This document shows positions 1-64,000 of a stretch of DNA of 64,000 bases, in pieces. Under the pieces are notes generated by a model. It had not been told where the DNA came from, did not search any database, and was given only the letters and a program-made list of their open reading frames with translations. The position numbers were made by a program, and so were the translations under genes. Location of the stretch: contig NZ_CP067102.1 in NCBI RefSeq assembly GCF_016616885.1, forward strand, positions 7,902,501 through 7,966,500, given 5' to 3'. Source of the stretch: Bradyrhizobium diazoefficiens. Lineage in GTDB: Bacteria > Pseudomonadota > Alphaproteobacteria > Rhizobiales > Xanthobacteraceae. The first letter of the stretch is position 1. Every line of letters starts with the position of its first letter.

Positions 1-1
1 G

Positions 2-358
2 GACATCAAGATTCCCGATGATCCCAGCGCGCTGGAAGCGTTCGAGAACGGCAAGCGCTATTTCTACACCCGCCGTGGCCAGCTGAATTTCTCCTGCGCG
101 AGCTGCCATGTGCAGAGCCCGGGCGAGCGCATCCGCGCGGAAGTCCTGGCGCCGGCGCTCGGCATCCTGAACGCCTTGCCGATCTACCGCTCCGAATGGA
201 GTGGCATGGGCACCACCAGCCGCCGCTTCATCACCTGCAACAGCCAGACCCGCGCGGTTCCGCTGGAGCCGCAGGCAGACGAATATCGCGACGTCGAATA
301 TTTCCTCTCCTACGTCGCCAACGGCCTGCCGATTTCGGGACCGGGAGCGCGGCCATGA
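2..358 (+). CDS. soxA: SoxA, diheme cytochrome subunit of the Sox thiosulfate-oxidising complex (C-terminal part)
   Basis: Only the last ~118 residues lie in the window; the 5' end is cut. SoxA pairs with SoxX in the periplasm and oxidatively couples thiosulfate to the SoxYZ carrier. A CASCH motif (C-x-x-C-H) near the start of the visible part is the c-type haem attachment site. Further on, the ITCNSQT segment carries the cysteine that in SoxA ligates the active-site haem as a persulfide. The C-terminal DEYRDVEYFLSY region is also typical of SoxA. The TGA overlaps the ATG of the next gene (355), so the two are translationally coupled, and soxB follows. The identification rests on these motifs and on the neighbours. 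Confidence 0.9.
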   Translation, partial: DIKIPDDPSALEAFENGKRYFYTRRGQLNFSCASCHVQSPGERIRAEVLAPALGILNALPIYRSEWSGMGTTSRRFITCNSQTRAVPLEPQADEYRDVEYFLSYVANGLPISGPGARP

Positions 359-660
359 AGCGGTCACTTCCTATCGCCATGTTGCTGGCCCTGAGCTTCG
401 CGCCGATGGCGCGCGCGGCGACCGAGGCAGACTACAAGGCGGCCTATGCTGCCGCGGAGGCTGCCTCCAAGGAGGCAGCCGGCATGCGCAACCAGTGGAC
501 CACGACCGTCTCGACGCTGGCGGCCGCCAAGAAGGCGGGCGATGGCGGCGATTTCGACCGCGCCGTGGCCGCAGCCAAGGAAGCTGAAGCACTGGCGAAA
601 GCATCGATTGTCCAGGCGACCTCTGAAAAAGAAGCCTGGAAGGCGATGGAAATCCGCTAA
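355..660 (+). CDS. Small SoxXA-binding protein (SoxK-like)
   Basis: This encodes a 101-residue exported protein. A signal peptide with a hydrophobic stretch ends near ARA at residues ~20-22. The mature part is short, alanine/lysine/glutamate-rich and predicted all-helical, with a KKAGDGGDFDRAV segment. Small proteins of this kind sit beside soxA in several thiosulfate oxidisers, where they bind SoxXA and raise its activity (SoxK/SAXB type). The start is ATG 355, overlapping the soxA stop, with GGGAGC upstream. The fit to that family comes from size, position and composition, not from a catalytic motif. A longer start upstream in the same frame would run through soxA and is unlikely. Confidence 0.75.
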   Translation: MKRSLPIAMLLALSFAPMARAATEADYKAAYAAAEAASKEAAGMRNQWTTTVSTLAAAKKAGDGGDFDRAVAAAKEAEALAKASIVQATSEKEAWKAMEIR

Positions 661-715
661 AGTAAGCTTGGTGGGAACCGTCGAACTGCCGTCAAGAGGC
701 GCGGAGAATGTGAAA

Positions 716-2461
716 ATGGCGATCCGCCGCCGCGATTTCCTGAGGAGCTCAGCCGTTGCTGCCGCATCGCTTGCGCTGCCACGGTTTGCGCGCGGCGCAG
801 AAACCGCGAGCATTTACGACATCGAGCGCTTCGGCAACGCGCGGATCCTGCATCTCACCGACACGCATGCGCAGCTCAATCCGGTCTATGTCCGCGAGCC
901 CAGCGTCAATATCGGTATTGGCGAGATGGCTGGACGGCCGCCGCATCTGGTCGGTCGCGCTTTCCTGGAGCACTTTGGCATCCGGCCCGACAGCGCCGAC
1001 GCCTATGCTTTCACCTCTGTCGAGTTCGAGAAGTCGGCCGGCCGTTTCGGCAAGCTCGGCGGCTTCGCTCATCTGAAGACGCTGATCGACCGCCTGCGCA
1101 GTGATGTCGGCGAGAAGCATGCGATGCTGGTCGACGGCGGCGACCTCTGGCAGGGCACCGGCCTCGCCAACATCATGCAGGGTCGCGACATGGTGGAGGT
1201 CGCCAATCTGCTCGGTATCGAGGCGATGACCGGGCATTGGGAGTTCACCTATGGCGAGCAGGCGCTGCGTGACAATCTCGAGCACTTCAAGGGCGCGTTT
1301 CTGGCGCAGAACGTCTTCCTGACCGAGGAAGCCGCGTTCAACGACGCCCTCGCCTTCGACAAGGCGACGGGGCGCGTGTTCAAGCCATCGACCATCAAGG
1401 AGCTCGGTGGCCATCGCGTCGCAATCATCGGCCAGGCCTTTCCTTACGTGCCGATCGCGCATCCCAAGCGATTCACGCCGGACTGGACCTTTGGCATTCG
1501 CGAGGAAGAGCTGCAGAAGCATGTCGATGCGTTGCGCGGCGTCGACAAGGTCGATGCGGTCATCCTGCTGTCGCACAACGGCATGGACGTCGACCTCAAG
1601 CTCGCAACCCGCGTCACCGGCATCGATGTCATTCTCGGCGGCCACACCCATGATGCCGTGCCGCAGCCAATTCTCGTGAAGAACGCGGGCGGTACGACGC
1701 TCGTCACCAATGCCGGCTCCAACGGGAAGTTTTTGGGCGTGCTCGATCTCGCGCTCGACAAGGGCAAGGTCGGCGACGTCAGGTACCATCTGCTGCCGGT
1801 CTATTCCGAGCTGCTGAAGCCCGATCCTGCAATGGCCGAGCTGATCGGAAAGCTGCGCGCGCCGCATGTGACCGACTGGTCGGAGAAGATCGCAACGCCC
1901 GACCGCCTGCTCTATCGCCGCGACAATTTCGCCGGCCCCGTCGACGAGCTGATCTGCACCGCGCTACGCACCGAGCTCGACGCCGAGATCGCGCTGTCGC
2001 CGGGCTTTCGCTGGGGCGTCACCGCGTTGCCCGGCCAGCCGCTGACCATGGAGGATGTGCTCGCGGAGACCGCGATCACCTATCCCGAGACCTATATGCA
2101 GGAGATGACTGGCAGTCAGATCAAGGACGTGCTGGAAGACATCTGCGACAATCTCTTCAACGCCGATCCCTATTACCAGCAGGGCGGCGACATGGTGCGC
2201 GCCGGCGGGCTCAGCTACGCCTGCAGCCCTACCAACGCGATCGGCAGCCGCATCTCCGAGCTCAAGCTCGCCGACGGCAAGGCGCTCAGCGCCGTCAGGC
2301 ACTACAAGGTCGCGGGCTGGGCCTCGGTCAACGGCCAGCAGGGCGCGCCGGTGTGGGACGTCGTCGGCAAATATCTGCGCTCGGGCCGGATGCTTCAGGA
2401 GCGGCTCGGCACCGGCGTCACGCTGAAGGGCGTCGACGGCAATCCAGGCGTCGCAGGATAG
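716..2461 (+). CDS. soxB: SoxB, thiosulfohydrolase of the Sox pathway
   Basis: This encodes 581 residues, the usual SoxB length. SoxB is a periplasmic dimanganese enzyme that hydrolyses the terminal sulfone from the cysteine-S-thiosulfonate carried by SoxYZ, releasing sulfate. The N-terminus has a twin-arginine signal (RRRDFLR, residues ~3-9, then a hydrophobic stretch to about residue 25). Metal-site motifs of the 5'-nucleotidase/metallophosphoesterase fold are present: LTDTH at 47-51, DGGDLW at ~140, SHNGMD at 286 and GGHTHD at ~308. SoxB's own variant GHWEFTYG (173-180) replaces the GNHEFD of nucleotidases. The ATG at 716 was chosen because the twin-arginine signal begins there; a GTG two codons upstream is possible. 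It lies 55 bp after the SoxXA-binding gene, in the same operon. Confidence 0.95.
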   Translation: MAIRRRDFLRSSAVAAASLALPRFARGAETASIYDIERFGNARILHLTDTHAQLNPVYVREPSVNIGIGEMAGRPPHLVGRAFLEHFGIRPDSADAYAFTSVEFEKSAGRFGKLGGFAHLKTLIDRLRSDVGEKHAMLVDGGDLWQGTGLANIMQGRDMVEVANLLGIEAMTGHWEFTYGEQALRDNLEHFKGAFLAQNVFLTEEAAFNDALAFDKATGRVFKPSTIKELGGHRVAIIGQAFPYVPIAHPKRFTPDWTFGIREEELQKHVDALRGVDKVDAVILLSHNGMDVDLKLATRVTGIDVILGGHTHDAVPQPILVKNAGGTTLVTNAGSNGKFLGVLDLALDKGKVGDVRYHLLPVYSELLKPDPAMAELIGKLRAPHVTDWSEKIATPDRLLYRRDNFAGPVDELICTALRTELDAEIALSPGFRWGVTALPGQPLTMEDVLAETAITYPETYMQEMTGSQIKDVLEDICDNLFNADPYYQQGGDMVRAGGLSYACSPTNAIGSRISELKLADGKALSAVRHYKVAGWASVNGQQGAPVWDVVGKYLRSGRMLQERLGTGVTLKGVDGNPGVAG

Positions 2462-2463
2462 AG

Positions 2464-2922
2464 ATGATGCGGTTGCAAATCTTTCGCGCAATGCTGCTGG
2501 CGCAGCTCGTCTTGGTCGCGCCGACGTTGGCTTCTGCGCAGCAAGTGCCGCTCCAGGACAAGCCATTCGCCGAGCACAAGATCGTGCTGCAGCTCTCAGA
2601 TGGCGATGCCAGGAAGCAGGCGCTGGTGCTGAGCGTCGCCAACAATCTTCTGAAGGCCTACGCCCCCGACAAGATCGCCGTGGAGGTCGTCGCCTTCGGC
2701 CCCGGCATCGATTTGCTGCTGTCCGGCAGCGAGCGCCGCGAGCAGGTCGAGAGCCTGATCGCGCAGGGCGTGCGTTTCGATGTCTGCCTCAACACGGTCG
2801 ACACGATCGAGCGGGAGACGGGCAAGCGGCCGGAGTTCATTCCGGCGGCCACGCCGGTGCAGGTGGGTGTTGGGCAGATCCTGTTTCTGGCGGAGAATGG
2901 GTACACGCTGGTGAGGCCGTAG
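2464..2922 (+). CDS. Exported DsrE-family protein of the sox cluster
   Basis: This encodes ~152 residues with a signal peptide (hydrophobic to about ASAQQ, residue ~25) and a DsrE/DsrF-like domain. Visible elements are HKIVLQLSDGD, a long central helix, IAVEVVAFGPG, and a single conserved-type cysteine in FDVCLNTVDT. DsrE/TusD-like proteins carry sulfur as a cysteine persulfide. An exported one directly after soxB suggests a periplasmic role in sulfur transfer during thiosulfate oxidation. It starts 2 nt after soxB with AGGATAGAG just upstream; ATG 2464 and ATG 2467 are adjacent alternatives. Family assignment is fairly safe, the exact role is inferred. Confidence 0.75.
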   Translation: MMRLQIFRAMLLAQLVLVAPTLASAQQVPLQDKPFAEHKIVLQLSDGDARKQALVLSVANNLLKAYAPDKIAVEVVAFGPGIDLLLSGSERREQVESLIAQGVRFDVCLNTVDTIERETGKRPEFIPAATPVQVGVGQILFLAENGYTLVRP

Positions 2923-2931
2923 GGCCATCGC

Positions 2932-3034
2932 CGTCATTCCGGGGCGATGCGAAGCATCGAACTAGGGTGCGCCCTTGCGCACCTGAGAATCTCGAGATTC
3001 CGGGTTCGGCTCTACGAGCCGCCCCGGAATGACA
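2932..3034. repeat. Long palindromic intergenic repeat (CGTCATTCCGGGGC family, copy 1)
   Basis: The outer arms CGTCATTCCGGGGC and GCCCCGGAATGACA are inverted, and shorter inner palindromes (for example GATGCGAAGCATC) lie between them. It fills much of the 225-bp gap between the sox cluster and the next gene. Related copies occur near 11974, 32408 and 33278. Confidence 0.85.
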
Positions 3035-3147
3035 GCTGACCCAACAATAAGAATCTTCTAAATTTTCTTGTTTTCACAGTGGATTGCTTCTCCTTATAGT
3101 CTCTGGCGTAGTAGAATCCTCGAAGTCAATTCACGCCGGGTCCTGCC

Positions 3148-4188
3148 ATGATCTTCCGCCAGCTCTTCGACAGCGTTTCGGGCACCTACAGCTACGTTCT
3201 TGCCAGCCGCCCCGGCGGCGAGGCGCTGATCCTTGATCCCGTGCTGGAGAAGGTCGACCGCTATTGCCAGCTGCTCCGCGAGCTCGACCTCAAGCTGGTC
3301 AAGGCGGTCGACACCCATCTGCATGCCGACCACGTCACAGGCCTCGGCGAGCTGCGCGATCGCACCCATTGCATGACGGTGATGGGCGACCAGACCAAGG
3401 CCGACGTGGTGGCGATGCGCGTCGCCGACGGCGACAAGGTGACCATCGAAGGTCTCTCGCTCGATGTGATGTACACGCCGGGCCACACCGACGATTCCTA
3501 TTCCTATCTGATGGGCGACCGCGTCTTCACCGGCGATACGCTTTTGATCCGCGGTACCGGCCGCACCGATTTCCAGAACGGTTCTTCGCGCGCGCAGTAC
3601 GAGTCAATTTTCAATCGGCTGCTGAAGCTGCCGGATGAGACGATGGTCTTCCCGGCGCATGACTACAAGGGCGACACTGTCTCCACCATCGGCGAGGAGA
3701 AGCGCTACAATCCGCGGCTGCAGGTGCGCTCGGTCGACGAATATATCGAGCTGATGGCGAACCTGAAGCTGCCCAATCCGAAGATGATGGACGTGGCGGT
3801 GCCGGCCAACATGCGGGTCGGCCTGCATCAGGAGGAACTGGAGAAGGAGGGCCGCGCGCTTAGCGCGGTCGAGGCAATCCGCTCGCTCGGCCGGCCCGAT
3901 ATTCTGCTGGTCGATCTGCGCGAGACCAATGAACGGATGAAGCACGGCATGCTCGAAGGCGCACTGCACACGCCCTATCCGAGCGTCGAGGAGAGCCTCA
4001 AGCCCGGCGGCATGCTGCGCGAGGTCGCCGCCGCGACGGGGCGCCGCGTGGTTTTCTTCTGCGCCTTCGGCGAGCGCTCGGCGATGGCTGTCGCCGCCGC
4101 CAAGGAGGCCGGCCTCTCCAACACCGCCCACATCGCCGGCGGCATCGACGCCTGGAAAAAGGCGGGCGGGCCGGTGGTGCACATCTGA
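3148..4188 (+). CDS. Persulfide dioxygenase-rhodanese fusion (ETHE1/CstB-like)
   Basis: This encodes 346 residues with two domains. Residues ~1-235 are a metallo-beta-lactamase fold of the ETHE1 persulfide dioxygenase group: THLHADH at 56-62 (metal ligands), TPGHTDDSYSY near 110, GTGRTDFQNG near 140 and PAHDY near 168. Residues ~245-346 are a rhodanese domain with catalytic Cys305 in CAFGERS. The first domain oxidises glutathione persulfide (or similar) to sulfite using O2 and Fe(II). The second moves sulfane sulfur between thiosulfate, sulfite and thiols. Placement after sox genes fits cytoplasmic persulfide clearance. No strong ribosome site precedes ATG 3148, but the N-terminus MIFRQLFD is typical of the family. 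Confidence 0.88.
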   Translation: MIFRQLFDSVSGTYSYVLASRPGGEALILDPVLEKVDRYCQLLRELDLKLVKAVDTHLHADHVTGLGELRDRTHCMTVMGDQTKADVVAMRVADGDKVTIEGLSLDVMYTPGHTDDSYSYLMGDRVFTGDTLLIRGTGRTDFQNGSSRAQYESIFNRLLKLPDETMVFPAHDYKGDTVSTIGEEKRYNPRLQVRSVDEYIELMANLKLPNPKMMDVAVPANMRVGLHQEELEKEGRALSAVEAIRSLGRPDILLVDLRETNERMKHGMLEGALHTPYPSVEESLKPGGMLREVAAATGRRVVFFCAFGERSAMAVAAAKEAGLSNTAHIAGGIDAWKKAGGPVVHI

Positions 4189-4277
4189 CGATTTCGTTGC
4201 CGGTCCTTGAGATAGGTCAGGAACCGCATAGATCTTCGGTCTAGAAGCGGATGACGCATCACCATCCGGGATTAGCC

Positions 4278-4445
4278 ATGGCCAAGATCGGGAACAAGAC
4301 CGCCAAGCCCAGCGAGCCGCCGAAACAGGTGGCCGACAAGGCGAAAAAGCCGAAGCCTCCGCGCGGTGTCGACGACGATTGTGAAGACGGTGACATCGCC
4401 ACGCCGAAGCGCGATCGTTATGGGACTGATGACGAGCCGTTGTGA
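4278..4445 (+). CDS. Small hypothetical lysine/proline-rich protein
   Basis: This encodes 55 residues, highly charged: a basic, proline-rich first half (KKPKPPRG) and an acidic end (DDDCEDGD, GTDDEPL). There is no signal peptide, membrane segment or recognisable domain. It looks like an intrinsically disordered small protein. An in-frame ATG at 4251 would add nine residues. The region has no competing gene and the ribosome site is weak, so coding status is plausible but not certain. Confidence 0.45.
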   Translation: MAKIGNKTAKPSEPPKQVADKAKKPKPPRGVDDDCEDGDIATPKRDRYGTDDEPL

Positions 4446-4616
4446 GAAGGACGCGACGCTGACCTCGTCCTCCGCTGTCGTCCTGGCGAAAGGCCGGGAC
4501 GACGTTGGGGAGGCATCACGCGTCACCCGCACTACCTGCCATGCGCCTGCGTTCATGGACAAATAACCGCTGTCCCCGATAGTTTGCGCGCCTCCAGGGA
4601 GTGAAACGGAACTGCG

Positions 4617-5825
4617 ATGGTCGACGTTCTCGCCGCACCGCAACAAGGCAAGGCGGACAGCGCGCTGCGCACGCTGACCGGGATTTCGATCGCGCATTGG
4701 GTCAGCCATTTCCATCTGCTGGTCCTGCCGATGCTGTTCCCGTTCCTCAAGAGCCAGCTCGGCGTCGGCTATGTCGAGCTCGGCTTCGCGCTGACCGTGT
4801 CGGCCGTTGTCTCCGGGCTGACGCAGGCACCGACCGGCTATCTCGTCGACCATTTTGGCGCGCGCAAAATCCTGCTCGGCGGACTGACGCTCGGCGGGCT
4901 CGCGCTGATCATGCTCGGCCTGTATCTGAGCTACGCCTCGCTGATCGCCTGCGCCGTGTTGCTTGGCCTTGCCAACAGCGTCTATCATCCCGCCGATTAC
5001 GCCATTCTGGCCGAGCATATGGATGAGGCGCGGATGGGCCGCGCCTTCTCGGTCCACACCTTTGCCGGATATTTTGGTGGTGCCGTTGCGCCGGCGATCG
5101 TCGCCGCGCTGATCACGGTGTCCGGCGGCGTTGGTGCGCTGCTCGCATCGGGCGCGATCGGCGTGCTGGTGGCGCTGCTGCTGGTCGCCATGAACATTCC
5201 CGATGCCGGCGCGCACAAGGTCAAGCCGGGCAATACGAAGCTGCCGAAACAGGCCGTCATCACGCCGGCGCTGATCACGCTGACCGCGCTGTTCATGCTG
5301 CTCAGCCTGTCGGTTGCCGGCATCAACAATTTCGGCGTGGTGGCACTGATGAGCGGCTACGGCGCAACCTATTCCATCGCCAACGTCGCGCTGACCGCCT
5401 TCCTTGGCTCCAGCGCCGCGGGTGTGCTCGCGGGCGGCTTCCTCGCCGACCACACCGAGCGCCACGGCTATGTCGCCGCCGCCTGCTTTGCCGCGAATGC
5501 GGCCATCGTGCTGCTGATCGCGCTGGTCACGCTGCCCGGCTGGGCCCTGACCGCGACGATGGCGAGCGCGGGCTTCCTCTCCGGCGTGATCGCGCCGTCG
5601 CGGGACATGCTGGTGCGCAACGCAGCGCCTCCCGGCGCCGCCGGTCGCGCCTTCGGCATCGTCTCCACCGGCTTCAATCTCGGCGGCATCGTCAGCCCGC
5701 TGCTGTTCGGCTGGATCATGGATCAGAGCGCGCCGCACTGGGTGTTCGGCGCCTCCGTGATCTTCATGGTCGCGACCGTGGTGCTGTCGCCGTTCACCGA
5801 GCGGAAGCCGCAAGCCAAGGCATAG
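4617..5825 (+). CDS. Major facilitator superfamily transporter
   Basis: This encodes 402 residues with about twelve hydrophobic segments. The loop between helices 2 and 3 has the MFS motif A region (DHFGARKILLGG, ~residues 79-90) and the second half has the matching DHTERHGY loop. The N-terminal HWVSHFHLLVLPMLFP resembles the fosmidomycin-resistance-like branch of MFS exporters, but the substrate cannot be read from the sequence. The start ATG 4617 follows GGGAGTGAAACGG. It is monocistronic and convergent with the next MFS gene on the other strand. Confidence 0.8.
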   Translation: MVDVLAAPQQGKADSALRTLTGISIAHWVSHFHLLVLPMLFPFLKSQLGVGYVELGFALTVSAVVSGLTQAPTGYLVDHFGARKILLGGLTLGGLALIMLGLYLSYASLIACAVLLGLANSVYHPADYAILAEHMDEARMGRAFSVHTFAGYFGGAVAPAIVAALITVSGGVGALLASGAIGVLVALLLVAMNIPDAGAHKVKPGNTKLPKQAVITPALITLTALFMLLSLSVAGINNFGVVALMSGYGATYSIANVALTAFLGSSAAGVLAGGFLADHTERHGYVAAACFAANAAIVLLIALVTLPGWALTATMASAGFLSGVIAPSRDMLVRNAAPPGAAGRAFGIVSTGFNLGGIVSPLLFGWIMDQSAPHWVFGASVIFMVATVVLSPFTERKPQAKA

Positions 5826-5856
5826 CTACAAAGCTCAAGGCGTAGCTACAAAGCTA
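5817..5856 (+). repeat. Two tandem 20-bp copies spanning the MFS stop codon
   Basis: Two adjacent 20-bp units (5817-5836 and 5837-5856) differ at two positions. The first contains the last two codons and the TAG of the MFS gene; the second repeats that TAG in frame. It looks like a recent slip-type duplication at the gene end. Confidence 0.8.
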
Positions 5857-5879
5857 AGGTGTCGTCCCCTGATTGCTGC

Positions 5880-7217
5880 TTACGTCGGCGACACCGCGCC
5901 CTTCAGTTCAGCCGACCGCGGAGCCGCACCGCGCGTCAGGCGGGCCTTTTCCGTATTCGGCCAGAGTAGCAGCAGGCCGATGACGCCGGAGCTGACCATC
6001 ACCGCAGCATTGATGGTGAAGCCGGTCATGTAGCCGTCGAGCATGCTGCCGGCGCGCTGGATCACGCTGCCCATCACCATCGGTGCGATGATGCCCGAGA
6101 GCGTATAGAGCGCGCCATAGATCGCGAGGACCGCGCCGCGTTGCGAGGCCGGAGTGAACTCGCCGAGCATCGGCGGGCACACCACATAGATCGAGCTGCA
6201 CAGGCCCGGGCCAATCACGAGCATCGCGATCTTCAGGCCCACGCCCGGGACGTGCGGCATCAATGCGAGGACGAGGCCGCCGATCACCAGCGGCACCGAG
6301 CCAAGTACGCCGCGGGCCACACGGGTGGTCGAACGCCGCGCCATCATGACCTGCGAGATCCACCCGGTGAGGATGACGATGAAGGCGCCGAACATCCAGG
6401 GCAGGATCGAGATGAAGCCCGCATCACTCTGCGAGAAGCCGAGGCCCTTGACGATGAACGGCGTGAACCAGGTGAGCCCGAGCGACAGCGCCCAGTAGGC
6501 GCCGAAGGTTGCGAACACGCAGCCAAGGAAGGTGCGCGAGGTCAGAAGCTGAATGTAGGGAATTTTCGTCTCGGTGGCCGCGAGGACCCGCGTGTCCTCG
6601 AGCGGACCTTCCTTCCCGAGCGCCAGCCAGGCACAGACCCAGATCAGGCCGACGACGCCGAGCGCGCCGAAGGCATAGTGCCAGGAATGATTGACGATGA
6701 CCCAGTTGAGCGCCGGCACGGCCAGGATGACGCCGAACGCCGAGCCCTGCAACAGGAGCGCCGTCGGCAGCGCGCGCTTCTCGTCCGGGAACCATTTGTA
6801 GATGGCATGCGTGGCGACCGACGCCGCTGGCCCCTCGCCGGCACCGAGCACGATGCGGCAGATCAAGAGCGTGGTGAAGGAGACGCTGCCGACCATCGGA
6901 AATTGCGCCAGCGCCCATATCACCGCCAACGTCAGCAGCACCCAGCGCGTCGCCACCTTGTTGACGATGAAGCCGACCACGACGGCCGAGATCGAGAACA
7001 GGAAGAAGAACGAGGAGCCAAGCAGGCCGAACTGCTCCGGCTCGAGCTTCAAATCGGTCATGATCGGCACGCCGGCGAGGCCGACGACGATCTTGTCCGC
7101 GAAGTTCACCACCATGAAGAGAAAGAGGAGAAAAGTGACGGTCCAGGCGCCCCTCGGCGTTTGCTTGGATGCCCCTGCCGTCCTAGCCGCCGCGGACGGC
7201 GTTCCCTGAGCGCTCAT
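5880..7217 (-). CDS. MFS transporter, anion:cation symporter-like
   Basis: This encodes 445 residues with twelve predicted membrane segments. The NFADKIVVGLAG segment in helix 1, GAGEGPAASVATHAIYKWFP around helix 4, and the conserved acidic/aromatic pattern are typical of the ACS (anion:cation symporter) branch, which moves small organic acids such as tartrate, phthalate or hexuronates. ATG 7217 was chosen because GGGGAG lies 5 nt upstream; an adjacent ATG at 7220 is too close to it, and a frame extending to 7289 lacks support. It is divergent from the ABC operon starting at 7354. The substrate is unknown. Confidence 0.8.
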   Translation of the reverse strand: MSAQGTPSAAARTAGASKQTPRGAWTVTFLLFLFMVVNFADKIVVGLAGVPIMTDLKLEPEQFGLLGSSFFFLFSISAVVVGFIVNKVATRWVLLTLAVIWALAQFPMVGSVSFTTLLICRIVLGAGEGPAASVATHAIYKWFPDEKRALPTALLLQGSAFGVILAVPALNWVIVNHSWHYAFGALGVVGLIWVCAWLALGKEGPLEDTRVLAATETKIPYIQLLTSRTFLGCVFATFGAYWALSLGLTWFTPFIVKGLGFSQSDAGFISILPWMFGAFIVILTGWISQVMMARRSTTRVARGVLGSVPLVIGGLVLALMPHVPGVGLKIAMLVIGPGLCSSIYVVCPPMLGEFTPASQRGAVLAIYGALYTLSGIIAPMVMGSVIQRAGSMLDGYMTGFTINAAVMVSSGVIGLLLLWPNTEKARLTRGAAPRSAELKGAVSPT

Positions 7218-7353
7218 CATTCTCCCCGTATGTCTTTTCGGCACTTTTGATTTGGCCGTCTTGGGAGCTAACAACGGCTTGAACGGCAACGCAACCCCGG
7301 CATTTCCACGACAAGTGTGCTACGCAGCATTAAGTTAAATTCCGTCCGGCGCA

Positions 7354-8013
7354 TTGATCTTGCTGAGCATCCGAAACCTCTCAAAGACCTTCTCCTCGGC
7401 CGCCGAGCCGGTCCACGTGCTGCGCGGCGTCGACTTCGACCTGAAGGCCGGCGAGCGCGTTGCGCTGACCGGCGAATCCGGCAGCGGCAAGAGCACGCTG
7501 TTGCACCTGGTCGCCGGGCTCGATGCCGCCGATGGCGGCACGATCCGGCTGGGAGAGACCGAGGTTACGAAGCTCTCCGACGCGGGCCGCGCCGAATTGC
7601 GGCGCGACCGCATCGGCCTGGTTTTTCAGCAGTTCAACCTGATCCCAAGCCTGTCGGTCGCCGACAATCTCGCCTTCCAGGCGCGGATCGCCGGCCGGCA
7701 TGATGCAGGCTGGACCAAGGAGTTGACCGAACGGCTCGGGCTCGGCGGCCTGCTCAAGCGCTATCCAGAGCAATTATCAGGCGGCCAACAGCAGCGGGTC
7801 GCGATCGGACGGGCGCTGGCGACCAAGCCATCGCTGCTGCTCGCGGACGAGCCGACCGGCAATCTGGACGAAGCCACCGCCGACGATGTGCTGGCGCTGA
7901 CGCGCGACCTCGTCGCGCGCACCGGCTGCGGCTTCCTGATGGTGACGCACAGCCTGCATCTGGCCGGCACGCTCGACCGTCACATCATCCTCCATGCAGG
8001 GCGGATCACATGA
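7354..8013 (+). CDS. ABC transporter ATPase (LolD/MacB type, AttE-like)
   Basis: This encodes 219 residues and is a complete ATP-binding subunit: Walker A GESGSGKST, Q-loop VFQQFNL, signature LSGGQQQRVAIGRAL, Walker B LLLADEPTGNLD and an H-loop histidine in MVTHS. The start is a TTG at 7354; a second TTG two codons later is possible. The end overlaps the permease start by ATGA (8010-8013). ATPases of this branch drive mechanotransmission (MacB/LolCDE) systems, not substrate import. The order ATPase, FtsX-type permease, lipocalin-like protein matches the attEFGH type of operon. Confidence 0.85.
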   Translation: MILLSIRNLSKTFSSAAEPVHVLRGVDFDLKAGERVALTGESGSGKSTLLHLVAGLDAADGGTIRLGETEVTKLSDAGRAELRRDRIGLVFQQFNLIPSLSVADNLAFQARIAGRHDAGWTKELTERLGLGGLLKRYPEQLSGGQQQRVAIGRALATKPSLLLADEPTGNLDEATADDVLALTRDLVARTGCGFLMVTHSLHLAGTLDRHIILHAGRIT

Positions 8014-10472
8014 GGCGCGCGCTGTGGGTGCTCGCGGTGCTACTCAGCCATTGGCGACGGCACCGGATGCAGTTCGCGACGCTTCTGATCGGGCTGATCG
8101 CGGCGACCGCGCTGTGGAGCGGGGTGCAGGCGATCAACCAGCAGGCCCGTAGCGCCTATGACCGCGCGGCGGCGACGTTTGGCGGTGTCCGCACGGCCAC
8201 GCTGGTGGCGCCCAATGCGGCGACCTTCCCGCAAGACCTGTTCATAAAACTCCGCCGCGCGGGCTGGCCGGTCTCGCCGGTGCTGGAAGGCCGGGTCCAG
8301 ATCAATGGACGATCAATCCGGCTGCTCGGCATCGAGCCGGTGACGCTGCCGGTCGATGTCGGCAACGCGCCGCGCCTCGGTGCTGCAGACTTAAGCAGTT
8401 TTGTTGCCGCGCCCGGCCAGACGCTAGTGGCGCAGGAGACGCTGAACGATTTGCGCGAACAAGACGGTGCGACGCCCTCGATCAGCAGCGGCGCAAAACT
8501 ACCGCCGCTGCATGTACAGCCGCAGCTCGTGCCCGAGGTGCTGGTGGTCGACATCGGCGTGGCGCAGCGACTGCTGAACAAGCCGGACCAGCTGTCGCGC
8601 CTGCTGATCGGCAAGGCGAAGGGCAAGCCGGCGCCACTGCAGAGCGTCGTCGGCGACCAATTGCAGCGGATAGAGCCGACCGCAGAGACCGAGCTGGAAC
8701 GGCTGACCGACAGCTTCCATCTCAACCTCACCGCCTTCGGCCTGCTGTCGTTCTTCGTCGGCCTCTTCATCGTCAATTCGGCCGTCGGCCTCGCCTTCGA
8801 GCAGCGGCTGCCGATGCTGCGCACCTTGCGCGCCTGCGGTGCCTCGGCACGGCTGGTCAACAGCGTGCTGGTGATCGAGCTGGTGGCGCTGGCGCTGATC
8901 GCCGGCCTGATCGGGCTCGTCTGCGGCTATGTCATCGCGGCGACGCTGTTGCCCGATGTAGCGGCCTCGCTGCGCGGGCTCTATGGCGCGCAGATTCCGG
9001 GGCAGCTCACGCTTAGACCTGAATGGTGGCTCGCCGGCATCGGCATCAGCGTTGCCGGTGCGATTGTGGCAGCGGCGACCAGCCTGATCAAGGCGATCAG
9101 GATGCCGGTGCTCGCGACTGCGCAGCCGCAGGCCTGGCAGCAGCGGCAGCGCCGCTGGCTGATCCTGCAAAGCGTTGCGGCCTGCGCCGTGTTCGCGGTC
9201 GCATTGTTGTTGCTGGACTACGGCCAATCGCTGATCGCGGGATTTGGCCTGCTGGCGGCGCTGATGCTCGGCGCGGCGCTGATCCTGCCGGCCTTCCTCG
9301 ATATCCTCCTGCTCGCGGGCCAGCGCTTAGCGCGCCGGCCGCTGGCGCTGTGGTTCTGGGCGGACAGCCGCCAGCAGCTCTCCGGCTTGTCGCTGGCGCT
9401 GATGGCGCTGTTGCTCGCGCTGGCCGTCAATGTCGGGGTCTCCACCATGGTGGAAACCTTCAGCCGCACTTTCATCGGCTGGCTTGATGGACGGTTGGCC
9501 GCCGACGTCTACATCAGCGCCGCCGACAATGTGCAAGCGATCGCGATCCGCAACTGGCTGAAGGACCGCAGCGAGGTGCAAGCGATCCTGTCGGGCGGAC
9601 GCGCAGAGACGCAAGTGCAGGGCCAGCCGGTGGAGTTGCTCGGCCTGCCCGATCACGCGCTCTATCGCGAGCGCTGGCCGCTGCTGGAAACCGCGACGCG
9701 CGCCTGGTCCCAACTGGTGCCGGGCAACGCCGCCTTCATCAGCGAGCAACTGAGTCGCCGCCTCAACGTCCGCGTCGGCGATGTCATCGAGGTGCCGGCG
9801 CCGGGCGGAGCCTGGGAGCTCGACATCGTCGGCATCTATGCCGATTACGGCAACCCCAAGGGGCAGCTCGCGGTGAACGTCGCTGCGCTGATCCGGCAGT
9901 TTCCACAAACGCCGCAGACGCGGATCGGACTGATCGTGCCGCGCGACAAGATCCCCGGCTTGATCGCAGCACTGCAGAAGCAGTTCGCGCTCGATGACCG
10001 CGCCGTGGCCGATCAGGCGACGGTGAAGGCGGAATCCATCCGCATCTTCAATCACACCTTTGCGGTGACGTCGGCGCTGAATGCCTTCACGCTCGGCGTC
10101 GCCGGCATCGCACTGCTGACCAGCCTGTTGACGCTGGCGAACTCCCGCCTGCCGCAGCTTGCGCCGCTCTGGGCGATCGGTATCACCCGGCCGCGCCTTG
10201 CCGCGATCGAGCTGACCAAGACGCTGTCTGTTGCGCTGTTCACCTCGCTGCTGGCGGTTCCGCTCGGGCTGCTGGTGGCGTGGTGCCTGATCGCGATCGT
10301 GAATGTGAAGGCGTTCGGCTGGCGGCTGCCGTTCCATGTCTTCCCGCTGCAACTGGTCGAGCTGGTCGCCGTCGCGCTGATCGCCTCGCTGCTGGCCGCG
10401 CTGTTGCCCGTGTTGCGATTGGCGCGGATGCAGCCGGCGAGCCTCGTCAAGGTGTTTGCCAATGAGCGCTGA
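8010..10472 (+). CDS. FtsX-type ABC transporter permease (AttF/AttG-like, single large protein)
   Basis: This encodes 820 residues. There is an N-terminal membrane anchor (~residues 21-40), a large periplasmic region, then three helices around residues 235-350. A second membrane set lies in the middle (~390-490), followed by another periplasmic domain and three C-terminal helices (~690-810). This is the duplicated FtsX/MacB layout in one chain. It is co-translated with the ATPase upstream and overlaps the next gene by 11 nt. Systems of this type usually act on lipoproteins or periplasmic proteins, not small solutes. The role here is inferred from the linked lipocalin-like protein. Confidence 0.85.
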   Translation: MRRALWVLAVLLSHWRRHRMQFATLLIGLIAATALWSGVQAINQQARSAYDRAAATFGGVRTATLVAPNAATFPQDLFIKLRRAGWPVSPVLEGRVQINGRSIRLLGIEPVTLPVDVGNAPRLGAADLSSFVAAPGQTLVAQETLNDLREQDGATPSISSGAKLPPLHVQPQLVPEVLVVDIGVAQRLLNKPDQLSRLLIGKAKGKPAPLQSVVGDQLQRIEPTAETELERLTDSFHLNLTAFGLLSFFVGLFIVNSAVGLAFEQRLPMLRTLRACGASARLVNSVLVIELVALALIAGLIGLVCGYVIAATLLPDVAASLRGLYGAQIPGQLTLRPEWWLAGIGISVAGAIVAAATSLIKAIRMPVLATAQPQAWQQRQRRWLILQSVAACAVFAVALLLLDYGQSLIAGFGLLAALMLGAALILPAFLDILLLAGQRLARRPLALWFWADSRQQLSGLSLALMALLLALAVNVGVSTMVETFSRTFIGWLDGRLAADVYISAADNVQAIAIRNWLKDRSEVQAILSGGRAETQVQGQPVELLGLPDHALYRERWPLLETATRAWSQLVPGNAAFISEQLSRRLNVRVGDVIEVPAPGGAWELDIVGIYADYGNPKGQLAVNVAALIRQFPQTPQTRIGLIVPRDKIPGLIAALQKQFALDDRAVADQATVKAESIRIFNHTFAVTSALNAFTLGVAGIALLTSLLTLANSRLPQLAPLWAIGITRPRLAAIELTKTLSVALFTSLLAVPLGLLVAWCLIAIVNVKAFGWRLPFHVFPLQLVELVAVALIASLLAALLPVLRLARMQPASLVKVFANER

Positions 10473-11544
10473 CAAACTCTCGCGACGCGCCTTCGCCGGC
10501 AGTATCGCCGCGCTCGCGCTCTCGCGCCGCGCCAGCGCGCAAGGCTATGCCGGGCTCGGCGAGGGCGCCGACGGCTTTGCGAAGGTGACGCCTGGAAAGG
10601 TGTTTACCTTTCCCGCTGATCACGGGCCCCATCCGGATTTTCGCATCGAGTGGTGGTATCTGACGGCGAACCTCGTCGACAGCAGTGGTGCGGCATGTGG
10701 GCTGCAATGGACGCTGTTTCGCCAGGCCGCAAAGCCGGGACCGCAAGCCGCGGGCTGGGCCAATCAGCAAATCTGGATGGCGCACGCCGCGGTGACGTGT
10801 GCAGATACCCACCGCTTCAACGAGCTGTTCTCACGCGGCGGCATCGGTCAGGCCGGTGTCGAGGCTAAGCTGTTCGCGGCCTGGATCGACGATTGGGAGA
10901 TGAAGGGTTCGGAGCGCACCGACGATCGCACCCTGTCGCCGGTCACGCTGAAAGCGTCCGGCACTGATTTCAGCTACGCGCTCACGCTTGATGCGGATCG
11001 CCCTGTGGTCTTGCAAGGCGACGGCGGCTACAGCCGCAAGTCCGAGCGCGGACAAGCCTCCTACTATTACAGCCAGCCGTTCTACCGTGCGCGCGGCACG
11101 CTCACCATCGACGACAAGTCGGTCGATGTATCCGGCCAGGCCTGGATGGACCGGGAATGGAGCAGCCAGCCGCTCGACGCCGACCAGACCGGCTGGGACT
11201 GGCTGTCGCTGCATCTTTCCTCCGGCGACAAGCTGATGCTGTACCGGCTACGCCAGAAGGACGGCAAGGATTATCCGTTCGGCAACTGGATCAGCGCCGC
11301 AGGCGAGACGCAGATGATTGCAAGCGGCGATATCCAGATGAGTCCGAAGGCCACGGCCGAGGTTGCGGGCCGCAAGCTGCCGGTGGAATGGCAGATCGCG
11401 ATCCCGTCACGTTCGTTCTCGATTTCCTGCAAGCCGCTCAATCCCCGGGCGTGGATGGGGACCGGCTTCTCCTATTGGGAGGGACCGATCAGCTTTGCCG
11501 GCACGCATGACGGTGTTGGCTATCTCGAGCTGACCGGCTATTGA
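10462..11544 (+). CDS. Secreted lipocalin-like protein (AttH / CrtC-fold)
   Basis: This encodes 360 residues starting at ATG 10462, inside the end of the permease gene (a TTG at 10456 is the alternative). An N-terminal signal contains SRRAFAGS, a twin-arginine-like start, and a short hydrophobic run ending near ASAQG. The mature part has the features of the AttH/carotenoid 1,2-hydratase double-lipocalin fold: EWWYLTANL near residue 55, QIWMAHAAV, GQAWMDREWSSQ near 230 and GTGFSYWEGP near the end. Genetic coupling to an FtsX-type exporter matches attEFGH clusters, in which AttH is the periplasmic partner. The ligand is unknown. Confidence 0.8.
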   Translation: MSADKLSRRAFAGSIAALALSRRASAQGYAGLGEGADGFAKVTPGKVFTFPADHGPHPDFRIEWWYLTANLVDSSGAACGLQWTLFRQAAKPGPQAAGWANQQIWMAHAAVTCADTHRFNELFSRGGIGQAGVEAKLFAAWIDDWEMKGSERTDDRTLSPVTLKASGTDFSYALTLDADRPVVLQGDGGYSRKSERGQASYYYSQPFYRARGTLTIDDKSVDVSGQAWMDREWSSQPLDADQTGWDWLSLHLSSGDKLMLYRLRQKDGKDYPFGNWISAAGETQMIASGDIQMSPKATAEVAGRKLPVEWQIAIPSRSFSISCKPLNPRAWMGTGFSYWEGPISFAGTHDGVGYLELTGY

Positions 11545-11571
11545 AGCGCGACCTGCTCGAAGGAATCAGCG

Positions 11572-11958
11572 ATGTACTACCTCACCGCTCTCGTCACGTT
11601 GCTGGCGCTTGCATTTTATTTCTTTACCTGCATCAACGTCTCGCGGTCGCGGACCAAGACCGGCGTCAAGGTGCCGGCGATGTCGGGCCATCCGGATTTC
11701 GAGCGCGCCTTCCGCATCCAGATGAACACGCTGGAATGGATGCCGATCTTCCTGCCGTCGCTCTGGCTGTTCGCGAGCTATATCAGCGACGCCATCGCGG
11801 CCGGCATCGGTGCAGTCTGGATCATCGGCCGCATCGTCTATTTCATCGGCTATTCGCAGGCCGCCGCCAAGCGCGGCCCCGGATTTGCGATCCAGGCGAT
11901 TGCGGCGATTGCGCTGTGGGCGGGGGCGCTGGGGGCGGTGGTGTTAAGGTTGGTGTGA
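11572..11958 (+). CDS. MAPEG-family membrane protein
   Basis: This encodes 128 residues with four hydrophobic segments. The sequence contains SGHPDFERAFRIQMNTLEW, matching the MAPEG signature (membrane-associated proteins in eicosanoid and glutathione metabolism: the E-R-x-x-N-x-x-E-like pattern). Bacterial members often have glutathione transferase or peroxidase activity. It starts 27 nt after the lipocalin-like gene with AAGGAA upstream, so it may be the last gene of that operon. The function beyond the family is not known. Confidence 0.8.
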   Translation: MYYLTALVTLLALAFYFFTCINVSRSRTKTGVKVPAMSGHPDFERAFRIQMNTLEWMPIFLPSLWLFASYISDAIAAGIGAVWIIGRIVYFIGYSQAAAKRGPGFAIQAIAAIALWAGALGAVVLRLV

Positions 11959-11973
11959 GAGGGATTTCTCAGC

Positions 11974-12045
11974 CGTCATTCCGGAGCGGCGAACCCGGAA
12001 TCTCGAGATTCCGGGTTCGATGCTTCGCATCGCCCCGGAATGACG
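11974..12045. repeat. Palindromic intergenic repeat (CGTCATTCCGG family, copy 2)
   Basis: The outer inverted arms are CGTCATTCCGGAGC and GCCCCGGAATGACG. An inner near-perfect palindrome, AACCCGGAATCTCGAGATTCCGGGTT, forms one long hairpin. It lies between the convergent MAPEG and binding-protein genes and could act as a bidirectional transcript end. Confidence 0.85.
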
Positions 12046-12052
12046 CTACGCC

Positions 12053-13243
12053 CTACTTCGTCAGCGGGCAGCCGCTTTCCTTGGCGGTGAAGAAGGCCTG
12101 GTCGCCGGGCACCACGGCAAGCTGCTTGTAGTAGTCCCACGGCTTCTTCGATTCCGAGGGCTTCTTGACCTCGAACAGATACATGTCGTGGACCATGCGG
12201 CCGTTCTCGAGCACCTTGCCCTTGGCGAAGGCGTCGTCGACCGGTAGCTCCTTCAGCTTCTTGGAAACGGCTTCGGCGTCCTTGGTGCCGGCGGCCTTCA
12301 CCGCCTTGAGATAACTCAGCGTCGCCGAGTAGGTGCCGGCGTGGATCATGCTCGGCATCCGCCCGGTGCGCTTGAAGAAGCGCTCGGAGAAGGCGCGCGT
12401 GGTGTCGTTCTGATCCCAATAGAAGCCTTCGGTCAGCACCAGGCCCTGCGCGGCCGGAAGTCCCAGACCGTTCACCTCAGCGATTGTCATCAGAAGGCCG
12501 GCGAGCTTCTGGCCACCCTGGACGATGCCGAATTCCGCGGCCTGCTTGATCGAGTTGGTGGTGTCCTGGCCGGCATTGGCGAGGCCGACGATCTTTGCCT
12601 TCGAGCTCTGCGCCTGGAGCAGGAAGGAGGAGAAGTCCGACGAGTTGAGGGGAACGCGAACCGAACCGAGCACCTTGCCGCCGCTGTGCGTGACGATCTC
12701 GCTGGTGTCTTTCTCGAGCGCGTAGCCGAACGCATAGTCGGCGGTGAGGAAAAACCAGCTGTCGCCGCCGGCCTTGGTCAACGCACCGCCGGTGCCGACC
12801 GCGAGCGCGTGGGTGTCGAACGCCCAGTGAAAGCCATAGGGCGAGCACGCAGAACCGGTGATGCTCGACGTGGCCGCACCGACCACGATGTCGATCTTCT
12901 TCTTTTCCTTCGACAGGTCCTGTACGGCGAGCGCTACCGACGACGTCGTCAGCTCGGTGATCATGTCGACATTGTCGGCGTCATACCAGCGCCGCGCGAT
13001 GGAGGTGGCGAGATCGGGCTTGTTCTGGTGATCGGCGGTGATCATCTCGATCTTCTGGCCGAGCACCTCGCCGCCGAAATCCTCGATCGCCATCTTGGCC
13101 GCTTCGACCGAATATTTTCCGCCGTAATCGGCATAGACGCCGGACTGATCGTTCAGGATACCGATTTTGACGCCTTGCGCGGAGGCCGGCGCGGCCAGCA
13201 ACAAAGCCGACGTTGCGACAGCGGCCAAAAGTGCTGATTTCAT
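12053..13243 (-). CDS. ABC transporter substrate-binding protein, branched-chain amino acid (LivK) family, stand-alone
   Basis: This encodes 396 residues with a signal peptide ending near ASAQG (~residue 22), then a type I periplasmic binding fold of the LivK/Peripla_BP_6 family. Visible marks are GVKIGILNDQSGVYADYGG at the start of the mature protein, GQKIEMITADHQNKPD, and WFFLTADYAFGYALEKD around residue 180. GGGAGTTAAAAG precedes the ATG. No permease or ATPase is adjacent, so it must share a transporter encoded elsewhere or act as a sensor. The ligand is unknown. Confidence 0.85.
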   Translation of the reverse strand: MKSALLAAVATSALLLAAPASAQGVKIGILNDQSGVYADYGGKYSVEAAKMAIEDFGGEVLGQKIEMITADHQNKPDLATSIARRWYDADNVDMITELTTSSVALAVQDLSKEKKKIDIVVGAATSSITGSACSPYGFHWAFDTHALAVGTGGALTKAGGDSWFFLTADYAFGYALEKDTSEIVTHSGGKVLGSVRVPLNSSDFSSFLLQAQSSKAKIVGLANAGQDTTNSIKQAAEFGIVQGGQKLAGLLMTIAEVNGLGLPAAQGLVLTEGFYWDQNDTTRAFSERFFKRTGRMPSMIHAGTYSATLSYLKAVKAAGTKDAEAVSKKLKELPVDDAFAKGKVLENGRMVHDMYLFEVKKPSESKKPWDYYKQLAVVPGDQAFFTAKESGCPLTK

Positions 13244-13358
13244 CTTTTAACTCCCAGCAGTGTTCTGTTTTGAAATCGCGCGGATACTAGTGAAGAACGG
13301 CGCGCGTGCCCATCGATTTTGCGTAGACCGTTAGTATGGCGGGCCGTGCCTCAAAAAC

Positions 13359-13407
13359 CGTCGTCCTGGACAAGCGCAGCGAAGCGGAGCGCCGAGCCAG
13401 GACGACG
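13359..13407. repeat. Inverted repeat with CGTCGTCCTGG / CCAGGACGACG arms
   Basis: Arms of 11-12 bp enclose a short G+A-rich centre containing GCGCAGCGAAGCGGAGCGC. It sits just past the end of the RND pump gene, in the gap before the binding-protein promoter. It belongs to the same broad class as the 26598-26737 element. Confidence 0.7.
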
Positions 13408-13418
13408 CTGGGGCGGCG

Positions 13419-16400
13419 TTAAGCCACCCCCTGCGGCTTCTTCTCGTTCCGTCCTTCCGCCAGGTTCCGCACCACCACATAGAAGATCGGCGTGAACAGC
13501 AGGCCGAACAGCGTGACGCCGATCATGCCGAAGAACACGGCGACGCCGACGGCTTGACGCATCTCGGAGCCTGAGCCGGACGAGATCACCAGCGGCAGCA
13601 CGCCGAGGATAAAGGCGAAGGACGTCATCAGGATCGGTCGCAGTCGCAACCGGCAGGCCTCGATCACGGCCTCCAGACGTGGCTTGCCTTCCTTCTCGAT
13701 GTCGCGCGCGAACTCCACGATCAGGATCGCGTTTTTCGCCGCTAACCCCACCAGCACGACAAAGCCGATCTGGGTGAGGATGTTGACATCCTGCCCCATG
13801 ATGCGGACGCCGATGGTGGCGGCGAGCAGGCACATCGGCACGATCAGGATCACCGCGAACGGCAGCGTCCAGCTGCCATATTGCGCCGCAAGCACGAGAT
13901 AGACGAACAGCACGCAGATCGGGAACACGTAGAGGCCGGCATTGCCGCCGGTGACCTGCTGATAGGACAGATCAGTCCATTCGAACGTGAAGCCGCTCGG
14001 CAGGGTGTCGTCGGCGAGCTTCTTGATAGTATTAAGGGCGGTGGTCGAGCTCGTGCCCGGCGCCGGCTCACCCTGAAGCTCGGACGCGGCGTAGAGATTG
14101 TAGCGCGCGACGCGGTCGGGGCCGGAGACGTCCTTGAAGTCGACCACGCTGCCGAGCATCACCATGTCGCCGGAGGCGTTGCGCGTGCGCAGCCGCGCCA
14201 GATCGCTCGGCTCTTTGCGGAACGGGAAATCGGCCTGCGCGGTGACGTGATAAGTGCGACCGAACAGGTTGAGGTCGTTGACATAGGTCGATCCGAAATA
14301 GGTCTGGATCGTGTCGTTGATGTTGGCGATGGGCACGCCGAGCTTCTGCGCCTTGGTGCGGTCGATATCGACGAAGAGCTGCGGCGTGTTGGCTGAGAAC
14401 GGCGAGAACACCGAAGTGAGGCTCGGCGATTTTCGCGCAGCCGCGACGAGCTCGTCGGTCGCCGATGCCAGCAGCTCCGGCCCGCGGCCTTGGCGATCCT
14501 GGATGCGGATGGTGAAGCCACCACCGGTGCCGATGCCGGGCACGGCCGGTGGCGGGATGACGATGATGAAAGCACCCTGGATTGCCAACAACCGCTTGCG
14601 CAGCTCCGCGGTGATGGCATTCGCGGTCAGCCCCTTCTTCAGCCGGACTTCAGGCTCGTCGAACACCGGGAACAGCGCCGCCGCATTCCCGGCCTGGGTG
14701 CGTGTGGCACCTGAGAAGCCGGCGAAGGCAGCGACGCGGATGATGCCTGGCGTATCCAGCGATATCCGCTCGATCTCGCGCACGACCTCGGTGGTGCGCG
14801 CCAGCGATGCCGCGCCCGGCAATTGCACAGATATGATGACGTAGCCGCGATCCTGCGCCGGAATGAAGCCCTGCGACGTGGTCCCGATCAGCCAGCCGGC
14901 GCTGCCGATCAGCACAACATAGATCAGCAGCATCACTACAGAGTGCCGGATCACAAAATTGGCGGCACCGGCATAGCCGTGCGCCAGCCGGTCGAACACG
15001 CGATTGAAGGCGCCGGTGAAGGCACCCCACGCCCGTGCGATCAGATTCCAGGCGGCGGGCGGCCGCTTCTCCTCATGAGGGACGAGTATCTGCGAGGCCA
15101 GCGCCGGCGACAGCGTGAGCGAGCAGAAGCAGGAGATCGCGGTCGCAACCGCGATCGTAACAGCGAATTGCTGGAAGAACTGCCCGGATATGCCGCCGAG
15201 GAACGCCGTCGGCACGAATACCGCACACAGCACCAGCGCGATCGAGACCAGCGCGCCGCCGACCTCCTCCATCGTCTTCAGTGCCGCATCGCGCCGGCTG
15301 AGGCCGTGCTCGAGATGCCGCTCGACATTCTCGACCACGACGATGGCGTCGTCGACCACGATGCCGACGGCAAGCACCAGCCCGAACAGCGTGAGATTGT
15401 TGATGGAGAAGCCGAGCGCCGCCATCACCGCAAAGGTGCCGACCAGCGACACCGGAATCGCGATGATCGGAATGATCGCCGGCCGCCAGCCCTGCAGGAA
15501 CACCAGCACCACGATCACCACGAGCAGCATGGCCTCGTAGATGGTCTTGATCAGCTCGTGAACGGACTGCGCGATGAACTCGGTCGGGTTGTAGCCGATA
15601 TTGTAGTCAAGCCCCTTCGGAAAGCTCTCCTTGAGCTTCGTCATGGTGTCGGAGATGTTTTTCGCCGTCGCGAGCGCATTCGATCCCGGCCGCTGCGTCA
15701 CCAGCATGGCGACCGCGGATTTGCGCAGCAGGAAGCTGTTGGTGGAGTAGGCCAGCGCGCCGAGCTCGATGCGCGCGACGTCGCGCAGCCGCACCGTGCG
15801 GCCGTCGGAGCCGGCCTTGATCAGGATGTCCTCGAACTGCCTCTGGTCTTTCAACCGCCCTGTGAAAACCAGGTTCGGCTGAAAGGCGCGATCGGCGATC
15901 GGCGGCTCGGCGAGCTGGCCGCCCGCGATCTGCACGTTTTGCGCACGGATCGCGGCCAGCACCTCGGTCGAGGTCAGGCCGAGATTGGCGATGCGGTCAG
16001 GATCGAGCCAGAGCCGCATCGAATAGTCGCGCGCGCCGAAGATCTGGATGTCGCCGACGCCGTCGATGCGCAACAGCTGGTCGCGGACCTGGAGCAGCGC
16101 GTAGTTGGAGATGTAGAGCTGGTCGAACGTGTCGTCGGGCGACAGCATGAACACGACCATCAAAATGTCGGGCGAGTTCTTGCGGGTGACGACGCCGTTG
16201 CGCTGCACCTCGTCCGGCAGTTGCGGCTGCGCGATCGCGACGCGGTTCTGGACCAGTACCTGGGCCTTGTCGAGATCGGTGCCCAGCTTGAAGGTGACGG
16301 TGATGGTGAGCTGGCCGTTCGAGGTCGCCTGGCTGTAGAGATACAGCATGTCCTCGACGCCGTTGATCTGCTGCTCGATCGGAGCGGCCACGGTGTCGGA

Positions 16401-16577
16401 CACGGTTTGCGCCGAGGCGCCCGGATATTGCGTGGTGACGACGACGGTCGGCGGCACCACTTGCGGATATTCGGAGATCGGCAGCGTCGAGTAGGCGAGC
16501 GCACCGACGATCAGGAGCACGATCGACAGCACCATCGCCAGGATGGGCTGGTTGATGGAGAGACGGCCAAGATTCAT
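13419..16577 (-). CDS. RND efflux pump, HAE1 family inner-membrane transporter (AcrB/MexF-like)
   Basis: This encodes 1052 residues, the standard length. RND pumps export drugs, solvents or other amphiphiles across the envelope, driven by protons. Features include helix 1 (QPILAMVLSIVLLIVG), two large periplasmic loops, and the proton-relay aspartate pair in GIVVDDAIVVVENVERHL (~residues 408-410). The second periplasmic half begins after FIPAQDRGYVII. The C-terminal helices include ILIVEFARDIEKEGK. It is translationally coupled to the adaptor gene by a 4-nt ATGA overlap (16574-16577). No outer-membrane factor is present and no local repressor is visible. The substrates are unknown. Confidence 0.92.
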   Translation of the reverse strand: MNLGRLSINQPILAMVLSIVLLIVGALAYSTLPISEYPQVVPPTVVVTTQYPGASAQTVSDTVAAPIEQQINGVEDMLYLYSQATSNGQLTITVTFKLGTDLDKAQVLVQNRVAIAQPQLPDEVQRNGVVTRKNSPDILMVVFMLSPDDTFDQLYISNYALLQVRDQLLRIDGVGDIQIFGARDYSMRLWLDPDRIANLGLTSTEVLAAIRAQNVQIAGGQLAEPPIADRAFQPNLVFTGRLKDQRQFEDILIKAGSDGRTVRLRDVARIELGALAYSTNSFLLRKSAVAMLVTQRPGSNALATAKNISDTMTKLKESFPKGLDYNIGYNPTEFIAQSVHELIKTIYEAMLLVVIVVLVFLQGWRPAIIPIIAIPVSLVGTFAVMAALGFSINNLTLFGLVLAVGIVVDDAIVVVENVERHLEHGLSRRDAALKTMEEVGGALVSIALVLCAVFVPTAFLGGISGQFFQQFAVTIAVATAISCFCSLTLSPALASQILVPHEEKRPPAAWNLIARAWGAFTGAFNRVFDRLAHGYAGAANFVIRHSVVMLLIYVVLIGSAGWLIGTTSQGFIPAQDRGYVIISVQLPGAASLARTTEVVREIERISLDTPGIIRVAAFAGFSGATRTQAGNAAALFPVFDEPEVRLKKGLTANAITAELRKRLLAIQGAFIIVIPPPAVPGIGTGGGFTIRIQDRQGRGPELLASATDELVAAARKSPSLTSVFSPFSANTPQLFVDIDRTKAQKLGVPIANINDTIQTYFGSTYVNDLNLFGRTYHVTAQADFPFRKEPSDLARLRTRNASGDMVMLGSVVDFKDVSGPDRVARYNLYAASELQGEPAPGTSSTTALNTIKKLADDTLPSGFTFEWTDLSYQQVTGGNAGLYVFPICVLFVYLVLAAQYGSWTLPFAVILIVPMCLLAATIGVRIMGQDVNILTQIGFVVLVGLAAKNAILIVEFARDIEKEGKPRLEAVIEACRLRLRPILMTSFAFILGVLPLVISSGSGSEMRQAVGVAVFFGMIGVTLFGLLFTPIFYVVVRNLAEGRNEKKPQGVA

Positions 16578-17803
16578 GACTTGTCACCAGCCTTGGTACC
16601 AGCCTTGGCACCGGCCGGCGCTTGAGCAGGAGACGGGGCGACCTTGGCGCCGACGCGGGCGCGCTGGATGCCGTTGACGATGACGCGGTCCTCCGCCGTC
16701 AGCCCCTCGCGGATCACGCGCAGGCCGTCATCGAGCGGCCCCGGCACCACGGGACGCGCCTCGACGGTGTCATCCGGCTTCACCACGAACACGATCTTGC
16801 GGGACTGGTCGGTCGCGACGGCAACGTCGGGAACCAAGAGCGCCTCGTACGGCGCGCTGCCGATCAGGCGGACGCGGCCGAACTGGCCGGGCAGGATCGA
16901 CAGATCAGTGTTCTTGACCACGGCGCGGCTGCGCAGCGTGCCGGTGGAAACATCGAGGCGGTTGTCGAGGAAGTTGATGGCGCCGTCATGCGACGGCTTG
17001 GTCTCGCCGGCCAGCGTCACCTGCACCGGGTTCGCGGTGTCGCGCGAGCTCGGGCGCTTACCCTCGAACCAGAGCTTGCTGTATTTGATGAAGGTCGTCT
17101 CATCCATGTCGAAATAGACGTAGATCGGGTCGAGCGCGACGATCGAGGTCAACAGGGTCGAGGTGCCGGTGTCGCTGCCTTGCACCAGATTGCCGGGGCT
17201 GACGAGATGGCGGCTGACGCGGCCGGTGAGCGGCGCGGTGACATGGGTGAACTCGATGTTGAGCCGGGCGGCCTTCAGTGCCCCCTCGGCTTGGGTCTCG
17301 GCGGCGTGCGCGGCCTGCAAGGCCTGGCGGCGCTGGTCGACGACCTGCTCGGACACCGCGCTGGTCTGCACCAGGTTCAGGCCGCGGTCGAGCTCGCGCT
17401 TGGCGAGCTCCACCTTGGCGCGCGCATCGGAGAGCTGACCGTCCGCCTGCTCGGCCACGGCCTCGAACGGGCGTGGGTCGATGACGTAGAGGAGATCCCC
17501 GGCGTGCACGATCGCACCGTCCTGGAACTCGACCGAGTTGACGAAGCCGCCGACGCGGGGCCGCACCTGCACCTCCTCGACCGCCTCGAACCGGCCGGTG
17601 TACTCGTCCCAATCGGTGACGGTGCGCTTGACCGGCTGCGCAACGGTCACCGGGGGAGGCGGCGGTGCTGCCGCTTGCGAGGCCGGTTGTCCGCAACCGG
17701 TGAGCGCGAACGCGGCTGCGAGAAGGCCGGCTATGGCGTAAGGCCGGGGCTGAACGAAATCGTGCGTTTTGACAAATTGCTCGCTTCCGTCCGGTCCAGT
17801 CAT
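16574..17803 (-). CDS. RND efflux adaptor (membrane fusion lipoprotein)
   Basis: This encodes 409 residues starting at ATG 17803. It has a lipoprotein signal with lipobox LTGC (Cys37), followed by a proline/alanine linker. The order of domains is typical: a beta-barrel/lipoyl segment (RVGGFVNSVEFQDGAIVHAGDLLYVIDP), a helical hairpin (~120-190), the second lipoyl half (VTAPLTGRVSRHLVSPGNLV), then a membrane-proximal domain with a Pro/Ala/Lys-rich tail. It links the pump to an outer-membrane channel in the periplasm. The start was chosen by the short signal and the GAGG 8 nt upstream; an upstream ATG at 17818 is possible. Confidence 0.9.
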   Translation of the reverse strand: MTGPDGSEQFVKTHDFVQPRPYAIAGLLAAAFALTGCGQPASQAAAPPPPPVTVAQPVKRTVTDWDEYTGRFEAVEEVQVRPRVGGFVNSVEFQDGAIVHAGDLLYVIDPRPFEAVAEQADGQLSDARAKVELAKRELDRGLNLVQTSAVSEQVVDQRRQALQAAHAAETQAEGALKAARLNIEFTHVTAPLTGRVSRHLVSPGNLVQGSDTGTSTLLTSIVALDPIYVYFDMDETTFIKYSKLWFEGKRPSSRDTANPVQVTLAGETKPSHDGAINFLDNRLDVSTGTLRSRAVVKNTDLSILPGQFGRVRLIGSAPYEALLVPDVAVATDQSRKIVFVVKPDDTVEARPVVPGPLDDGLRVIREGLTAEDRVIVNGIQRARVGAKVAPSPAQAPAGAKAGTKAGDKS

Positions 17804-18146
17804 CCCAGGTCCTCGCATAAAAGCCGCGGAAATAGCAGGGTACGCCCGTACCCGCGGGCGCCACAAGATGGGTTGAGAAGATGAACTCTTCAAGACCAAA
17901 GCGCGCGCGGTGTTCAGGGAATGCCCTGGCCGGATGGCGGGTTGACAGGGCGGGAGTGCCAGACGCTCGCAGGGCTTAGTGCACGTCGAAGCTTGGCGAT
18001 GAAGGAGCGGCGCTCGCCACCCTCCCCTGGAGGGGCTCCCCCCAGGGGAAGGTAAGTACAGCCAGCGTCTTCGCGCATGACGGGCGGGGCGAGCTCGGCT
18101 AGACTACCCCTTACAAAAACAAGACGAATTGTCCGGGAGGACAGGC
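17804..18146. other. 343-bp divergent intergenic region between the RND operon and the dehydrogenase gene
   Basis: It holds no convincing gene. It contains the promoters for the two divergent operons and one short palindromic repeat (18020-18051). I see no clear operator, and no efflux regulator gene adjoins it. Confidence 0.6.
18020..18051. repeat. Palindromic repeat CCTCCCCTGG...CCAGGGGAAGG
   Basis: The arms CCCCTGG and CCAGGGG, inside longer C- and G-rich tracts, form a short hairpin. This resembles the common CCTCCCC(T/C)GGAGGGG-type intergenic element. No other copy was recognised in the window. Confidence 0.6.
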
Positions 18147-19301
18147 GTGCATCAGGGACGTGTCGTTTACGGCGCGATCGAGGAGGTCGTGTTCGGCCAT
18201 CCGGCGGCTGAGGCCATTGTTGCGCAGATGGACCGGCTGGGGACGCGCCGCGCCTTCCTGATGGTCTCGGGCACACTCAACCGGCAGACGGACGAAATCG
18301 CGAAGATCGTACAAGCGCTGGGTCCGCGCCGCGGCGGCCTGTTCGATGCGATGCCCGCGCACACGCCGCGCGAGGCGGTGATCGCTGCCACCAATGCCGC
18401 CCGCGAGGCCCGCGCCGATTTGATCGTCACCGTGGGCGGCGGCTCGATCACCGACGGCGCCAAGGCGGTGCAGCTTTGCCTCGCCAATGGCATCGACGAA
18501 ATCGGCGGCATCGACCGCATCCGCGTGCACAAAGGCGTCGCGCCGGAGATGACCGCGCCGACGGTGCGCCAGATCAGCGTGCCGACCACGATTGCCGGCG
18601 GCGAGTTCTCATCCATCGCAGGCGTCACCGACCGCAGCACGCATGTGAAGCAGATGCTGCGGCATCCGCTCACCGTGCCGCGCGCGACCATCCTCGATCC
18701 CGCCATCACCGTGCACACGCCGGAATGGCTGTTTCTCTCCACCGGCGTCCGCGCCATCGACCATTGCGTCGAGGCGATCTGCTCGCGCGAAACGCACCCT
18801 TATGCCGACGCGCAATCGGTGAAGGGCCTCGCCATGCTCGCCGACGCGCTGCCGCGGGTGAAGGCCGGCCCTGCCGATCTCGATGCGCGAATGGATGCAC
18901 AGATCGGCACCTGGCTGTCGATGGGCGCGCTTGCGGCCGGCGTGCCGATGGGGGCGAGCCACGGCATCGGCTATGTGCTGGGTGCGGCCTTCGACGTGCC
19001 GCACGGCTACACCTCCTGCATCATGCTGCCGGCGGTGATGCGCTGGAATGCGAGCGCCAATGCCGAACGCCAGATGATCGTCGCCGCCGCCATGGGTTTT
19101 CCCGGCCACGATGCCGCCGACGTGCTCGATGCCTTTATCCGCTCGCTCGGCATGCCGCGCAGCCTCGCCGATGCCCGCGTCTCGCCGGAACATTTCGACG
19201 CTATCGCCGAACAGGCAATGCGCACGAACTGGATCCCGCGTAACCCGCGCAAGATCGAGAGCCCGGCGCAAGTGCGAGAAATCCTGCTTCTCGCCGCATG
19301 A
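18147..19301 (+). CDS. Iron-containing alcohol dehydrogenase-like / maleylacetate reductase-like protein
   Basis: This encodes 384 residues of the group III alcohol dehydrogenase superfamily. The nucleotide site is VGGGSITDGAK (~96-106) and PTTIAGGEFSS (147-156) follows. The metal-ligand region reads TGVRAIDHCVEA (199-210). His206, His272 and His286 are in place, but the usual metal-binding aspartate is Arg202. Maleylacetate reductases also lose this ligand, so the protein may work without iron. GTG 18147 was chosen because GGGAGG lies 6 nt upstream; a TTG at 18129 is the alternative. The acyl-CoA ligase gene follows 19 nt later, so both probably serve one pathway. The substrate is unknown. 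Confidence 0.8.
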   Translation: MHQGRVVYGAIEEVVFGHPAAEAIVAQMDRLGTRRAFLMVSGTLNRQTDEIAKIVQALGPRRGGLFDAMPAHTPREAVIAATNAAREARADLIVTVGGGSITDGAKAVQLCLANGIDEIGGIDRIRVHKGVAPEMTAPTVRQISVPTTIAGGEFSSIAGVTDRSTHVKQMLRHPLTVPRATILDPAITVHTPEWLFLSTGVRAIDHCVEAICSRETHPYADAQSVKGLAMLADALPRVKAGPADLDARMDAQIGTWLSMGALAAGVPMGASHGIGYVLGAAFDVPHGYTSCIMLPAVMRWNASANAERQMIVAAAMGFPGHDAADVLDAFIRSLGMPRSLADARVSPEHFDAIAEQAMRTNWIPRNPRKIESPAQVREILLLAA

Positions 19302-19320
19302 TTCTAAGCCCGGAGGACTG

Positions 19321-20871
19321 ATGTACCCAGGTCTGCATGCCCGCCTGCGCCCGCTGCAACCCGCCTTCATCATGGCCGCGACCGGCGAGGCCGTCACCTA
19401 TCGCGAGCTCGATGCGCGCAGCAACCGGCTTGCGCATCTGTTTCGCAAGCACGGCTTAAAGCGGCTCGATCACTACTCGATCTTCATGGAGAACAATTCC
19501 CGCTATCTCGAAGCCTGCAGCGCGGGCGAGCGGTCAGGGCTGTATTACACCTGCATCAATTCATTCCTCACGCCGGGCGAGCTCGCTTACCTCCTCGTCA
19601 ACAGCCAGTCGAAGATCTTGATCACGTCGGTGGCAAAACTCGACATCGCGCGCGAGGCGATCCAGGCTTGCCCCGAGATCAAGCTCTGCATCGTCGCCGA
19701 CGGTCCCGGCGAGAGCGACCGCATCGTTGGATTGGCGGACGTCACCGCCGACCTGCCGAAGACACCGATCCCTGATGAATGGCTTGGCACGGCGATGCTC
19801 TACTCCTCCGGCACGACCGGCCGACCGAAGGGCATCTTGCGGCCGCTGCCGGAAGAACCGCCGAAGCACAATCTGCCGCTGTTCGAATTCCTGACCAAAC
19901 TTTGGCGCTACCGCGAGGGCATGGTCTATCTGTCGCCGGCGCCGCTCTATCACTCGGCGCCGCAGGCCGCGGTCAATCTTACGATCCGCATGGGCGGCAC
20001 CGTGGTCATCATGGAGACATTCGATCCAGAGCGCTATCTCCAGCTCGTGCAACAATGGGGCATCACCCACAGCCAGCTGGTGCCGACGATGTTTTCACGG
20101 ATGCTGAAGCTCCCGGAGGAAGTGCGCAGCCGCTACGATTTGTCATCGCTCGAGATCGCGATCCATGCTGCCGCGCCCTGCCCTGCGCTGGTCAAGGACG
20201 ACATCATCAAATGGTGGGGACCGATCATCCACGAATATTACGGCGCGACCGAAGGCCTCGGCTTCACCGCCTGCAACAGCGAGGAATGGCTCAGCCATCG
20301 CGGCACCGTCGGCAAGGTGCTGCTCGGCGACCTCCACATTCTCGACGAGAACATGCAGCCGTGCCCGACCGGCATACCCGGCCAGGTCTGGTTCAAGACG
20401 GGATCGCCGTTCGAATATTTCAACGACCCGGAGAAGACCAAGGAAGCGCGCTCGCCCGACGGCAGCATGAGCACGGTCGGCGATGTCGGCTATGTCGACC
20501 ACGACCGTTTCCTCTATCTCACCGATCGCGCCACCTTCATGATCATCTCAGGTGGTGTGAACATCTATCCGCAGGAATGCGAGAATCTGCTGATTACCCA
20601 TCCGAAGGTCGCGGACGCCGCCGTGTTCGGTGTGCCCAATCCCGACCTCGGCGAGGAGGTGAAGGCCGTGGTGCAGCCGATGCCGGGTGTGATGCCAGGC
20701 GATGCGCTCGCCGAGGAATTGATCGCCTTCTGCGGGGCATCGTTGTCGCGGCAGAAGGTGCCGCGCTCGGTCGATTTCGAGAACGAATTGCCGCGGCTGC
20801 CGACGGGGAAACTCTACAAGCGGCTGCTGCGGGACCGGTATTGGGGCAACAAGACGTCACGGATCGTGTGA
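19321..20871 (+). CDS. AMP-binding acyl-CoA ligase
   Basis: This encodes 516 residues of the ANL superfamily. It should activate a carboxylic acid to its CoA thioester with ATP. The phosphate-binding loop YSSGTTGRPKG is at 161-171, the YYGATEG motif at ~306, and VGDVGYVD follows at ~388. The hinge region ISGGVNIYPQE is near 410, and the catalytic lysine is Lys497 in PTGKLYKR. GGAGG lies 5 nt upstream of ATG 19321. It forms an operon with the dehydrogenase before it and lies ahead of the ABC importer operon. The acid chain cannot be told from sequence alone. Confidence 0.88.
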   Translation: MYPGLHARLRPLQPAFIMAATGEAVTYRELDARSNRLAHLFRKHGLKRLDHYSIFMENNSRYLEACSAGERSGLYYTCINSFLTPGELAYLLVNSQSKILITSVAKLDIAREAIQACPEIKLCIVADGPGESDRIVGLADVTADLPKTPIPDEWLGTAMLYSSGTTGRPKGILRPLPEEPPKHNLPLFEFLTKLWRYREGMVYLSPAPLYHSAPQAAVNLTIRMGGTVVIMETFDPERYLQLVQQWGITHSQLVPTMFSRMLKLPEEVRSRYDLSSLEIAIHAAAPCPALVKDDIIKWWGPIIHEYYGATEGLGFTACNSEEWLSHRGTVGKVLLGDLHILDENMQPCPTGIPGQVWFKTGSPFEYFNDPEKTKEARSPDGSMSTVGDVGYVDHDRFLYLTDRATFMIISGGVNIYPQECENLLITHPKVADAAVFGVPNPDLGEEVKAVVQPMPGVMPGDALAEELIAFCGASLSRQKVPRSVDFENELPRLPTGKLYKRLLRDRYWGNKTSRIV

Positions 20872-21041
20872 CCGAAGGAACTTCGCTCACATCGTGAGAG
20901 AACACCCCGCGACCTTTCGTCATCCGAATTGTCGAGACAGCACGCGCCCTTGCCGGTTGCCTCCCTCCACGCGCGTCGGCTATCGTCCGGTCAAACAGGC
21001 CACAAATGGCCCAAAAGACTAATGTCCAGGGAGGACCGAGG

Positions 21042-22640
21042 ATGCGGAGCGTGTGGGCGCTCGCCGCGACGGCGGCGCTATCTTTGCTGGCGTTTTCGAC
21101 CGCAACGTTCGCAGGTGAGCCCAAACAGGGCGGTATCCTGCGGATGTATCACCGCGACAGCCCGGCGAACGCGTCGATCCTCGAGGGAGCGACCTACTCG
21201 GTCAACGTGCCCTTCATGGGGGTGTTCAACAATCTCGTCATCTATGATCAGCACATCGCGCAGAACAGTCCTGATACCCTCAGGCCCGAGCTGGCCGAAA
21301 GCTGGTCGTGGAGCAGCGACAACAAGAAACTGACGTTCAAACTCCGCCAGGGCGTCAAATGGCATGACGGCAAGCCGTTCACGTCGGCCGACGTGAAGTG
21401 CACGTTCGATCTCCTGATGGGCAAATCGCAGCAGAAGCTGCGGCAGAATCCGCGCAAGACCTGGTACACCGAAGTCAACGACGTCACGCCCAACGGCGAT
21501 CTCGAGGTCTCCTTCGACCTGAAGCGGCCGCAACCTTCGCTGCTGGCGATGCTCGCTTCCGGCTATACGCCGATCTATCCCTGTCACGTCTCTCCGGCGG
21601 ACATGCGCACCCATCCGATCGGGACCGGCCCGTTCAAATTCGTCGAGTTCAAGGCCAATGAGTCGATCAAGCTGACCCGCAATCCTGACTATTGGCGGAA
21701 GGGCCGGCCCTATCTCGACGGCATCGAGTACACGATCATCACGAACCGCTCGACTGCGATTCTCGCCTTTGTCGCCAGCAAGTTCGACATGACCTTCCCG
21801 ACGCACATCACAATCCCACTCCTGAAGGATATCAAATCGCAGGCGCCGAACGCGGTCTGCGTCGTTGAGCCGACCAACGTCTCGACCAATATCATCGTCA
21901 ATTCGGCCTCCCCGCCGTTCGACAACATCGATATCCGCCGGGCGATGGCGATGGCGCTCGACCGCAGGGCCTTCGTCGACATCCTGTTCGAAGGCCAGGC
22001 CGACATCGGCGGCACCATGCTGCCGCCGCCGCAGGGCATCTGGGGCATGCCCAAGGACAAGCTTGAAACCATTCCGGGCTACGGCCAGGACGTGAACGCG
22101 AACCGGGAGGAAGCGAAGAAGCTGATGCAGAAGGCGGGCTACGGCCCCGACAAGCATCTCGCGGTGAAGGTTTCGACGCGCAATCTCGCGGAATATCGCG
22201 ATCCCGCGGTGATCCTGATCGACCAGCTCAAGAGCATCTATATCGACGGCGAGCTCGACGTCGTGGAAACCGCGAATTGGTTCCCGAAAGTCGCGCGCAA
22301 GGACTACATGCTCGGCCTCAATCTGACCGGCAACTCCGTCGACGATCCCGACCAGTCCTTCTACGAGAACTATTCCTGCGGCTCGGAACGGAACTACACC
22401 AACTACTGCAACAAGGAAATCGAGAAGCTGTTCGACTTACAGTCGCAGGAGATCGACACCAACAAGCGCAAGCAACTGGTCTGGGACATCGACAAGAAGC
22501 TGCAGGAGGATGTCGCCCGTCCGATCATTTTCCATGCGCGGGCCGGCAGCTGCTGGCAGCCCTATGTCAAGGGGATCACGATCATGTCGAACAGCTCCTA
22601 TAACGGCTTTCGCTATGAGGACGTGTGGCTCGACAAGTAG
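21042..22640 (+). CDS. Peptide/nickel-type ABC transporter substrate-binding protein (family 5)
   Basis: This encodes 532 residues with a signal peptide ending near TFA (~residue 24). The mature protein begins EPKQGGILRMYHRDSP and shows the SBP_bac_5 pattern: LRPELAESW, LTFKLRQGVKWHDGKPFTSADV (~residues 90-115) and IGTGPFKF. This fold binds dipeptides, nickel chelates, opines or other medium-sized solutes. ATG 21042 was chosen because AGGGAGG lies 7 nt upstream; an in-frame ATG at 21006 precedes the ribosome site and is unlikely. The two permeases and two ATPases follow. Confidence 0.88.
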   Translation: MRSVWALAATAALSLLAFSTATFAGEPKQGGILRMYHRDSPANASILEGATYSVNVPFMGVFNNLVIYDQHIAQNSPDTLRPELAESWSWSSDNKKLTFKLRQGVKWHDGKPFTSADVKCTFDLLMGKSQQKLRQNPRKTWYTEVNDVTPNGDLEVSFDLKRPQPSLLAMLASGYTPIYPCHVSPADMRTHPIGTGPFKFVEFKANESIKLTRNPDYWRKGRPYLDGIEYTIITNRSTAILAFVASKFDMTFPTHITIPLLKDIKSQAPNAVCVVEPTNVSTNIIVNSASPPFDNIDIRRAMAMALDRRAFVDILFEGQADIGGTMLPPPQGIWGMPKDKLETIPGYGQDVNANREEAKKLMQKAGYGPDKHLAVKVSTRNLAEYRDPAVILIDQLKSIYIDGELDVVETANWFPKVARKDYMLGLNLTGNSVDDPDQSFYENYSCGSERNYTNYCNKEIEKLFDLQSQEIDTNKRKQLVWDIDKKLQEDVARPIIFHARAGSCWQPYVKGITIMSNSSYNGFRYEDVWLDK

Positions 22641-22664
22641 CACGCCAGGCTGAGGAGATTTTTT

Positions 22665-22737
22665 TGAGCATGATCTTGTCGGAAAACCGCCACGCACTTT
22701 GCGCTAACGCGGCCCTCCGGGTCCGGATCATGCTCTA
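22665..22737. repeat. Intergenic repeat GAGCATGATC...GGATCATGCTC
   Basis: Outer arms GAGCATGATC and GGATCATGCTC are inverted around a centre containing GTCGGAAAACCGC. It sits between the binding-protein gene and the first permease, inside the transporter operon. A hairpin there could stabilise the upstream message and lower permease expression. A partial relative with GGAAAAGTGTG and GGTTTTCCGA lies near 33185-33215. Confidence 0.75.
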
Positions 22738-22758
22738 GCGGCTCGCGGAGGGCGAAAG

Positions 22759-23706
22759 ATGTTTGCCTATCTGGTGCGACGCCTGTTCCTGATGCTCGTG
22801 ACCCTGTTCGGGATCTCGGTCGTCATCTTCTTCCTGCTGCGCATCGTGCCCGGCAACATCGTCGACATCCTGTTCGCGGCAGCCGGTTATGTCGATCCCG
22901 CCGACGAGGTCGATCTCGAGAAGCAGCTCGGCATCGATCAGCCGCTGGTGATGCAGTATCTGCACTGGATCAGCGGCCTGCTGCACGGCGATCTCGGTTA
23001 CTCCTACGTGTCGGAGAAGCCGGCGCTGCAGGAGATTTTGCCGCGGATCCCAATCACGGCGCGGCTCGCTGGGCTAGCGCTGCTGTTCTCGGCGTCGATC
23101 GGCATTCCGCTCGGGGTCATCAGCGCGGTCAAGCAGGGCACCCGGCTCGACTACGCGCTGCGCGTGGTGAGCTTGAGCGGATTGTCGCTGCCCTCGTTCT
23201 GGCTCGGCCTGCTGATCCTCACCGCGTCGGTTGCGATGTTCGGCCAGATCCCGATCTTCAATCCCAATCCGGCGACGTGGCTCGAGGCGTTTGCGACCTA
23301 TGCCGTGCCGGCCGCCGCCGTCGGCTTCCGCAGCGCGGCGCTGACCATGCGCATCACGCGGTCCTCGATGCTGGAAGTGCTGCGGCAGGATTACATCCGC
23401 ACCGCGCGCGCCAAGGGCGCTTCCGATGCCGCCGTAAACTATCACCACGCGCTGAAGAACGCGATCCTGCCCGTCATCACCGTGATCGGCATCGAGGCGG
23501 CGTTCCTGATCGGCGGCCTGATCGTCACCGAGACCGTGTTCAACATCCCCGGCGTCGCGCGCTTCCTGGTCGAGGCGATCCGCTGGCGCGATTATCCGAT
23601 CGTGCAGAACCTCGTGATGCTGATTGCGGTGGTGGTGGTGAGCGCGAATTTCATCGTCGACATGCTCTACGCCGTGTTCGATCCACGCATCCGGTATACG
23701 GACTAG
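22759..23706 (+). CDS. ABC transporter permease (DppB-like)
   Basis: This encodes 315 residues with six predicted membrane helices. The first (~9-30) is followed by the periplasmic loop typical of DppB/OppB. The EAA cytoplasmic loop reads IRTARAKGASDAAVNYHHALKNA (~residues 214-236), where the protein meets the ATPase. It pairs with the DppC-like permease encoded 9 nt downstream. Confidence 0.9.
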   Translation: MFAYLVRRLFLMLVTLFGISVVIFFLLRIVPGNIVDILFAAAGYVDPADEVDLEKQLGIDQPLVMQYLHWISGLLHGDLGYSYVSEKPALQEILPRIPITARLAGLALLFSASIGIPLGVISAVKQGTRLDYALRVVSLSGLSLPSFWLGLLILTASVAMFGQIPIFNPNPATWLEAFATYAVPAAAVGFRSAALTMRITRSSMLEVLRQDYIRTARAKGASDAAVNYHHALKNAILPVITVIGIEAAFLIGGLIVTETVFNIPGVARFLVEAIRWRDYPIVQNLVMLIAVVVVSANFIVDMLYAVFDPRIRYTD

Positions 23707-23715
23707 GAGAGGCGC

Positions 23716-24609
23716 TTGGCCGCAATCGACTTTGACGTTGAGCTGAGGCGGGCCGGGGCGCATGCCACCGGCGGCTGGCGGCGCGTGCTGTTTATGGCGC
23801 AACGGCACGTGCTGGGTGCGGCCGGACTCGTCATCATGACGCTGTTCGTGCTGACGGCGATCTTTGCCGACTTCATCGCGCGCTATGATCCGCTGAGCGT
23901 CGATTCCGCACACGCACTGATGCGGCCGAGCCTGGCGCACTGGATGGGCACGGACTCGTTCGGCCGTGACGTGTTCAGCCGCATCATCCACGGCGCACGG
24001 ATTTCGCTCGCGGTCGGCATCGGCTCGACCGCGCTCGGCGGCTCGATCGGCGTGATCGTCGGCCTCACCTCGGGCTATCTCTCCGGCTGGGTCGATCTCG
24101 TTTTCCAGCGTGTCTCCGACATCTTGCAGGCGCTGCCGCTGCTGGTGCTGGCCCTGATCATGACCGCCGCACTCGGCCCGTCGCTGCCGAACGTGATCCT
24201 CGCGATTGCCATTCCGCTGATCCCGACCGTCTCGCGCGTCACCCGCGCCAACACACTGGCGCTGCGCGAGCAGCCGTTCGTGGAAGCGGCGAAATCGATC
24301 GGCATGAGCGAGGTGCGCATAGCGCTACGACATGTGCTGCCGAACACGCTGGCACCACTGATCGTGCTCGCCACGGCCCAGCTCGGCTCGACCATCCTCA
24401 CCGAAGCGTCGCTCTCCTTTCTCGGTCTCGGCATTCCCGAGCCTTATCCGTCATGGGGCCGTATGCTTTCCGAGTCCGCCGCCGAATATGTCCGCACCGC
24501 GCCATGGCTGGTGATCTTCCCGGGCATCGCCATCAGCCTCGCCGTGTTTGGCGCCAATCTGTTCGGCGACGCGCTCCGCGACATCCTCGATCCCCGGCAG
24601 CGCGGCTGA
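23716..24609 (+). CDS. ABC transporter permease (DppC-like)
   Basis: This encodes 297 residues starting at TTG 23716 with AGGAGA just upstream. It has an N-terminal cytoplasmic extension, a first helix, the [21 protein letters not shown] segment characteristic of DppC/OppC (~residues 75-95), and an EAA loop near [11 protein letters not shown] (~191-201). The stop overlaps the next ATG by one base (24609). Confidence 0.9.
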
Positions 24610-25613
24610 TGACTGACACCTCCGATCTCGTGCTCGAAGTGAAGAACCTGAAAACGGTGTTCTTCACGAATTCCGGCCTGTTCAAAGCGGTCGACGACGT
24701 CTCCTTCACCGTGAACCGCGGCGAGACGCTCGCCATCGTCGGTGAATCCGGCTGCGGCAAGAGCGTCACCGCGCTGTCACTGATGCGGCTGGTGCCGGAT
24801 CCGCCGGGTCGCATCGTCGGCGGCTCGGTCACGCTCGAAGGCACCGATCTGCTGGCGCTTGACGAAGCGGAGATGCGCAAGATCCGGGGCAATCGCATCT
24901 CCATGATCTTTCAGGAGCCGATGACCTCGCTCAATCCGGTGATGCGGATCGGCGACCAGATCGTCGAGGCGGTGCGGCTGCACCGGAGCTTATCGACAAG
25001 GGAGGCACGAGACATCGCAGTCGAAATGCTGCGGCTGGTGCGCATCCCCGAGCCGCCGCGGCGCGCGCGCGAATATCCACACCAGCTCTCCGGCGGGATG
25101 CGCCAGCGCGCGATGATCGCGATGGCGCTGGCGTGCCGGCCGGCGCTGCTGATCGCGGACGAACCGACCACCGCGCTCGACGTCACCATCCAGGCCCAGA
25201 TCCTGGCGCTGATCCTCGATCTTCAGAAGGAGCTGGGCACCGGCCTTGTCCTGATCACGCATGATCTCGGCGTCGTCGCGCAGACCGCGCAGCGGGTGAT
25301 CGTGATGTATGCGGGACGGAAGGTCGAAGAAGCCAGCGTCGAGGCGCTGTTCGCGTCGCCAAAACACCCTTACACGCGAGGACTGATGGCCTCGATCCCC
25401 GCCGTGCCCACATCCGGCGTCGCTGCACAGGAGCGGCTGAACGAAATTCCCGGCACGGTGCCGTCGCTGGTGCGGTTGCCGAAGGGCTGCGCGTTCGCGC
25501 CGCGCTGCCCGCTCGCAATCAAGCGCTGCGAGGAATATCCGCCGCTTGCGGACTGGGGCGGCGGCCATCTCGCCGCCTGCTGGCGCGCGGCTGAAGTCGC
25601 GGAGGTGGCATGA
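24609..25613 (+). CDS. ABC transporter ATPase (DppD-like)
   Basis: This encodes 334 residues: Walker [11 protein letters not shown]-loop [12 protein letters not shown], signature [15 protein letters not shown], Walker [14 protein letters not shown] and the H-loop ITHDLG. The C-terminal part carries the cysteine-rich oligopeptide/dipeptide extension ([14 protein letters not shown]). It starts at ATG 24609; an in-frame extension upstream would overlap the permease gene. It overlaps the next gene by ATGA. Confidence 0.9.
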
Positions 25614-26596
25614 CCGAGGCGCTGCTCGAAGTCACCGATCTCAAAAAGCACTATCCGGTGCGCGCCGGCGTGCTGCGCCGGCAGGTGGGCACCGTGCATT
25701 CGGTCGACGGCGTCTCGTTTTCGCTCGGTGCGGGCGAGACGCTTGGCCTTGTCGGTGAATCCGGCTGTGGCAAGTCGACGGTGGCGCGCAGCGTGCTACG
25801 GCTGGTCGAGCCGACCTCGGGCCGGATCTGCCTCGACGGTGAGGACATCACGCATCTGTCCAAGTCGGCGCTACGGCCATATCGCCGTTCGATGCAGATC
25901 GTGTTCCAGGATCCCTTTGCCTCGCTTAATCCGCGCATGACGGCGGGCGATATCGTTGGCGAGCCGATCGCGGTCCATGGACTCGCGACCGGCAAGGCGC
26001 TGGAGGCGCGCGTCGCAAAACTGTTCGAGCAGGTCGGCTTGCGGCCCGACCAGATGCGCAATTTCCCGCATCAATTCTCCGGTGGCCAGCGCCAGCGCAT
26101 CTGCATCGCGCGGGCGCTTGCGCTGGAGCCGCGCCTGATCGTCTGCGACGAGCCGGTGTCCGCGCTCGATGTCTCGATCCAGGCGCAGGTGATCAATCTG
26201 CTGATCGACCTGCAACGGCAGCACGGCTTCTCATATCTCTTCATCGCGCACGACCTCGCCGTGGTCGCGCATATCAGCCACCGCGTCGCCGTGATGTATC
26301 TCGGCCGCATCGTCGAGATCGCCGACAAGGACGAGCTGTTCCGAAACCCCCGCCATCCCTACACGCAGGCCCTGCTTGCCTCGGTGCCGATCGCCAATCC
26401 GCTGGCGAAGAAGCTCGCGCCGCTGGTCGACGGCGACGTGCCGAGCCCGGTCAATCCGCCGCCCGGCTGCGCGTTTCACACCCGCTGCCGGTTTGCGATG
26501 GAGCGATGCAAGACCGAGCGGCCGATGCTGTTGGATGCGGGCGACGGGCACCAGGTGGCGTGCTTGTTGAACGAGGGGACGGGGCGAGCCTCCTAA
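25610..26596 (+). CDS. ABC transporter ATPase (DppF-like)
   Basis: This encodes 328 residues: Walker [11 protein letters not shown]-loop [12 protein letters not shown], signature [15 protein letters not shown], Walker [14 protein letters not shown] and the C-terminal oligopeptide-type cysteine cluster [14 protein letters not shown]. It is the second ATPase of the importer, translationally coupled to the first. It completes a five-part set (binding protein, two permeases, two ATPases). Confidence 0.9.
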
Positions 26597-26597
26597 C

Positions 26598-26737
26598 GTC
26601 GTCATGGCGAAAGCCAAGACCCATTACCCCAGGGAGAAGTTGCGGCGCGACCCGGTAGCCTCATAGGACACAATAACAAGCAGCGGTGGTAATGGGTCCT
26701 GGATCTGCGCTCGCTCCGCTCGCATGTCCAGGACGAC
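26598..26737. repeat. 140-bp palindromic intergenic element at a convergent gene junction
   Basis: The outer arms are CGTCGTCATGG and CCAGGACGAC, with an inner inverted pair ACCCATTACC and GGTAATGGGT. It fills the whole gap between the importer's last gene and the end of the convergent carboxylase gene. It may serve as a shared transcript end. Confidence 0.75.
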
Positions 26738-26738
26738 A

Positions 26739-28715
26739 TCAGGTGGCCCCGATCTCGGCCACGATCCTGCCGGTCGTGACCTGCTCGCCCTCGGCGACGT
26801 CGATCGCCGAAACCACGCCGTCGATCCCGGCCTTGTGGACGTGCTCCATCTTCATCGCTTCCAGCGTCATCACCGGCTGACCGGCAATGACCCGGTCGCC
26901 CGGCTTGACCAAAACAGCGACGACGCGGCCGTTCATGGCGGCGCGGACTTTGCCGTCGCCGCCGTTGCTTGCGGCGGCCTTCGGCGCGGCAAGGGTGAGA
27001 TCAGTCACCGCGAGCGGGATGCCGCGGTGCTGGAGATAGAGCCGATCGCCGTCGCGCAGGAATTTTGCGCTGTCCATCACGTCGTCGTGCCGGAAGCGGA
27101 TGGCGTCGGGATCAAGTTGCTCGATCTCGAACCTGTCCTGGCGGCCGTCGGTGGCGACGATGTAGCTGCCGTCGCGCTCACGGGTGACGTCGAGCTCGTG
27201 CGTGTGGCCTGCGATTTCGATTTTCGTAGGCAGAGGGAACGTTGCCGACAGGCTCCGGCCGCTCCGCCACGTCGGCGCGCGCGAATTTGAGACGTAGAGC
27301 AACAGACCGGCCAACGCTGTGTCGAATGCGGCATCGGGGCGCGGTGCCAGCAGTTCGTCGCGATGCGCACCGATGAACGCCGTTGTCGCCTCCCCCCTGG
27401 CAAAGCCGGGATGGCGCAGGCACGACATCAGGAACGCCTGGTTCGTGGTCACGCCAAGCGCCGTGAGCTGCTCCAATCCAAAGATCAACCGCCCTCTCGC
27501 CTCTTCGCGCGTCACGCCATGGCTGATCACCTTGGCAATCATGGAATCGTAGAACGGCGGAATCTCCGAGCCTGATTGCAGCGCGTGCTCGACGCGGATG
27601 CCATCAGGCACATGCCAGCGCGCCATGTGGCCGGACTGCGGCATGAAATCGTGCGCAGCATCTTCCGAGCAGAGCCGCACCTCGATGGCGTGACCAGAGA
27701 ACTTGACGTCCTGTTGCTTCACCGGCAATGGCTCGCCGCGCGCGACGCGCAGCTGCAGCTCGACGAGATCGAGCCCGGTGATCGCCTCGGTGACGGGATG
27801 CTCGACCTGGAGACGCGTGTTCATCTCCATGAAGTAGAATTCGCCGCTTTGATCGAGCAGAAATTCCAGTGTACCGGCGCCCTCGTAACGCAACGCCTTC
27901 ACTGCGGCGACGGCGACCTCGCCCATTTTTGCGCGGAGCTCCGGCGTGACTGCCGGCGATGGCGCCTCCTCGATCAGCTTCTGGTGCCGCCGCTGCACCG
28001 AGCAATCGCGCTCACCGAGATGGATGGCATTGCCATGGCCGTCACCGAACACCTGGATCTCGATGTGTCGGGGGTTCTGAATAGCGCGTTCGAGAATGAC
28101 AGTGGGGTCGCCGAACGCCGCCTTCGCTTCCGACCGCGCGCTGCGCAGGGCATCGGGGAACGATGCGGCGTCGGTCACGAGCCGCATGCCGCGGCCGCCG
28201 CCACCGGCAACCGCCTTGATCATCACGGGGAAGCCGGTCTTTTCGGCTTCCGCAAGCATCACGTCATCGCCCTGCTCGGTACCTTGGTAGCCGGGAACGC
28301 AGGGAACGCCGGCTTTCTTCATGATCTCCTTGGCGCCGGCTTTGTTGCCCATCGCCTCGATCGCCTGCGGCGATGGGCCGATGAAAACGATGCCAGCATC
28401 CTTGCAGGCCTGCGCGAACTCTTCATTCTCGGCGAGGAAGCCGTAGCCGGGATGCACGGCATCCGCGCCGCTTGCCTTTGCCGCCGCGATGATGGCGGGA
28501 ATGTTGAGATAGGATTGCGCCGGCAAGGCTTCGCCGATCCGCACGGCCTGATCGGCTTGCCGTACATGGAGCGCCTCGCGATCGGCATCCGAATAGACCG
28601 CGACGACGCCGAGGCCGAGCTGCCGCGCACTGCGCATCACGCGCAGCGCGATCTCGCCGCGATTGGCAATCAGAATCCTATAGAACGGCCGGTGCTGCAC
28701 TGATCCATTCCTCAT
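26739..28715 (-). CDS. Acyl-CoA carboxylase, biotin carboxylase/BCCP (alpha) subunit
   Basis: This encodes 658 residues, the length of a fused biotin carboxylase plus carrier chain. The N-terminus YRILIANRGEIALRVMRSAR, the ATP-grasp loop KAVAGGGGRGMR and the EMNTRLQVEH motif define the carboxylase. The C-terminus carries the biotin domain with EAMKMEH, biotinyl lysine ~622. It carboxylates biotin for transfer to an acyl-CoA by the beta subunit upstream. ATG 28715 overlaps the beta stop by ATGA. The acyl substrate (propionyl, methylcrotonyl, geranyl or other) cannot be fixed from this read. Confidence 0.92.
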   Translation of the reverse strand: MRNGSVQHRPFYRILIANRGEIALRVMRSARQLGLGVVAVYSDADREALHVRQADQAVRIGEALPAQSYLNIPAIIAAAKASGADAVHPGYGFLAENEEFAQACKDAGIVFIGPSPQAIEAMGNKAGAKEIMKKAGVPCVPGYQGTEQGDDVMLAEAEKTGFPVMIKAVAGGGGRGMRLVTDAASFPDALRSARSEAKAAFGDPTVILERAIQNPRHIEIQVFGDGHGNAIHLGERDCSVQRRHQKLIEEAPSPAVTPELRAKMGEVAVAAVKALRYEGAGTLEFLLDQSGEFYFMEMNTRLQVEHPVTEAITGLDLVELQLRVARGEPLPVKQQDVKFSGHAIEVRLCSEDAAHDFMPQSGHMARWHVPDGIRVEHALQSGSEIPPFYDSMIAKVISHGVTREEARGRLIFGLEQLTALGVTTNQAFLMSCLRHPGFARGEATTAFIGAHRDELLAPRPDAAFDTALAGLLLYVSNSRAPTWRSGRSLSATFPLPTKIEIAGHTHELDVTRERDGSYIVATDGRQDRFEIEQLDPDAIRFRHDDVMDSAKFLRDGDRLYLQHRGIPLAVTDLTLAAPKAAASNGGDGKVRAAMNGRVVAVLVKPGDRVIAGQPVMTLEAMKMEHVHKAGIDGVVSAIDVAEGEQVTTGRIVAEIGAT

Positions 28716-30328
28716 GGGCGAGCCACCGAAAACTGCATGCGCTGGGGCGTGCGCACGTCGCCCTCGCGACAGATCGCCAGCACCTCGGAGAGGACCGCGC
28801 GGGTATCGCGCGGATCGATCACGCCGTCGTCGAGCACACGCGCGCTGGTCGAGAACACGTCCATCTGCCCGTCGAACACGTCGACGATCTGCGCCTTCAT
28901 GGCGTCGAGCTTGTCCTTCTCGATCGGCTTGCCGCGGCGCGCGGCGGCGGCTTCGGTGACGATCGCCATGGTCTCGGCGGCCTGCTCGCCACCCATCACC
29001 GCGGTCTTGGCGTTGGGCCAGGAGAAGCAGAAGCGCGGATGGAAGCCGCGGCCGCACATGCCGTAATTGCCGGCGCCGAACGACGCCCCGCAATAGATGG
29101 TGATCTGCGGCACCGTCGCCGAGGTCACCGCCTGGATCATCTTCGAGCCGTGCTTGATCATGCCGGCCTCTTCATAGGCTTTGCCGACCATGTAGCCGGT
29201 GGTGTTGTTGAGATAGAGGATCGGCCTGCGGGTCTGGCAGCAGGCCTGGATGAAATGCGTCGCCTTATTGGCGCCGGCGGGATCGAGCGGACCGTTGTTC
29301 GTGATGATGCCGATGGCCTGGCACCCGATGCGGGCATGGCCGCAGACGGTGGCCGGACCATAGTTCGGCGCCATCTCCGTGAAGTCGGAATCGTCGACAA
29401 TGCGCGCGATCACCTGCTTCATGTCCACGGTGCGCTTATGGTCCATCGGCATGATGCCGAGCAGCTCGTCCTGGTCGTAGCGCGGCGGCCTGAACTGCGG
29501 CTCCGCCCGGCCCGGCCGCTCCCATTCCAGCGCCGCCATGATCTCGCGTGCGATGCGCAATGCGTCACGATCGTCCTCGGCGAGATAGTCGCCAAGGCCG
29601 GAGATTTGGGTGTGCATCTCGGCGCCGCCGAGCTCTTCCTCGGTCGCGACTTCGCCGGTTGCGGCTTTCAGCAGCGGCGGCCCGGCGAGAAAGGCGCGGG
29701 TGCGGCCGCGGACCATGACGATGTAGTCGGACAGGCCGGTCTGATAGGCGCCGCCTGCCGTGGACGAGCCGTGCGTGACGGTGACGACCGGCAACCCCGC
29801 CGCCGAGAGCCGCGCGAGATTGCGAAAAATATTGCCGCCGCGGACAAAGTCCTCGACGCGGTAGCGCAGCAAATTGGCGCCGGCGCTCTCGACGAGCTGC
29901 ACGTAGGGCAGCTTGTTCTCCAGCGCGAGCTCCTGCACCCGCAGCGTCTTGTCGAGGCCGTAGGGCTGCAGCGCACCGGCATCAATGCCCGAATCACTGG
30001 CGCTGACCATGCAGCGAATGCCGGAGACGAAGCCGATGCCGGCTATAACGCCGCCACCGGGCACGCTCTTGTCCGCATCCGGCACGTCGAACATGTAGCC
30101 GGCGAGCGTTGACAGCTCGATGAAGGGCGCGCCGGGATCGATCACCAGCGCGACGCGCTCACGTGGCAGCAGCTGGCCGCGCTTGTGGAAGCGATCTTTC
30201 GCTGCCGCCGACGCCGCGCGCGTGCGCTCTTCCAGGGCGCGCATGCGGTCGATCAGCGCGAGCATGCCGTCGCGGTTGGCGCGGTAGGCGGCGCTGCCGG
30301 GGGAAATGGTGCTTTCAAGAATGGACAT
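28712..30328 (-). CDS. Acyl-CoA carboxylase, carboxyltransferase (beta) subunit
   Basis: This encodes 538 residues with two crotonase-like halves. Marks include the N-terminal RERVALVIDPGAPFIELS, GGGVIAGIGFVSG, THGSSTAGGAYQTGLSDY in the first half, and CGASFGAGNYGMCGRGFHPRF with AVMGGEQAA in the second. These are typical of methylcrotonyl/geranyl/propionyl-type carboxyltransferases. It is coupled to the biotin subunit by a 4-nt overlap. Given the BKACE gene just upstream, both may act in one acyl-CoA degradation route. Confidence 0.92.
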   Translation of the reverse strand: MSILESTISPGSAAYRANRDGMLALIDRMRALEERTRAASAAAKDRFHKRGQLLPRERVALVIDPGAPFIELSTLAGYMFDVPDADKSVPGGGVIAGIGFVSGIRCMVSASDSGIDAGALQPYGLDKTLRVQELALENKLPYVQLVESAGANLLRYRVEDFVRGGNIFRNLARLSAAGLPVVTVTHGSSTAGGAYQTGLSDYIVMVRGRTRAFLAGPPLLKAATGEVATEEELGGAEMHTQISGLGDYLAEDDRDALRIAREIMAALEWERPGRAEPQFRPPRYDQDELLGIMPMDHKRTVDMKQVIARIVDDSDFTEMAPNYGPATVCGHARIGCQAIGIITNNGPLDPAGANKATHFIQACCQTRRPILYLNNTTGYMVGKAYEEAGMIKHGSKMIQAVTSATVPQITIYCGASFGAGNYGMCGRGFHPRFCFSWPNAKTAVMGGEQAAETMAIVTEAAAARRGKPIEKDKLDAMKAQIVDVFDGQMDVFSTSARVLDDGVIDPRDTRAVLSEVLAICREGDVRTPQRMQFSVARP

Positions 30329-30342
30329 GACTCTATCCTACC

Positions 30343-30428
30343 CGTCATTGCGAGGAGCGAAGCGACGAAGCAATCCAGTCTGTTTCCGCAGATGCACACT
30401 GGATTGTTTCGCTTCGCTCGCAATGACG
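30343..30428. repeat. Palindromic repeat (CGTCATTGCGAG family, copy 1)
   Basis: Outer arms CGTCATTGCGAG and CTCGCAATGACG, inner arms AAGCAATCCAG and CTGGATTGTTTC. It occupies the gap between the BKACE and carboxyltransferase genes on the - strand. Close copies are at 39584-39663 and 62515-62594. Confidence 0.88.
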
Positions 30429-30441
30429 GCTGGGGCTACAT

Positions 30442-31308
30442 TCAGCGATTCGTCCCAAAGATCTTCCGTGCCTCGGCGGGGCTTGCGATCTCGCGGCCGA
30501 CGCGCCGGGCGCAGGCGGCGATGGCCTCGATCAGCTGGCCGTTCGACGTCACCTTCTTGCCATCGGCGAGATAGAAAGCGTCCTCGAGGCCGGTGCGCAG
30601 ATGACCGCCGAGCTCGGCGCAGCGCTGGTGCAGCGGCCAGATCTCTTCGCGGCCGATGGCGGTGACCTGAAAATGCGCTTCGGGGCGCTTGAGCTTGATC
30701 AGGATCGGCAGCAGGTCCGTATCGGAGGGCATGCCGGACGCCACGCCCATGACGAAATTGTACTCCAGCGGGCCCTTGTACATGCCGACCTGGTGATACA
30801 TGCCGACGCAGCGCACGATGCCGACGTCGAAACATTCGAACTCGGGGATGGTACCGACCGCGTTCATGACGTCGAGATAGTCCTTCACCTTCTCGACCGC
30901 GTTGTCGAACATCATCGGCGGCCAGGCCCAGCTGTTGTCGGCTTTCACCTTCAGATAATTCAGCGAGCCGGCGTTGCAGGCGGCGATCTCCGGCCTGGTC
31001 TCGCGGATGCAATCCAGCGCGCCGGAGTAGTTCGGCCCAGACACACCGGAGGTGTGGTTAATGATGACGCCGGGGCAGGCTTCGCGGATCGCCTGCTGGA
31101 TCTCCTTGCTGACACTGACTTCCCAGGACGGCAGATGCCCCTTGTTCGGCGCCTGCTGGCGCAGATGGATGTGCATGATGGACGCGCCCGCATCGAACGC
31201 AGCCTTGGCCTCGCGCGCCATCTGCTCGGGCGTAACCGGAACGTTGTGCTGCTTCGGGTCGGTGAGCACGCCGTTCAGCGCGCAGGTGATGACGGCCTTG
31301 TCGCTCAT
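30442..31308 (-). CDS. BKACE-family beta-keto acid cleavage enzyme
   Basis: This encodes 288 residues of the DUF849/BKACE family, named for 3-keto-5-aminohexanoate cleavage enzyme (Kce). These zinc enzymes split a beta-keto acid with acetyl-CoA into acetoacetate and a new acyl-CoA. The zinc ligands His46 and His48 are in MHIHLR, and Glu242 lies in GLEDAFY, as in the family. The substrate side chain differs among members and is not readable here. ATG 31308 was chosen because MSDKAVITCALNG matches the usual start; ATG 31317 and GTG 31326 are alternatives. The carboxylase genes follow after a repeat. Confidence 0.85.
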   Translation of the reverse strand: MSDKAVITCALNGVLTDPKQHNVPVTPEQMAREAKAAFDAGASIMHIHLRQQAPNKGHLPSWEVSVSKEIQQAIREACPGVIINHTSGVSGPNYSGALDCIRETRPEIAACNAGSLNYLKVKADNSWAWPPMMFDNAVEKVKDYLDVMNAVGTIPEFECFDVGIVRCVGMYHQVGMYKGPLEYNFVMGVASGMPSDTDLLPILIKLKRPEAHFQVTAIGREEIWPLHQRCAELGGHLRTGLEDAFYLADGKKVTSNGQLIEAIAACARRVGREIASPAEARKIFGTNR

Positions 31309-31403
31309 ACCACTCATGTCTCGCACGTTGAGAATTCAACGCCTGCAATCATGTGATGCGCGACATGCGGCTTCTTGCGCGGAGAAGCTGGAAAACGAGA
31401 TGC

Positions 31404-31492
31404 CGTAGGGTGGGTTAGCGTAGCGTAACCCACCACTGTCTATTTCCGCGAAGACCAAAGAGGTGGGTTACGCTGCGCTAACCCACCCTACG
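31404..31492. repeat. Large perfect-type inverted repeat, 31-bp arms
   Basis: Arms 31404-31434 and 31462-31492 are inverted copies with one mismatch and a 27-bp centre. Each arm contains GGTGGGTTA and TAACCCACC, so each can also fold on itself. It lies upstream of the BKACE gene and beyond the 3' end of the AraC gene, inside a 193-bp gap. It resembles widespread GTGGGTTACGC-type bacterial repeats. Confidence 0.9.
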
Positions 31493-31501
31493 AGAGCGAT
31501 A

Positions 31502-32302
31502 TCAGCTCGCTTCCGCCAGTCGCACGGTCTCGGTGCTGCGATAGATCGCGAGATCCCGCGAGCCGACGAAGATCGCGCGCGGCTTCAATCCGTAGAAGCG
31601 CCGGATCGAATGGCTGAAATGCGTGCTATCGGGATAGCCGATATCCTGCGCGAGATGAGCGAGATTGAGGTCCTGGTTGGCGAAGTGCAGCAGATGCCGC
31701 GCGCGCTTCCAGGCGCGGAAGGAGCGGAACGAGATGCCGGTCTCTTCCTTGAACAGATGCAGGAAGCGCGAGGCTGAAAGACCAGCTTCGGCCGCACAGG
31801 TATCTGCGGTGACGGGCTCGCCGGAAAAACGCTCGATGCGAGCGACCGCGCGCGTCACGCGCGGGTCGAGCACGCGGCGCGGCAGCGCCTCGCCAAAACA
31901 CATCTCGTCGAACTCGGCGGTGGTGATGTCGTTATAGCGGCGCTGGCGCAGCAGCGCGTAGGCCGCGAGGATTTTTCGGGCATAGACGGCCCGATCAGGT
32001 CCCGTCAGCCGCTGGGCCAAGGCCTCGATCACGCCATCCCGCATGCTTTCTGGCTCGAGCGTGACACTGATTGCAGTGCGATAGTCGCTGGCAATGGAAT
32101 GCCGCTGGTTCGGCAGGGTGACGAACAGTTCGGCGGTGGCGAGGACGTCGTCGATGGTAAGATGCAGGTTGCCTTTCACGGCGACATAGACGTGACAGCA
32201 ACCTGGGGTCCGCTTGCGGGGCCTGCCGAGCAAGCCGGCATAGAAGACCCGTTCCGGCGTGATCAACATCAGATGGTCGGATTCGCGACCCTTATCTTCC
32301 AT
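31502..32302 (-). CDS. AraC-family transcriptional regulator
   Basis: This encodes 266 residues. The C-terminal ~100 residues hold the double helix-turn-helix of the AraC/XylS family: LSASRFLHLFKEETGISFRS, then LAHLAQDIGYPDSTHFSHSIRRFYG, the classic second motif. The N-terminal ~150 residues are a cupin-like effector domain. GGAGG lies 8 nt before the ATG. Its position next to the BKACE-carboxylase genes suggests it controls them; the effector is unknown. Confidence 0.88.
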   Translation of the reverse strand: MEDKGRESDHLMLITPERVFYAGLLGRPRKRTPGCCHVYVAVKGNLHLTIDDVLATAELFVTLPNQRHSIASDYRTAISVTLEPESMRDGVIEALAQRLTGPDRAVYARKILAAYALLRQRRYNDITTAEFDEMCFGEALPRRVLDPRVTRAVARIERFSGEPVTADTCAAEAGLSASRFLHLFKEETGISFRSFRAWKRARHLLHFANQDLNLAHLAQDIGYPDSTHFSHSIRRFYGLKPRAIFVGSRDLAIYRSTETVRLAEAS

Positions 32303-32407
32303 TGGGTATCCTCCTCGCGCGGCTCTTTGGCCGCTGCGGACGGGGCAACCTTAGCGGAAATTGGGGCGCTGTCACGACGCGATAGCGCTGTCATGGAACA
32401 CGGATCG

Positions 32408-32500
32408 TCTTTCCGGGGCGATCCGCAGGATCGAACCCGGAATCCAGAGATTGCGGCGCGAGATTCCAGGTTCGATGCCTCGCGTCGCCCCGGAATGGCA
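32408..32500. repeat. Palindromic intergenic repeat (CATTCCGGGGC family, copy 3, degenerate)
   Basis: TTTCCGGGGCGAT...CGAACCCGGAATC on one side and GATTCCAGGTTCG...CGCCCCGGAATGG on the other. The outermost bases have diverged from copies 1 and 2. It lies between the GST and AraC genes. Confidence 0.75.
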
Positions 32501-32507
32501 GCCTCCC

Positions 32508-33164
32508 TTACGCCCTCTCGCGCGGCGCAATATTCTGCTCGGCGCCGGCCTTCTGCTCCGCGGCAACCGCGCGCTTGAAGCCGTCGCGCTGCTGCAAGCG
32601 GGCCCAATAGGCCGCGACATTGGGCCCGAAGTCCTTGGCGAGACCGATATTGCTGGCGAGCCGGAGCGCGTAACCAATGACGATGTCAGCGGCGGTGAAA
32701 CGGCCGGCGCACAAGACCTCAGTATTGGCGGTCGCAGCCTCCACGGCGCGCAGCCGCCCCAGGAACCACTTGGCGTAGTCGGTGGCGACCTGCGGATTGC
32801 GGCGCTCCTCCGGCTCGAGCTGGGTGTAGCGGAGCACCAGCGTTTGCGGGAAGGTTAACGTCGCGTCGCTGAAATACATCCAGTTCAGGAAGGCGCCATA
32901 GGCGGGATCCTCTTGGCCGACCATCAACGGCGTCGGGCCGTACTTGACGCCGAGATAGTGGCAGATGCCGGAGGACTCCGTCATCCTGGTCTCGCCGTCG
33001 ACCATGAAGGGAATCGTGCCCAACGGATTGAGCGCGAGATATTCCTTGGCGAAGACACGCGGCGGGAACGGCAGCATCTTCAGCTCATACGGCAGCCCCA
33101 TCTCCTCCAGCATCCAGAGCGGGCGGAACGAGCGCGCGGCATCGCAGTGATAGAGCGTGATCAT
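32508..33164 (-). CDS. Glutathione S-transferase family protein
   Basis: This encodes 218 residues. The N-terminal thioredoxin-like domain starts MITLYHCDAARSFRPLWML, with the conserved IPFMVDGETRMTESSGICHYL segment (cis-Pro, then the glutathione-binding E-S pair) at ~52-72. The C-terminal domain is helical, with RFTAADIVIGYAL being the N-capping motif region. Cytosolic. AGGAAAG precedes ATG 33164. Its neighbours suggest detoxification or an isomerase/thiolysis step within the catabolic island, but no specific role can be read. Confidence 0.85.
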   Translation of the reverse strand: MITLYHCDAARSFRPLWMLEEMGLPYELKMLPFPPRVFAKEYLALNPLGTIPFMVDGETRMTESSGICHYLGVKYGPTPLMVGQEDPAYGAFLNWMYFSDATLTFPQTLVLRYTQLEPEERRNPQVATDYAKWFLGRLRAVEAATANTEVLCAGRFTAADIVIGYALRLASNIGLAKDFGPNVAAYWARLQQRDGFKRAVAAEQKAGAEQNIAPRERA

Positions 33165-33277
33165 CAGGACTTTCCTTTAGAGGATGATCGGAAAAGTGTG
33201 CAGCGGTTTTCCGAAGAGATTCTGCAAGCTCCGACGGATTTCGTCGTGATCGACGGTAAACGGCATTTTGCTTCCTA

Positions 33278-33376
33278 TCATTCCGGGGCGACGGGCAGCG
33301 TCGAACCCGGAATCTTGACATTATAGGACTCATCTCTGGATTCCGGGTTCGCAGCTCACGCCGTGTCCCGGAACGA
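33278..33376. repeat. Palindromic intergenic repeat (CATTCCGGGGC family, copy 4)
   Basis: ATTCCGGGGCGAC...TCGAACCCGGAATC and GATTCCGGGTTCG...TGTCCCGGAACG form nested inverted pairs. It lies between the acyl-CoA dehydrogenase end and the GST start, next to a fragment of another repeat type near 33185-33215. Confidence 0.75.
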
Positions 33377-33385
33377 AGGTTTAGT

Positions 33386-34522
33386 TCACAACCCCATCTG
33401 CCGCGACGCCAGATCCTTCATGATCTCCTCGGTGCCGCCGCCGATGGCGTTGACCTTGACCTCGCGGTAGATGCGTTCGGCCTTGATGCCGCGCATGAAG
33501 CCGGCGCCGCCAAAAATCTGCACGGCTTCCGAGGCGCAGAACGCCATGGTCTGCGTCGCCTGGTTCTTCATCATGCAGATTTCGGCGACCGGGCTTTCGC
33601 CCTGCTCCAGCCGCCAGGCCAGCATCTCCAGCATCGCTTGCGAGGCTGCGACCTTCTGCGCCATGTCGACGATCTTGTGGCGGATCACCTGGTGCTGGGC
33701 AAGCGGTTTGCCAAAGGTCTTGCGCTCCTTGGCGTAGGCGACCGCTTCGTCGAGACAAACGCGCGCGAAGGCGGTGCAGCCGGCCGCCATGCCCATGCGC
33801 TCGCTGTTGAAATTCTGCATGATGATCTTGAAACCCTGGCCCTCCTCGCCGATCAGGTTTTCAGCCGGCACGCGGCAATCGTCGAAATGCAGCGTTGCAG
33901 TGTCGGAGGCCCACCAACCCATCTTCTTCAGCTTGGTGCGCGACAGGCCGGGCGTATCGCCCTCGATCAGGAGCAGGCTGACACCGCCGGCGCCCTCGCC
34001 TCCGGTACGCACCGCAACGGTCAGATAGTCCGCGCGCACACCCGAGGTGATGAAGGTTTTTTCTCCGCTCACGACGTAGTGATTGCCGTCGCGCCGCGCC
34101 CGGGTGCGCAGGTTTGCGACATCAGAGCCGGCGCCCGGCTCGGTGATGGCGAGCGCGGAGATCTTGTCGCCGGAAAGCACCTGCGGCAATACGCGGGCCT
34201 TCACCTCGGGGCGCGCGGCGCGTGCGATCGGTGGCGAGCCGATGGTGTGGCTCATCAGGCTGGCGCTGATGCCGCCGGCCCCGGCGCGCGCCAGCTCCTG
34301 GCTGGCCACGATCTTCATGAACTGGTCGGCGGCGATCCCGCCATATTCCTCGGGAAATCCGAGCGCCAACAGGCCGATCTCGGCCGCCTTGCGATAGAGC
34401 GCGCGCGGAAATTCGCCGGCCTCGTCCCACTCATGGGCGAACGGTGCGATCTCCTTGTCGACGAAGCGGCGCATCACGTCGCGGAAAGCGTCGTGCTCGG
34501 CGGTATAGAACGGGCTCTTCAT
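33386..34522 (-). CDS. Acyl-CoA dehydrogenase
   Basis: This encodes 378 residues, typical of the FAD-dependent acyl-CoA dehydrogenase family, which makes the alpha-beta double bond and passes electrons to ETF. Features include ALAITEPGAGSDVANL (signature 1, ~residues 120-135), GEKTFITSGVRADY, the QHQVIRHKIVDMA helix, and the C-terminal QIFGGAGFMRG signature. ATG 34522 begins the expected MKSPFYTAEHDAFRD; an in-frame start further upstream adds 16 unlikely residues and lacks a ribosome site. It is probably part of the acyl-CoA pathway of this region. Confidence 0.88.
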   Translation of the reverse strand: MKSPFYTAEHDAFRDVMRRFVDKEIAPFAHEWDEAGEFPRALYRKAAEIGLLALGFPEEYGGIAADQFMKIVASQELARAGAGGISASLMSHTIGSPPIARAARPEVKARVLPQVLSGDKISALAITEPGAGSDVANLRTRARRDGNHYVVSGEKTFITSGVRADYLTVAVRTGGEGAGGVSLLLIEGDTPGLSRTKLKKMGWWASDTATLHFDDCRVPAENLIGEEGQGFKIIMQNFNSERMGMAAGCTAFARVCLDEAVAYAKERKTFGKPLAQHQVIRHKIVDMAQKVAASQAMLEMLAWRLEQGESPVAEICMMKNQATQTMAFCASEAVQIFGGAGFMRGIKAERIYREVKVNAIGGGTEEIMKDLASRQMGL

Positions 34523-34783
34523 TGCGATTCGCTTTCGACAACTCCTGCCGGTCCACCATTGCCGGAACACCGGCAGTTCACTTGCGCAGAGTGGCTGGCT
34601 TCGGGGAGCCGCTTGGAGCAGTCCTGATCTAGCAACTCAACGCAAGACGATTTTCGCCTGTCGCAGGCCAACTCCAAATCAAAAAGGCTGCTGCACAAAC
34701 TCCGGCTGGCCTCCCAGGGCCATGCCGGGCATGGTGCACAGCAATAAAATTCAGGCGGCGCGAGACCGCCGAGGGAGGGATTG

Positions 34784-34904
34784 TTGGCCGTTCGTTATTA
34801 CGACTGGATCGCTCATCATGCACGCCGCGCGCCTGGCAAGGTTGCGGCCATCGACCTCGCGAGCGAGCGCCGCTTCACTTATGCGCAGCTCGACGCCCGC
34901 CAAG
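34784..34904 (+). pseudogene. Remnant of an acyl-CoA ligase: N-terminal ~40 codons only
   Basis: A TTG start with GGAGG 5 nt upstream begins a frame reading AVRYYDWIAHHAR, then AAIDLASERRFTYAQLDAR. That matches the N-terminus of AMP-binding acyl-CoA ligases (the 'house' segment followed by R-F-T-Y-x-x-L-x-x-R). After the last arginine the homology stops and within 10 bp a terminator hairpin begins, so about 90% of a normal ~500-residue ligase is missing. The frame stays open a little further, but that part is terminator and leader sequence. It looks like a deletion that removed the gene body. Confidence 0.7.
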
Positions 34905-34912
34905 CCCTGATC

Positions 34913-34943
34913 AAAGCGCCCTCTCGCGGGCGCTTTTTGTTTT
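34913..34943 (+). terminator. Rho-independent terminator
   Basis: A 9-bp stem AAAGCGCCC / GGGCGCTTT with a 6-nt loop is followed by TTGTTTT. It would end transcription coming from the truncated ligase and lies 43 bp before the next ATG. Confidence 0.85.
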
Positions 34944-34985
34944 CCACCTGCCTGCTCTCACCCAGAAGAACCGCAAGGAATTTTC

Positions 34986-36206
34986 ATGAACAAGAAGCTC
35001 TCCCTGCTTGCCGCAGCAACCGCGTTGTCACTGCTCACGACCCAGGGCGCTTCTGCCCAAAAGGCCTACGACACCGGCGTCACCGACACCGAGATCAAGA
35101 TCGGCAATGTCGAGGCCTATTCGGGACCTGCTTCCGCCTACGGCGTCATCGGCAAGACCGAGGAAGCCTATTTCAAGATGATCAACGATCAGGGCGGCAT
35201 CAACGGCCGCAAGATCAACTGGATCTCCTATGACGACGGCTACTCGCCGCCGAAGACGGTGGAACAGATCCGTAAGCTGATCGAAAGCGACGAGGTCTTC
35301 CTGGTGTTCAACGCGCTGGGTACGCCGACCCAGACCGCCGTGCAGAAATATCACAACTCCAAGAAGGTGCCGCAGCTCTTCCTCGCCACCGGCGCCAGCA
35401 AGTGGAACGACCCGCACAACTTCCCCTGGACCATGGGCTTCCAGCCGAGCTACCGGGTCGAGGCACGGATCTTCGCAAAATACATCTTGAAGGAGAAGCC
35501 GGACGCCAAGGTCGCGATCTTCTATGCCAACGACGATTTCGGCAAAGACTACCTTGCCGGCATCAAGGACGTGTTCGGCGACAAGGCCTCGAAGCTGATC
35601 GTGGCTGAAGAAAGCTACGAGACGTCGGAGCCGTCGATCGACGCCCATATCGTCAAGCTCAAGGACACCGGCGCCGATGTCTTCGTGAATATTGCGACCC
35701 CGAAATTCGCAGCGCAGGCCATCAAGAAGATCGCCGAGCTCGGCTGGAAGCCGATGCATCTGATGAGTGACGTGTCGGTGTCGATCGGCGCAGTGATGAA
35801 GCCCGCCGGCCTCGAGGCCTCCGAAGGCGTGCTCTCGGCCGGTTACCTCAAGGACGCGTCGGATCCGCAGTGGAAGGACGATGACGGCATGAAGAAGTTC
35901 ATGGTCTTTATCGAAAAGTACATGCCGGGTGCGAACATTTCGGACGCCAATCTGGTTTACGGCTACGCCGCAGCCCAGACCATGGTGCAGGTGCTGAAGC
36001 AGGCGGGCGATAATCTCACCCGCGAGAACGTGATGAAGCAGGCCGCCAGCCTGAAGGACTTCACCCCCGACACGCTGATCCCGGGGATCACGATCAACAC
36101 CTCGGCCACCGACTTCGCGCCGATCGAGCAGCTCAAGATGTGGCGGTTCAAGAGCGGCCAGTGGGAGCTGTTCGGCCCCATCATCAGCGCCGAGCCGAGC
36201 GGCTAG
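34986..36206 (+). CDS. ABC transporter substrate-binding protein, LivK family, stand-alone
   Basis: This encodes 406 residues with a signal peptide ending near GASA (~24). The mature protein starts QKAYDTGVTDTEIKIGNVEAYSGPASAYG, the usual Peripla_BP_6 opening. It continues with INGRKINWISYDDGYSPPKTVEQ and later FYANDDFGKDYLAGIKD. AAGGA precedes the ATG. It is flanked by terminators on both sides and has no permease or ATPase nearby, so it is a monocistronic orphan binding protein. It probably shares a Liv-type importer encoded elsewhere. Confidence 0.88.
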   Translation: MNKKLSLLAAATALSLLTTQGASAQKAYDTGVTDTEIKIGNVEAYSGPASAYGVIGKTEEAYFKMINDQGGINGRKINWISYDDGYSPPKTVEQIRKLIESDEVFLVFNALGTPTQTAVQKYHNSKKVPQLFLATGASKWNDPHNFPWTMGFQPSYRVEARIFAKYILKEKPDAKVAIFYANDDFGKDYLAGIKDVFGDKASKLIVAEESYETSEPSIDAHIVKLKDTGADVFVNIATPKFAAQAIKKIAELGWKPMHLMSDVSVSIGAVMKPAGLEASEGVLSAGYLKDASDPQWKDDDGMKKFMVFIEKYMPGANISDANLVYGYAAAQTMVQVLKQAGDNLTRENVMKQAASLKDFTPDTLIPGITINTSATDFAPIEQLKMWRFKSGQWELFGPIISAEPSG

Positions 36207-36234
36207 CTTCGACGGGAGACTGCCGACACATGCG

Positions 36235-36264
36235 AGATAGCGGCCGCAAGGCCGCTATCTTTTT
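36235..36264 (+). terminator. Rho-independent terminator with GCAA tetraloop
   Basis: An 11-bp stem (AGATAGCGGCC / GGCCGCTATCT) is closed by a GCAA loop and followed by TTTT. It ends the binding-protein transcript. It is also near the 3' end of the convergent XRE gene. Confidence 0.93.
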
Positions 36265-36282
36265 GGGCGCTCGGGCGCAAGT

Positions 36283-37053
36283 TCAGGCAGGCAGAAAGAG
36301 CGCAAAAGACTCGTCGACGGTACGCCGAAGGTGATCGCGATACAGCTTGTAATGCGCGTGGTCGGGCGCGATCCGGCCCACAATAGGATCGGCGATATTC
36401 CGCGCCGGCACATAGGCGATCGGTGCCGCGACGGGGGTCAGCTGCGAACCGGCGCCGGCGCGCAGCGTCGCGATGATGCCATACATCGCGCCAGACACGG
36501 TTGGCCGCGATACCGTGATCACGCGATGCTGGCCATGCTTGTTGATGACAAGATAGATGAACCCCGACTGATGCGGCACCGCAACTTCGCCGGTGTGTTC
36601 ATAGGCCGCATCGGTCCGCTCGCCCTCGCGGAAGACCAGCGAGGAAAGCTTCGGCTCCCAGGCGATCTCGGTACGATAGGCGAAGATCGCATCCTTGTCG
36701 CCAAAGGACGGCCGCAGCGTGATGTAGACGTCTTCGAGCCAGGTCACCGCGCGATGCGAATAGGAGCCGAGGCTGTCGGGCGCGACATCGTTGCCGGCCG
36801 TGGGCGACGGTGCAACCGTGCTCTTGCGCAAGGACACGCCCAAGGCCTGCTCGAGCCGGACCGTGGTTGCCAGCGTGAACGGTCGGCGGCCGCCGAGCGC
36901 CTTCTCCAGCGTCGACAGGCTGAGCTTGGCCTGCTCGGCCAGCGCCTGCCGCGAAATCCGGCGCCTCGCGATCTCCTCGCGGATCGTCTCCGCGACCTCC
37001 CGGCTTTGCTCGTCCGAAAGCTGCCCGTCAGAGAGCTTGTCTTGCGTCTGCAT
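36283..37053 (-). CDS. XRE-family helix-turn-helix regulator with C-terminal sensory region
   Basis: This encodes 256 residues. The N-terminal HTH_3-type domain is at ~28-75 (ISRQALAEQAKLSLSTLEKAL is the recognition helix region). A ~150-residue C-terminal domain reads LEDVYITLRPSFGDKDAIFAYRTEI and looks like a small-molecule or protein sensing domain of unknown type. ATG 37053 has AGGG upstream; the frame is open far beyond it, antisense to the next gene, which is not real coding. It is divergent from the sortase-target gene 186 bp away and is the natural candidate to control it. Confidence 0.8.
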   Translation of the reverse strand: MQTQDKLSDGQLSDEQSREVAETIREEIARRRISRQALAEQAKLSLSTLEKALGGRRPFTLATTVRLEQALGVSLRKSTVAPSPTAGNDVAPDSLGSYSHRAVTWLEDVYITLRPSFGDKDAIFAYRTEIAWEPKLSSLVFREGERTDAAYEHTGEVAVPHQSGFIYLVINKHGQHRVITVSRPTVSGAMYGIIATLRAGAGSQLTPVAAPIAYVPARNIADPIVGRIAPDHAHYKLYRDHLRRTVDESFALFLPA

Positions 37054-37239
37054 CGTTAACCCTGCTCCACGCCGCCAGTCTAGCAGGGCGGACAAGTCAG
37101 CACAAAACCGGACATCGCCGCCAAAGGGGCGGCCCGGCAAGGCCAGCGGCGGCGGAACATTGCCGATCATTCTGCTCGCGGAATCGCCCCCTCCCGACCG
37201 ATGCTCGGCGGCGTCGAACACACTTCGGGAGCAGGAAAA

Positions 37240-39501
37240 ATGGACAATTGCGACGCAGTCGACGACAACGATCACCCTTGGCTCGGCAGACTGGTCAAGG
37301 TCGGACTGTTCCTCCTGGCGCAGGGCATTGCCGTGCTCCTGGTCAGTTTCGTGGCCCTGCTGGTGAGCTTCGCGCCGGGCTGGTCGGCGACGACCGAGCA
37401 GGCAAACCTGCTCCAGCCCGGCGATGCCAAGTCCGGCAGCCTCCTCCTGAAGGAGGACGGCGCTTACACCGAAGCCATCCGTCTCGGGGTCGATGTCGAC
37501 ATCACGGTATCCGGCCCGACGCTGCGCACGCGCGTCACGCAGATCTTCCGCAACCCGACCAACGACTGGGTCGAGGCCACCTATGTCTATCCGTTGGCCA
37601 CCGACGGCGCCGTCGACACGCTCAAGATGGTGGTCGGCGACCGCGTCATCGTCGGCGACATCAAGGGGCGTCAGCAGGCACGCGTGATCTACGAGCAGGC
37701 GCGCCGCAACGGACAGAAAGCCGCGCTCACCGAGCAGGAGCGGCCCAACATTTTCACCAACTCGGTCGCCAATATCGGTCCCGGCGAAACCGTGCTGGTG
37801 CAGATCGAATATCAGGAGCCGGTGCATCAGTCCGGCAACGAATATTCGCTGCGCGTGCCGCTCGTGGTCGGCCCGCGCTACAATCCGGCGCCGATCGTGC
37901 AGAGCGTCGACTTTCGCAAGGACGGCTCCGGTTGGGGCGCGACCAATTCTGACCCGGTGCCCGACCGTGACCGCATCTCGCCGCCCGTGCTCGATCCTGC
38001 CAAGAATCCCCCGATCAATCCGATCAGCATCACGGTGCACCTGAAAGCCGGCTTTGCGCTTGGCGAGGTCAAGAGCCACCATCACAACGTCAAGATCGAG
38101 AGCCCGGACAACACGACGCGCGTCGTGACGCTCGCCGACGGCACCGTGCCCGCCGACCGCGACTTCGAGCTGACCTGGAAGCCGGCCGCCGAGAAGGCAC
38201 CGTCGGTCGGCCTGTTCCGCGAGCATGTCGGCGATGCCGACTATTTGCTCGCGTTCGTCACGCCGCCGGCCGCCGAGCAAGCAACGCAGAAGCCGCAGCC
38301 GCGCGAAGTGGTGTTCGTGATCGACAATTCCGGCTCGATGGGCGGCACTTCGATCGAACAGGCCAAGGCGAGCTTGCTCTATGCGCTCGGCCGTCTCCAG
38401 CCGAACGATCGCTTCAACGTCATCCGTTTCGACGACACCATGGACGTGCTGTTTCCGACCTCGCTGCCGGCCGATGCCGCGCATATTGGTGAAGCGACGT
38501 CGTTCGTCAGCGCATTGCAGGCACGTGGCGGCACCGAGATGGTGCCGGCAATGCGCGCGGCGCTGACCGACAAGCTCGGTGACACCAACATGGTTCGCCA
38601 GATCGTCTTCCTCACCGACGGCGCGATCGGCAACGAGCAGCAATTGTTCGAGGCGATCACCGCGATGCGCGGCCGCTCGCGCATCTTCATGGTCGGTATC
38701 GGCTCAGCGCCCAACACCTATCTGATGACGCGGGCCTCCGAGCTCGGCCGCGGCGCCTTCACCCACATCGGCTCGGTCGAGCAGGTCGAGGAGCGCATGC
38801 GCGGCCTGTTCGCCAAGCTGGAGAACCCTGCCGTGACCGGCCTCACCGCAAAGTTCTCCGAAGCCAAGGCCGACATTACACCCGCGATCATTCCCGACAT
38901 CTATCGCGACGAGCCGCTGGTGCTCGCAGCAAAGCTCGACAAGCTTGCCGGCTCGCTGGAGGTCAAGGGTCGCGTCGGTGACCGGCCGTGGTCGGTGACG
39001 CTGCCGCTGCAAAACGCCGCCGAGGGCAAAGGCCTGTCAAAACTCTGGGCCAGACGCAAGATCGGCGATGCCGAGGTGGCGCGGACGCTCCGCGAGATGG
39101 CGCCGGAGGACACGGACAAGACGATCCTGGCGCTGGCGCTCGACCATCAGATCGTCACGCGACTGACCAGCCTCGTCGCGGTCGACAAGACGCCGAGCCG
39201 TCCCGAAGGCGAGAGGCTCAAGCTCAGCGAGCTTCCGATCAACCTGCCGGCGGGCTGGGATTTCGCGAAGGTGTTCGGCGAACGACAGCAGCTGACGCCG
39301 ACACAGCCGCGCGAGCGCCGCGCCGATGCAGGCCAGCCTGCGGCAAGGCGGCCGGCTCCTGTCACGCCCAATGCGATCCGCCTGCCCAAGACCGCGACTT
39401 CGGCCGCGCTGAAGATGATTGCAGGCCTGATCATGATCGTTCTCGCCCTGATCCTGTTCGTGTTCAACCGGCGTCAGCACTTGCTCACTGACGCCGCTTG
39501 A
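37240..39501 (+). CDS. Sortase-target surface protein with VIT and vWA domains (marine proteobacterial type)
   Basis: This encodes 753 residues. There is a membrane segment/signal anchor at ~22-46, a VIT domain (~60-190; VTQIFRNPTNDWVEATYVYPL) and a vWA domain (~355-530) whose metal site begins FVIDNSGSM with Asp362. The C-terminus is a sorting signal: LPKTA at 715-719, a hydrophobic helix (~726-742) and a positive tail (NRRQ). This is the architecture of the sortase target paired with single class GN-type sortases in Gram-negatives. GCAGGAA lies 5 nt before ATG 37240; an upstream ATG at 37201 is less likely. The matching sortase is the next gene. Confidence 0.88.
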   Translation: MDNCDAVDDNDHPWLGRLVKVGLFLLAQGIAVLLVSFVALLVSFAPGWSATTEQANLLQPGDAKSGSLLLKEDGAYTEAIRLGVDVDITVSGPTLRTRVTQIFRNPTNDWVEATYVYPLATDGAVDTLKMVVGDRVIVGDIKGRQQARVIYEQARRNGQKAALTEQERPNIFTNSVANIGPGETVLVQIEYQEPVHQSGNEYSLRVPLVVGPRYNPAPIVQSVDFRKDGSGWGATNSDPVPDRDRISPPVLDPAKNPPINPISITVHLKAGFALGEVKSHHHNVKIESPDNTTRVVTLADGTVPADRDFELTWKPAAEKAPSVGLFREHVGDADYLLAFVTPPAAEQATQKPQPREVVFVIDNSGSMGGTSIEQAKASLLYALGRLQPNDRFNVIRFDDTMDVLFPTSLPADAAHIGEATSFVSALQARGGTEMVPAMRAALTDKLGDTNMVRQIVFLTDGAIGNEQQLFEAITAMRGRSRIFMVGIGSAPNTYLMTRASELGRGAFTHIGSVEQVEERMRGLFAKLENPAVTGLTAKFSEAKADITPAIIPDIYRDEPLVLAAKLDKLAGSLEVKGRVGDRPWSVTLPLQNAAEGKGLSKLWARRKIGDAEVARTLREMAPEDTDKTILALALDHQIVTRLTSLVAVDKTPSRPEGERLKLSELPINLPAGWDFAKVFGERQQLTPTQPRERRADAGQPAARRPAPVTPNAIRLPKTATSAALKMIAGLIMIVLALILFVFNRRQHLLTDAA

Positions 39502-39530
39502 GAGAGGAGCCCCCCAACTCCTCTTGCTCA

Positions 39531-39583
39531 GCGCGCGCGGCTGCCCGTCCCGATACCAACGGCCGCGCGCGCCTTTTTCTTTT
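39531..39583 (+). terminator. Terminator between the sortase target and the sortase gene
   Basis: An 11-bp GC-only stem (GCGCGCGCGGC / GCCGCGCGCGC) with a 20-nt loop is followed by CTTTTTCTTTT. It is strong on paper, so sortase expression may depend on partial read-through or its own promoter. Confidence 0.85.
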
Positions 39584-39663
39584 CGTCATTGCGAGCGCAG
39601 CAAAGCAATCCAGACTGCCTCCAAGGAAAGACTCTGGATTGCTTCGCTTCGCTCGCAATGACG
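39584..39663. repeat. Palindromic repeat (CGTCATTGCGAG family, copy 2)
   Basis: Arms CGTCATTGCGAGCG and CGCTCGCAATGACG, inner AAGCAATCCAGA and TCTGGATTGCTT. It begins at the terminator's T-tract and ends within 4 nt of the sortase ATG chosen here. It therefore occupies the space where a ribosome site would normally be. Confidence 0.9.
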
Positions 39664-39666
39664 ATT

Positions 39667-40245
39667 ATGGAATCAATGCCCCGCCTCATCTCGCCTCTGG
39701 TCCTGGCGCTTGTCGGAACGATGCTGTTCGGCGACGGCGCCTACATCCACGCCAAGGCGTGGCTCGCGCAGATTCTGCTGGAGCGTGCGTTCGACCGGAG
39801 CGTTGCCACCGGTCAGCCAGTCAAGCCATGGTCCTGGGCCGATACCTGGCCGGTGGCCCGGATAGAGGTGAAACGGATCGGCGCCAGCGCCATCGTACTG
39901 GAGGGCACGAGCGGCCAGGCGCTCGCTTTCGGACCCGGTCATCTCCACCAAACGGTTGATGCGGGCGAGCGCGGCGTTGCGATATATGCTGCTCATCGCG
40001 ATACACATTTCCGCTTCCTGCGGGATGTCGCCATTGGTGACGTGATCGATGTCGCACGCAGCGACGGTCAACACTTTCGCTATCGCGCGGATTCCTCGGC
40101 CGTGGTCCGTTTCGATGCATCGGGCCTCGACGACGCGGCAGAAGGTTTCGCGCTTGTTCTTGCGACCTGCTGGCCATTCGACGCCGTCACCTCCGGCCCC
40201 GAGCGCTACATCCTGCATGCAACATTGATTGGCGCCGACAGATAG
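39667..40245 (+). CDS. Class GN-type sortase
   Basis: This encodes 192 residues. The N-terminal membrane anchor (LVLALVGTMLF) is followed by the sortase beta-barrel with the catalytic triad: His110 (AAHRDTH), Cys168 (LATCWPF) and Arg180 (GPERYILHA). It should cleave the LPKTA signal of the partner protein upstream and join it to a cell-envelope amine. The start is uncertain: ATG 39667 is used, with 39676 and 39658 possible. No good ribosome site is visible because the palindromic repeat 39584-39663 abuts the start. Confidence 0.88.
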   Translation: MESMPRLISPLVLALVGTMLFGDGAYIHAKAWLAQILLERAFDRSVATGQPVKPWSWADTWPVARIEVKRIGASAIVLEGTSGQALAFGPGHLHQTVDAGERGVAIYAAHRDTHFRFLRDVAIGDVIDVARSDGQHFRYRADSSAVVRFDASGLDDAAEGFALVLATCWPFDAVTSGPERYILHATLIGADR

Positions 40246-40382
40246 ATCGTCCGTCGGGCCGGCGAGGCGCGGCGTCATTCATTCCATCACACGGCATGCC
40301 ACCCACACGGTTGCCACTCCGAAGAACTCGCCATAGAACAGAGTGACGCGCTGCCAAAGAGAACAACAAGTGAGATCACGCC

Positions 40383-42617
40383 ATGGAAGCCCGGGTCGCT
40401 AAAGCGCAAGTCTCTGCTGCGTCGGTTCCTGCCCGCTCATGGTCGCCGCCGCCCGATGCCAGCGACATCGTCAAGGGCATCCACGCCATGCTGCATCCGC
40501 ACAACATCGTGCTGGTGGGCGCGACCGACAAGCCGGGCAACTACGCCGAGCGCATCTGGAACAATCTGGTCAGATACGGCTTCGAGGGCGGCCTCTATCC
40601 TGTCAACGCCAAGCGCGAAATCATCTGGGGCGTGCCCTGCTACAAGGATTTTGCGAGCCTCCCCGAGAAGCCTGATCACGTTTTGGTGCTGGTGCCCGCA
40701 CGCTTTGCCGTGCAGGTGATCCGCGACGCCGCTGCCGCCGGCGCGCGATCCGCTACCATCGTCACCTCGGGTTTCAGCGAGTTGCAGGATGACGAGAGCC
40801 AGAAGCTCGCCGCGGAGCTGCAACAGGCCGTGCGTGAGACCGGGCTTGCCGTTACCGGCCCCAACTGCCTCGGCAATTTGAGCGCCGGCGAAAAGCTCTT
40901 CACCAACATCGACGACCGCATCGTCACCATGGAACAAGGCGCGGTGGCGATCGCCGGCCAATCCGGCGCCATCGTCATGGCAATCCGCCAGGCGCTGGAG
41001 GATCGCGGCGTCGGTGTCGGCTACATGGTGACAACAGGCAACGAGACCGGGCTCGAGACGCCCGACCTGATGCGCTATTTCGCCGAAGATCCGAGCGTCA
41101 AGGTGATCGTGGTCTATCTCGAAGGCGTGCGCAACACCAAGGCGTTTCGCGACGCCTGCAAGGCCGCGCGTGCCGCGAGCAAGCCGGTGATCGCGTTCAA
41201 GCTCGGATCATCGGAAGGCGGCCGTGCCGCCGCAATGGCGCACACCGGCGCACTGGCGGGCTCGATCGAGACGTTCGACGCGATTGCAACCCGTGAAGGC
41301 GTGATCCGCGTGGGCGGGCTCGACGAGCTGATCGAGACCACCGAATGCTTCGTCCACGCCGCCGTGCCCAAGGGCGACCGGCTCGCCGCCGTCACGCTGT
41401 CCGGCGGCAAGCGCGGCATGCTGCTCGATGCCTTCTATGCCGCAGGCCTGAATTTTGCACCTTTGAGCCCGCACGTCGGCTCCGAGCTCGCAAAAATGCT
41501 CGGGCCGGGCTCGATCGTCGGCAATCCGCTCGACGCCGGCTTTGCCGCCGTGGTCGATCCTTCCGTCTACATGAAGTCGATCAAGCTCATGATCGACGAT
41601 CCCGATATCGACATCGTCATCATCGACGCCGAGTTTCCGAAAGCGCCGCACGAGCAGCGCGAGCGAAACTTGCGCATCGTCAACGAGATGGCGAGCCGGG
41701 CCTCAAAGCCGGTGATCTATATCAGCGCGATGTCGATCGGCTTCACCGACTTCACCAAGGGCCTGCGCAAATCGCTGCCGCACCTCGCGGTGATGCAGGG
41801 CATGGACCGCGCGGTGACCGCGATCAAATCGCTGGTCGCCTATGCCAGGCTGCGCAAAGAGGTACCCGACATCGTCTCGAGCTCGAAACCCGCCGCGCGC
41901 GCCGTGCTGGAGAAAGCGCTGGCGTCGGCGAGCGGCGCCGCGCTCGACGAGGTCGCCTCGAAAAAGCTGCTGAAGGCCTATGGCATTCCGGTCTCGAAGG
42001 AGGGAATTGCGCAGACGGCGGCGGACGCCGTGAAGATCGCCAAGCAGATCGGCTTTCCGGTCGTGGCCAAAGTCGTCAGCGCCGAGATCCTGCACAAGTC
42101 CGATATCGGCGGCGTGGTGCTGAACCTCAACAGCGCGGCTGAGGTGAAGAAAGCATTTTCCGACATCACCGCGCGGGTGAAGAAGCTGAAGGGCAAGCCG
42201 AAGCTCGACGGCATCCTGATCGCGCAGCAAGTCAAGGCCGAGCTCGAGCTCGTGGTCGGCGCGTCGCTCGACGCTGAGATGGGGCCGGTCGTGCTGTTCG
42301 GCACCGGCGGCATCGATATCGAGCTGATGAAGGACGTGGCGCTGGCCGGCGCGCCGCTGGACGAGGCCGAGGCGCGGCTCCTGATCGGTCGCACCAAGGC
42401 CGGCATCAAGATGCGCGGCTATCGCGGCAAGCCGGCACTGCACGAGGCCTCGGCCGTGAAGGCGCTGGTCGGCCTGTCCAACCTGATCGCGGATGCCGGC
42501 GACCGGATTGCCTCGATCGACGTCAATCCGTTCCTGATCAATGCCAAAACCGGCGTCGCGGTCGACGCGCTGATCGTGCTGAACAATGCGGCTGCGAAGC
42601 GCGCCGCTGGGCATTGA
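40383..42617 (+). CDS. NDP-forming acyl-CoA synthetase (acetate--CoA ligase family, fused alpha-beta)
   Basis: This encodes 744 residues. The N-terminal CoA-binding domain (VLVGATDKPG, ~44-53) and the succinyl-CoA ligase-like region carry the phosphorylated histidine His287 in AHTGALAGS. The C-terminal ATP-grasp domain follows (~520-740: VVAKVVSAEILHKSDIGGVVL, then DVNPFLI at the end). It interconverts an acyl-CoA plus NDP and phosphate with the free acid plus NTP, so it can also make ATP from acyl-CoA. The ribosome site is weak. Single gene; the MCE protein follows 100 bp later. The acyl specificity is unknown. Confidence 0.88.
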   Translation: MEARVAKAQVSAASVPARSWSPPPDASDIVKGIHAMLHPHNIVLVGATDKPGNYAERIWNNLVRYGFEGGLYPVNAKREIIWGVPCYKDFASLPEKPDHVLVLVPARFAVQVIRDAAAAGARSATIVTSGFSELQDDESQKLAAELQQAVRETGLAVTGPNCLGNLSAGEKLFTNIDDRIVTMEQGAVAIAGQSGAIVMAIRQALEDRGVGVGYMVTTGNETGLETPDLMRYFAEDPSVKVIVVYLEGVRNTKAFRDACKAARAASKPVIAFKLGSSEGGRAAAMAHTGALAGSIETFDAIATREGVIRVGGLDELIETTECFVHAAVPKGDRLAAVTLSGGKRGMLLDAFYAAGLNFAPLSPHVGSELAKMLGPGSIVGNPLDAGFAAVVDPSVYMKSIKLMIDDPDIDIVIIDAEFPKAPHEQRERNLRIVNEMASRASKPVIYISAMSIGFTDFTKGLRKSLPHLAVMQGMDRAVTAIKSLVAYARLRKEVPDIVSSSKPAARAVLEKALASASGAALDEVASKKLLKAYGIPVSKEGIAQTAADAVKIAKQIGFPVVAKVVSAEILHKSDIGGVVLNLNSAAEVKKAFSDITARVKKLKGKPKLDGILIAQQVKAELELVVGASLDAEMGPVVLFGTGGIDIELMKDVALAGAPLDEAEARLLIGRTKAGIKMRGYRGKPALHEASAVKALVGLSNLIADAGDRIASIDVNPFLINAKTGVAVDALIVLNNAAAKRAAGH

Positions 42618-42717
42618 TGTCGCGCAGGGCGGACAAGTCGTTAACCCGCCCTCGTTAATGTTGCAGCCATCCGGGCTCCTTCCAACTTCCCCGCTTTGGT
42701 CGTAAAATCGCACCCGT

Positions 42718-43548
42718 ATGGCACGCGCGAGCAATCTGGTGATCGGAACGACGACGCTGGCGGTGATTGCCGTGGCGTTCGGCGGCGTGCTCGGCGTGCA
42801 GAAATGGCGCACCATCCAGAGCCGCGGCCAGTTGCGCGTGGTGTTCGAAGGCGGCTCCGCCAGCGGCCTGCGCCGCGGCGGCCCGGTCAATTTCGACGGC
42901 GTGCCCGCCGGCCAGATCCTGTCGATCAAGCTGGACAGTCCGCGCAAGGTCGTGGCGCTGGTGTCGCTCGACAACACCGCGCCGATCCGCAAGGACACCG
43001 TCGCCGGCATCGAGTTCCAGGGCCTCACCGGTGTCGCAGCGGTCTCGCTGATCGGCGGCGCACCGTCAGCGCCGCCGGTGCCGCTGGACTCGGACGGCAT
43101 TCCGGTGCTGACCGCCGACCTCAGCGACGCCGAATCCATCGTCGACACGCTGCACAGCGTCGATCGCAGCATCGTCAGCAACGCACCCGCGATCAAGGAC
43201 GGCCTGCGCACGTTCGAAAACCATACGGCCGATCTCAGAGGCAAGGGTGACGAGATCGACGCGGTGATGCTCAAGGTCGACAATGCATTCGCAGGATTCG
43301 ACAAGGCGGTCACCAAGATCGAAGGCGTGGTCCCCGGCTTCGTCGACGGCAAGGCCGACGATCTGTTCGAAAAAATGAAGGGGCTGCACGAGCTCGCGGA
43401 CACCATGAAGAAGAAATCGGCAAGCTTCCTCGAGGACACGCGCCACTCGCTGCTCGATCTCAGCGAGGCCGCCAACAAGATGAGCGGGACGCCCGCGCCT
43501 GCCGCCGCCCCGCGTCCGCCGCGCAAGCCAACGCAGCAGAAGCGGTAG
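42718..43548 (+). CDS. MCE/MlaD-domain membrane protein, unaccompanied
   Basis: This encodes 276 residues. One N-terminal membrane helix (~6-27), then an MCE domain (~38-115; VVFEGGSASGLRRGGPVNFDGVPAGQI, the typical MlaD opening), then a long helical region with heptad-like patterns and a Pro/Ala/Lys-rich tail. MCE proteins form hexameric tunnels that move lipids between membranes, normally with an ATPase and permease (MlaF, MlaE). Neither is adjacent here. It is convergent with the autotransporter gene, whose stop lies 2 nt away. Confidence 0.85.
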   Translation: MARASNLVIGTTTLAVIAVAFGGVLGVQKWRTIQSRGQLRVVFEGGSASGLRRGGPVNFDGVPAGQILSIKLDSPRKVVALVSLDNTAPIRKDTVAGIEFQGLTGVAAVSLIGGAPSAPPVPLDSDGIPVLTADLSDAESIVDTLHSVDRSIVSNAPAIKDGLRTFENHTADLRGKGDEIDAVMLKVDNAFAGFDKAVTKIEGVVPGFVDGKADDLFEKMKGLHELADTMKKKSASFLEDTRHSLLDLSEAANKMSGTPAPAAAPRPPRKPTQQKR

Positions 43549-43550
43549 AG

Positions 43551-46500
43551 CTACCAGCTGTAGCGCACGACGCCCTTGCCGGCGTAGGAGCGCGTGACGG
43601 TCGAGAACTCGCCCTCGAAGGTTGCCGACGCAGACCAGCCGTTCAACCAGTTCATCTGCACCGACGCCGTGGTCAGCGCGGAATCGCGCGCCAGTGCTGC
43701 GCCATTCACGACGAAGGCCGATCCCGGCAGCGTCTGGAACACCGCGCCGACCGTGCGATCCGGATTGAAATCATGCGCCCAGGCGGCGCGGCCGCGCAGC
43801 GTCAGCACGCCGCCGCCGGCGGCAAACGATCTGTCGGCGCGCAGGCCGAGCTCGGTGCGGGTGCTGGTCAGGTCCTTGGCGGCATAGTTGAGCGCGAAGG
43901 CGTTGTTGCCGACCACGGCGAATTCCGAATAGCTCGGCAGGTTGAACATTGTGGCCTGGAGCGCGGCATAGGGCGTCAGCCCGATCCACGGCGTCGCCTG
44001 GCGATAGCCGCCTTCGATACGGCCTGAAACGGCGTTGGCATTGAACCGCGCGCGCAGCTGATCGGTGCCGGCGGCTGTGACGATGCGGTTGGTGGTGACA
44101 TCCTGCCAGCCATAGGCCAGCGCAGCCGTGACATAGGCAGGCCCGGCATTGTGGCGAACGAAAGCGCCGGCCTGGAACAGATCGGAGTGGCCCCAGCCAA
44201 GTCCGTTGACGCCGAAGCCGGTGCCGCCGCCGGCGAGCGCGAAACCCGCGACCGTCGCGGGCGAGAAGCGATAGTCGAGACCGACCGCAGTCCCGTAGAC
44301 GCTGCTCGTCGTATTGTTCGAGCCGAGTGCCGCACGGCCGTCGGTGGTCTGCGAGCCGCCGTAGCCCGCCGCCCAGACATCCCAGCGCTGCTCGAATGTC
44401 GGCGATGGCGCCTTGCGCTGGATCGAGGCGAGGGCGTCGCTGGGCCGCTTGCCAGTCGCGGCATAGGCATTCGCGCTGGTCTCGTCCGCATAAGGCGCAG
44501 CACCCGGCGCGCCGCTGCGTCCTGCACCGAACACGTCGGTCAACAGGCCCATGAACAGATTCATCGCATTGAACGTGGTCTGCTGCGATCCCGTTGCGGA
44601 TTCGCCGGAGGCCTGCGTGAGACCGGCGGGCGAAAGGTTCGCCAGCGTCACGGGAAGGCTACCACTGCTGTTGAAATATCGAGTCAAAGCATTGGCGACG
44701 TTCTGCTGATTGATATTGAGACCGCCACCATAATTCAGAGCGAGATCGAGAAATACATTATTCGGGTCGTAGCTTAGGCTGGCCTGGAGATTCGACGAAA
44801 GCCCCGCCACGACCGGATTGAACTTGTCGGGTAACGAGCCCGCAGTCAGGATCGTGTAATGCTTCGCGATCGATCCGGTCGGGACGACCACGACCGTGGC
44901 GCCGCCGGGCGTTGCCGTTCCAACCACGACCGCGATGCCATTGCTCGTGCCAGACACCTGCACCACGTAGCTCGACGTCGATGTGAAAGAGAGATCACCT
45001 GATACGCTGAGCGTCCCGGTTGGGCTACCGGGCGCCAGCGCGCCGCCATTGACGGAGATGGAGCTTCCAACCGTGCCGACGCCGCCAAACGTGCCGCCCG
45101 CCGCGACGCTCACATTGCCGTTGATGGTGCCAGCGAGCAGAAGCGTACCACCGAGCACGTTCCAGTCCTGATTGCCGGTGCCGGTCACGGTCCAGGTCGA
45201 GCTGTCGATCTTGTTGAAGGTCGAGAAGCCGTCGTACTGGAGGCCGGTACCGATCAGGTCGAGGTTGAACGTATCCTTGCCGACGCCGCCAAGCTGGAAC
45301 GTGTCGGTTCCGGATGCCAACACCTGGCCGTTGATGACGCTGCCGGGGCCGACCGTAAGCGTGTTGGAGCCACAGCCGCAGAAGTCGATGGCCACAGCAC
45401 CGAACTCGCTGGCGTTGATGGTACCCGAGTTGAAGACGCTGCCGCCGCCACTTACCACGATGCCTGTGCCGTTAACGCCAACGGTGATGGTGCCGGTGTT
45501 TACGATCTGGTTTGTCGTCGAGAACGCACTCGCATCAATGCCGATGCCGCCTGCGCCCACGGTGATCGTGCCGCTGTTGGTAATGGTGTTGGAATTACCG
45601 AACACGATGATGCCCTCGACACCATCGGCGCCCGTGATCCGCCCGCTGTTGGTGATCGTGGAGGACGAGCCTCCATAGATGATGCCCCCGCCGACCAGGC
45701 CAACGTTGATCGTGCCGCCGTTGGTAACCTTCGAGTCGTCGCCCTGCACGGCAATGCCGACGCCAAAATCGCCGGCCGTGATTCTGCCGAAATTGCTGAC
45801 GGTCTGGACGTCGCCTTGCAGGAAGATGCCGGCGGCGTTCTGCCCGACCGTGATCGTGCCGGTGGCGGTGTTGGTGACCGTGTTGTTGTTGCTGATTGCG
45901 AGAATGCCGCCGGAGAGTCCGGTGGAATCGCCGACCGTGATCGCGCCGGCGTTGGTCACGGTCGAGCCGCTGAACGCGTAGATGCCGATCGAATCGTTGA
46001 CGCCGGCGATCGTGCCCGTCGTGGCATTGGTGATCGTGTTGTTCTGGCCCGCGAAGATGCCCACACCCGACGCGCCGATCGACAGCGCACCGCTGTTGGT
46101 GACGGTGTTGTTGTCGTGAACCGAGATCGCGGCGCCGCCGTCGCCGGTCGTGACCGTTCCGGCATTGGTGATGATATTGTGATCGATCGCCAGGATGCCA
46201 AGACCGTTGTCGAGCACCGTGATCGTAGCGTTGTTGGTCACGGTATTCGAATTTCCGACACCGATGCCGATCAGGCCCGAGCCTGCCGACAGCGTTCCGT
46301 TGTTGGTGACGGTGCTGGAGTCGTTGACGCCAATCGAGACCGTGCCGTTGTCGTTCACGGTCGCGCCCGACAGTACGTTGACAGTGAGGCTGTCGACCCC
46401 GATGCCGGCCTGAAAGCCATCCGTGTCAGTGCCGCTACACGTCACAGTCTGGCCACTTGCGGCCGGATCCGGCGTACAGAGCGCATTGGCTGGCGTCGTC

Positions 46501-46601
46501 CAGAGGCTGAGCCCCAAGACGAGCGCCGATGCGCTGACGAGCGAGGCAGCGCCGTATCGGCGCAGTCGACCCTGCTGCCTCGATGGCCCCTCGCCCCGCA
46601 T
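43551..46601 (-). CDS. Autotransporter with repetitive passenger and C-terminal beta-barrel
   Basis: This encodes 1016 residues. A signal peptide at 1-40 ends TTPANA. The passenger (~40-700) is made of many short repeats built on NTVTNSGTITVG-like units (N-x-x-x-T-N-x-G-x-I-x-x-G), the pattern of a right-handed beta-helix. The C-terminal ~275 residues form the autotransporter barrel, ending VVRYSW with the expected terminal aromatic. It would be exposed on the cell surface and may serve in adhesion or biofilm. GGGGAG lies 6 nt before ATG 46601, which also places the signal correctly; an earlier in-frame ATG at 46724 is unlikely. Confidence 0.88.
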   Translation of the reverse strand: MRGEGPSRQQGRLRRYGAASLVSASALVLGLSLWTTPANALCTPDPAASGQTVTCSGTDTDGFQAGIGVDSLTVNVLSGATVNDNGTVSIGVNDSSTVTNNGTLSAGSGLIGIGVGNSNTVTNNATITVLDNGLGILAIDHNIITNAGTVTTGDGGAAISVHDNNTVTNSGALSIGASGVGIFAGQNNTITNATTGTIAGVNDSIGIYAFSGSTVTNAGAITVGDSTGLSGGILAISNNNTVTNTATGTITVGQNAAGIFLQGDVQTVSNFGRITAGDFGVGIAVQGDDSKVTNGGTINVGLVGGGIIYGGSSSTITNSGRITGADGVEGIIVFGNSNTITNSGTITVGAGGIGIDASAFSTTNQIVNTGTITVGVNGTGIVVSGGGSVFNSGTINASEFGAVAIDFCGCGSNTLTVGPGSVINGQVLASGTDTFQLGGVGKDTFNLDLIGTGLQYDGFSTFNKIDSSTWTVTGTGNQDWNVLGGTLLLAGTINGNVSVAAGGTFGGVGTVGSSISVNGGALAPGSPTGTLSVSGDLSFTSTSSYVVQVSGTSNGIAVVVGTATPGGATVVVVPTGSIAKHYTILTAGSLPDKFNPVVAGLSSNLQASLSYDPNNVFLDLALNYGGGLNINQQNVANALTRYFNSSGSLPVTLANLSPAGLTQASGESATGSQQTTFNAMNLFMGLLTDVFGAGRSGAPGAAPYADETSANAYAATGKRPSDALASIQRKAPSPTFEQRWDVWAAGYGGSQTTDGRAALGSNNTTSSVYGTAVGLDYRFSPATVAGFALAGGGTGFGVNGLGWGHSDLFQAGAFVRHNAGPAYVTAALAYGWQDVTTNRIVTAAGTDQLRARFNANAVSGRIEGGYRQATPWIGLTPYAALQATMFNLPSYSEFAVVGNNAFALNYAAKDLTSTRTELGLRADRSFAAGGGVLTLRGRAAWAHDFNPDRTVGAVFQTLPGSAFVVNGAALARDSALTTASVQMNWLNGWSASATFEGEFSTVTRSYAGKGVVRYSW

Positions 46602-46767
46602 GTCACGCTCCCCATTCCCAGCCAGCTCCGCGGAGGAATTTAGGCCATGAGGAGGCGCCGTAGAACTACGCGCCGCCGGAATGCGTTCGTTTGGCGCACA
46701 ACCGAGACTGAATCCGGCCGCCATGTTGCAACCGCGCCACGGTTTTCAAGGCAAATTGCGGTTCAGG

Positions 46768-46783
46768 TGTGATGTGGCTCACA
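46768..46783. promoter_or_regulatory. CRP-like palindrome TGTGA-N6-TCACA
   Basis: The sequence matches the classic CRP consensus exactly and overlaps a second palindrome, GATGTG-N3-CACATC. It lies 167 bp before the autotransporter ATG and 40 bp beyond the amiE stop. Whether a CRP-type protein binds here is untested. Confidence 0.45.
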
Positions 46784-46822
46784 TCGGACGACGTTGTCCA
46801 CCCCGGCGGCATTCGCAAGAGC

Positions 46823-47863
46823 TCAGTAGTTGGAGGCCGCCGCCTCATTCGGGATGCCGTCGATCGGACACTCGTCAGTCCCCGGCGTCGACCGCGTCAT
46901 CGCCTCGACCATGTCCCGCGTGCCTTCGGGATCGGCGATCCAGTTCTTGTAGAAGTCATAAGGGCAGGCGGCGACACCGCGCGGGCTTTCGCCGGAATTG
47001 ATCATACCGGTGTAGCCGCGGTGGACCAGCTTGTAGAGATGGTTCTGCGACTGGCCGTTACGGCGCGCATCGCGGATCAGATGCTTCGACAGCTGGGCGT
47101 ACTGGATGCCGTACTCCTCCTCGCCGCACTCGCCGAGCGTGCGGCCGTCGAAGCCGATGATCGCGGAGTGACCGAAATAGGAGTAGACGCCGTCGAAGCC
47201 GGCGGCATTGGCGACCGCGACATAGACATTGTTGGCCCAGGCCATCGCCTTTGAAATCAGAATCTGCTGCTCCTTGGCCGGATACATATAGCCCTGGCAG
47301 CGCACGATCAGCTCGGCGCCCTTCATGGCGCAGTCGCGCCAGATCTCGGGAAAATTGCCGTCGTCACAGATGATCAGGCTGACCTTCATGCCCTTCGGGC
47401 CGTCGGAAACGTAGGTGCAATTGCCGGGATACCAGCCTTCGATCGGCACCCACGGCATGATCTTGCGGTACTTTTGAACGATCTCGCCCTTGTCGTTCAT
47501 CAGGATCAGGGTGTTGTAGGGCGCCTTGTGCGGATGCTCCTCGTGCCGCTCGCCGGTGAGCGAGAACACGCCCCACACTTTCGCCTTGCGACAGGCCTCG
47601 GCAAAAATCGCGGTCTCCTCACCGGGCACCGCGGAGGCGGTCTCGTACATCTCCTTGGAGTCGTACATGATGCCCTGCGTGGAGTATTCCGGGAAAATCA
47701 CCAGATCCATACCGGGCAGGCCGGCCTTCATGCCGACGAGCATGTCGCCGATCTTGCGGGCGTTGTCGAGCACCTCGGCCCTGGTGTGCAGTCGGGGCAT
47801 CTTGTAGTTGACCACTGCGACGCCGACGGTGTCGTTGCTGCTGGAAATATCACCGTGAAGCAT
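46823..47863 (-). CDS. amiE: Aliphatic amidase AmiE
   Basis: This encodes 346 residues, the normal AmiE length. AmiE hydrolyses short aliphatic amides (acetamide, propionamide, perhaps formamide) to ammonia and the acid in the cytoplasm. The nitrilase-type catalytic triad is at the canonical numbers: Glu59 (FPEYS), Lys134 (KYRKIMPW) and Cys166 (ICDDGNFPE). It is the last gene of the urt-fmd-ami operon, 45 nt after fmdB. It fits an amide-nitrogen role for the cluster, since the ammonia it releases can be assimilated directly. Confidence 0.94.
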
Positions 47864-47908
47864 GTTGAGCGCTCCTGTCTTTTATTCGTTTGAGGTCATC
47901 GCGTGCAT

Positions 47909-48286
47909 TTAGTGGCTGATCATCCAGGGCCGCGCCGTCGGAAAGCCCTTGGCGCCGCTCCTGGTCTTGGTCACCAGCCGCGCGGGCTTCTTCCTGTCCG
48001 ACGTGCCCTTGTCCTTGACCGTCTTGCCTGACGAGCAGCAGCCGCAACCGGGACCGTGCGAGGCCTGGTATTGCGCGAGCGTCTGCGGCGCGTGCGTGCT
48101 GCGTTCGTTGACGGCATGGGCTTTTCGCTTCTCTGCCGGCATGCAGAAGAAATTCGGCGCGGTCAGGATGACGCGCGGCGCCATCGTCTCGCAGTGCGGA
48201 CAGTTTTGCGGATCGTCACATTCCGCCATCGGCCGCAGGTCCTTGAACGGACCGCAGTCGTCACAAAGATATTCATAGACCGGCAT
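47909..48286 (-). CDS. fmdB: FmdB-family zinc-ribbon protein
   Basis: This encodes 125 residues. The N-terminal zinc ribbon has four cysteines (C8, C11, C29, C32; MPVYEYLCDDCG, then NCPHCE), the FmdB/CxxC_CxxC_SSSS family. A basic tail has a second cluster GCGCCSSGK. FmdB has been reported as a regulator linked to formamidase expression. It sits directly after formamidase in the same operon. ATG 48286 starts the conserved MPVYEY; a start ten codons earlier is possible. Confidence 0.85.
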   Translation of the reverse strand: MPVYEYLCDDCGPFKDLRPMAECDDPQNCPHCETMAPRVILTAPNFFCMPAEKRKAHAVNERSTHAPQTLAQYQASHGPGCGCCSSGKTVKDKGTSDRKKPARLVTKTRSGAKGFPTARPWMISH

Positions 48287-48361
48287 CGCATCATCCCCAC
48301 GCTCTTGGCTGTTCAACGCAGCTCGCTGCCACCATTCCTGCGGAAACAGCCCTCACCCCAA

Positions 48362-48389
48362 CCCTCTCCCCGTAAGAACGGGGAGAGGG
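48362..48389. repeat. 11-bp-stem hairpin repeat between fmdA and fmdB
   Basis: CCCTCTCCCCG and CGGGGAGAGGG are inverted around a 6-nt loop, preceded by CCTCACCCCAA. There is no T-tract, so it looks like the common CCCTCTCCC element, not a terminator. A relative lies at 50403-50554. Confidence 0.75.
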
Positions 48390-48399
48390 AGCGCACCGA

Positions 48400-49629
48400 T
48401 TACCTATCCGGCGAGATCGGCATCTGGATATCGCCGGTGATGTGCTTGATGGGGCCTGCCGCCGACGGCATCACGTCGAAGTCGAAGATCTCTGTCGGTA
48501 ACCACAGCGTGGCGCAGGCATTGGGCACGTCGACCACACCGGAGATGTGGCCCTGGCACGGCGCGGTGCCGAGGATCGAATAGGCCTGTGCGCCGGAGTA
48601 GCCGAACTTTTTCAAATACTCGATGGCGTTGAGGCAGGCCTGACGATAGGCGATATGGACGTCGAGATAATGCTGCTTGCCGGCTTCATCCACCGAGATG
48701 CCTTCGAAAATCAGATAGTCCTTGTAGTTCGGCGTGATCGGCGACGGCTTGAAGATCGGATTCTTGATGCCGTATTTCGACATGCCGTCCTTGATCACCT
48801 CGACCTTCAGATGCAGCCAGCCGGCCATTTCGATCGCACCGCAGAAGGTGATCTCGCCGTCGCCTTGGCTGAAGTGCAGATCGCCCATCGAGAGACCGGC
48901 GCCGGGCACATAGACCGGGAAGTAGATTTTTGAGCCGCGGGAGAGATCCTTGATGTCGCAATTGCCGCCATGCTCGCGCGGCGGCACGGTACGCGCGCCC
49001 TCGGCGCCGATCTTGGCCTTGACGTCTCCCTTGGCGCGGCCGCCATGGGCGGTCGCCGCAAACGGCGGGTTGGCGAGGCCGGGCACGCGGGTCGGGTTGG
49101 TCGAGATCAGCTCGGCCTCGCGCTTGTTCCAGGTCTCCAGCATCTTCGGATCGGGCAGACAGCCGATCAGGCCGGGATGGATGAGTCCGGCGAAATTCAC
49201 ACCGGGGACGTGGCGGGACGAAGTGTAGAGACCCTTGATGTCCCAGATCGACTTCTGCGCCAGCGGGAAGTGGTCGGTGAGGAAGCCGCCGCCATTCTGC
49301 TTGGAGAAGAAGCCGTTGAAGCCCCAGAGGCTCTCCTTCATCGGGCCGACGTCGAGCAGGTCGACGACGAGGAGGTCGCCGGGCTCGGCGCCCTTGACGC
49401 CGATCGGGCCGGAGAGGAAGTGCACGATCGAGAGATCGATGTCGCGCACGTCATCGGCGGAATCGTTGTTCTTGATGAAGCCGCCGGTCCAGTCATAGGT
49501 CTCGATGATGAAATCGTCGCCGGGATTGACCCAGGCCACGATCGGGATGTCGGGGTGCCAGCGGTTATGCACCATGTCATTTTCGTAAGCCGACTTGGTG
49601 AGATCGACCTTGATCAGTGTCTCTGGCAT
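48400..49629 (-). CDS. fmdA: Formamidase
   Basis: This encodes 409 residues of the FmdA/AmdA acetamidase-formamidase family, which hydrolyses formamide to formate and ammonia. Conserved parts include HNRWHPDIP (residues 21-29), GPIGVKGAEPGDLL, REHGGNCDIKDLSRGSK (a metal-site region near residue 220), VPGAGLSMGDLHFSQGDGE, and a C-terminal CQGHISGVVDVPNACATLWLP. It is cytoplasmic. It follows urtE by 28 nt in the amide/urea operon, so the transporter probably brings in the amide it cleaves. Confidence 0.93.
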   Translation of the reverse strand: MPETLIKVDLTKSAYENDMVHNRWHPDIPIVAWVNPGDDFIIETYDWTGGFIKNNDSADDVRDIDLSIVHFLSGPIGVKGAEPGDLLVVDLLDVGPMKESLWGFNGFFSKQNGGGFLTDHFPLAQKSIWDIKGLYTSSRHVPGVNFAGLIHPGLIGCLPDPKMLETWNKREAELISTNPTRVPGLANPPFAATAHGGRAKGDVKAKIGAEGARTVPPREHGGNCDIKDLSRGSKIYFPVYVPGAGLSMGDLHFSQGDGEITFCGAIEMAGWLHLKVEVIKDGMSKYGIKNPIFKPSPITPNYKDYLIFEGISVDEAGKQHYLDVHIAYRQACLNAIEYLKKFGYSGAQAYSILGTAPCQGHISGVVDVPNACATLWLPTEIFDFDVMPSAAGPIKHITGDIQMPISPDR

Positions 49630-49657
49630 CGAGAGGCTCCCCTTTTACTACGGTTGG

Positions 49658-50347
49658 TTAGACGGACAGATATTTCGAGACCTGCACGGCATCGACGCTG
49701 TCGCGCGGGTCGTCGCGCACGATCTCGCCATTCTCGATGACCAGGACGCGGTCGGCGATATCGAGCGCAAAGCTCAGGACCTGCTCGGACACGACGATCG
49801 ACAGGCCCTTTTCGTCGCGGATGCGCTTCAGCGTCCGCGCCATGTCCTTGATGATCGACGGCTGGATGCCTTCGGTCGGCTCGTCCAACAGCAGCACCCT
49901 CGGCTTGGTCGCGAGTGCGCGGGCGATGGCGAGCTGCTGTTGCTGACCGCCGGAAAGATTGCCGCCGCGGCGGCCCTTCATCTCCAGCAGCACCGGAAAG
50001 AGCTCGTAGATGTCGCCGGGCACCTCAGTGCCGCCGGAGACGACGAGCCCGGTCTCGATATTCTCCTTCACCGTCATGGTGGAGAAGATCATGCGGCCCT
50101 GCGGCACATAGGCGAGCCCCTTGGCGACGCGCGCATAGCTCGGCAAGCCGCCGAGCTCGGCGCCGTCCATTGTCACCGAGCCGCTCTTGGCCGGAAGGAT
50201 GCCCATCAGGGACTTCATCAGCGTGGTCTTGCCCATGCCGTTGCGGCCCATGATCGCAACGATCTCGTTGGGCGCGACCTTGACGTTGAGCCCGTGCAGC
50301 ACCTCGCTCTGGCCGTAGGCGACGTGGAGATCCGAAATAGCCAGCAT
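49658..50347 (-). CDS. urtE: Urea/amide ABC transporter ATPase UrtE
   Basis: This encodes 229 residues: Walker A GRNGMGKTT, signature LSGGQQQQLAIARAL, Walker B LLLDEPTEGIQPS, and the LivF-like opening LAISDLHVAYGQSEVLHG. The glutamate-rich EGIQPS ending is typical of UrtE and separates it from LivF. It is the second ATPase of the importer. It is separated from urtD by 249 bp that contain a repeat element. Confidence 0.9.
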   Translation of the reverse strand: MLAISDLHVAYGQSEVLHGLNVKVAPNEIVAIMGRNGMGKTTLMKSLMGILPAKSGSVTMDGAELGGLPSYARVAKGLAYVPQGRMIFSTMTVKENIETGLVVSGGTEVPGDIYELFPVLLEMKGRRGGNLSGGQQQQLAIARALATKPRVLLLDEPTEGIQPSIIKDMARTLKRIRDEKGLSIVVSEQVLSFALDIADRVLVIENGEIVRDDPRDSVDAVQVSKYLSV

Positions 50348-50402
50348 GATCGCTTCCTAAGTCAGTGTGAATTGGTGAGGCCGCTGTGCCGCGAACTTCT
50401 TC

Positions 50403-50554
50403 CTTCTCCCTCTGTGGGAGAAGGTGGCGCGGACGAAGTCCACGACGGATGAGGGGTATGCGCCCGCGGATGCGAGAGGCAGTTTGACGTGCGGAGAGAT
50501 ACCCCTCACCCGGATCGCTCGCGCGATCCGACCTCTCCCACAGGGGGAGAGGTG
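50403..50554. repeat. Complex palindromic element inside the urt operon
   Basis: Two sub-hairpins (CTTCTCCC/GGGAGAAG and CCTCTCCC/GGGAGAGG) lie at the ends of the element, and inverted ATGAGGGGT/ACCCCTCA pairs lie between. It takes up most of the 249-bp urtD-urtE gap, where other gaps in this operon are 10-150 bp. Confidence 0.75.
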
Positions 50555-50596
50555 GACCGTTATCGCCGCAGCAGGCTCACTCGACTTCGTCATCCC

Positions 50597-51352
<756 letters not shown>

Positions 51353-51362
51353 GATGATCTCC

Positions 51363-52505
51363 TCACTCGGCTGGGGCGCCGTCGGCGACCGAGCTGTCGG
51401 TCCAGCCTTCGGGTTTGGGTTTGCGCGACGAGATCAGGCGATCGATGCGCGGCTGCACATAGTCGCCCCAGATCCCGGCAAGGCCGTTCGGGAAAGCGAG
51501 AACCACGGCGATGAACAAACCGCCAAGGCCGAACAGCCACAATTCAGGAAACGTCTCCGACAGGCTGGTCTTGGCGAAATTGACCAGCAGCGTGCCGTAG
51601 ATGGCACCCAGAATGGAAAGTCGGCCACCGACCGCTGTGTAGATCACCATTTCGATCGACGGCACGATGCCGACGAAGGACGGCGACATGAAGCCGACAT
51701 TGAGCGCGAACATGGCGCCGCCGATGGCGGCGAACACGGCGGCGATGCAGAAGGCGAAGATCTTGAAGTTCGCGACGCTGTAGCCGGAGAAGCGGACCCG
51801 GTCCTCCTTCTCGCGCATCGCCACCAGGATGCGTCCAAGCTTGGAGTGCCGGATGAACTGCGCGATCATGATGCAGACGAGCAGGCATCCGACCTCGAAG
51901 AAGTACAGCACGACCTTGGCGTGATCGGGCCTGATGTCCCACCCCTTCAAGGTGCGTAGATCGGTCATGCCGTTGATGCCGCCGGTGTAGCCCTGCTGTC
52001 CCACGATCAGGATGGTAAGGATGGCCGCGACCGCTTGCGTGATGATCGCGAAATAGGTGCCGCCGACCCGGCGCTTGAACATCGCTGTGCCGATGATCAG
52101 GGCGAAGATGCCGGGCACCAGGATGATGGCGGCGATGGTGAAGGTGAGGCTGTGAAACGGCTTCCAGAACAGCGGCAGTGACGTGATCTGATTCCAGTCC
52201 ATGAAATCGGGAATGCCGGGGGTCGACTGGATCTTGGTGTTCTCCACGCTCGATGCCTCGAGCTTGAGGAACATCGCCATGCAGTAGCCGCCGAGCCCGA
52301 AGAACACGCCCTGGCCGAGGCTCAAGATGCCGCCATAACCCCAGCAGATCACCAGCCCCAGCGCGACGAAGGCATAGGTCAGATATTTTGCGACCAGGTT
52401 GAGCCTGAAGACGTCGAGCGTGAGCGGCAGCACCACCACCAGGAAGACCGCGAGCACCAGAATTCCGATGAGCTCCGATCGATTGAAGAACCGATTGTCG
52501 GTCAT
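51363..52505 (-). CDS. urtC: Urea/amide ABC transporter permease UrtC
   Basis: This encodes 380 residues with about ten hydrophobic segments, of the LivM type. Marks are [35 protein letters not shown]-like sequence near residue 45-80, [15 protein letters not shown] near 170, and the permease EAA-type loop [17 protein letters not shown] near 230. It pairs with UrtB to form the inner-membrane channel. Confidence 0.9.
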   Translation of the reverse strand: [380 protein letters not shown]

Positions 52506-52523
52506 TGCATCAGCCTCTATTTC

Positions 52524-53450
52524 TCACTTGCGGACCTTGAGGGCGAACAGCCCTTGCGGCCGCAGCATCAGGATTCCGACAACGGCGAGCAGCGTCAGCA
52601 CCTTGGCCATCGAGCCCGACATGAAGAACTCGAGGGTGGATTGGGTCTGCGAGATCGAGAAGGCCGAGGCGATGGTGCCGAGCAGGCTCGCAGCGCCGCC
52701 GAACACGACCACCAGGAACGTGTCGACGATGTAGAGCTGTCCGGAGGTCGGCCCGGTCGAGCCGATCATCGTGAAGGCGCTGCCGGCGACGCCGGCGATG
52801 CCGCAGCCAAGACCGAAGGTGTAGCGGTCGACCTTCTCGGTGTTGATGCCGACCGCGCCGGCCATGATGCGGCTCTGCACGACAGCGCGCACCTGGCGGC
52901 CCCAGCGCGACTTGTACATCACGTAGGCGACGCCGATGGTGATCAGGACGGTGAGGCACATGACGAAGACACCGTTGATCGGCACTTCGATGCTGTCGGT
53001 GACGTGCAGCGAGCCGAGCATCCATTGCGGGAGCTCGACGCCGACTTCACGCGCGCCGAACACGGAGCGATACGCCTGCTGCAACATCAGGCTGAGGCCC
53101 CAGGTCGCAAGCAGCGTATCGAGTGGGCGCTTGTAGAGATGCCGTATCAGCACCCATTCCACCAACATCCCCAGCGCACCGGATGCGACAAAGGCCAGGA
53201 TCATCGCGAGGAAGAAGTAGCCGCTGAACAGGCTCGGCAAATAGGACTGGAAGAAATTCGATGTCAGCCAGGTGACGTAGGCCCCGAGGATCATGAACTC
53301 GCCATGGGCCATGTTGATGACGCCCATCTGGCCGAAGATGATCGCAAGACCGAGCGCCATCAGCACATAGACAGAGAACAGGATCAGTCCTGCAAAACCC
53401 TGCATGACGAAGATGGAGCCAAGGTCACCAAGCGAGTAGTCGCCGAACAT
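52524..53450 (-). CDS. urtB: Urea/amide ABC transporter permease UrtB
   Basis: This encodes 308 residues with eight or so membrane helices, of the LivH type. Conserved parts include GLAIIFGQMGVINMAHGEFMILGAY-like sequence (residues ~30-55), LATWGLSLMLQQAYR, and the EAA-type loop QSRIMAGAVGINTEKVDR near 195. It lacks the long N-terminal extension of some UrtB proteins. GGAGG lies 6 nt upstream of ATG 53450. Confidence 0.9.
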   Translation of the reverse strand: MFGDYSLGDLGSIFVMQGFAGLILFSVYVLMALGLAIIFGQMGVINMAHGEFMILGAYVTWLTSNFFQSYLPSLFSGYFFLAMILAFVASGALGMLVEWVLIRHLYKRPLDTLLATWGLSLMLQQAYRSVFGAREVGVELPQWMLGSLHVTDSIEVPINGVFVMCLTVLITIGVAYVMYKSRWGRQVRAVVQSRIMAGAVGINTEKVDRYTFGLGCGIAGVAGSAFTMIGSTGPTSGQLYIVDTFLVVVFGGAASLLGTIASAFSISQTQSTLEFFMSGSMAKVLTLLAVVGILMLRPQGLFALKVRK

Positions 53451-53475
53451 CGATGTCCTCCGTCAGGGATGAGGT

Positions 53476-53505
53476 CCCGCGTCGCGAGCAGATTCGCGAC
53501 GCGGG
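53476..53505 (-). promoter_or_regulatory. Stable intercistronic hairpin between urtA and urtB
   Basis: A 12-bp perfect GC-rich stem (CCCGCGTCGCGA / TCGCGACGCGGG) with a 6-nt loop sits in the 147-bp gap. No T-tract follows, so it probably protects the urtA message or partly stops polymerase, not full termination. This would give more binding protein than permease. Confidence 0.65.
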
Positions 53506-53597
53506 GGTCTTGGGCATGGACTTGCAATCCACGCCAGGGAGCCGCTTGGTTTTGAGGGAAATCGCGACTGATGCCGCGCCTCTTACTGATAGCGCTC

Positions 53598-54857
53598 TTA
53601 CTGGTAGCCCTTGGGGAACGGATCCGGCTCGACGAGATCGGCGGTCTCGTAGATCAGCTCGAACTGGCCATCGAGCTTGGCGCGGCCCACTCGGGTCTTC
53701 GACCAGAGGTGATGATTTTCGTGGATGCGCACATAGCCTTCCGGAGCGCCCTTGAACTCGACGCCCGGCGAAGCCGCCGCGATCTTGTCGACGTCGAAGG
53801 AGCCGGCTTTCTCGACCGTCAACTTCCACAGCCACGGGCCAAGATAGGCAGCCTGGGTGACGTCTCCAATGACAGTCTTCTCGCCCCACATCTTCTTGAA
53901 CGCGGGCACGAAGGCCTTGTTGTTGGGATTGTCGAGCGACTGGAAGTACTTCATGCAGGCATAGGCGCCCGCGATGTTCTCGCCGCCGATGCCGTCGATT
54001 TCGTCCTCGGTCACCGAGATCGTCAACAGCGCCTGCTTGGAGAGGTCGATGCCTGCGGCCTTGAGCTGCTTATAGAAGGCGACGTTGGAGCCGCCGACGA
54101 CGTCGGTGAAGATCACGTCGGGCTTGGTCAGCTTGATCTTGTTGATGACCGAGTTGAACTGGGTGTTGCCGAGCGGATAATACTCCTCGCCGACGACCTT
54201 GCCCTTCAGCACGTTCTCGACGTGCTTGCGCGCGATCTTGTTCGAGGTGCGCGGCCAGATGTAGTCGGAGCCGATGAAGAAGAACGACTTCGCGCCCTTT
54301 TCCTTCGCGATCCAGTTCAGGCCGGCGAGAATCTGCTGGGTCGCCTCCTGGCCGGTGTAGATCACGTTCTTGGACTGCTCGAGGCCTTCATAGAAGGTCG
54401 GGTAGTAGAGCATGCCGTTGTACTGCTCGACGACTGGCAGCACCGCCTTGCGCGAGGCCGAGGTCCAGCAGCCCATGATCGCCGCGACCTTGTCGTTGAC
54501 GAGCAGCTTCTTGGCCTTCTCCGCGAAGGTTGGCCAGTCGCTGGCGCCGTCTTCCTGGATGAACTTGATCTTGCGGCCGAGCACGCCGCCGGCGGCGTTG
54601 ATCTGCTCGATGGCGAGCTTCTCGGCCTCGATCGAACCGGTTTCGGAGATGGCCATGGTGCCGGTCGCCGAATGCAGGATGCCGACCGTCACCTCGGTGT
54701 CGGTGACCGCGAGACCGGTCGTATTGACCGCCGAGGTCGCAGGCGCCTGTGCAAATGACGCCCGCGGCAGCATCGTAATGGCCGGCAGCGCCGCCATTCC
54801 CATCAATAATTTGCGCCGGAGCGGCGACAACAGGCCCTTGTTTGCTTCGTCTGACAT
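53598..54857 (-). CDS. urtA: Urea/short-amide ABC transporter substrate-binding protein UrtA
   Basis: This encodes 419 residues. An export signal with an R-R pair (RRKLLMGMAALPAITML) ends at ASFA. The mature protein is a type I binding fold: VTVGILHSATGTMAISETG, the UrtA/AmiC-like opening, then WTSASRKAVLPVVEQYNGMLYYPTFYEG (residues ~145-172) and WPRTSNKIARKHVENVLKG. UrtA binds urea; relatives bind short amides. Because formamidase and amidase share its operon and no urease is here, its ligand may well be an amide. It is first in the operon, divergent from the kinase gene. ATG 54857 was chosen by the signal; GGGG lies upstream. Confidence 0.9.
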   Translation of the reverse strand: MSDEANKGLLSPLRRKLLMGMAALPAITMLPRASFAQAPATSAVNTTGLAVTDTEVTVGILHSATGTMAISETGSIEAEKLAIEQINAAGGVLGRKIKFIQEDGASDWPTFAEKAKKLLVNDKVAAIMGCWTSASRKAVLPVVEQYNGMLYYPTFYEGLEQSKNVIYTGQEATQQILAGLNWIAKEKGAKSFFFIGSDYIWPRTSNKIARKHVENVLKGKVVGEEYYPLGNTQFNSVINKIKLTKPDVIFTDVVGGSNVAFYKQLKAAGIDLSKQALLTISVTEDEIDGIGGENIAGAYACMKYFQSLDNPNNKAFVPAFKKMWGEKTVIGDVTQAAYLGPWLWKLTVEKAGSFDVDKIAAASPGVEFKGAPEGYVRIHENHHLWSKTRVGRAKLDGQFELIYETADLVEPDPFPKGYQ

Positions 54858-54917
54858 GAGCACCCCACTGTTTGTTCGAGGACACGCGATTGGTGCCGTG
54901 AGGATGGCTCGAATTTG

Positions 54918-54959
54918 TGCACCGCAAGCATACGCAAGATCGCGTATACTGCACCGCAA
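54918..54959. promoter_or_regulatory. Candidate operator in the urtA / kinase divergent promoter
   Basis: A 6-bp inverted repeat, ATACGC (54930-54935) and GCGTAT (54942-54947) with a 6-bp spacer, lies between two direct repeats TGCACCGCAA at 54918-54927 and 54950-54959. The direct repeats are 32 bp apart, about three helical turns. This layout suggests cooperative binding of a LuxR-type or similar dimer. TGCACC also resembles an NtrC half-site. Confidence 0.6.
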
Positions 54960-54976
54960 AATACCGACGTAGGCTT

Positions 54977-54992
54977 TTGGTACGGAATTTGC
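54977..54992 (+). promoter_or_regulatory. Candidate sigma-54 promoter (-24/-12) for the kinase gene
   Basis: TTGGTACG-N4-TTGC gives GG and GC exactly ten bases apart, with one mismatch in the -24 box (T for C) and none in TTGC. A start would fall near 55004, about 23 bp before the GTG at 55027. Sigma-54 control would fit a nitrogen-related system. Confidence 0.55.
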
Positions 54993-55026
54993 GAGGGGTC
55001 GGACAAAGTTCGGGAGTGGGGTTCGA

Positions 55027-58000
55027 GTGGCAGGGCGGCAGCGAATAGACCGCGTCAGGCGCCAGTACAATCAATGGGTCGCCAACCAGACGCTGGAAGA
55101 CTACGCGCTGCGCTTCACCGCCAAAAGCGCGCGGCGCTGGTCCGCCGCTCGCGTCGCCAACACCGCAATCGGTGCGATTTCCTTTCTGGTGCTGGAGGCG
55201 ATCGGCGGCACCATCACCCTCAATTACGGCGTCACCAACGCAGCCGCCGCGATCCTCGTCGTCTCCGCCATCATCTTCTTCTGCGGCGTGCCAATTGCCT
55301 ATTATGCAGCCAAATGCGGCATCGACATTGACCTGCTCACGCGCGGCGCCGGCTTCGGCTACATCGGCTCGACCGTCACCTCGCTGATCTACGCCTCCTT
55401 CACTTTCATCTTTTTTGCGGTCGAGGCGGTGATCCTGGCGACCGCGCTGGAGATGTGCTTGGGCATCCCCCGCCCGATCGGCTACCTCATCAGCGCCGTC
55501 GCGATCATCCCGCTCGTGACCTATGGCATCACGCTGATCAGCCGCTTCCAGCTTTGGACGCAACCGCTCTGGATCGTCCTGCACATCCTGCCCTTTGCCG
55601 CGATCGCCTGGGCCAGCCCGCACTCCTTCACGGAATGGCACAAATTCGCCGGCGAGCACGGCGATCTCGGCGGCCATTTCGACCTGTTGCTGTTCGGTGT
55701 CGCGTCCTCCGTGGTGTTCTCGCTGGTGGCGCAGATCGGCGAGCAGGTCGACTTCCTACGATTTCTGCCGCGCGACCGCCGCACCTCAAGGGCGTCGTGG
55801 TGGATCGCGCTGATGAGCGCGGGGCCGGGCTGGATCGTGCTCGGCGCGCTGAAGCTTCTGGCCGGCTCGTTCCTCGCCTTCTTCGCGCTCAGCCACGGCG
55901 TGCCGCCCGAGGAGGCGGCCGAGCCCGCTCATATGTATCTCGTGGCCTTTCGCTACGTGCTGTCGGACCCGGACCTCGCGCTGGCGTTGACCGGCTTCTT
56001 CGTGGTGTTGTCGCAGATCAAGATCAACGTCACCAACGCCTATGCCGGCTCGATCGCCTGGTCGAATTTCTTCTCGCGCCTGACGCACAGCCATCCCGGA
56101 CGCGTGGTCTGGCTGGTGTTCAACGTGATGGTGGCGCTGCTGCTGATGGAGATCGGCGTCTACAAGGCGCTGGAGCAGACGCTTGCGCTCTACTCCAACG
56201 TCGCGATCGCCTGGGTCGGTGCGCTGGTGTCCGATCTCGTCATCAACAAGCCGCTTGGCCTGCGACCGCCGCAGATGGAGTTCAAGCGCGCGCATCTCTA
56301 CGACATCAATCCGGTCGGCGTCGGCGCCATGACGCTTGCGATCATCGTGTCAATCGCGGCGTTCTACGGCCTGTTCGGCCCGACCATGAAGGCGCTCGCC
56401 GCCTTCGTCGCACTGACGGTGGCCTTCGTCACCGCGCCTGTTATCGCCTGGCTGACCGACGGGAAGTACTACATCGCGCGCAAGCCGAAGCGGAGCTGGG
56501 CCAATATCGAGTCGATCCAGTGCTGTATCTGCGAGCACAGCTTCGAACCCGAGGACATGACCTCCTGTCCGGCCTATGCCGGCCCAATCTGCTCGCTGTG
56601 CTGCTCGCTCGATGCCCGCTGCCACGATCTCTGCAAGCCGCATGGCCGCGCGCAGGTGCAGTTCGCCGACGCGCTCGGCAGAATTTTGCCACAGCCGATC
56701 TATCAGCGGATCAACTCGCAGTTCGGTCACTATATCGGGGTGTTCGTTGTCTCCGCCGGCCTTGTCGCGCTGGTGCTGGGACTGATCTATCTCCAGACCT
56801 CCGCGAGCGTGCATGGCGAGAACTCACTCGTCTCAAACGTGCTTTGGAAGGTGTTCTTCTCGCTCAGCATCATCATCGGTGTGGTTGCCTGGCTGTTCGT
56901 GCTGGCGCAGCAGAGCCGCCGCGCCGCAGAGGCCGAGACGCGACGGCAGACCGCGCTGCTGATCCAGGAGATCGACGCGCACAAGCGCACCGACGCCGAG
57001 CTCCAGCGCGCCAAGGAGGTCGCCGAGTCCGCCAACCTCGCCAAGAGCCGTTATGTGGTGGGACTGAGCCATGAGCTGCGCTCGCCGCTGAACGCGATCA
57101 GCGGCTACGCGCAGCTCCTGGAGCAGGATTCGACGTTGAACACCAAGCCGCGCGACCAGGTCCGCGTCGTCCGCCGCAGCGCCGACCACCTCTCCGGCCT
57201 GATCGACGGCATCCTGGACATTTCCAAGATCGAAGCGGGGCGGCTGTATCTTTCCCGCGATGAAGTCCGCTTGAGCGAATTCCTCGATCAGCTCGTCGGC
57301 ATGTTCCGCCTCCAGGCCGGCGCCAAAGGCATCGACTTCGTGTTCAGGCGATCGGCGACATTGCCGACGGTGGTCTATGCCGACGAGAAGCGGCTGCGTC
57401 AGGTGCTGATCAACCTGTTGTCCAACGCCATCAAATTCACCCAGACTGGTAGCGTGCAGTTTATCGTGCACTATCGCAGCCCCGTCGCCGAGTTCGAGGT
57501 GACCGACACCGGTCCCGGTATCCAGGGCGACGATCTCGAACGCATCTTCGCGCCCTTTGAGCGCGGCGCGCTCGGGGTGTCGCAGCCGCAGACGGGCACC
57601 GGACTCGGGCTCACCATCAGCCGGCTGCTCGCCGGCGTGATGGGCGGCGACATCAAGGTCGCCAGCACCGTTGGCCGCGGCAGCACGTTCAAGATGAAGA
57701 TGCTGCTATCGGAGGTCAGCAACCCCAGGCGCATCGCGCCGGTGGAGGCGCCGATCTCCGGCTATCACGGCACGCGCAAGACCATCCTGATCACCGACGA
57801 CGATCCCGTGCATCGCGATCTCCTGCGCGAAGTGCTGACGCCGCTCGGCTTCATCCTGCTGAGCGCCGCCGACGGGCCAGGCTGTCTGGCGCTGGCACAG
57901 CATTGCCGGCCCGACCTGTTCCTGCTCGACATCTCGATGCCGGGCATGGACGGCTGGACCGTGGCGGAACAGCTGCGCGCAGACGGCCACCACCAGGCCC

Positions 58001-58401
58001 GTATCCTGATGGTGTCGGCGAGCGCACTGGAGGCGCACGGCGCACCGCTCGCCCAGCCCTTCCACGACGGCTATCTGATGAAGCCAATCGACATCCCGCG
58101 ACTGCTGGAAACCATTCGCCAGCTGCTCAAGATCGAATGGCAATACGGCTCCGACGAAATCGTCGTCGTGCCGCTGTGGCATCCCGAGAGCGGCTCGCGG
58201 CCGCCGGTCCGGCACATCGAGGCGCTGATCGGGCTCGGCCAGATCGGCTACGTCAAGGGCATCCAGCTCAAGCTGGACGAGATCGGTAATGAGCACCCGG
58301 AGCATGCCGACTTCGTCGCCGAAATGCGATCGCTGGTCGATCGCTTCGATCTGGACCAATACATGACAACATTGAAAACACTGCATGCTTATGAGCATTG
58401 A
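55027..58401 (+). CDS. Hybrid histidine kinase with an NCS1 symporter-like sensor domain
   Basis: This encodes 1124 residues. Residues ~40-475 hold about 12 membrane helices resembling the NCS1 purine/cytosine/allantoin permease family. Residues 499-536 are a nine-cysteine module (C499, C500, C502, C514, C522, C525, C526, C532, C536), likely a metal-binding site. Two more helices follow (~566-590, ~605-628), then a coiled coil (~633-675). The HisKA domain has His682 in SHELRSPLNA, and the HATPase domain has NLLSNAIKF, DTGPGIQG and GTGLGLTIS. The REC domain has Asp968 and Lys1019; a ~100-residue tail is of unknown use. The start is GTG 55027. It overlaps the response regulator gene by 11 nt. 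It may sense amides, urea or a nucleobase. Confidence 0.85.
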   Translation: MAGRQRIDRVRRQYNQWVANQTLEDYALRFTAKSARRWSAARVANTAIGAISFLVLEAIGGTITLNYGVTNAAAAILVVSAIIFFCGVPIAYYAAKCGIDIDLLTRGAGFGYIGSTVTSLIYASFTFIFFAVEAVILATALEMCLGIPRPIGYLISAVAIIPLVTYGITLISRFQLWTQPLWIVLHILPFAAIAWASPHSFTEWHKFAGEHGDLGGHFDLLLFGVASSVVFSLVAQIGEQVDFLRFLPRDRRTSRASWWIALMSAGPGWIVLGALKLLAGSFLAFFALSHGVPPEEAAEPAHMYLVAFRYVLSDPDLALALTGFFVVLSQIKINVTNAYAGSIAWSNFFSRLTHSHPGRVVWLVFNVMVALLLMEIGVYKALEQTLALYSNVAIAWVGALVSDLVINKPLGLRPPQMEFKRAHLYDINPVGVGAMTLAIIVSIAAFYGLFGPTMKALAAFVALTVAFVTAPVIAWLTDGKYYIARKPKRSWANIESIQCCICEHSFEPEDMTSCPAYAGPICSLCCSLDARCHDLCKPHGRAQVQFADALGRILPQPIYQRINSQFGHYIGVFVVSAGLVALVLGLIYLQTSASVHGENSLVSNVLWKVFFSLSIIIGVVAWLFVLAQQSRRAAEAETRRQTALLIQEIDAHKRTDAELQRAKEVAESANLAKSRYVVGLSHELRSPLNAISGYAQLLEQDSTLNTKPRDQVRVVRRSADHLSGLIDGILDISKIEAGRLYLSRDEVRLSEFLDQLVGMFRLQAGAKGIDFVFRRSATLPTVVYADEKRLRQVLINLLSNAIKFTQTGSVQFIVHYRSPVAEFEVTDTGPGIQGDDLERIFAPFERGALGVSQPQTGTGLGLTISRLLAGVMGGDIKVASTVGRGSTFKMKMLLSEVSNPRRIAPVEAPISGYHGTRKTILITDDDPVHRDLLREVLTPLGFILLSAADGPGCLALAQHCRPDLFLLDISMPGMDGWTVAEQLRADGHHQARILMVSASALEAHGAPLAQPFHDGYLMKPIDIPRLLETIRQLLKIEWQYGSDEIVVVPLWHPESGSRPPVRHIEALIGLGQIGYVKGIQLKLDEIGNEHPEHADFVAEMRSLVDRFDLDQYMTTLKTLHAYEH

Positions 58402-59311
58402 GACGAAAAAGCGCGACATCGCGCTGGTTGTCGACGACTCTCCCGAGACGCTGCGGCTGCTCACCGATGCGCTCGACGGCGCCGGGATGACGGTGATGGT
58501 GGCGCTCGACGGCGCCAGCGCGATGCGCATCGTCGACCAGATCACGCCCGACATCGTGCTGCTCGACGCCGTAATGCCCGGGCTGGACGGCTTCGAGACC
58601 TGCCGCCGGCTCAAGCGCGACGCGGACCTTGCCAATGTCCCCGTCATTTTCATGACGGGCCTCGCCGAAACGGAGCACATCGTGCGCGGGCTGGAAGCCG
58701 GCGGCGTCGACTACGTGACCAAGCCGATTGTGATCGAGGAGATGCTGGCGCGCATCCGCGTCCATCTCGGCAATGCGCGGCTGACCCAGAGCGCGCGCAC
58801 CGCGCTCGACGTCTCCGGCCGCTTCCTGTTCGCGATCAACCGCCAGGGCCACATCCTCTGGGCGACGCCGCAGGCGCAAAAACTGCTGGCCGATCATCAC
58901 GGCGCACAGACCGACGATTTCATCCTGCCGCCGTCGCTGCTGCAATGGCTGGAGCAGGCGAAGGGCAAGGGCAGCGCGAAGTCGCAAGCGGCATCCCTGC
59001 CCGACAATCCGCAACTCCGGCTTTATTTCATGGGCGAAACCGCGCCGAACGAGTTCCTGCTACGTCTCTCCAGAGAATCCGGAACGTCGCTACCGCCCGA
59101 ATTCACCAGCGAGCTCGGCCTCACCACCCGCGAGGGCGAGGTGCTGGCCTGGCTCAGCAAGGGCAAGACCAACCGCGACATCGCGCAAATTTTGGGATTG
59201 AGCCCTCGCACGGTCGACAAGCACCTGGAGCAGATTTACGCCAAGCTCGGTGTGGAGAACCGGACGGCCGCGGCGGCGATTGCCACGAATGCGACGAGGC
59301 GGAATTCGTAA
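58391..59311 (+). CDS. Response regulator: REC, PAS-like and LuxR-type DNA-binding domains
   Basis: This encodes 306 residues. The REC domain (~10-125) has the acidic pair D15-D16, the phospho-acceptor Asp59 in LLDAVMPGLDG, and Lys111. A middle segment (~138-200) begins VSGRFLFAINRQGHILWATP and looks like a PAS fold. The C-terminal LuxR/FixJ-type HTH (~235-295) has LTTREGEVLAWLSKGKTNRDIA and SPRTVDKHLEQIYAKLGV. ATG 58391 was chosen; an ATG two codons earlier is possible. It overlaps the kinase gene and is the obvious partner and the likely activator of the divergent urt operon. Confidence 0.88.
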   Translation: MSIETKKRDIALVVDDSPETLRLLTDALDGAGMTVMVALDGASAMRIVDQITPDIVLLDAVMPGLDGFETCRRLKRDADLANVPVIFMTGLAETEHIVRGLEAGGVDYVTKPIVIEEMLARIRVHLGNARLTQSARTALDVSGRFLFAINRQGHILWATPQAQKLLADHHGAQTDDFILPPSLLQWLEQAKGKGSAKSQAASLPDNPQLRLYFMGETAPNEFLLRLSRESGTSLPPEFTSELGLTTREGEVLAWLSKGKTNRDIAQILGLSPRTVDKHLEQIYAKLGVENRTAAAAIATNATRRNS

Positions 59312-59375
59312 GCGATGCTGCCGATGAGTTGGGACGCTGCTCACCTCGTAGTTGGTGTAGCGGTCCCTTGCCCCC

Positions 59376-60878
59376 TCACCCGTACACAAATGCCTTGTCA
59401 TCCAGATCCGTCTTCGGGATCTCGTCCTTCTCGGTCCAGTAATCCTGGCTGTGCTGCCATTCCGGCTTGTCGCCGCGTTTGGGCAGCAGGTTCATATTGC
59501 GCATGATGTAGCCGGGGTTGAAGTTCTCAGGATCGATCCAGGGCAGGATCGGCATGTTGTGGTCTTCGGCGCGCAAGCTCACCTCGACCTTCTTGCTGCC
59601 CTTCGCCTTCATGTGGCCGAGCAGCCGGCAGACGAAATCCGCAACGAGATCCACACGCAGCGTCCAGCTCGCACGGAAATAGCCGAACACCCAGACCATA
59701 TTCGGCACGCCTGTGAACATCATGCCGCGATAGGTCACGGTGTCGCCGAAGGCGAGTGGCTTGCCGTCGATCTCGAAGGCAATGTCGCCGAGCGCCGAGA
59801 GCTTGAAGCCGGTCGCGGTAACGATGACATCGGCCTCCAGCAGCTTGCCGGATTTGAGCTGGATGCCGTTCTCGACGAAGCATTCGATCTCGTCGGTGAC
59901 GACCGAGGCCTTGCCGCTGGCGATGCCCTTGAAGAGGTCGGCATCGGGCACGAAGGCGATGCGCTGCCGCCACGGCCGGTAGCTCGGCGTGAAATGCGTC
60001 TCGACGTCGTAGTCAGGACCGAGCACCGCGCTGATCTGGCCGATCAGCTCCTTCTTCACCTGTTCCGGCTTGGACAGGCAGAGCTTTGTGAACGCATCCT
60101 GCTCGAACAGGATCTTGCGGCGAACGATCTCGTGGATCCAGGCCTCGTCGACCTGGAGCCGGCGCAATTCCTCGGCGATCTCGATGGCGTTGCGGCCGAG
60201 GCGGAAATAGGTCGGCGAGCGCTGCAGCATGGTGACGTGTGCGCATTTGTCGGCAATGTTCGGCACCAGCGTCGCCGCGGTTGCGCCCGAGCCGATCACG
60301 ACGACCTTCTTGCCTGCGAGGTCGATATCGTCCGGCCAGGTCTGCGGGTGAACGATACGACCCTTGAAGCGATCCGTGCCCTTCCATTCCGGGGTGTAGC
60401 CCTCCGAATGGCGGTAATAGCCCTGGCACATCCAGAGGAAGTTGGCGGTGAAGGTCTTCGCCTCACCGGTGTCTGTCGTCACCGCCTCGATGGTCCAGAG
60501 ATTCTGTTCGCTCGACCAGCTCGCCGAGTTGATCTTGTGCTTGTAGCGGATATGGCGGGCGATATCGTTGTCGTCGATCACCTCGTTCATGTAGGCGAGG
60601 ATTTCGTCCGCGGTCGCGATCGGCGGCCCGACCCAGGGCTTGAAGCTATAGCCGAAGGTATGGAGATCGCTATCAGAGCGGATGCCGGGATAGCGATGCG
60701 TGCTCCAGGTGCCGCCGAACGTCGCCTGCGTCTCCAGGATGACGTAGCTCGTGCCCGGAAGCTGCTTCGTGACGTGATAGGCGCTACCGATGCCGGAGAT
60801 ACCTGCGCCGACGATCAGCACGTCGAAATGTTCTGAAGCCTGTTTGGCCGTGGCGCGACTGCGAACAGCGACATTCAT
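59376..60878 (-). CDS. Flavin-containing monooxygenase, Baeyer-Villiger type
   Basis: This encodes 500 residues. Two dinucleotide-binding sites are visible: FAD at GAGISGIGSAYH (~24-35) with FGGTW, and NADPH at VIGSGATAATL (~200-210). Between them is the BVMO fingerprint F-x-G-x-x-x-H-x-x-x-W as FKGRIVHPQTW. Such enzymes insert oxygen into ketones or oxidise soft heteroatoms. Single gene, the reverse strand of the signalling pair. The substrate is unknown. Confidence 0.9.
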   Translation of the reverse strand: MNVAVRSRATAKQASEHFDVLIVGAGISGIGSAYHVTKQLPGTSYVILETQATFGGTWSTHRYPGIRSDSDLHTFGYSFKPWVGPPIATADEILAYMNEVIDDNDIARHIRYKHKINSASWSSEQNLWTIEAVTTDTGEAKTFTANFLWMCQGYYRHSEGYTPEWKGTDRFKGRIVHPQTWPDDIDLAGKKVVVIGSGATAATLVPNIADKCAHVTMLQRSPTYFRLGRNAIEIAEELRRLQVDEAWIHEIVRRKILFEQDAFTKLCLSKPEQVKKELIGQISAVLGPDYDVETHFTPSYRPWRQRIAFVPDADLFKGIASGKASVVTDEIECFVENGIQLKSGKLLEADVIVTATGFKLSALGDIAFEIDGKPLAFGDTVTYRGMMFTGVPNMVWVFGYFRASWTLRVDLVADFVCRLLGHMKAKGSKKVEVSLRAEDHNMPILPWIDPENFNPGYIMRNMNLLPKRGDKPEWQHSQDYWTEKDEIPKTDLDDKAFVYG

Positions 60879-60997
60879 TGTTGCTTCTATGCCTTGTCAT
60901 TTCAGGCCGCCTTGATGGCGACGCGTTTCCTCCGCGACGGGCGCGGTCGCCTTTCGCGCTTCCTCTGCAAAATGACATAGATCAAGTCGCGGTCAAA

Positions 60998-61756
60998 CTA
61001 CAACGCCGCGCCCCAGCTCCGCGCGATCTGCAAGATCCAGTCCCGATAGAGTGTGAGCGGCGTGACGCCGGTCAATCCGCCGCAGCCCGCGGCGCCGTTC
61101 GGTCCCGTGGACCAGCTGATGACGCCGACAAGCACGGCACCGTTCGGCCTGTCCTCGAACCCCGGACCGCCGGAATCGCCGGTGCAGGCGCCGATTCCGT
61201 CGCGAACACCGTTGGTTACGGGATCGACCAGGCGTATCTGGAACGTGCCGGGCTGGCCGGTGGCAACGAGACCGGCGACCCGCGTCGCGCCACCGCTCTT
61301 GCCATCGCCGCGTACGGCGACGCCGATACCGGCGATGGTGAAGCGGCTGCCAACCCGGATTGGAATATTCGGCATACCGACCGGCACCGTCGATTTTCCC
61401 TTGAGTGGAATTTCCAGTTGCAGCAATGCCACGTCGGCGGTGGCGCGATGCGCCTGCATCGCCTGCATGTTGAAGCCGGGATGGATCACGACAGTGCGCA
61501 CGTTCAGCAGCTGTGGCGCGCCGTCGGCGCTGCGATCGACGATCTTGTAGTCTGCGCCGGGCTGCACGCAGTGCGCGACAGTGAGCACCAGTTTCGGCGC
61601 GATCAGGCTGCCGGTGCAGAAATTGCCGCGCGAGCCCACGATGGTGACGACCGCGCGCGCGACGCCGTCGGTCTGCGGCGTGCCGCCGCCGACGACGGCA
61701 TAGGCGGGCGTGGCGAGCAGCAGCGCGGATATGATGAGAGTTGCAAGCTTCTTCAT
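60998..61756 (-). CDS. Secreted trypsin-like serine protease
   Basis: This encodes 252 residues with a signal peptide 1-20 (TPAYA), then VVGGGTP, the usual mature N-terminus region of S1 proteases. The catalytic triad is His62 (TVAHC), Asp108 (TADVALL) and Ser195 (CTGDSGGPGF). Paired cysteines (GNFCTGS/TVAHC, and CTGDSGG/AAGCGG) suggest disulfides. It acts in the periplasm or outside the cell. ATG 61756 starts the clean signal peptide; an in-frame start at 61828 would put 24 non-signal residues before it. Confidence 0.88.
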   Translation of the reverse strand: MKKLATLIISALLLATPAYAVVGGGTPQTDGVARAVVTIVGSRGNFCTGSLIAPKLVLTVAHCVQPGADYKIVDRSADGAPQLLNVRTVVIHPGFNMQAMQAHRATADVALLQLEIPLKGKSTVPVGMPNIPIRVGSRFTIAGIGVAVRGDGKSGGATRVAGLVATGQPGTFQIRLVDPVTNGVRDGIGACTGDSGGPGFEDRPNGAVLVGVISWSTGPNGAAGCGGLTGVTPLTLYRDWILQIARSWGAAL

Positions 61757-61863
61757 GGAAACACGCTCGGGCGTCGGCATCGATGGTGATACGCGATTGC
61801 TTCGGACTGGCCCTTGCCGATAGCGCATGCTAGCCCTCTTGGAAAGGAATTGACGAGGGCAGG

Positions 61864-62502
61864 ATGGTGACGATCGAGGCCGTGATCTTTGATTTTGGCG
61901 GCGTGTTGACGAGCTCGCCGTTCGAGGCGTTCTCGCGGTTCGAGACCGAGCGTGGCCTGCCCGTCGACATCATCCGGCGTACCAACGCCGCCAACCATCT
62001 GGAAAACGCCTGGGCCAAATTCGAGCGCGCCGAGGTCGATATCGAGACGTTCGATCGTTTGTTCGCGGTGGAATCACTGGCGCTCGGCGCCGAGGTACGC
62101 GGACGCGACGTGCTACCATTGCTTCAAGGCGATCTGCGTCCCGAGATGATCGAGGCCCTGAAGCGCATCAAGGCACAATTCAAGACCGGCTGCATCACCA
62201 ACAATTTGCCGGCCAACGCAATCGGCAGCATGACCGGGCGCTCGCTCTACGTCGCCGAGGTGATGGTGCTGTTCGACCACGTCATCGAATCCGCCAAAAT
62301 TGGCCTGCGTAAGCCGGACCCACGCATTTACCAGCTGATGGTCGAGACGCTGAAGGTCGATCCGAAGAACTGCGTTTATCTCGACGACCTCGGTGTCAAT
62401 TTGAAGCCCGCGCGCGAGATGGGCATGACCACGATCAAGGTCACGAGCGGCGCGCAGGCGATCGCCGAACTCGAGGCGGCGACGGGGGTGACGCTGCAGT
62501 AG
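61864..62502 (+). CDS. HAD-superfamily hydrolase (subfamily IA)
   Basis: This encodes 212 residues. Motif I is VIFDFGGVL with the nucleophile Asp10. Motif II is TNNLPAN, and motif III/IV is IGLRKPDPRIY, then YLDDLGVNLKPAREMGM. The DFGGVL form and overall sequence resemble the N-terminal phosphatase domain of soluble epoxide hydrolase/ACAD10. It is probably a phosphatase or dehalogenase acting on a small metabolite. The start follows GAGGGCAGG. No operon partner. Confidence 0.85.
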   Translation: MVTIEAVIFDFGGVLTSSPFEAFSRFETERGLPVDIIRRTNAANHLENAWAKFERAEVDIETFDRLFAVESLALGAEVRGRDVLPLLQGDLRPEMIEALKRIKAQFKTGCITNNLPANAIGSMTGRSLYVAEVMVLFDHVIESAKIGLRKPDPRIYQLMVETLKVDPKNCVYLDDLGVNLKPAREMGMTTIKVTSGAQAIAELEAATGVTLQ

Positions 62503-62514
62503 CGCATCATTCTC

Positions 62515-62594
62515 CGTCATTGCGAGCGCAGCGAAGCAATCCAGAATCTTTCCGCGGAGGGACTCTGGATTGCTTCGCTGCGCTCGCAATGACG
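62515..62594. repeat. Palindromic repeat (CGTCATTGCGAG family, copy 3)
   Basis: Arms CGTCATTGCGAGCGCAGCG and CGCTGCGCTCGCAATGACG, inner CAATCCAGA and TCTGGATTG. It lies 12 bp after the HAD stop and 28 bp before the convergent mtnA stop, so it probably serves as a shared transcript end. Confidence 0.9.
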
Positions 62595-62622
62595 GCTGTA
62601 GCGCGATATCACCGAAGCAAAC

Positions 62623-63732
62623 CTACTCCTCCGCTCGGGCGATCCGCTCTGGAAATGCAGCCGCCAGCGAGGCGCGGCCGGGCTTCAACACGCCGCGCTC
62701 GGTGATCAGGCCGGTGACGAGGCGCGCCGGCGTCACGTCGAAGGCATAGTTTGCGACCGGCGAACCCTGCGGCACGATGCGCACCGTTTCCAATCGACCA
62801 TCGGCCGTGCGGCCGGTCATGTCGGTGACCTCAGTGCCGCTGCGCTGCTCAATCGGGATATCCCGGATACCGTCATCGACCGCGAAATCGATCGTCGGCG
62901 ACGGCAGCGCGACGTAGAACGGCACGCCGTTGTCATGTGCGGCGAGCGCCTTCAGATAAGTCCCGATCTTGTTGCAGACGTCACCATTGGCGGCGACGCG
63001 ATCGGTGCCGACAATGGCGAGATCGACCATGCCATGCTGCATCAGATGCCCGCCGGTGTTGTCGGGGATCACCGTGTGCGGCACGCCGTGATGACCGAGC
63101 TCCCAGGCGGTGAGCGAAGCGCCCTGATTGCGCGGGCGGGTCTCGTCGACCCAGACATGGACCTTGATGCCGCGCTCATGCGCAAGATAGATCGGCGCCG
63201 TCGCGGTGCCCCAGTCGACGGTGGCAAGCCAGCCGGCGTTGCAGTGGGTCAGCACGTTGACGGTTTCGCCCGGTCGCTTCTTCGCGACGATCGCCTCGAT
63301 CAGTGCAAAACCGTTGGCGGCGATACCACGGTTGATCTCGACATCCTGCTCGACGATCTCGTCGGCGCGGGCGTACGCCGCTTCCGCACGTTCGACCGGA
63401 TCGATCGGCGCAAGCGTCGCGCGCATCTCGTCCAGCGCCCATTTCAGATTGATCGCGGTCGGCCGCGCCACGACCAGCGTGTCGTAGGCGCGCTTCAGGC
63501 CCGCATCGGAGGCATCCTCGCGCATCGCAAGTGCCATGCCATAAGCCGCCGTCGCGCCGATCAGCGGTGCGCCACGAACCAGCATGTCGCGGATCGCAAC
63601 TGCCGCGTCTTCGCACGAGGTCAGCTTTGCAACGATGAATTCATGCGGCAGCCTGCGCTGGTCGATCGCGCCGACCGACCAGCCGTCGCGCTCGCGCCAG
63701 ATGCTGCGGAAATGTTTGCCGTCGACCTTCAT
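62623..63732 (-). CDS. mtnA: S-methyl-5-thioribose-1-phosphate isomerase MtnA
   Basis: This encodes 369 residues of the eIF2B-like family. MtnA converts methylthioribose-1-phosphate to methylthioribulose-1-phosphate in methionine salvage. The catalytic Cys164 ([11 protein letters not shown]) and Asp244 ([11 protein letters not shown]) are in place, along with the [13 protein letters not shown] segment near residue 53. AAGG lies upstream of ATG 63732. mtnP is just upstream on the same strand, so the two form an operon. Confidence 0.95.
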
Positions 63733-63750
63733 GGCATTCTGCCTTTCGTC

Positions 63751-64000
63751 TCAACCGCGCAGGATGCGCCCGGCCACTGCGTCGAGCTTCTTCAGAAGCT
63801 CGGGATCGCGCGCTTCGGACGCGGTGATCAGCGCGGTGTCGAGTGCACGGTCCGAGCCGATCGGGCACGGTTCATGCTCGCGCGGAAAATCCTTGGCAAG
63901 GCGAGCCACCAGCGCCTTGGCCTTGTCGGCGTTGGACGTCAGCACGCGGATGATATCCTGCACGGTGACAGCGTCGTGATCGGGATGCCAGCAGTCGAAA
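63751..64000 (-). CDS. mtnP: S-methyl-5'-thioadenosine phosphorylase MtnP (C-terminal part)
   Basis: Only ~82 C-terminal residues are in the window; the gene continues past the end. The visible part starts FDCWHPDHDAVTVQDIIRVL, which matches the DCWH segment of methylthioadenosine phosphorylases of the purine nucleoside phosphorylase family. This enzyme makes the methylthioribose-1-phosphate used by MtnA. It ends 18 nt before mtnA, so the pair is co-transcribed. Confidence 0.88.
   Translation of the reverse strand, partial: FDCWHPDHDAVTVQDIIRVLTSNADKAKALVARLAKDFPREHEPCPIGSDRALDTALITASEARDPELLKKLDAVAGRILRG

Follow-up and report, generated by a model that had tools for sequence, protein, structure and literature searches.

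An NCS1-fold sensor kinase and its LuxR-type partner as a candidate sensing system for urea and short-chain amides in Bradyrhizobium diazoefficiens and other Pseudomonadota

What does a sensor kinase detect when its input half is shaped like an entire transporter and its gene stands back to back with an operon for the use of urea and amides? The question is raised by the window, a stretch of 64,000 nucleotides from the genome of Bradyrhizobium diazoefficiens (8.09 Mb, one contig), in which a first-pass annotation had described a 12-helix NCS1-like half joined to HisKA, HATPase and REC domains. This description is borne out by an AlphaFold2 model, by structural matches to CodB and Mhp1 and by a domain search, and the features of the kinase and of its partner are as follows.

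55027..58401, plus strand: hybrid sensor histidine kinase (1124 aa) whose input half has the NCS1 fold
55090..56463, plus strand: NCS1-fold 12-helix domain, kinase residues 22–479 (AlphaFold2 model aligned to CodB)
56521..56634, plus strand: eight-cysteine module, residues 499–536, C-x2-C-x11-C-x7-C-x2-CC-x5-C-x3-C
56719..56886, plus strand: two further predicted helices, residues 565–620, leading into the signalling helix (model helices 81–110 and 115–135)
57043..57240, plus strand: HisKA, phospho-acceptor H682
57382..57702, plus strand: HATPase_c, N800 and D827
57784..58119, plus strand: receiver domain, D968
58385..59311, plus strand: response regulator, REC, middle segment and GerE (LuxR-type); the start may be 58391

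Within the 1124 residues of the kinase, the NCS1-fold half is followed by the eight-cysteine module, the two helices, HisKA, HATPase and REC, and the HisKA histidine, N box, G1 box and receiver aspartate of a hybrid histidine kinase are all in place. The nearest relatives are Bradyrhizobium proteins, and such proteins carry the name signal transduction histidine kinase/purine-cytosine permease-like protein in public annotation; the architecture is already present in databases, but it is unstudied as far as literature was found. The fold of the input half is read from the structure model (pLDDT 73.4, pTM 0.70), which shows the 12 helices of an NCS1/LeuT-type fold, has CodB and Mhp1 as its best matches among solved structures, and aligns with CodB over model residues 10–467 (kinase residues 22–479). 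By sequence profile, Pfam assigned no family to the first 640 residues, and PF02133 gave no match for the input half of the window's kinase (E ≤ 1) and none across the window's whole genome. The same profile matches 12 of 49 members of the input-half family, 18 of the 49 being free-standing proteins, and one free-standing relative, 31% identical, passes the PF02133 cut-off.

CodB and Mhp1 are free transporters, and a comparison of substrate residues, as proposed in the first-pass annotation, was made with CodB. The positions that we take to be the base contacts of CodB (F33, Q105, W108 and N275) align with F53, T126, F129 and S329 of the kinase; the phenylalanine alone is kept, whereas the other three positions and the sodium site are changed. 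In an alignment of the window's kinase with those of 70 further loci (L187 and L193 left out), F53, T126, E57, E133 and K332 occur in 71/71 kinases, F129 in 60/71 and S329 in 55/71. Since the pocket positions are changed, the ligand cannot be read off them, and the changes would fit a ligand other than a nucleobase. K332 aligns, in one profile alignment at 21% identity, with CodB T278, presumably a sodium ligand that forms with T279 the Thr/Ser pair of the Na2 site in TM8; this pair is replaced by K332-I333, with lysine in 71/71 and isoleucine in 70/71 kinases, and position 332 is arginine in 18/18 free-standing relatives. Moreover, E133 (TM3) is invariant in all kinases and all free-standing relatives, whereas E57 (TM1), invariant in the kinases, is F or Y in the free-standing relatives, as further kinase-invariant positions, K276 (V/T/N/I) and F125 (N), also differ in these 18 proteins.

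A lysine in a sodium site has a precedent in the SLC5 domain of CbrA, in which K196 occupies the Na2 site, transport is described as proton-driven, and the protonation state of K196 alters the motion of the transporter in simulations, according to passages of a preprint (PMC13022988). From this parallel and from the place of K332, sodium-independent binding by the NCS1 half is expected, and the lysine suggests a separate origin of the same trait in the NCS1 kinases. It is possible, though we hold it only tentatively, that the kinase is a true transceptor whose NCS1 half imports the amide while signalling, with proton coupling mediated by the lysine, as reported for CbrA and histidine. The complete NCS1 fold, the invariant charged residues E57, E133 and K332 and the CbrA precedent speak for such import; however, the neighbouring operon already encodes an ABC transporter dedicated to such compounds, and the differences of E57, K276 and F125 from the free-standing relatives fit a specialization for sensing.

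That ABC transporter belongs to the operon on the opposite strand, whose gene order is the one claimed at first (urtA, urtB, urtC, urtD, urtE, fmdA, fmdB, amiE), divergent from the kinase and its partner.

53598..54857, minus strand: urtA, urea/short-chain-amide ABC binding protein (TIGR03407, 538.5 bits; likely start ATG at 54857)
52524..53450, minus strand: urtB (TIGR03409, 402.4 bits)
51363..52505, minus strand: urtC (TIGR03408, 426.8 bits)
50597..51352, minus strand: urtD (TIGR03411, 381.2 bits)
49658..50347, minus strand: urtE (TIGR03410, 327.1 bits)
48400..49629, minus strand: fmdA, formamidase (NF045496, 755.9 bits)
47909..48286, minus strand: fmdB, small Cys-rich protein, 125 aa
46823..47863, minus strand: amiE, aliphatic amidase (NF009802, 720.6 bits)

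All five subunits of UrtABCDE score above the NCBIfam cut-offs; fmdB is a putative assignment, named by its position in the gene order. The input half occurs in 20/289 Alphaproteobacteria, in 53/398 Pseudomonadota (one of them, G503, as a 48-residue fragment), in 12/229 genomes of the class of genome G432 and in 45/199 genomes of the window's order, these four samples being overlapping. The phylogenetic linkage to urt, fmd and ami genes, on which the first-pass annotation had staked its proposal in advance, is evident: among the 289 Alphaproteobacteria, UrtA exceeds its cut-off in 20/20 kinase carriers vs 43/269 non-carriers (Fisher p = 3.9e-15, kinship ignored), and 66 of 72 kinase loci, i.e., the matches in the samples of 289 and 398 genomes minus the window's own and the fragment, adjoin urea or amide genes.

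At 42/72 loci the pair faces a divergent urtA of the same type as in the window (41 at first, and L156 once its missing flank had been added), but the partner is not always urt-fmd and can be another urt type or urease. Among the 41 loci of the urt-fmd type, 40 have fmdA and 18 have amiE in the fetched stretch, and the extended flank of L156 holds the window-type urtA together with fmdA and amiE. A urtA of another type, 37–41% identical, is found at 15/72 loci, none with fmdA and five with urease genes; the remaining loci adjoin urtB-E, with urtA beyond the fetched stretch (3/72), urease genes only (4/72), fmdA only (2/72) or none of these genes (6/72). The last group includes L187 and L193, which stop at a contig edge, and L136, L138, L140 and L142, where both flanks are present and none of the searched urea and amide genes was found within the 20-kb stretch. 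Operon types were assigned by fixed tblastn thresholds, with distances counted from the start of the match rather than from the start codon, and NCBIfam confirmed one example each of urease alpha, UreG and UreE. Among the best 80 of 470 kinase loci, 77 of them titled Bradyrhizobium, a divergent urtA is found at 79, fmdA at 76, amiE at 57 and the regulator at 79, in each case within the fetched stretch; L054, with full flanks, has no urtA or fmdA match.

A change of partners is also visible on the kinase tree, a quick search with SH-aLRT support only and long branches, in which six neighbour labels on 71 kinases (the same set as in the pocket alignment) and four free-standing relatives change 13 times vs 30.2 times after shuffling, L156 being labelled 'none' in this count. 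With L156 corrected, the partner type has changed at least 6 times between 43 urt-fmd kinases and 22 kinases of the other-urt and urease-only loci, two groups that were joined here and may differ merely by the 20 kb reach. Five genomes (G365, G428, G492, G513 and G636) carry two kinases at separate loci of these kinds. Because the partner operon may be another urt type or urease, urea or amides resembling it are favoured over formamide alone as the ligand; if one receptor serves beside operons with nothing but urea-like chemistry in common, this chemistry is most likely what it detects. Cytosine, hydantoins, allantoin and similar compounds are carried by those NCS1 transporters whose substrate is known, and the breakdown of purines and ureides can give urea, both of which would agree with a ureide, nucleobase or other urea-yielding nitrogen compound as the ligand and with an operon switched on in anticipation. 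This anticipatory signal is considered unlikely, for the formamidase (40/41) and amidase (18/41) of the urt-fmd loci are unneeded by a purine pathway, and the pocket positions are nearly alike in both kinase groups: no examined pocket position stands out as distinguishing urt-fmd kinases from urea-linked ones, and the 22 columns most specific to a group include none of them.

The route from a urea-like signal to the operon would lead through the regulator, which hits PF00072 at 4.5e-27 and PF00196 at 1e-18 and is hence of the NarL/LuxR type (REC plus GerE). Its gene adjoins that of the kinase in 70/72 fetched loci, and the 11-nt overlap noted at first between the two holds if the second ATG of the regulator is used. 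In mean identity to the window's regulator, taken over the 63 loci numbered below L194 with a regulator match, GerE (68%) is the best kept part, followed by REC (63%) and the middle segment (38%); the recognition-helix stretch (SPRTVNKHLE) is much alike in most of 12 examples drawn from both urt types. The shared urt promoter had been proposed as the target of this regulator, and it gains support from a conserved palindrome.

54930..54947, no strand: palindrome ATACGC-N6-GCGTAT, predicted operator of the regulator

This element lies inside a promoter block conserved in Bradyrhizobium. When 38 divergent promoters were searched for inverted repeats with perfectly matching five-letter arms and a spacer of 0–12, ATACG-N8-CGTAT (16) and TACGT-N6-ACGTA (15) ranked highest. 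The strict pattern TACGY-N6-RCGTA stands upstream of the kinase in 34/65 discovery loci, with 39 copies in 35.7 kb vs 17 in 1,227 kb elsewhere; moreover, 14 of these 17 lie 72–212 bp upstream of a urtA, fmdA or porin match, some of them at loci where urtA shares the strand of the kinase or is 2–6 kb away from it, and the other three (L144, L145 and L161) are not upstream of such matches. Altogether 43/65 discovery loci hold at least one strict site, nine of them not upstream of the kinase, and 22/65 hold none in their fetched stretches, including the four urease-only loci, the three urtB-E loci and L156, which has a site upstream of fmdA in its added flank. From 69 different sites a consensus of ATACGTCA-at-TGACGTAT emerges, whose symmetry extends to positions left free by the pattern (outer A 0.71, inner C 0.62 and A 0.61); this symmetry is partly imposed since both strands were counted, and the evidence is the base bias itself.

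The pattern was carried to 31 new loci from the samples of the G432 class and of the window's order (L269 and L275 left out as already used), which are not all independent, as L277–L281 represent one genus and two pairs share a genus or genome. A site lies upstream of the kinase in 19 of these loci and the other 134.7 kb hold 0 copies; 22 of 23 permuted half-site controls give 0 and one gives 1. By locus, the site is present in 18/21 with a divergent urtA vs 1/10 without, and it was counted in 73 of the best 80 of 470 loci, where the fixed counting interval may miss loci with shorter flanks. At the urtA promoters of kinase-less genomes, the palindrome was found in 0/40 (from 43 such genomes with UrtA over the cut-off; G096, G154 and G252 left out). 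Likewise, at 19 other urtA genes of kinase-bearing genomes the strict pattern is absent from the urtA promoter proper. The strict sites of L220 and L221 (one genus), about 1.4 kb upstream of urtA, are identical with the porin site already counted for L131 and L133; the weaker look-alikes in two genera (two mismatches in L204, L206, L208, L210 and L212, three in L211) are not clearly above the 40 controls, among which L260 has one mismatch and L244 two. Since unlinked urtA promoters have no site, the palindrome marks a local promoter switch, and in the Alphaproteobacteria tested we reject a urea regulon spanning the whole genome. Exact copies of the pattern number two in the window's genome vs 60 for a reversed control pattern; the second copy, at 6172003, was rejected as a target, lying inside an open reading frame that resembles an ABC permease by eye.

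It could be argued that the pair merely travels with the operon and controls something else, the palindrome being bound by another regulator, as the 22 siteless discovery loci and the putative positive regulator (FmdB by order) in the Methylophilus methylotrophus cluster, named in passages of a review (PMC10781810), would allow. This is judged improbable, given the 0/40 kinase-less promoters vs the 18/21 new divergent-urtA kinase loci and given that L136, L138 and L140 (one genus) keep the site upstream of a kinase with no urt gene found nearby.

Signal relay within the kinase would involve the cysteine module, whose eight-cysteine pattern recurs in 71/71 kinases scanned (72 loci minus L187) and which is probably metal-binding. 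Foldseek against solved folds gave only insignificant matches for the module (E ≥ 0.55, PHD/RING-like names at the top), Pfam and sequence comparison gave no significant match, and in the window's own genome the kinase itself is the sole good match, followed by three stretches at E = 0.17 to 0.34. The two helices that follow are, in the model, probably membrane-spanning. In the catalytic core, aligned for the window's kinase and those of 65 fetched loci (72 minus L187, L193, L194 and L196–L199), H682, N800 and D827 are each kept in 66/66 kinases and D968 in 64/66, with a gap in L185 and L188. A transporter half that does no more than anchor the kinase in the membrane, with the sensing of metal or redox left to the cysteines, is very improbable: the module is indeed the best kept segment (mean identity 74% to the window's kinase), but the transporter half (64%) is kept like HisKA (62%) and above HATPase (56%) and REC (45%), and it holds many invariant polar residues.

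Transporter-fused kinases are already known, namely the SLC5-STAC kinases (CbrA, CrbS and RpuS) and an ammonium-transporter kinase, and the NCS1 variant is new as far as was found. The ammonium sensor kinase of the anammox bacterium Kuenenia, which we take to be Ks-Amt5, differs in its Amt fold, and CbrA of Pseudomonas differs, to judge from the best fold matches, in its SLC5 domain, probably in having STAC and PAS where the NCS1 kinase has the cysteine module and two helices, in its ligand histidine, and in its partner CbrB, which presumably is not LuxR-type, unlike the regulator described here. Common ground lies in a nitrogen-compound transporter domain fused to a kinase (Kuenenia, PMC5764959) and in a complete transporter of LeuT fold that is joined to a histidine kinase and has a lysine in its sodium site (CbrA, preprint PMC13022988). 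CrbS/CrbR and RpuS/RpuR likewise have a transporter-fused kinase, and CrbR is a LuxR-family regulator that acts on an inverted repeat at compound-use genes (PMC5715377, PMC9100948); these systems differ, by the fold matches, in their SLC5 input, and in their acetate or pyruvate genes and their repeat (ACTU, e.g., TACTACCATCGTCGAAT). For the fmd cluster of M. methylotrophus, passages of the review report formamide and urea as inducers, which fits one sensor for both, and name a putative positive regulator and no sensor; this review of fmdCABDEF (PMC10781810) contains neither 'two-component' nor 'histidine kinase'. Some kinase loci carry Porin_O_P/ExtI-type porins, distant relatives of M. methylotrophus FmdC. 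The palindrome at the kinase promoter is new here, and among the matches listed for the openly licensed PMC literature there is no paper on the NCS1-kinase, the kinase-regulator pair or the palindrome.

The reading preferred here, and thought fairly likely, is that kinase and regulator work as a two-component system that responds to urea and short-chain amides and acts via the palindrome on both operons. The NCS1-fold half would bind a small urea-type amide from outside, to judge from the alignment without sodium, the invariant lysine occupying the place of sodium in CodB; passing through the cysteine module and the pair of extra helices, the change would reach the kinase core, and this core, by its invariant catalytic residues, should phosphorylate the LuxR-type regulator. 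The regulator would then bind ATACGTCA-at-TGACGTAT, the conserved site between the operons, and putatively activate urtABCDE-fmdAB-amiE together with its own genes, or it may repress rather than activate.

To our knowledge, bacteria have few known receptors for urea or small amides outside the cell; the present analysis puts forward a sensor, a regulator and a DNA site as candidates for this response, and the arrangement is probably how these bacteria detect urea and small-amide nitrogen sources. It seems slightly more probable than an even chance that an NCS1 permease turned membrane sensor for urea and its isosteres represents a widespread, undescribed receptor class, with a sodium-mimicking lysine, a metal-binding relay and a dedicated 18-bp operator, re-used for urt-fmd, for another urt type and for urease, and possibly the general urea receptor of many Pseudomonadota. 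NCS1 would also join the short list of transporter families turned into kinase input domains.

The palindrome that is the predicted operator (searched for as TACGY-N6-RCGTA) is found upstream of the kinase-regulator pair at three related loci of a single genus (L136, L138 and L140), and no urea or amide genes were found near these pairs. At three further kinase loci (L131, L133 and L137), it lies 117-212 bp upstream of a porin. This porin, of the Porin_O_P/ExtI type and with a distant likeness to FmdC, is also encoded at L144, L145 and L176. In the window's own genome (G000), a second UrtA is encoded away from the kinase (C1:1295605-1296702; 560.9 bits) and outscores the urtA beside it; the palindrome is absent upstream of this second copy. 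Within the window, amiE is adjoined by the following feature:

43551-46724, (-) strand, 1057-aa protein with an autotransporter beta-domain

The kinase itself varies in architecture. At L185:8002-10656 and L188:8166-10847, a split variant is encoded, in which the NCS1-Cys kinase is devoid of a receiver domain and is adjoined by a separate REC-HisKA-HATPase protein; fmdA-fmdB lie close by at both loci, and no LuxR regulator was found at either. The kinases of L189-L192 are longer, and their match is interrupted past the final helix of the transporter half and ahead of the cysteine module, so that an extra stretch is present at that point.

Seven loci encode a methyl-accepting chemotaxis protein close to the kinase (L167:1416-3443, L142:4134-6164, L151, L165, L169, L178 and L183), as confirmed by Pfam at two loci and assigned by clustering at the others; this protein may be a urea/amide chemoreceptor.
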